NCBI GenBank assembly: GCA_012513125.1
Contig: JAAZCS010000131.1
Span: 1-10,396 of the forward strand
Length of the DNA: 10,396 nucleotides
Direction of reading: 5' to 3'
Origin: Treponema sp.
GTDB lineage: Bacteria; Spirochaetota; Spirochaetia; Treponematales; Treponemataceae
Below are positions 1 to 10,396 of the stretch, piece after piece (within the stretch, counting starts at the first letter, position 1; the number at the start of each line of letters is the position of its first letter). The position numbers were made by a program, and so were the translations under genes. The notes beneath the pieces are model-generated. The model did no database searches and was not told the origin of the DNA. It worked only from the letters and a program-made list of their open reading frames with translations.

Positions 1-343
1 CAACAGGAATTTGAGGAGGCATTTGAACGATAGAAAGCAACGAATCCATTCCTCCAAGTCCATTTGAATTTGTAGAAATACATTCAAGGGGAACACCAAT
101 AACAGGTATTGTTGTAATTCCTGCTATTACTCCAGGTAATGCTGCTGCAAGACCTGCTCCCGCAATAATGACTTCACACCCATCTTTTTCAACTTTGTGA
201 ACTATATCTCTTAATAATTCACCAGCTCTATGAGCAGAAATTATGTAGGCTTTATAATCTACAGAGAATTCTTTAAGCACATCAGCGGCTTTTTTCATCT
301 TCTCTGTGTCAGATTTAGACCCGAAAAAAATTGCAACTTTCAT
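1..343 (-). CDS. purE: PurE, 5-(carboxyamino)imidazole ribonucleotide mutase (N-terminal 114 codons, cut by window edge)
   Basis: Cytoplasmic purine-biosynthesis enzyme that moves the carboxylate of N5-CAIR to give CAIR (class I), or carboxylates AIR directly (class II). Reading from ATG at 343-341, the protein begins MKVAIFFGSKSD, the family's N-terminal nucleotide-binding strand-loop. It has the catalytic SAHR motif at residues 36-39 (His38), the AGAGLAAALPGV loop at 61-72 and the DSLLSIVQMP motif at 100-109. The last motif resembles class I enzymes of the E. coli/Bacillus type. Two oddities: Ala68 stands where E. coli has the His of AAHLPG, and a few extra residues (around 88-98, including STNSNGLGG) precede DSLLS. 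The gene runs off the left edge, so roughly the last third is missing and a downstream purK cannot be checked. No Shine-Dalgarno is visible; a promoter abuts the start. Family assignment is secure; class is inferred. Confidence 0.93.
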   Translation of the reverse strand, partial: MKVAIFFGSKSDTEKMKKAADVLKEFSVDYKAYIISAHRAGELLRDIVHKVEKDGCEVIIAGAGLAAALPGVIAGITTIPVIGVPLECISTNSNGLGGMDSLLSIVQMPPQIPV

Positions 344-349
344 ATTAGA

Positions 350-378
350 TTTATAGCATAAACAGAAAAATCTATCAA
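350..378 (-). promoter_or_regulatory. purE promoter, predicted leaderless
   Basis: On the minus strand, TTGATA (378-373), a 17-bp spacer and TATAAA (355-350), with a TGC extended -10 element just upstream of TATAAA. Only 6 nt separate the -10 from the purE ATG, so transcription should begin at or next to the A of the start codon. Confidence 0.65.
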
Positions 379-424
379 GAAAAATACATTTATGCACTTT
401 TTTATAGAAAGTTAGACTTTTTTA

Positions 425-433
425 TGCTAAAAT
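425..433 (+). promoter_or_regulatory. glgX extended -10 promoter
   Basis: TGC followed by TAAAAT (428-433) forms an extended -10 element 8 nt before the ATG at 442. No convincing -35 hexamer lies 16-18 bp upstream, which is tolerable for an extended -10. The context GCTAAAATCCATC closely matches GCTAGAATCCATT in front of the EamA gene. If used, the upstream ATG at 424 lies inside the promoter and would not be in the mRNA. Confidence 0.5.
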
Positions 434-441
434 CCATCATT

Positions 442-2550
442 ATGGCTTCAATAACAGTCCATGACGGATTTCCAGGATTATATGGATCTGTCTTAACTTC
501 AGAAGGTGTCTTTTTTTCTATCTATAGCAAGTCTGCTAAAAGTATTTCTTTGATTTTATTTTCAAACGAAAACGATAAATTACCATCTAAAACAATCGAT
601 TTTAATCCTCAAAAAGATAAAACAGGAGATATTTGGCATATTTTCGTAAAAGGATTAAAGGCTGGTGCTTTATATTTGTATAAAATAGATGGTTCTTATG
701 ATCCTCCAAAAGGTTTGAGGTATAATAAGGCAAAATATATTCTTGACCCTTATGCAAAAGCGTTGACTATTGGTTCTATTTTTGATTCATACAATCTACA
801 ACGTAAATCTGGCACTTTGAATATGAAAACTGGAGAATTATCTGATTTATCAAATTTTCCAAAATGTGTTGTTATTGATGATAAATTTGATTGGGAAAAT
901 GATCTTCCTCTTAATTATCCATTGGACAAAACTATAATTTATGAAATGAATTTACGAGGATTTACTGCATCAAAAACTTCAAATGTTACAGAAAACGGAA
1001 CTTATAAAGGTCTTACACAAAAAATTGATTATTTGAAAAAACTTGGAATTACATCTGTTGAATTATTACCAATTTTTGAATTTGATGAAAACGAAAACAA
1101 TAATATAAATCCTAAAACAGGTGCCAAGCTAGTAAATTTCTGGGGATATAGCACTGTTGCTTTTTTTGCCCCAAAAAGTTCTTACGCTCATGATAAACGT
1201 CCAGGTCAATCTGTTAATGAATTTAAACAGATGGTAAAAGAAATGCACAAAAAAGGGATAGAGATTATTCTTGATGTTGTGTTTAATCATACTGCGGAAG
1301 GTAATGAGGCAGGTTACACATTTAGTTTTAGGGGAATTCAAAACGACGTTTATTATCTTTTGCCAAAAAATGAAAAACAATATTACATGAATTATTCCGG
1401 CTGTGGTAACACTGTTAATTGTAATCATCCTGTAGTTACTGAGTTTATTCTAAACTGCCTTAGATATTGGGTTTATGAAATGCATGTTGACGGTTTTCGT
1501 TTTGATCTTGCTTCCATTTTAACAAGAGATCAGTTTTCCATGCCGATGGATTTGCCATTTTTGACAAATGCTATCAATGAAGATCCACTTCTTTCTAAAA
1601 CAAAAATAATTGCTGAACCATGGGATTGTGGTGGCGTTTATCAGTTGGGGCATTTTCCTGGTGGAAATAGATGGAGCGAATGGAACGGCCGTTTTAGAGA
1701 TGATATCCGCCGTTTTATCAGGGGTGACGAAAATGTTGTTACAGCTGCGGCTACAAGAATTGCTGGAAGTTCAGATTTGTTCAATCATGATAAAAAAAGT
1801 CCTCTTTCGTCTATCAACTTTATCACTGCACATGATGGCTTCACCTTGAATGATTTAGTGAGTTACAACTACAAACACAATGACGAGAATGGAGAAGATA
1901 ACAGAGACGGTTCTGATGATAATTTAAGCTATAATCATGGATTTGAAGGTTTTTGTACTAATCCAAAAATTGAAGCTTTACGACTAGTCAAAATTAAGAA
2001 TTTCCTAGTATATTTGTTTGTTTCCCAAGGTGTGCCAATGCTTACGGCTGGCGATGAAATGAGAAGAACTCAAAACGGAAATAATAATGCCTATTGTCAA
2101 GATAATGAAATTGGTTGGATGAATTGGGATTTAGAAAAGAAAAATGAAGGACTTGTTCGGTTTACTTCAAAGTTGATAGAATTACGAAAAAATCATAATA
2201 TCTTTAGAAGGGATTCATTTTTCCAAAATCAAAATGAAAAGTCTGATAAACAGGAAATATCATGGTATAATTTTTCTGGAAAAAATCCTGAATGGAGCAA
2301 AACTAACAGATTTTTGGGTTTTGAATTAAAGGGATTATCTTGTGATTTTTATGTTGCAACGAATACTGACATCTATGATTTAACAATTAATGTTCCGGCT
2401 TTACAAAATAATAAAAAATGGTTCCGAGTTGTTGATACTTCGCTCAATAGTCCGGATGATATATTGGATAGTGGCAAAGAAGAATGTATTTTGGATCAAA
2501 AGAAATACGTTCTGCTTTCAAATGCTACAATAATATTAATGAGTAAATAA
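442..2550 (+). CDS. glgX: GlgX-type glycogen debranching enzyme (GH13)
   Basis: Cytoplasmic alpha-1,6-glucosidase that removes the short branch stubs left by glycogen phosphorylase. I start it at ATG 442 (702 aa, MASITVHDGFPG) because a promoter-like -10 overlaps the in-frame ATG at 424; the 424 start (708 aa) is the alternative, and no Shine-Dalgarno favours either. Using numbering from 424, an N-terminal CBM48/isoamylase-N-like region (about 8-110) precedes the GH13 barrel. The four conserved regions are present: DVVFNHT at 284-290, GFRFDLAS at 357-364 (nucleophile Asp361), EPWD at 398-401 (acid/base Glu398), and AHDG at 469-472 (Asp471). NFWGYS, EDNRDG and AYCQDNEIGWMNW are typical of GlgX/TreX/isoamylase-type debranching enzymes. 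Length fits the family. glgP follows 81 nt downstream, supporting a glycogen-catabolic role over a secreted pullulanase; no signal peptide is seen. Confidence 0.92.
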   Translation: MASITVHDGFPGLYGSVLTSEGVFFSIYSKSAKSISLILFSNENDKLPSKTIDFNPQKDKTGDIWHIFVKGLKAGALYLYKIDGSYDPPKGLRYNKAKYILDPYAKALTIGSIFDSYNLQRKSGTLNMKTGELSDLSNFPKCVVIDDKFDWENDLPLNYPLDKTIIYEMNLRGFTASKTSNVTENGTYKGLTQKIDYLKKLGITSVELLPIFEFDENENNNINPKTGAKLVNFWGYSTVAFFAPKSSYAHDKRPGQSVNEFKQMVKEMHKKGIEIILDVVFNHTAEGNEAGYTFSFRGIQNDVYYLLPKNEKQYYMNYSGCGNTVNCNHPVVTEFILNCLRYWVYEMHVDGFRFDLASILTRDQFSMPMDLPFLTNAINEDPLLSKTKIIAEPWDCGGVYQLGHFPGGNRWSEWNGRFRDDIRRFIRGDENVVTAAATRIAGSSDLFNHDKKSPLSSINFITAHDGFTLNDLVSYNYKHNDENGEDNRDGSDDNLSYNHGFEGFCTNPKIEALRLVKIKNFLVYLFVSQGVPMLTAGDEMRRTQNGNNNAYCQDNEIGWMNWDLEKKNEGLVRFTSKLIELRKNHNIFRRDSFFQNQNEKSDKQEISWYNFSGKNPEWSKTNRFLGFELKGLSCDFYVATNTDIYDLTINVPALQNNKKWFRVVDTSLNSPDDILDSGKEECILDQKKYVLLSNATIILMSK

Positions 2551-2563
2551 AATTAATAAAAAA

Positions 2564-2588
2564 AGTAACATTGCTGTTATTAGTTTTT
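2564..2588 (+). terminator. Weak terminator or attenuator between glgX and glgP
   Basis: AGUAACA (2564-2570), loop UUGC and UGUUAUU (2575-2581) form a 7-bp stem with one G-U pair. Two bases later comes a run of five T (2584-2588). The stem is A/U-rich, so read-through into glgP is likely. Confidence 0.4.
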
Positions 2589-2620
2589 ATATAAAAGTTT
2601 GCATTGCAGGCTTTAAAAAT

Positions 2621-2626
2621 AGGAGA
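2621..2626 (+). promoter_or_regulatory. glgP ribosome-binding site
   Basis: AGGAGA lies 5 nt before ATG 2632. It selects this ATG over the in-frame TTG at 2629 directly before it, which would be too close to the site. Confidence 0.8.
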
Positions 2627-2631
2627 TTTTG

Positions 2632-5079
2632 ATGGAATTTAATGCTAATGAATTTAAAGAAAACCTATCTGCCCGTCTTAGAAGACAATATGGAAAAGAT
2701 ATTTCTCAAGCTAATAAACATGATTTGTTTGATGCGGTTTCTGCGTCTGCACTTGAATTGATTATGCCAAATTGGATGGAAACGAGACAGCAGTATGAAA
2801 AGAAAAACACAAAGCAACTTTATTATTTGTCTGCTGAGTTTTTGATGGGGCGTGCGTTAAGTAACAACTTGATGAATGCAAAGATAAAAGATGCCGTAAT
2901 AGAAGTTCTTCAAGGAATGAATATCGATTTTAATATGATAGAAGATGAAGAACCTGATGCTGGACTTGGAAATGGCGGTCTTGGTCGTTTGGCTGCTTGT
3001 TTCTTGGATTCATTGGCAACTCTTGATTATCCAGGTCACGGATATGGAATCCGTTATGAATATGGAATGTTTGAACAAAAAATTCAGGATGGATATCAAG
3101 TAGAATATCCTGATAATTGGTTAGCACATAGAAATCCTTGGGAAATTAAAAGAAGCGATTTGGCTGTAACAGTAAAATTCGGTGGAAATATTTCTTATGG
3201 AAAAACTCCAGATGGTCAGCCACGTTTTTATATAGAAAATTCAGAAGATGTAACTGCAACTCCTTATGATGTTCCTGTAATCGGCTATGACACAAAAACT
3301 GTCAATACGCTTAGATTATGGTCTGCAACTTCTCCTAATGGATTTGATTTGCAACTTTTTAACAACATGGAATATAACCGAGCTGTAGAAAGACAAAATA
3401 GTGCAGAAAATATCAGTCGTGTACTTTATCCAAATGATAATGGACCTAGCGGAAAAGCATTAAGATTAAAACAGCAATATTTCTTCAGTTCTGCATCTCT
3501 TCAGGATTTAGTTCGCCATTATGTTGCAGATCAAGGAACTGATTTTTCTAAGTTTGCAGAATTAAATGTAATCCAATTAAATGATACTCATCCAGTAGTT
3601 GCAATTCCTGAATTAATGCGTATTTTGCTTGATGATTACAATTTGGGCTGGGAAAACGCTTGGTCTGTTGTTACAAAAACTTTTGCATATACAAACCATA
3701 CAATTTTGGCTGAAGCATTGGAAAAATGGCCAATCAGTATTTTTAGTGGTCTTCTTCCTCGTATTTATCAAATTGTTGAAGAAATCAACCGTCGTTTGTT
3801 AATCGAATTGCGTCAGAAATATCCAAATGATTATGAAAAACATCAATCAATGTCTATTATTCATAATGATAAAGTTTATATGGCTTGGCTTGCAATTCAT
3901 TCATGTTTTAGCGTAAACGGAGTTGCTGAACTTCATACAGAATTGTTGAAAACATCGGAACTCAAATGCTGGTATGATTTATATCCAGAAAAATTTAACA
4001 ATAAAACAAATGGAATTACACAAAGAAGATGGTTGTTGAATGCTAATCCAAAACTTTCTGATTTTATTACAAAAAGAATTGGTTCTGGTTGGGAAAAGGA
4101 TTTAACAAAATTAAAAGGACTTGAAAAATATGTTGATGATGACGAATCATTGTCAGAATTAGCAAAAATCAAAATGGATAATAAGCAGATTCTTGCAGAT
4201 TATTTAAAACATAGTCAAAATGAATTCCTTGATCCAGATAGCATTTTTGATGTTCAGGTAAAACGCCTTCATGAATATAAAAGACAATTATTGAATGTTC
4301 TTCATATTATGTATTTGTATAATCGCCTTGTTGAAGATCCAAATTATAATCCGCCAGCAAGAACTTTCCTTTTTGGAGCAAAAGCGGCTTCGGGTTACCG
4401 ACGTGCAAAATCTATTATTAAATTGATAAATACTGTTGCAGAAAGAATTAATAATGATAGAAGAGTAAGAGGAAAATTAAGAGTAGTTTTTGTTGAGAAC
4501 TATAGAGTAAGTGTAGCTGAAAAGATTTTCCCAGCGTCAGATGTTTCTGAACAAATTTCAACAGCTGGTTTTGAAGCGTCAGGAACTTCAAATATGAAAT
4601 TCATGGTGAACGGAGCTCTAACTCTTGGAACTATGGATGGTGCAAATATTGAGATTGTTCAAGAATCTGGAGAAGAAAATGCTTTTGTGTTTGGTTTAAC
4701 AACTGAAGAAATTAAACAGATGGAAAAAGAACATTCATATAATCCACAAAAGTTTATTGAATGTAATCCAAATTTAACAAAAGTACTAAATCAGCTAGTT
4801 GATGGCACATATGATCCAACTCATCAATTGTTCAAAGAACTTTATGATTCATTGGTTTATGGTGTTGAAGGTCAGCGTCCTGATGTTTATTACATTTGTG
4901 CCGATTTTGATGCTTATTGCAAAGCTCAGGAAAAAATTGCCGTTGCATATGAAAACACAAAACTATGGTCAAAAATGGCTTTAATTAATATTGCAAATAG
5001 TGGAAAATTCTCATCAGATAGAACTATTGAAGATTACGTTAGAGACATTTGGCACTTAAAAAAGGTTGTAATTAAATAG
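2632..5079 (+). CDS. glgP: Glycogen/alpha-glucan phosphorylase (GT35, PLP-dependent)
   Basis: Cytoplasmic enzyme that phosphorolyses alpha-1,4-glucan ends to glucose-1-phosphate. The protein is 815 aa, normal for the long GT35 family. Family blocks in order: EEPDAGLGNGGLGRLAACFLD near residue 105-125, YGIRYEYGMF, NTLRLWSA, LNDTHPVVAIPE, TNGITQRRWL, VKRLHEYKRQLLNV, GAKAASGYRRAK, and the PLP-binding EASGTSNMKF, where Lys656 is the Schiff-base lysine (equivalent to rabbit Lys680) and Glu648 matches rabbit Glu672. One deviation: in LAIHSCFSVNGVA (420-432), Phe426 occupies the place of the active-site His that rabbit muscle phosphorylase has in GSHAVNGVA (His377). Phe may be normal in some bacterial branches. 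ATG with AGGAGA sets the start. Together with glgX it forms a two-gene glycogen-utilisation unit ending at a strong terminator. Confidence 0.96.
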   Translation: MEFNANEFKENLSARLRRQYGKDISQANKHDLFDAVSASALELIMPNWMETRQQYEKKNTKQLYYLSAEFLMGRALSNNLMNAKIKDAVIEVLQGMNIDFNMIEDEEPDAGLGNGGLGRLAACFLDSLATLDYPGHGYGIRYEYGMFEQKIQDGYQVEYPDNWLAHRNPWEIKRSDLAVTVKFGGNISYGKTPDGQPRFYIENSEDVTATPYDVPVIGYDTKTVNTLRLWSATSPNGFDLQLFNNMEYNRAVERQNSAENISRVLYPNDNGPSGKALRLKQQYFFSSASLQDLVRHYVADQGTDFSKFAELNVIQLNDTHPVVAIPELMRILLDDYNLGWENAWSVVTKTFAYTNHTILAEALEKWPISIFSGLLPRIYQIVEEINRRLLIELRQKYPNDYEKHQSMSIIHNDKVYMAWLAIHSCFSVNGVAELHTELLKTSELKCWYDLYPEKFNNKTNGITQRRWLLNANPKLSDFITKRIGSGWEKDLTKLKGLEKYVDDDESLSELAKIKMDNKQILADYLKHSQNEFLDPDSIFDVQVKRLHEYKRQLLNVLHIMYLYNRLVEDPNYNPPARTFLFGAKAASGYRRAKSIIKLINTVAERINNDRRVRGKLRVVFVENYRVSVAEKIFPASDVSEQISTAGFEASGTSNMKFMVNGALTLGTMDGANIEIVQESGEENAFVFGLTTEEIKQMEKEHSYNPQKFIECNPNLTKVLNQLVDGTYDPTHQLFKELYDSLVYGVEGQRPDVYYICADFDAYCKAQEKIAVAYENTKLWSKMALINIANSGKFSSDRTIEDYVRDIWHLKKVVIK

Positions 5080-5104
5080 TAAAAAATAACTAAAATCATT
5101 AATG

Positions 5105-5142
5105 AAAAAAGGAATTTGTTTATAACAGATTCCTTTTTTTTT
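5105..5142 (+). terminator. Strong rho-independent terminator of glgX-glgP
   Basis: Left arm 5105-5120 (A6 then GGAATTTGTT) pairs with right arm 5124-5139 (AACAGATTCC then T6). That gives 16 bp with one U-G wobble and a 3-nt UAU loop. The T run continues to 5142. It stands 25 nt after the glgP stop. Confidence 0.93.
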
Positions 5143-5150
5143 CTAATTCG

Positions 5151-5158
5151 GCTAGAAT
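5151..5158 (+). promoter_or_regulatory. -10 element of the EamA-family gene
   Basis: GC followed by TAGAAT (5153-5158) ends 7 nt before ATG 5166. The region at -35 (5130-5135, TTCCTT) is the right arm of the preceding terminator and a poor hexamer. The 13-base context GCTARAATCCATY is shared with the glgX start region. Confidence 0.45.
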
Positions 5159-5165
5159 CCATTCC

Positions 5166-6086
5166 ATGAAAAATCAAAAATCAATAGTATTTTTATCTTC
5201 ATTCGGGCTGATTCTAACTGCCTGTTTCTGGGGTTTTGGATTCGTTGTTGTAAAAGATAGTCTGAATTATATTGGTTCAATTTATATGGTAACCTTTAGA
5301 TATACACTTGCGGCAGTTTGTTTAAGCCTTATTTGCTTTAAAAAGTGGAAATTGATTAGCTGGCGTTATATTAAAGATGGTTGTATTACTGGAACTTTCT
5401 TATTTTTAGGATATGTCGTTCAAACTATCGGATGTAGCTATACAACTGCTGGAAAAAATGCCTTTTTAACTACTATTTATGTTATTCTCATCCCTTTCTT
5501 TTCTTGGATTCTTTATAAAAAGAAACCAGAATGGTACATTTTTGTTGCAGCTATTTTATCAATTACTGGAATTGGTTTTCTTTCACTAAGTTCAGATGCT
5601 TCTTCACTGTTGAAGATTAATAAAGGTGATTTGCTGACTTTGTTATGCGGTGTTTTTTATGCCTTGCATATAATGTGGACATCTCACTGTAATTCACAAG
5701 GTGACGATCCGTTGTTTTTAACTATGCTTCAATTTACATTTGCCGCAATTTTTGGTTGGATTCTATCACCAATTTTTGAAGGCACTCAATCTTTGCATTT
5801 GCTTGGAAACTCAAGAGTAATAATTTCAATTTTGTATTTGGGAATCTTTAGCACAATGATTGCGTTCAGTTTGCAGAATTTGGGCTTGAAATATGTAAAA
5901 CCGTCATTGGCATCGTTGTTTTTGTCATTTGAATCGGTGTTCGGCGTTGTTTTCAGTATGATTTTCTTGAAAGAAAGCTTGAGTGTAAGAATGGTTTTTG
6001 GTTGTGTCTTGATTTTCTTGGCGGTTGTCCTTGCAGAAACTAAGTTTCAATTCTTTGGCAAGAAAAAAGAGAATATTGTATCTTAA
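5166..6086 (+). CDS. EamA/DMT-superfamily transporter, substrate unknown
   Basis: Inner-membrane protein of 306 aa with about ten hydrophobic helices in two EamA repeats (roughly residues 12-142 and 152-292). This is the usual 10-TM architecture of drug/metabolite transporters, many of which export amino acids or other small metabolites. Recognisable family features are the N-terminal helix with FWGFGFVVVK, the first-repeat GYVVQTIGCSYTTAGKNAF segment, and the second-repeat ending SFESVFGVVFSMIFLKE. A Lys-rich tail (KKK near 299) is predicted to be cytoplasmic. The gene stands alone between the glgP terminator and the ABC promoter, so context gives no substrate. No Shine-Dalgarno precedes the ATG; a -10-like hexamer sits 7 nt before it, suggesting a near-leaderless mRNA. 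Family call is firm, function open. Confidence 0.88.
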   Translation: MKNQKSIVFLSSFGLILTACFWGFGFVVVKDSLNYIGSIYMVTFRYTLAAVCLSLICFKKWKLISWRYIKDGCITGTFLFLGYVVQTIGCSYTTAGKNAFLTTIYVILIPFFSWILYKKKPEWYIFVAAILSITGIGFLSLSSDASSLLKINKGDLLTLLCGVFYALHIMWTSHCNSQGDDPLFLTMLQFTFAAIFGWILSPIFEGTQSLHLLGNSRVIISILYLGIFSTMIAFSLQNLGLKYVKPSLASLFLSFESVFGVVFSMIFLKESLSVRMVFGCVLIFLAVVLAETKFQFFGKKKENIVS

Positions 6087-6104
6087 CGCTTAAAATGTTA
6101 TTAT
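6076..6104 (+). promoter_or_regulatory. Promoter of the amino-acid ABC operon
   Basis: TTGTAT (6076-6081), a 17-bp spacer and TATTAT (6099-6104), overlapping the end of the EamA gene. The predicted start is near 6111, giving a short leader that carries AAGAGG (6126-6131) 4 nt before the receptor ATG. An A/T inverted repeat (TTAAAAT 6090-6096 / ATTTTAA 6113-6119) brackets the -10. It could be an operator or simply low complexity. Confidence 0.6.
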
Positions 6105-6135
6105 TTGTTTTTATTTTAACAATAAAAGAGGTCTT

Positions 6136-6909
6136 ATGAAAAAGTTTTTAAGAATTTTAGCTACAGCTTTAGTTTTGAGCTGTTTATTTGTATCTTGTTC
6201 AAAAAGCAAGGTTGTAATCAATACAGCTGCTGATTTAAATGGTAAAAAAATTGGTGTTCAAACTGGAACAACTGGTGAAATGTGGGTTCAGGACAATGTT
6301 CAGAATGTTTCACTTTCATCTTTCAAAACAGGAATTGATGCATCTTTGGATTTGAAGAACGGTGCAATTGATGCTGTAGTTCTTGATGAACTTCCAGCAA
6401 AAGAAATTGTATCAAGAAATTCAGATTTAGTTATTATTGATATGGATTTGGCAACAGAAGAATATGCAATCGCTGTTAAAAAAGGAAATACAGAATTACT
6501 TTCACAAATTAATCAAACAATTAATGAGATGAAAAATAATGGTGAATATGTTTCTTTAGTAAACGCTTTTATGCCAGTTGATGGAAACATTGTTATTCCT
6601 GCAACAGAAAAATCATCTAGTTCAAAAGTTGTAAAACTTGGAACAAACGCTGCTTTCCCTCCATTTGAATATGTTGAAGGAAAAGATATTGTTGGTTTTG
6701 ATATTACAATGGGTGAAAAAATTGCAAAAACAGCTAATGCTCAGCTTGAAGTTGTAGATATGGCTTTTGACAGTCTTATTCCGGCTTTAGCTTCTGATGC
6801 AATTGATTTTATTGCAGCTGGAATGTCTGTTACAGATGAACGTAAAAATAATGTAGATTTCTCTGTTCCTTATTATCAGTCAAAACAAGTTGTAATTGTT
6901 CGTAAATAG
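6136..6909 (+). CDS. Amino-acid ABC transporter receptor lipoprotein, circularly permuted SBP_bac_3 fold
   Basis: Extracytoplasmic receptor that delivers an amino acid to the permease/ATPase encoded next; 257 aa. The signal peptide ends in a lipobox-like FVSC, so Cys21 is the predicted lipidated residue. The domain halves are in reversed order. Residues 30-145 match what is normally the C-terminal half: AADLNGKKIGVQTGTTGE at 31-48, DAVVLDELPAK at 79-89, EEYAIAVKKGN at 108-118 and the final helix INEMKNNGEY at 129-138. Residues 165-257 match the normal N-terminal half: KLGTNAAFPPFEYVEG at 167-182, GFDITMGEKIAK, FDSLIPAL at 211-218, AAGMSVTDERK at 227-237 and VDFSVPYYQSKQVVIV at 240-255. A Ser-rich linker (146-164) joins them. 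Ligand-type residues from both lobes are kept (Asp84; Thr233 and Arg236, by analogy with GlnH), so it looks functional. The reading frame is continuous with a normal start and stop. Substrate is inferred only as a (polar) amino acid. Confidence 0.9.
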   Translation: MKKFLRILATALVLSCLFVSCSKSKVVINTAADLNGKKIGVQTGTTGEMWVQDNVQNVSLSSFKTGIDASLDLKNGAIDAVVLDELPAKEIVSRNSDLVIIDMDLATEEYAIAVKKGNTELLSQINQTINEMKNNGEYVSLVNAFMPVDGNIVIPATEKSSSSKVVKLGTNAAFPPFEYVEGKDIVGFDITMGEKIAKTANAQLEVVDMAFDSLIPALASDAIDFIAAGMSVTDERKNNVDFSVPYYQSKQVVIVRK

Positions 6910-6918
6910 TTAATTTTG

Positions 6919-6954
6919 TAAGAACGTCATACTTTTTGGCGTTCTTATTTTTTT
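6919..6954 (+). terminator. Intra-operon terminator between receptor and permease
   Basis: UAAGAACGUCA (6919-6929) pairs with UGGCGUUCUUA (6937-6947), 11 bp with one U-G wobble and a 7-nt loop, followed by seven T (6948-6954). It lies just behind the receptor stop and before the permease ribosome-binding site. Partial termination here would give more receptor than permease/ATPase mRNA, and the hairpin may protect the receptor mRNA 3' end. Confidence 0.9.
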
Positions 6955-6960
6955 AAAGGA
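6955..6960 (+). promoter_or_regulatory. Permease ribosome-binding site
   Basis: AAAGGA sits 6 nt before GTG 6967, supporting the GTG as start. It directly follows the T run of the terminator. Confidence 0.7.
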
Positions 6961-6966
6961 AAAATA

Positions 6967-7635
6967 GTGTTTCAATCTTTTATAGATACAATGATATCCG
7001 GTGGGCGGTGGCAATTGATTTTCCAAGGGTTGGGAATTACGTTGCTGATTGCTGTTTTTGCAATTTTAATTGGTACAGTCTTGGGTTGTATTTTCGCCTT
7101 GATGAAGGTATCAGAAAATAAATTACTGAAATGGATTGCCGAACTTTATACAACAGTTTTACGCGGAATTCCGTTGGCAACTCAACTGATGATTTTTTAT
7201 TTTGTAATTTTTGCTCCTTTGGGGATGAACAGGCTTGTTGTTGCAATTCTAGCTTATGGAATAAATTCCGGGGCTTATTGTACAGAAATATTCAGAGCTG
7301 GAATTCAGGGAATTGATATTGGTCAGACGGAAGCTGGCCGTTCTTTGGGTCTTACAAAACAACAAACTTTATTTAAAATAATTTTGCCTCAAGCTGTTAA
7401 AGCAGTTTTGCCAACGTATACAAGTGAATTCATTGTTCTAATAAAAGAAACATCTGTTGCAAGCTTTATTGCTGTAATGGATTTAACAAAAGCCGGTGAT
7501 ATGATTCGTAACGCTACATACAACGCATGGATTCCATTATTGACTTGTGCAGTTATTTACTTAATTCTTACTGTGGGATTAACAAAATTATTTGCTAGAT
7601 TTGAAAAGAGGATGGCAAAAAGTGATAGAAGTTAA
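6967..7635 (+). CDS. Amino-acid ABC transporter permease (HisM/GlnP type)
   Basis: Inner-membrane subunit of 222 aa that forms the translocation path, presumably as a homodimer since only one permease gene is present. About five hydrophobic helices are visible, starting at [20 protein letters not shown] (17-36). The segment [17 protein letters not shown] near 62-78 is typical of polar amino-acid permeases. The EAA coupling loop reads [20 protein letters not shown] at about 122-141 and contacts the ATPase. Start is GTG with AAAGGA upstream. The 3' end overlaps the ATPase gene by 14 nt, so translation is probably coupled. A terminator precedes it, predicting lower expression than the receptor. 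Substrate specificity cannot be read from the sequence. Confidence 0.94.
7606..7612 (+). promoter_or_regulatory. ATPase ribosome-binding site inside permease gene
   Basis: AAGAGGA ends 9 nt before GTG 7622. It favours that GTG over the in-frame TTG at 7592, which has no comparable site and would add ten atypical residues. Confidence 0.7.
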
Positions 7636-8344
7636 AAACCTAAAAAAGAATTTTGGAAGTCTTCAAGTAATAAAAGATATTTCTGTTAATATTGAAAAAG
7701 GTAAAAAACTTGTAGTTATTGGACCATCTGGTTCTGGTAAAAGTACATTTTTACGTTGTTTGAACAGACTTGAAGTTCCTGACGGTGGAACAATTCTATT
7801 TAAAGGAATTGATATTACAAATCCGTCTACAAATATTGATTTATGCAGACAAAAAATGGGAATGGTTTTTCAACATTTTAATTTATTCCCACATTTGACT
7901 GTTATGCAGAACATAACTCTTGCCCCAACAACATTAAAGTTGCAATCGGTGGAAGAGGCAAAAGAAAACGCATTAAAACTTTTGCAAAGAGTCAGCTTGA
8001 CAGATAAAGCAGATTCTTATCCTTCAACTTTATCTGGCGGGCAAAAACAAAGAATTGCTATTATTCGTTCTTTGGCTATGAATCCTGATGTAATGCTTTT
8101 TGATGAACCAACTTCAGCATTAGATCCAGAGATGGTTGGCGAGGTTCTTTCTGTAATAAGAGATTTGGCTCATGAAGGAATGACTATGGTTGTTGTTACT
8201 CACGAGATGAGATTTTCTAGAGATGTAGCTGATGAGATACTTTTTGTTGATAATGGCTATGTTTTGGAAAGAGGTAATCCTGAAGAAATATTCCAAAATC
8301 CAAAAACAGATAGACTGAAGTTATTTTTGGAATCAGTTTTGTAA
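7622..8344 (+). CDS. Amino-acid ABC transporter ATP-binding protein (GlnQ/HisP type)
   Basis: Cytoplasmic ATPase subunit that powers the importer. From GTG 7622 the protein is 240 aa beginning [12 protein letters not shown] (first residue read as Met), the standard size for PAAT-family ATPases. Motifs: Walker [10 protein letters not shown] at 34-42, Q-loop [10 protein letters not shown], signature LSGGQKQR, Walker [15 protein letters not shown] and H-loop VVVTHEM. The closing residues ([20 protein letters not shown]) are also typical of this family. It overlaps the permease by 14 nt and ends the operon. Only weak hairpins without a long T run follow (8359-8376 and 8395-8417), so the operon's 3' end is not sharply defined. 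Confidence 0.95.
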
Positions 8345-8358
8345 AAAAAAGGTAATAA

Positions 8359-8417
8359 TACTTAATAAAATAAGTAAAATTTGAGAAAAAAGGTCTAAAG
8401 TTACAATTTAACTTTGG
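8359..8417 (+). other. Two small hairpins after the ABC operon
   Basis: TACTTA (8359-8364) / TAAGTA (8371-8376) gives a 6-bp stem. CUAAAGUU (8395-8402) / AACUUUGG (8410-8417) gives 8 bp with one wobble. Neither has a proper U-tract. They may stabilise the mRNA 3' end or terminate weakly. No gene is seen in 8345-8447. Confidence 0.3.
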
Positions 8418-8447
8418 TTAATTCGCATTTTGAGCACTTAGCATTTA

Positions 8448-8475
8448 TTGACAGTTACTTAAAACTTCATATAAT
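8448..8475 (+). promoter_or_regulatory. Perfect-consensus sigma-70 promoter of a small RNA
   Basis: TTGACA (8448-8453), a 16-bp spacer and TATAAT (8470-8475): both hexamers match the consensus exactly, the strongest promoter in the window. The predicted start is near 8482. No start codon with a ribosome-binding site follows, only the structured region ending at the 8635-8680 terminator. Confidence 0.85.
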
Positions 8476-8481
8476 TGTAAA

Positions 8482-8680
8482 TAATTAGTTTGATGTGAGA
8501 GTAAAAACTAATTTATGATTTGATAATTACGTAGCATTAGGGATGTCGGAGTTCCAAGTGGAGAGTTATTGTTATTTACAGACTGAGAGTGTTTGTTAAA
8601 TAAACAGAAATTAAAAAAAGTTTTAATGTGTAAGAAGGCAGTTTACTAAAAGGGGAAGATTTTAGTATATCTGCTTTTTT
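8482..8680 (+). ncRNA. Predicted ~200-nt structured small RNA, family not recognised
   Basis: Bounded by a consensus promoter and a strong terminator, with no credible ORF. Predicted order: hairpin 1, AAUUAGUUU (8483-8491) / AAACUAAUU (8505-8513), 9 bp; a less paired, G-richer centre 8514-8569; hairpin 2, 8570-8583 with 8591-8606, 14 bp with single-base bulges at 8596 and 8604; hairpin 3, AUUAAAA (8610-8616) / UUUUAAU (8621-8627); and the terminator hairpin. UGAGAGU occupies the loop of hairpin 2 (8584-8590) and lies within the loop of hairpin 1 (8496-8502); a third GAGAGU is at 8561-8566. I see no signature of SRP RNA, RNase P RNA, tmRNA or a common riboswitch. 6S RNA is not excluded on size, but the end-to-end closing stem is not evident. 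gatC has its own promoter downstream, so this is probably a separate transcript rather than a gatC leader. Boundaries are predictions. Confidence 0.6.
8635..8680 (+). terminator. Terminator of the predicted small RNA
   Basis: AAGGCAG (8635-8641) pairs with CUGCUUU (8671-8677). An inner stem ACUAAAA (8645-8651) / UUUUAGU (8660-8666) lies beyond a small internal loop, with apical loop GGGGAAGA (8652-8659). Six T (8675-8680), then A and four more T, form the tail. Confidence 0.88.
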
Positions 8681-8774
8681 ATTTTAACCGTGTTCATTCA
8701 ACAAAACGTTTGCTTTTAATAACAAAACAACTTTATAGAAAAAAGATTACAGAATATGAAAAATATATCTTGCA

Positions 8775-8803
8775 TTGAAACACAATAAAAAAACTATTAT
8801 AAT
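8775..8803 (+). promoter_or_regulatory. gatC promoter, predicted leaderless
   Basis: TTGAAA (8775-8780), a 17-bp spacer and TATAAT (8798-8803), then 6 nt (AAAAAT) before ATG 8810. The expected start falls on the A of the start codon. No Shine-Dalgarno exists. Bases 8681-8774 otherwise show no gene. Confidence 0.8.
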
Positions 8804-8809
8804 AAAAAT

Positions 8810-9118
8810 ATGAGTACTCACAAAACAATTGATGAACAGACTTTACAGAATCTGTTATATTTATCACGTCTTTCTCCGGAAAGTACAAATATTGAAATCC
8901 TCAAAAAACAAGTTGACGACATAATTGGATATTTTGAAATTCTTTCTAAATATGATGATAGTGAAAATCCTTATGATGCTTATCCTTCAACAAAAGTTGA
9001 AGCTCTTCGCAATGATGAAGTAGTTCCTGGTCTTGAGATGCACGATGTAAAAAAAGTTTCAAAAGATTTTATGGACGGTTATTTCCAAGTACCAAAAGTA
9101 TTGGGCGAAGGTGCTTAA
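8810..9118 (+). CDS. gatC: GatC, subunit of Asp/Glu-tRNA amidotransferase
   Basis: Small subunit (102 aa) that wraps and stabilises the GatA-GatB pair of the cytoplasmic enzyme converting Glu-tRNA(Gln) to Gln-tRNA(Gln) and/or Asp-tRNA(Asn) to Asn-tRNA(Asn). Family features: LLYLSRLSPE near 15-24, the VDDIIGYFEIL helix near 46-56, the LRNDEVVPGLE block and the conserved ending DGYFQVPKVLGEG. Length is normal. It is first in a gatC-gatA order with 20 nt to the next gene. The promoter's -10 ends 6 nt before the ATG, predicting leaderless translation for this gene. A glutaminyl- or asparaginyl-tRNA synthetase may therefore be missing from the genome, but the window cannot show that. Confidence 0.94.
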   Translation: MSTHKTIDEQTLQNLLYLSRLSPESTNIEILKKQVDDIIGYFEILSKYDDSENPYDAYPSTKVEALRNDEVVPGLEMHDVKKVSKDFMDGYFQVPKVLGEGA

Positions 9119-9138
9119 ATTTTTAAAGTGAGAAACTT

Positions 9139-10396
9139 ATGATATATACAATAGACGAAACAAGAAAAGCTTTGAAAAAAGGCGAAATTACAAGTAAAAA
9201 ATTAATTTCAGATTCAATAGAAAACTTTGAAAATGATAAAAACAGCAGGATTCCTTTGAATGCATTTTTGGAAATGTATGATGATGCTGTTACAAAGGCC
9301 GAATGTGCTGATAAAGAGATTGAAGAAGCTAGAAAAAACGGAACTTTAGACAAACTTTTTGAAGAAAAACCATTGTTGGGTCTTCCTTTTGCAGTTAAAG
9401 ATAATATTTCTGTAAAAGGTAAAAAACTAACTTGCGCTTCAAAGATTTTGACTGGTTATGTTGCTCCTTACAATGCAACTGTAATTTCCAGATTGGAAAA
9501 TGCTGGTGCCATTCCTTTGGGACGCTGCAATCAAGATGAATTTGCAATGGGTTCTTCAACTGAATATTCATGTTATGGTCCAACAAGAAATCCAATAAAT
9601 AGAGACTATGTTTCTGGTGGTTCTTCCGGCGGTTCAACAGCTGCTGTTAGTGCAAATCAAGTTTTATTCGGACTTGGAACAGAAACTGGTGGTTCTGTTC
9701 GTTTACCTGCAAGTTATTGCGGAATCTACGGATTAAAGCCGACTTACGGTGTTTTGAGCCGCTGGGGTGTTGTTGCTTATGGTTCAAGTTTGGATCAAGT
9801 TGGAATTTTGGGACATACACCAAGTGATATTGCAACACCTTTGTCTGTTATGGCTGGCGTTGATGTTTATGATGACACCTCTACTGATTTAAAAGATGTT
9901 GCTGAATTAAGAAATCTAAAAGCTTTAAGTGAAAACGAGTTCAAACAGTTAAAAGTTGCTATTCCTCGCCAGTTCTTGGAAACAAAAGGTTTGGACAAAG
10001 ATGTTTCTGCTATTTTTGAAAATACAAAAAAATGGTTTGAAGCTAAAGGTGCAAAAATTGAAGTTGTTGATTTGCCAATTTTGGACGCATCGATTGCAAG
10101 TTATTACGTAATTGCTTTGTCTGAAGCTGCTTCTAATTTGAGCCGATTTGATGGAATCCGTTACGGAAACCGTATTGATGAAGGCAAGGGTTATGATGAA
10201 CTTTATGTTACAACAAGGTCGAATGGTTTTGGTCCTGAAGTAAAGCGAAGAATTGTAATTGGAAATTATGTTCTTTCTGAACAGTTCAGCGGTGACACTT
10301 ACAAAAAAGGAATGACTGTTCGTTCTAGAATTCAAAAAGAGATTGCTGCTTTGTTTGAAAACTACGACATCATTTTGTGTCCAACTTGTCCAACTC
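9139..10396 (+). CDS. gatA: GatA, amidase subunit of tRNA amidotransferase (3' end beyond window)
   Basis: Glutaminase subunit of GatCAB: it hydrolyses glutamine and channels ammonia to GatB for amidation of mischarged tRNA. 419 codons are present; the family's length of about 485 aa implies a short C-terminal part is missing. The amidase-signature Ser-cisSer-Lys triad is intact: Lys87 in FAVKDNI, cis-Ser162 in SGGSSGGS and nucleophile Ser186 in ETGGSVRLPAS. The spacing (75 and 24 residues) equals that in characterised GatA. Leu189 stands where GatA usually has Gln (IRQPA), a mild change. GLKPTYGVLSRWGVVAYGSS and SLDQVG are further GatA hallmarks. Start ATG 9139 has only a weak purine-rich site (AAAGTGAG) upstream. 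It is probably co-transcribed with gatC, with gatB expected downstream. Antisense reading frames here are shadows. Confidence 0.96.
   Translation, partial: MIYTIDETRKALKKGEITSKKLISDSIENFENDKNSRIPLNAFLEMYDDAVTKAECADKEIEEARKNGTLDKLFEEKPLLGLPFAVKDNISVKGKKLTCASKILTGYVAPYNATVISRLENAGAIPLGRCNQDEFAMGSSTEYSCYGPTRNPINRDYVSGGSSGGSTAAVSANQVLFGLGTETGGSVRLPASYCGIYGLKPTYGVLSRWGVVAYGSSLDQVGILGHTPSDIATPLSVMAGVDVYDDTSTDLKDVAELRNLKALSENEFKQLKVAIPRQFLETKGLDKDVSAIFENTKKWFEAKGAKIEVVDLPILDASIASYYVIALSEAASNLSRFDGIRYGNRIDEGKGYDELYVTTRSNGFGPEVKRRIVIGNYVLSEQFSGDTYKKGMTVRSRIQKEIAALFENYDIILCPTCPT

Follow-up and report, generated by a model that had tools for sequence, protein, structure and literature searches.

A circularly permuted SBP_bac_3 amino-acid receptor in Treponema and its apparent return to normal order in one lineage

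Closest described receptors

The lipoprotein Tp0684 (TpMglB-2) of Treponema pallidum is a naturally permuted ABC-importer receptor, a Type I glucose receptor in which the first three strands of the N lobe have moved to the end of the chain and a fourth hinge crossover is added and needed; receptors of this type are placed in treponemes and Gram-positive gut bacteria (PMC4990184). The gene analyzed here lies in a window of 10,396 nucleotides, meaning the whole stretch of DNA under study (contig JAAZCS010000131.1 of the gut Treponema assembly GCA_012513125.1). Its product resembles Tp0684 in being a naturally permuted ABC-importer receptor, but Tp0684 is a Type I sugar receptor cut in the N lobe, whereas the window receptor is of the SBP_bac_3 type and cut in the first hinge strand (PMC4990184). 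The SBP_bac_3 match and the hinge cut set the window receptor apart from the Tp0684 class (Type Ic / Cluster Bc), and the proposal of a first-pass annotation that it is a second, independent case agrees with the different receptor class and cut site (PMC4990184).

Both halves of the normal-order receptors GlnH and TmArgBP (6svf) match the window receptor, with T45, D84, and R236 conserved; unlike them, the window receptor has reversed halves, an extra linker, and termini in the hinge. The C1-N2 stretch of the GlnPQ tandem 6h30 is co-linear with query residues 18-253 (84.3 bits), so that a C-N chain can be excised from such an arrangement, although 6h30 itself has the normal N-C-N-C order. Moreover, the ionotropic glutamate receptor S1 profile PF10613 (112 of 115 positions) ends at residue 256, one before the end of the receptor, with a score of 26.8 bits that is below the cut-off of 30. 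Glutamate receptors insert their pore at this S1 end point and therefore have an insertion, not a permutation. In the literature searched, which leaves most subscription journals outside, neither a permuted SBP_bac_3 protein nor a reverted permutation was reported.

Architecture of the permuted receptor

The receptor gene (Table 1) has a Shine-Dalgarno-like "agagg" a little upstream of its ATG, as read by eye. The nine motifs quoted in the first-pass annotation as signs of a circular permutation are all present in the translation, in the order claimed, and profile searches bore the permutation out. The Pfam SBP_bac_3 profile (PF00497; 132 positions, curated cut-off 26.4 bits) matched the window DNA in two inverted stretches instead of one co-linear match, with profile positions 2-93 at 6634-6909 (97.4 bits) and positions 97-129 at 6307-6570 (26.5 bits, alone barely above the cut-off); the whole protein scored 119.8 bits (E 8.8e-35), above the cut-off. 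Considering that the two halves of PF00497 are inverted in the receptor and the order is not co-linear, the protein is a permuted variant and no ordinary SBP_bac_3 member. Chance as the cause of the inverted half order is excluded. The source genome carries two other SBP_bac_3 genes, both in normal order.

In a search of solved structures, one chain (the arginine-binding protein 6svf) matched both halves separately, its residues 11-104 corresponding to query residues 165-257 (84.4 bits) and its residues 112-224 to query residues 30-143 (75.3 bits), indicating that the break sits where the chain of a normal receptor makes its short passage from lobe 1 into lobe 2. Profile, 6svf matches, and structural model all support the earlier placement of the cut at a hinge strand: the permuted receptor is opened at the first hinge strand, and the linker bridges the old termini. 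The gap between the two half matches coincides with the old C/N junction that had been proposed at residues 146-164, and the description of this linker as Ser-rich suits the window copy and is less apt for its relatives. The Cys21 column was Cys in all 22 aligned permuted sequences; this Cys is missing from some permuted Treponema copies, among them those at loci L122 and L158.

Table 1. Features of the receptor locus (window coordinates)
Feature	Position	Strand	Remark
Permuted SBP_bac_3 receptor gene	6136..6909	+	257 aa plus stop, continuous open frame
Putative signal peptide with probable lipobox, Cys21 last	6136..6198	+	Cys21 conservation
Old C-terminal half, residues 30-145, now leading	6223..6570	+	Profile and structure matches
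Linker, residues 146-164, old C-terminus to old N-terminus	6571..6627	+	19-residue gap between half matches
Old N-terminal half, residues 165-257, now trailing	6628..6906	+	Ends in hinge strand 247-256
Amino-acid ABC importer permease, GTG start	6967..7635	+	PF00528 and TIGR01726 above cut-offs
ABC importer ATPase	7592..8344	+	PF00005; GlnQ highest of the NCBIfam models (309.9 bits), under its cut-off of 379
EamA-family transporter, 5' of receptor	5166..6086	+	Often kept beside receptor in Treponema
Hairpin of 12 pairs followed by U run	6918..6954	+	Between receptor and permease genes

Phylogeny and apparent reversion

Ten normal-order Treponema genes are 54-66% identical to the window receptor in each half, or 50-65% over the stretches matched in the genus scan. 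In a tree of rotated units (128 of 135 units kept after removal of identical ones, without L002 and L004, which duplicate the window locus, and without units in which the two halves were not both detected), the normal-order Treponema genes fell within the permuted genes. A 63-row tree, built without 20 closely related permuted rows of Treponema and without L126, which has a long branch, and with 16 hand-picked outgroup rows, placed the Treponema rows, 15 permuted and 10 of normal order, in one clade (support 100/96) that was joined by the permuted L013 (100/99) and then by the permuted L015 (96/89). The same nesting was obtained with the C half only and with the neighboring permeases (53 rows); with the N half only it was weak, and one permuted row fell within the normal-order group. 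The joint tree of receptor and permease, containing the 53 of 63 rows that have a permease, gave 100/98 for the mixed Treponema clade. The L015 permease grouped with those of the normal-order L016 and L041, away from that of L013, indicating that the L015 operon was not inherited as a block. In addition, a wider spirochaete tree recovered the mixed clade at 99/97 and a closer group of seven normal-order and four permuted rows at 95/93; this tree left out 12 more rows, L046, L149, L150, L152, L156, L164, and L144-L146, and also L151 and L166, which have no single clean pair of halves.

AU tests rejected a clade that unites the permuted Treponema genes with L013 and L015 to the exclusion of the normal-order genes, both on the 63-row set (p 0.0006) and on the wider set (p 0.0013); on the joint data, permuted Treponema plus L013 as one clade had p 0.041. 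Monophyly of permuted Treponema was not rejected (p 0.078 with 63 rows and 0.12 with the joint data), a result that counts in favor of several separate permutations at one hinge site, in which case the normal-order genes of Treponema would have kept the ancestral order and no reversion would have occurred. All these p values are optimistic because the tested groups were chosen with the first tree already in view. Since the permuted L013 and L015 lie outside, reversion follows even with permuted Treponema monophyletic, by a smaller margin. Repeated switching at the hinge site is real, with at least 4 to 5 order changes on the whole trees: permuted and normal-order groups alternate among the Bacillota, and the permuted arrays of L031, L035, and L119 form, together with L033, a separate group (98 in the 128-row tree, long branches). 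Within the clades concerned, however, an account without reversion is costly. For L015 plus Treponema it needs 8 gains on the 63-row tree and 10 on the wider tree, and for L013 plus Treponema 6-12 gains across each of 1000 bootstrap trees; if reversion is allowed, the L015-Treponema clade needs one (63-row) and two (wider) order changes, plus the original permutation.

The proteins themselves also speak against independent permutations. Each of the 10 normal-order Treponema proteins carries a C-terminal tail 15-16 residues long, e.g., MPVDGEIKVLSVEDL, similar to the opening of the permuted linker (in the window, MPVDGNIVIP), whereas none of 42 other normal-order relatives extends more than 11 residues beyond the same point; the tail and linker counts, like the neighbor-gene counts given below, run over locus records that include some genes twice. 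The hinge gap of 6 in 10 of 10 normal-order Treponema proteins falls in the usual range; linkers of permuted receptors have 18-24 residues. Counting against the reversion, no duplication remnants were found beside the 10 normal-order Treponema genes, where tblastn of both halves returned the main ORF only, the sole extra match (L106, E 0.51) being at chance level. The linker-like tail may predate the permutation; against this, the normal-order L147, near the base on a long branch, is without the tail motif. L147 (genome G286), a normal-order spirochaete receptor located near L013 and L015, may keep the ancestral order.

Judged from these sequence comparisons, a single permutation that was later undone in one Treponema lineage appears to be the best reading, and we regard independent permutations without reversion as unlikely. 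It is quite probable that one orthologous operon gene passed from normal to permuted and back to normal order, with the hinge length restored and the former linker persisting as a fossil tail.

Fold, putative binding residues, and selection

An AlphaFold2 model built from 22 permuted sequences had a mean pLDDT of 91.5 and a pTM of 0.82, with residues 247-256 as the final strand and the linker (residues 146-164, pLDDT 81-88) as the lowest-scoring region of the mature part. A Foldseek search with this model ranked the GlnPQ tandem 6h30 first, and the best TM-score by query length was 0.45 among the best 50 of 589 matches with E up to 0.001, a value that does not describe a whole domain because Foldseek aligns sequentially and permuted chains cannot be superposed whole. 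A tandem at the top rank combined with a low TM-score is thus expected for a C-N chain.

T45, D84, and R236, which we take to be binding residues from their roles in GlnH and HisJ, were invariant in 22 of 22 permuted sequences; R236 and D84 would presumably be the cleft residues for the carboxylate and amino groups of the amino acid. Four close pairs had dN/dS ratios of 0.09-0.17, and the window receptor differed from five relatives by dN 0.19-0.24 and dS 0.88-1.14. The confident model and the low dN/dS point to a folded receptor under selection. None of the NCBIfam receptor models of known ligand reached its cut-off with this protein, whose ligand is presumed to be an amino acid.

Domain swapping occurs in other substrate-binding proteins, and with the new termini in the hinge a single strand ties the lobes together, so that permuted chains might pair their lobes across a dimer. 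Considering that the single-chain model is already confident at the pTM given above, we view such a swapped dimer as improbable.

Operon and neighboring genes

Permease and ATPase genes directly follow the receptor gene, as the first-pass annotation had stated in describing an ABC importer operon, and both match those of polar amino-acid importers. Translation of the ATPase probably begins near 7622, downstream of the TTG that was listed as its start. The hairpin ahead of the permease gene (MFE -15.8 kcal/mol, z -4.55, with 1 of 200 shuffles equally good) may work as an attenuator through which the receptor is made in surplus. Among permuted Treponema locus records with at least 1 kb upstream, 20 of 59 had the EamA-family gene upstream. 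The tRNA amidotransferase subunit genes gatC and gatA were observed after the importer genes, at 8810-10395, and the open-ended minus-strand frame at 2-397 is presumably PurE-like.

Among records with at least 800 nt downstream, a permease gene adjoined the receptor in most of those from Treponema, whether permuted (52 of 59) or of normal order (9 of 10), and in 6 of 14 permuted Bacillota records, indicating that most permuted Bacillota receptors stand without a detected adjacent permease. The latter are those at L018, L022, L024-L027, L029, and L033. The 15 permuted records in which no adjacent permease was detected (8 of 14 Bacillota, 7 of 59 Treponema) would suit a protein that has ceased to be an importer receptor and serves, for example, as a sensor or scavenger. 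Such a loss of importer function is improbable for the window receptor, given the permease and ATPase directly after it and the permease that adjoins most Treponema copies.

Distribution of the permuted form

A scan of species genomes with the receptor protein yielded 69 loci, a sample biased toward relatives of the query, comprising 23 single permuted receptors, 34 normal-order receptors, 1 cut receptor, 5 permuted unit-permease fusions, 4 permuted arrays (one of them cut at its 5' end), and 2 normal-order tandems. The same permutation recurs in other spirochaete genomes: the permuted gene was present as an unbroken match in 73 of the 146 genus genomes sampled and in 35 of the 296 sampled across the phylum, the latter spanning nine genera of the same family and three further families. 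A normal-order relative was found in 10 of the 146 genus genomes and only long permuted arrays in 4; at E 1e-20, 59 had no match to the receptor, and none combined a single permuted copy with a normal-order relative. Beyond the spirochaetes, a record of 3.03 Mb from the isolate Anaerotruncus massiliensis AT3 encodes a permuted receptor, L013.

The window is contig 348 of a 2.27-Mb source genome in 406 contigs with an estimated completeness of 80.6%, so fragmented that misassembly or misbinning of a normal-order gene had to be weighed; this rearranged-assembly explanation, raised in the first-pass annotation, is ruled out for practical purposes by the recurrence of the inverted order in independent assemblies, including the 73 genus genomes, among them G119 (1 contig) and G076, G132, and G145 (2 contigs each), and A. 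massiliensis AT3.

Several permuted C-N arrays are fused to a permease. The frame at L031:631-5280 has five units in 1550 codons; two units are present in L017:4170-6395, L035:815-3169, and L119, and L166 is a three-unit array with permease in one chain. The L030 array is cut. Provided that every unit folds, a dimeric importer built from an L031-type array could bear as many as ten receptors. The model of the L035 C-N-C-N-permease chain was weak (pLDDT 73.4, pTM 0.39, 9 sequences); in it, residues 285-293 between N1 and C2 were below pLDDT 50, which at most hints at C1N1 and C2N2 pairs. L038, L064, L065, L067, and L068 each have one permuted unit, whose halves match weakly, joined to a permease in a protein of 513-520 residues.

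Proposed origin and mechanism

We estimate a probability of about 85% that the gene encodes a working ABC-importer amino-acid receptor with a permuted SBP_bac_3 fold that arose by duplication, followed by a later return to N-C order in one Treponema lineage. The exported and probably lipid-anchored chain would fold into the usual two-lobed trap, in which one hinge crossover is covalent and the other is made by the new C-terminal strand lying beside the new N-terminus. An amino acid would be bound via the usual residues of the family and handed to the adjacent permease and ATPase, with opening and closing presumably as in the relatives, through a single covalent crossover where they have two. 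The membrane tether would leave from the hinge, and docking on the permease may be altered, as the first-pass annotation suggested.

The permuted order could have originated by a tandem duplication giving N-C-N-C, as in L016 and L028, followed by loss of the outer halves to leave signal peptide, C half, linker, and N half. Tandems of both orders exist among the scanned loci. Near-identical copies form the normal-order N-C-N-C tandems at L016:1778-4012 (fused to a permease) and L028:3227-4723, and the match to L016 spans query residues 16-256; tandems of this type could be the kind of intermediate able to give a C-N chain. The duplication-then-deletion origin suggested in the first-pass annotation is favored to this extent, while no intermediate was caught at the receptor locus. 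A second round of duplication would give C-N-C-N as in L017, whose N-C join has a 10-residue gap, and trimming to this N-C join would restore the normal order. No C-N-C-N intermediate was seen in the reverted Treponema lineage.

Significance

These findings confirm that the swapped-half amino-acid receptor of a gut Treponema is real and that the swapped form occurs in many related bacteria. The normal, permuted, and apparently re-normalized relatives, close to one another in each half and most of them with homologous permeases alongside, constitute a natural experiment on chain order, which allows natural rather than engineered proteins to be compared for their folding, hinge dynamics, anchoring, and docking. 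If the reversal is true, its documentation would make circular permutation a reversible and repeatable step, not a one-way accident.
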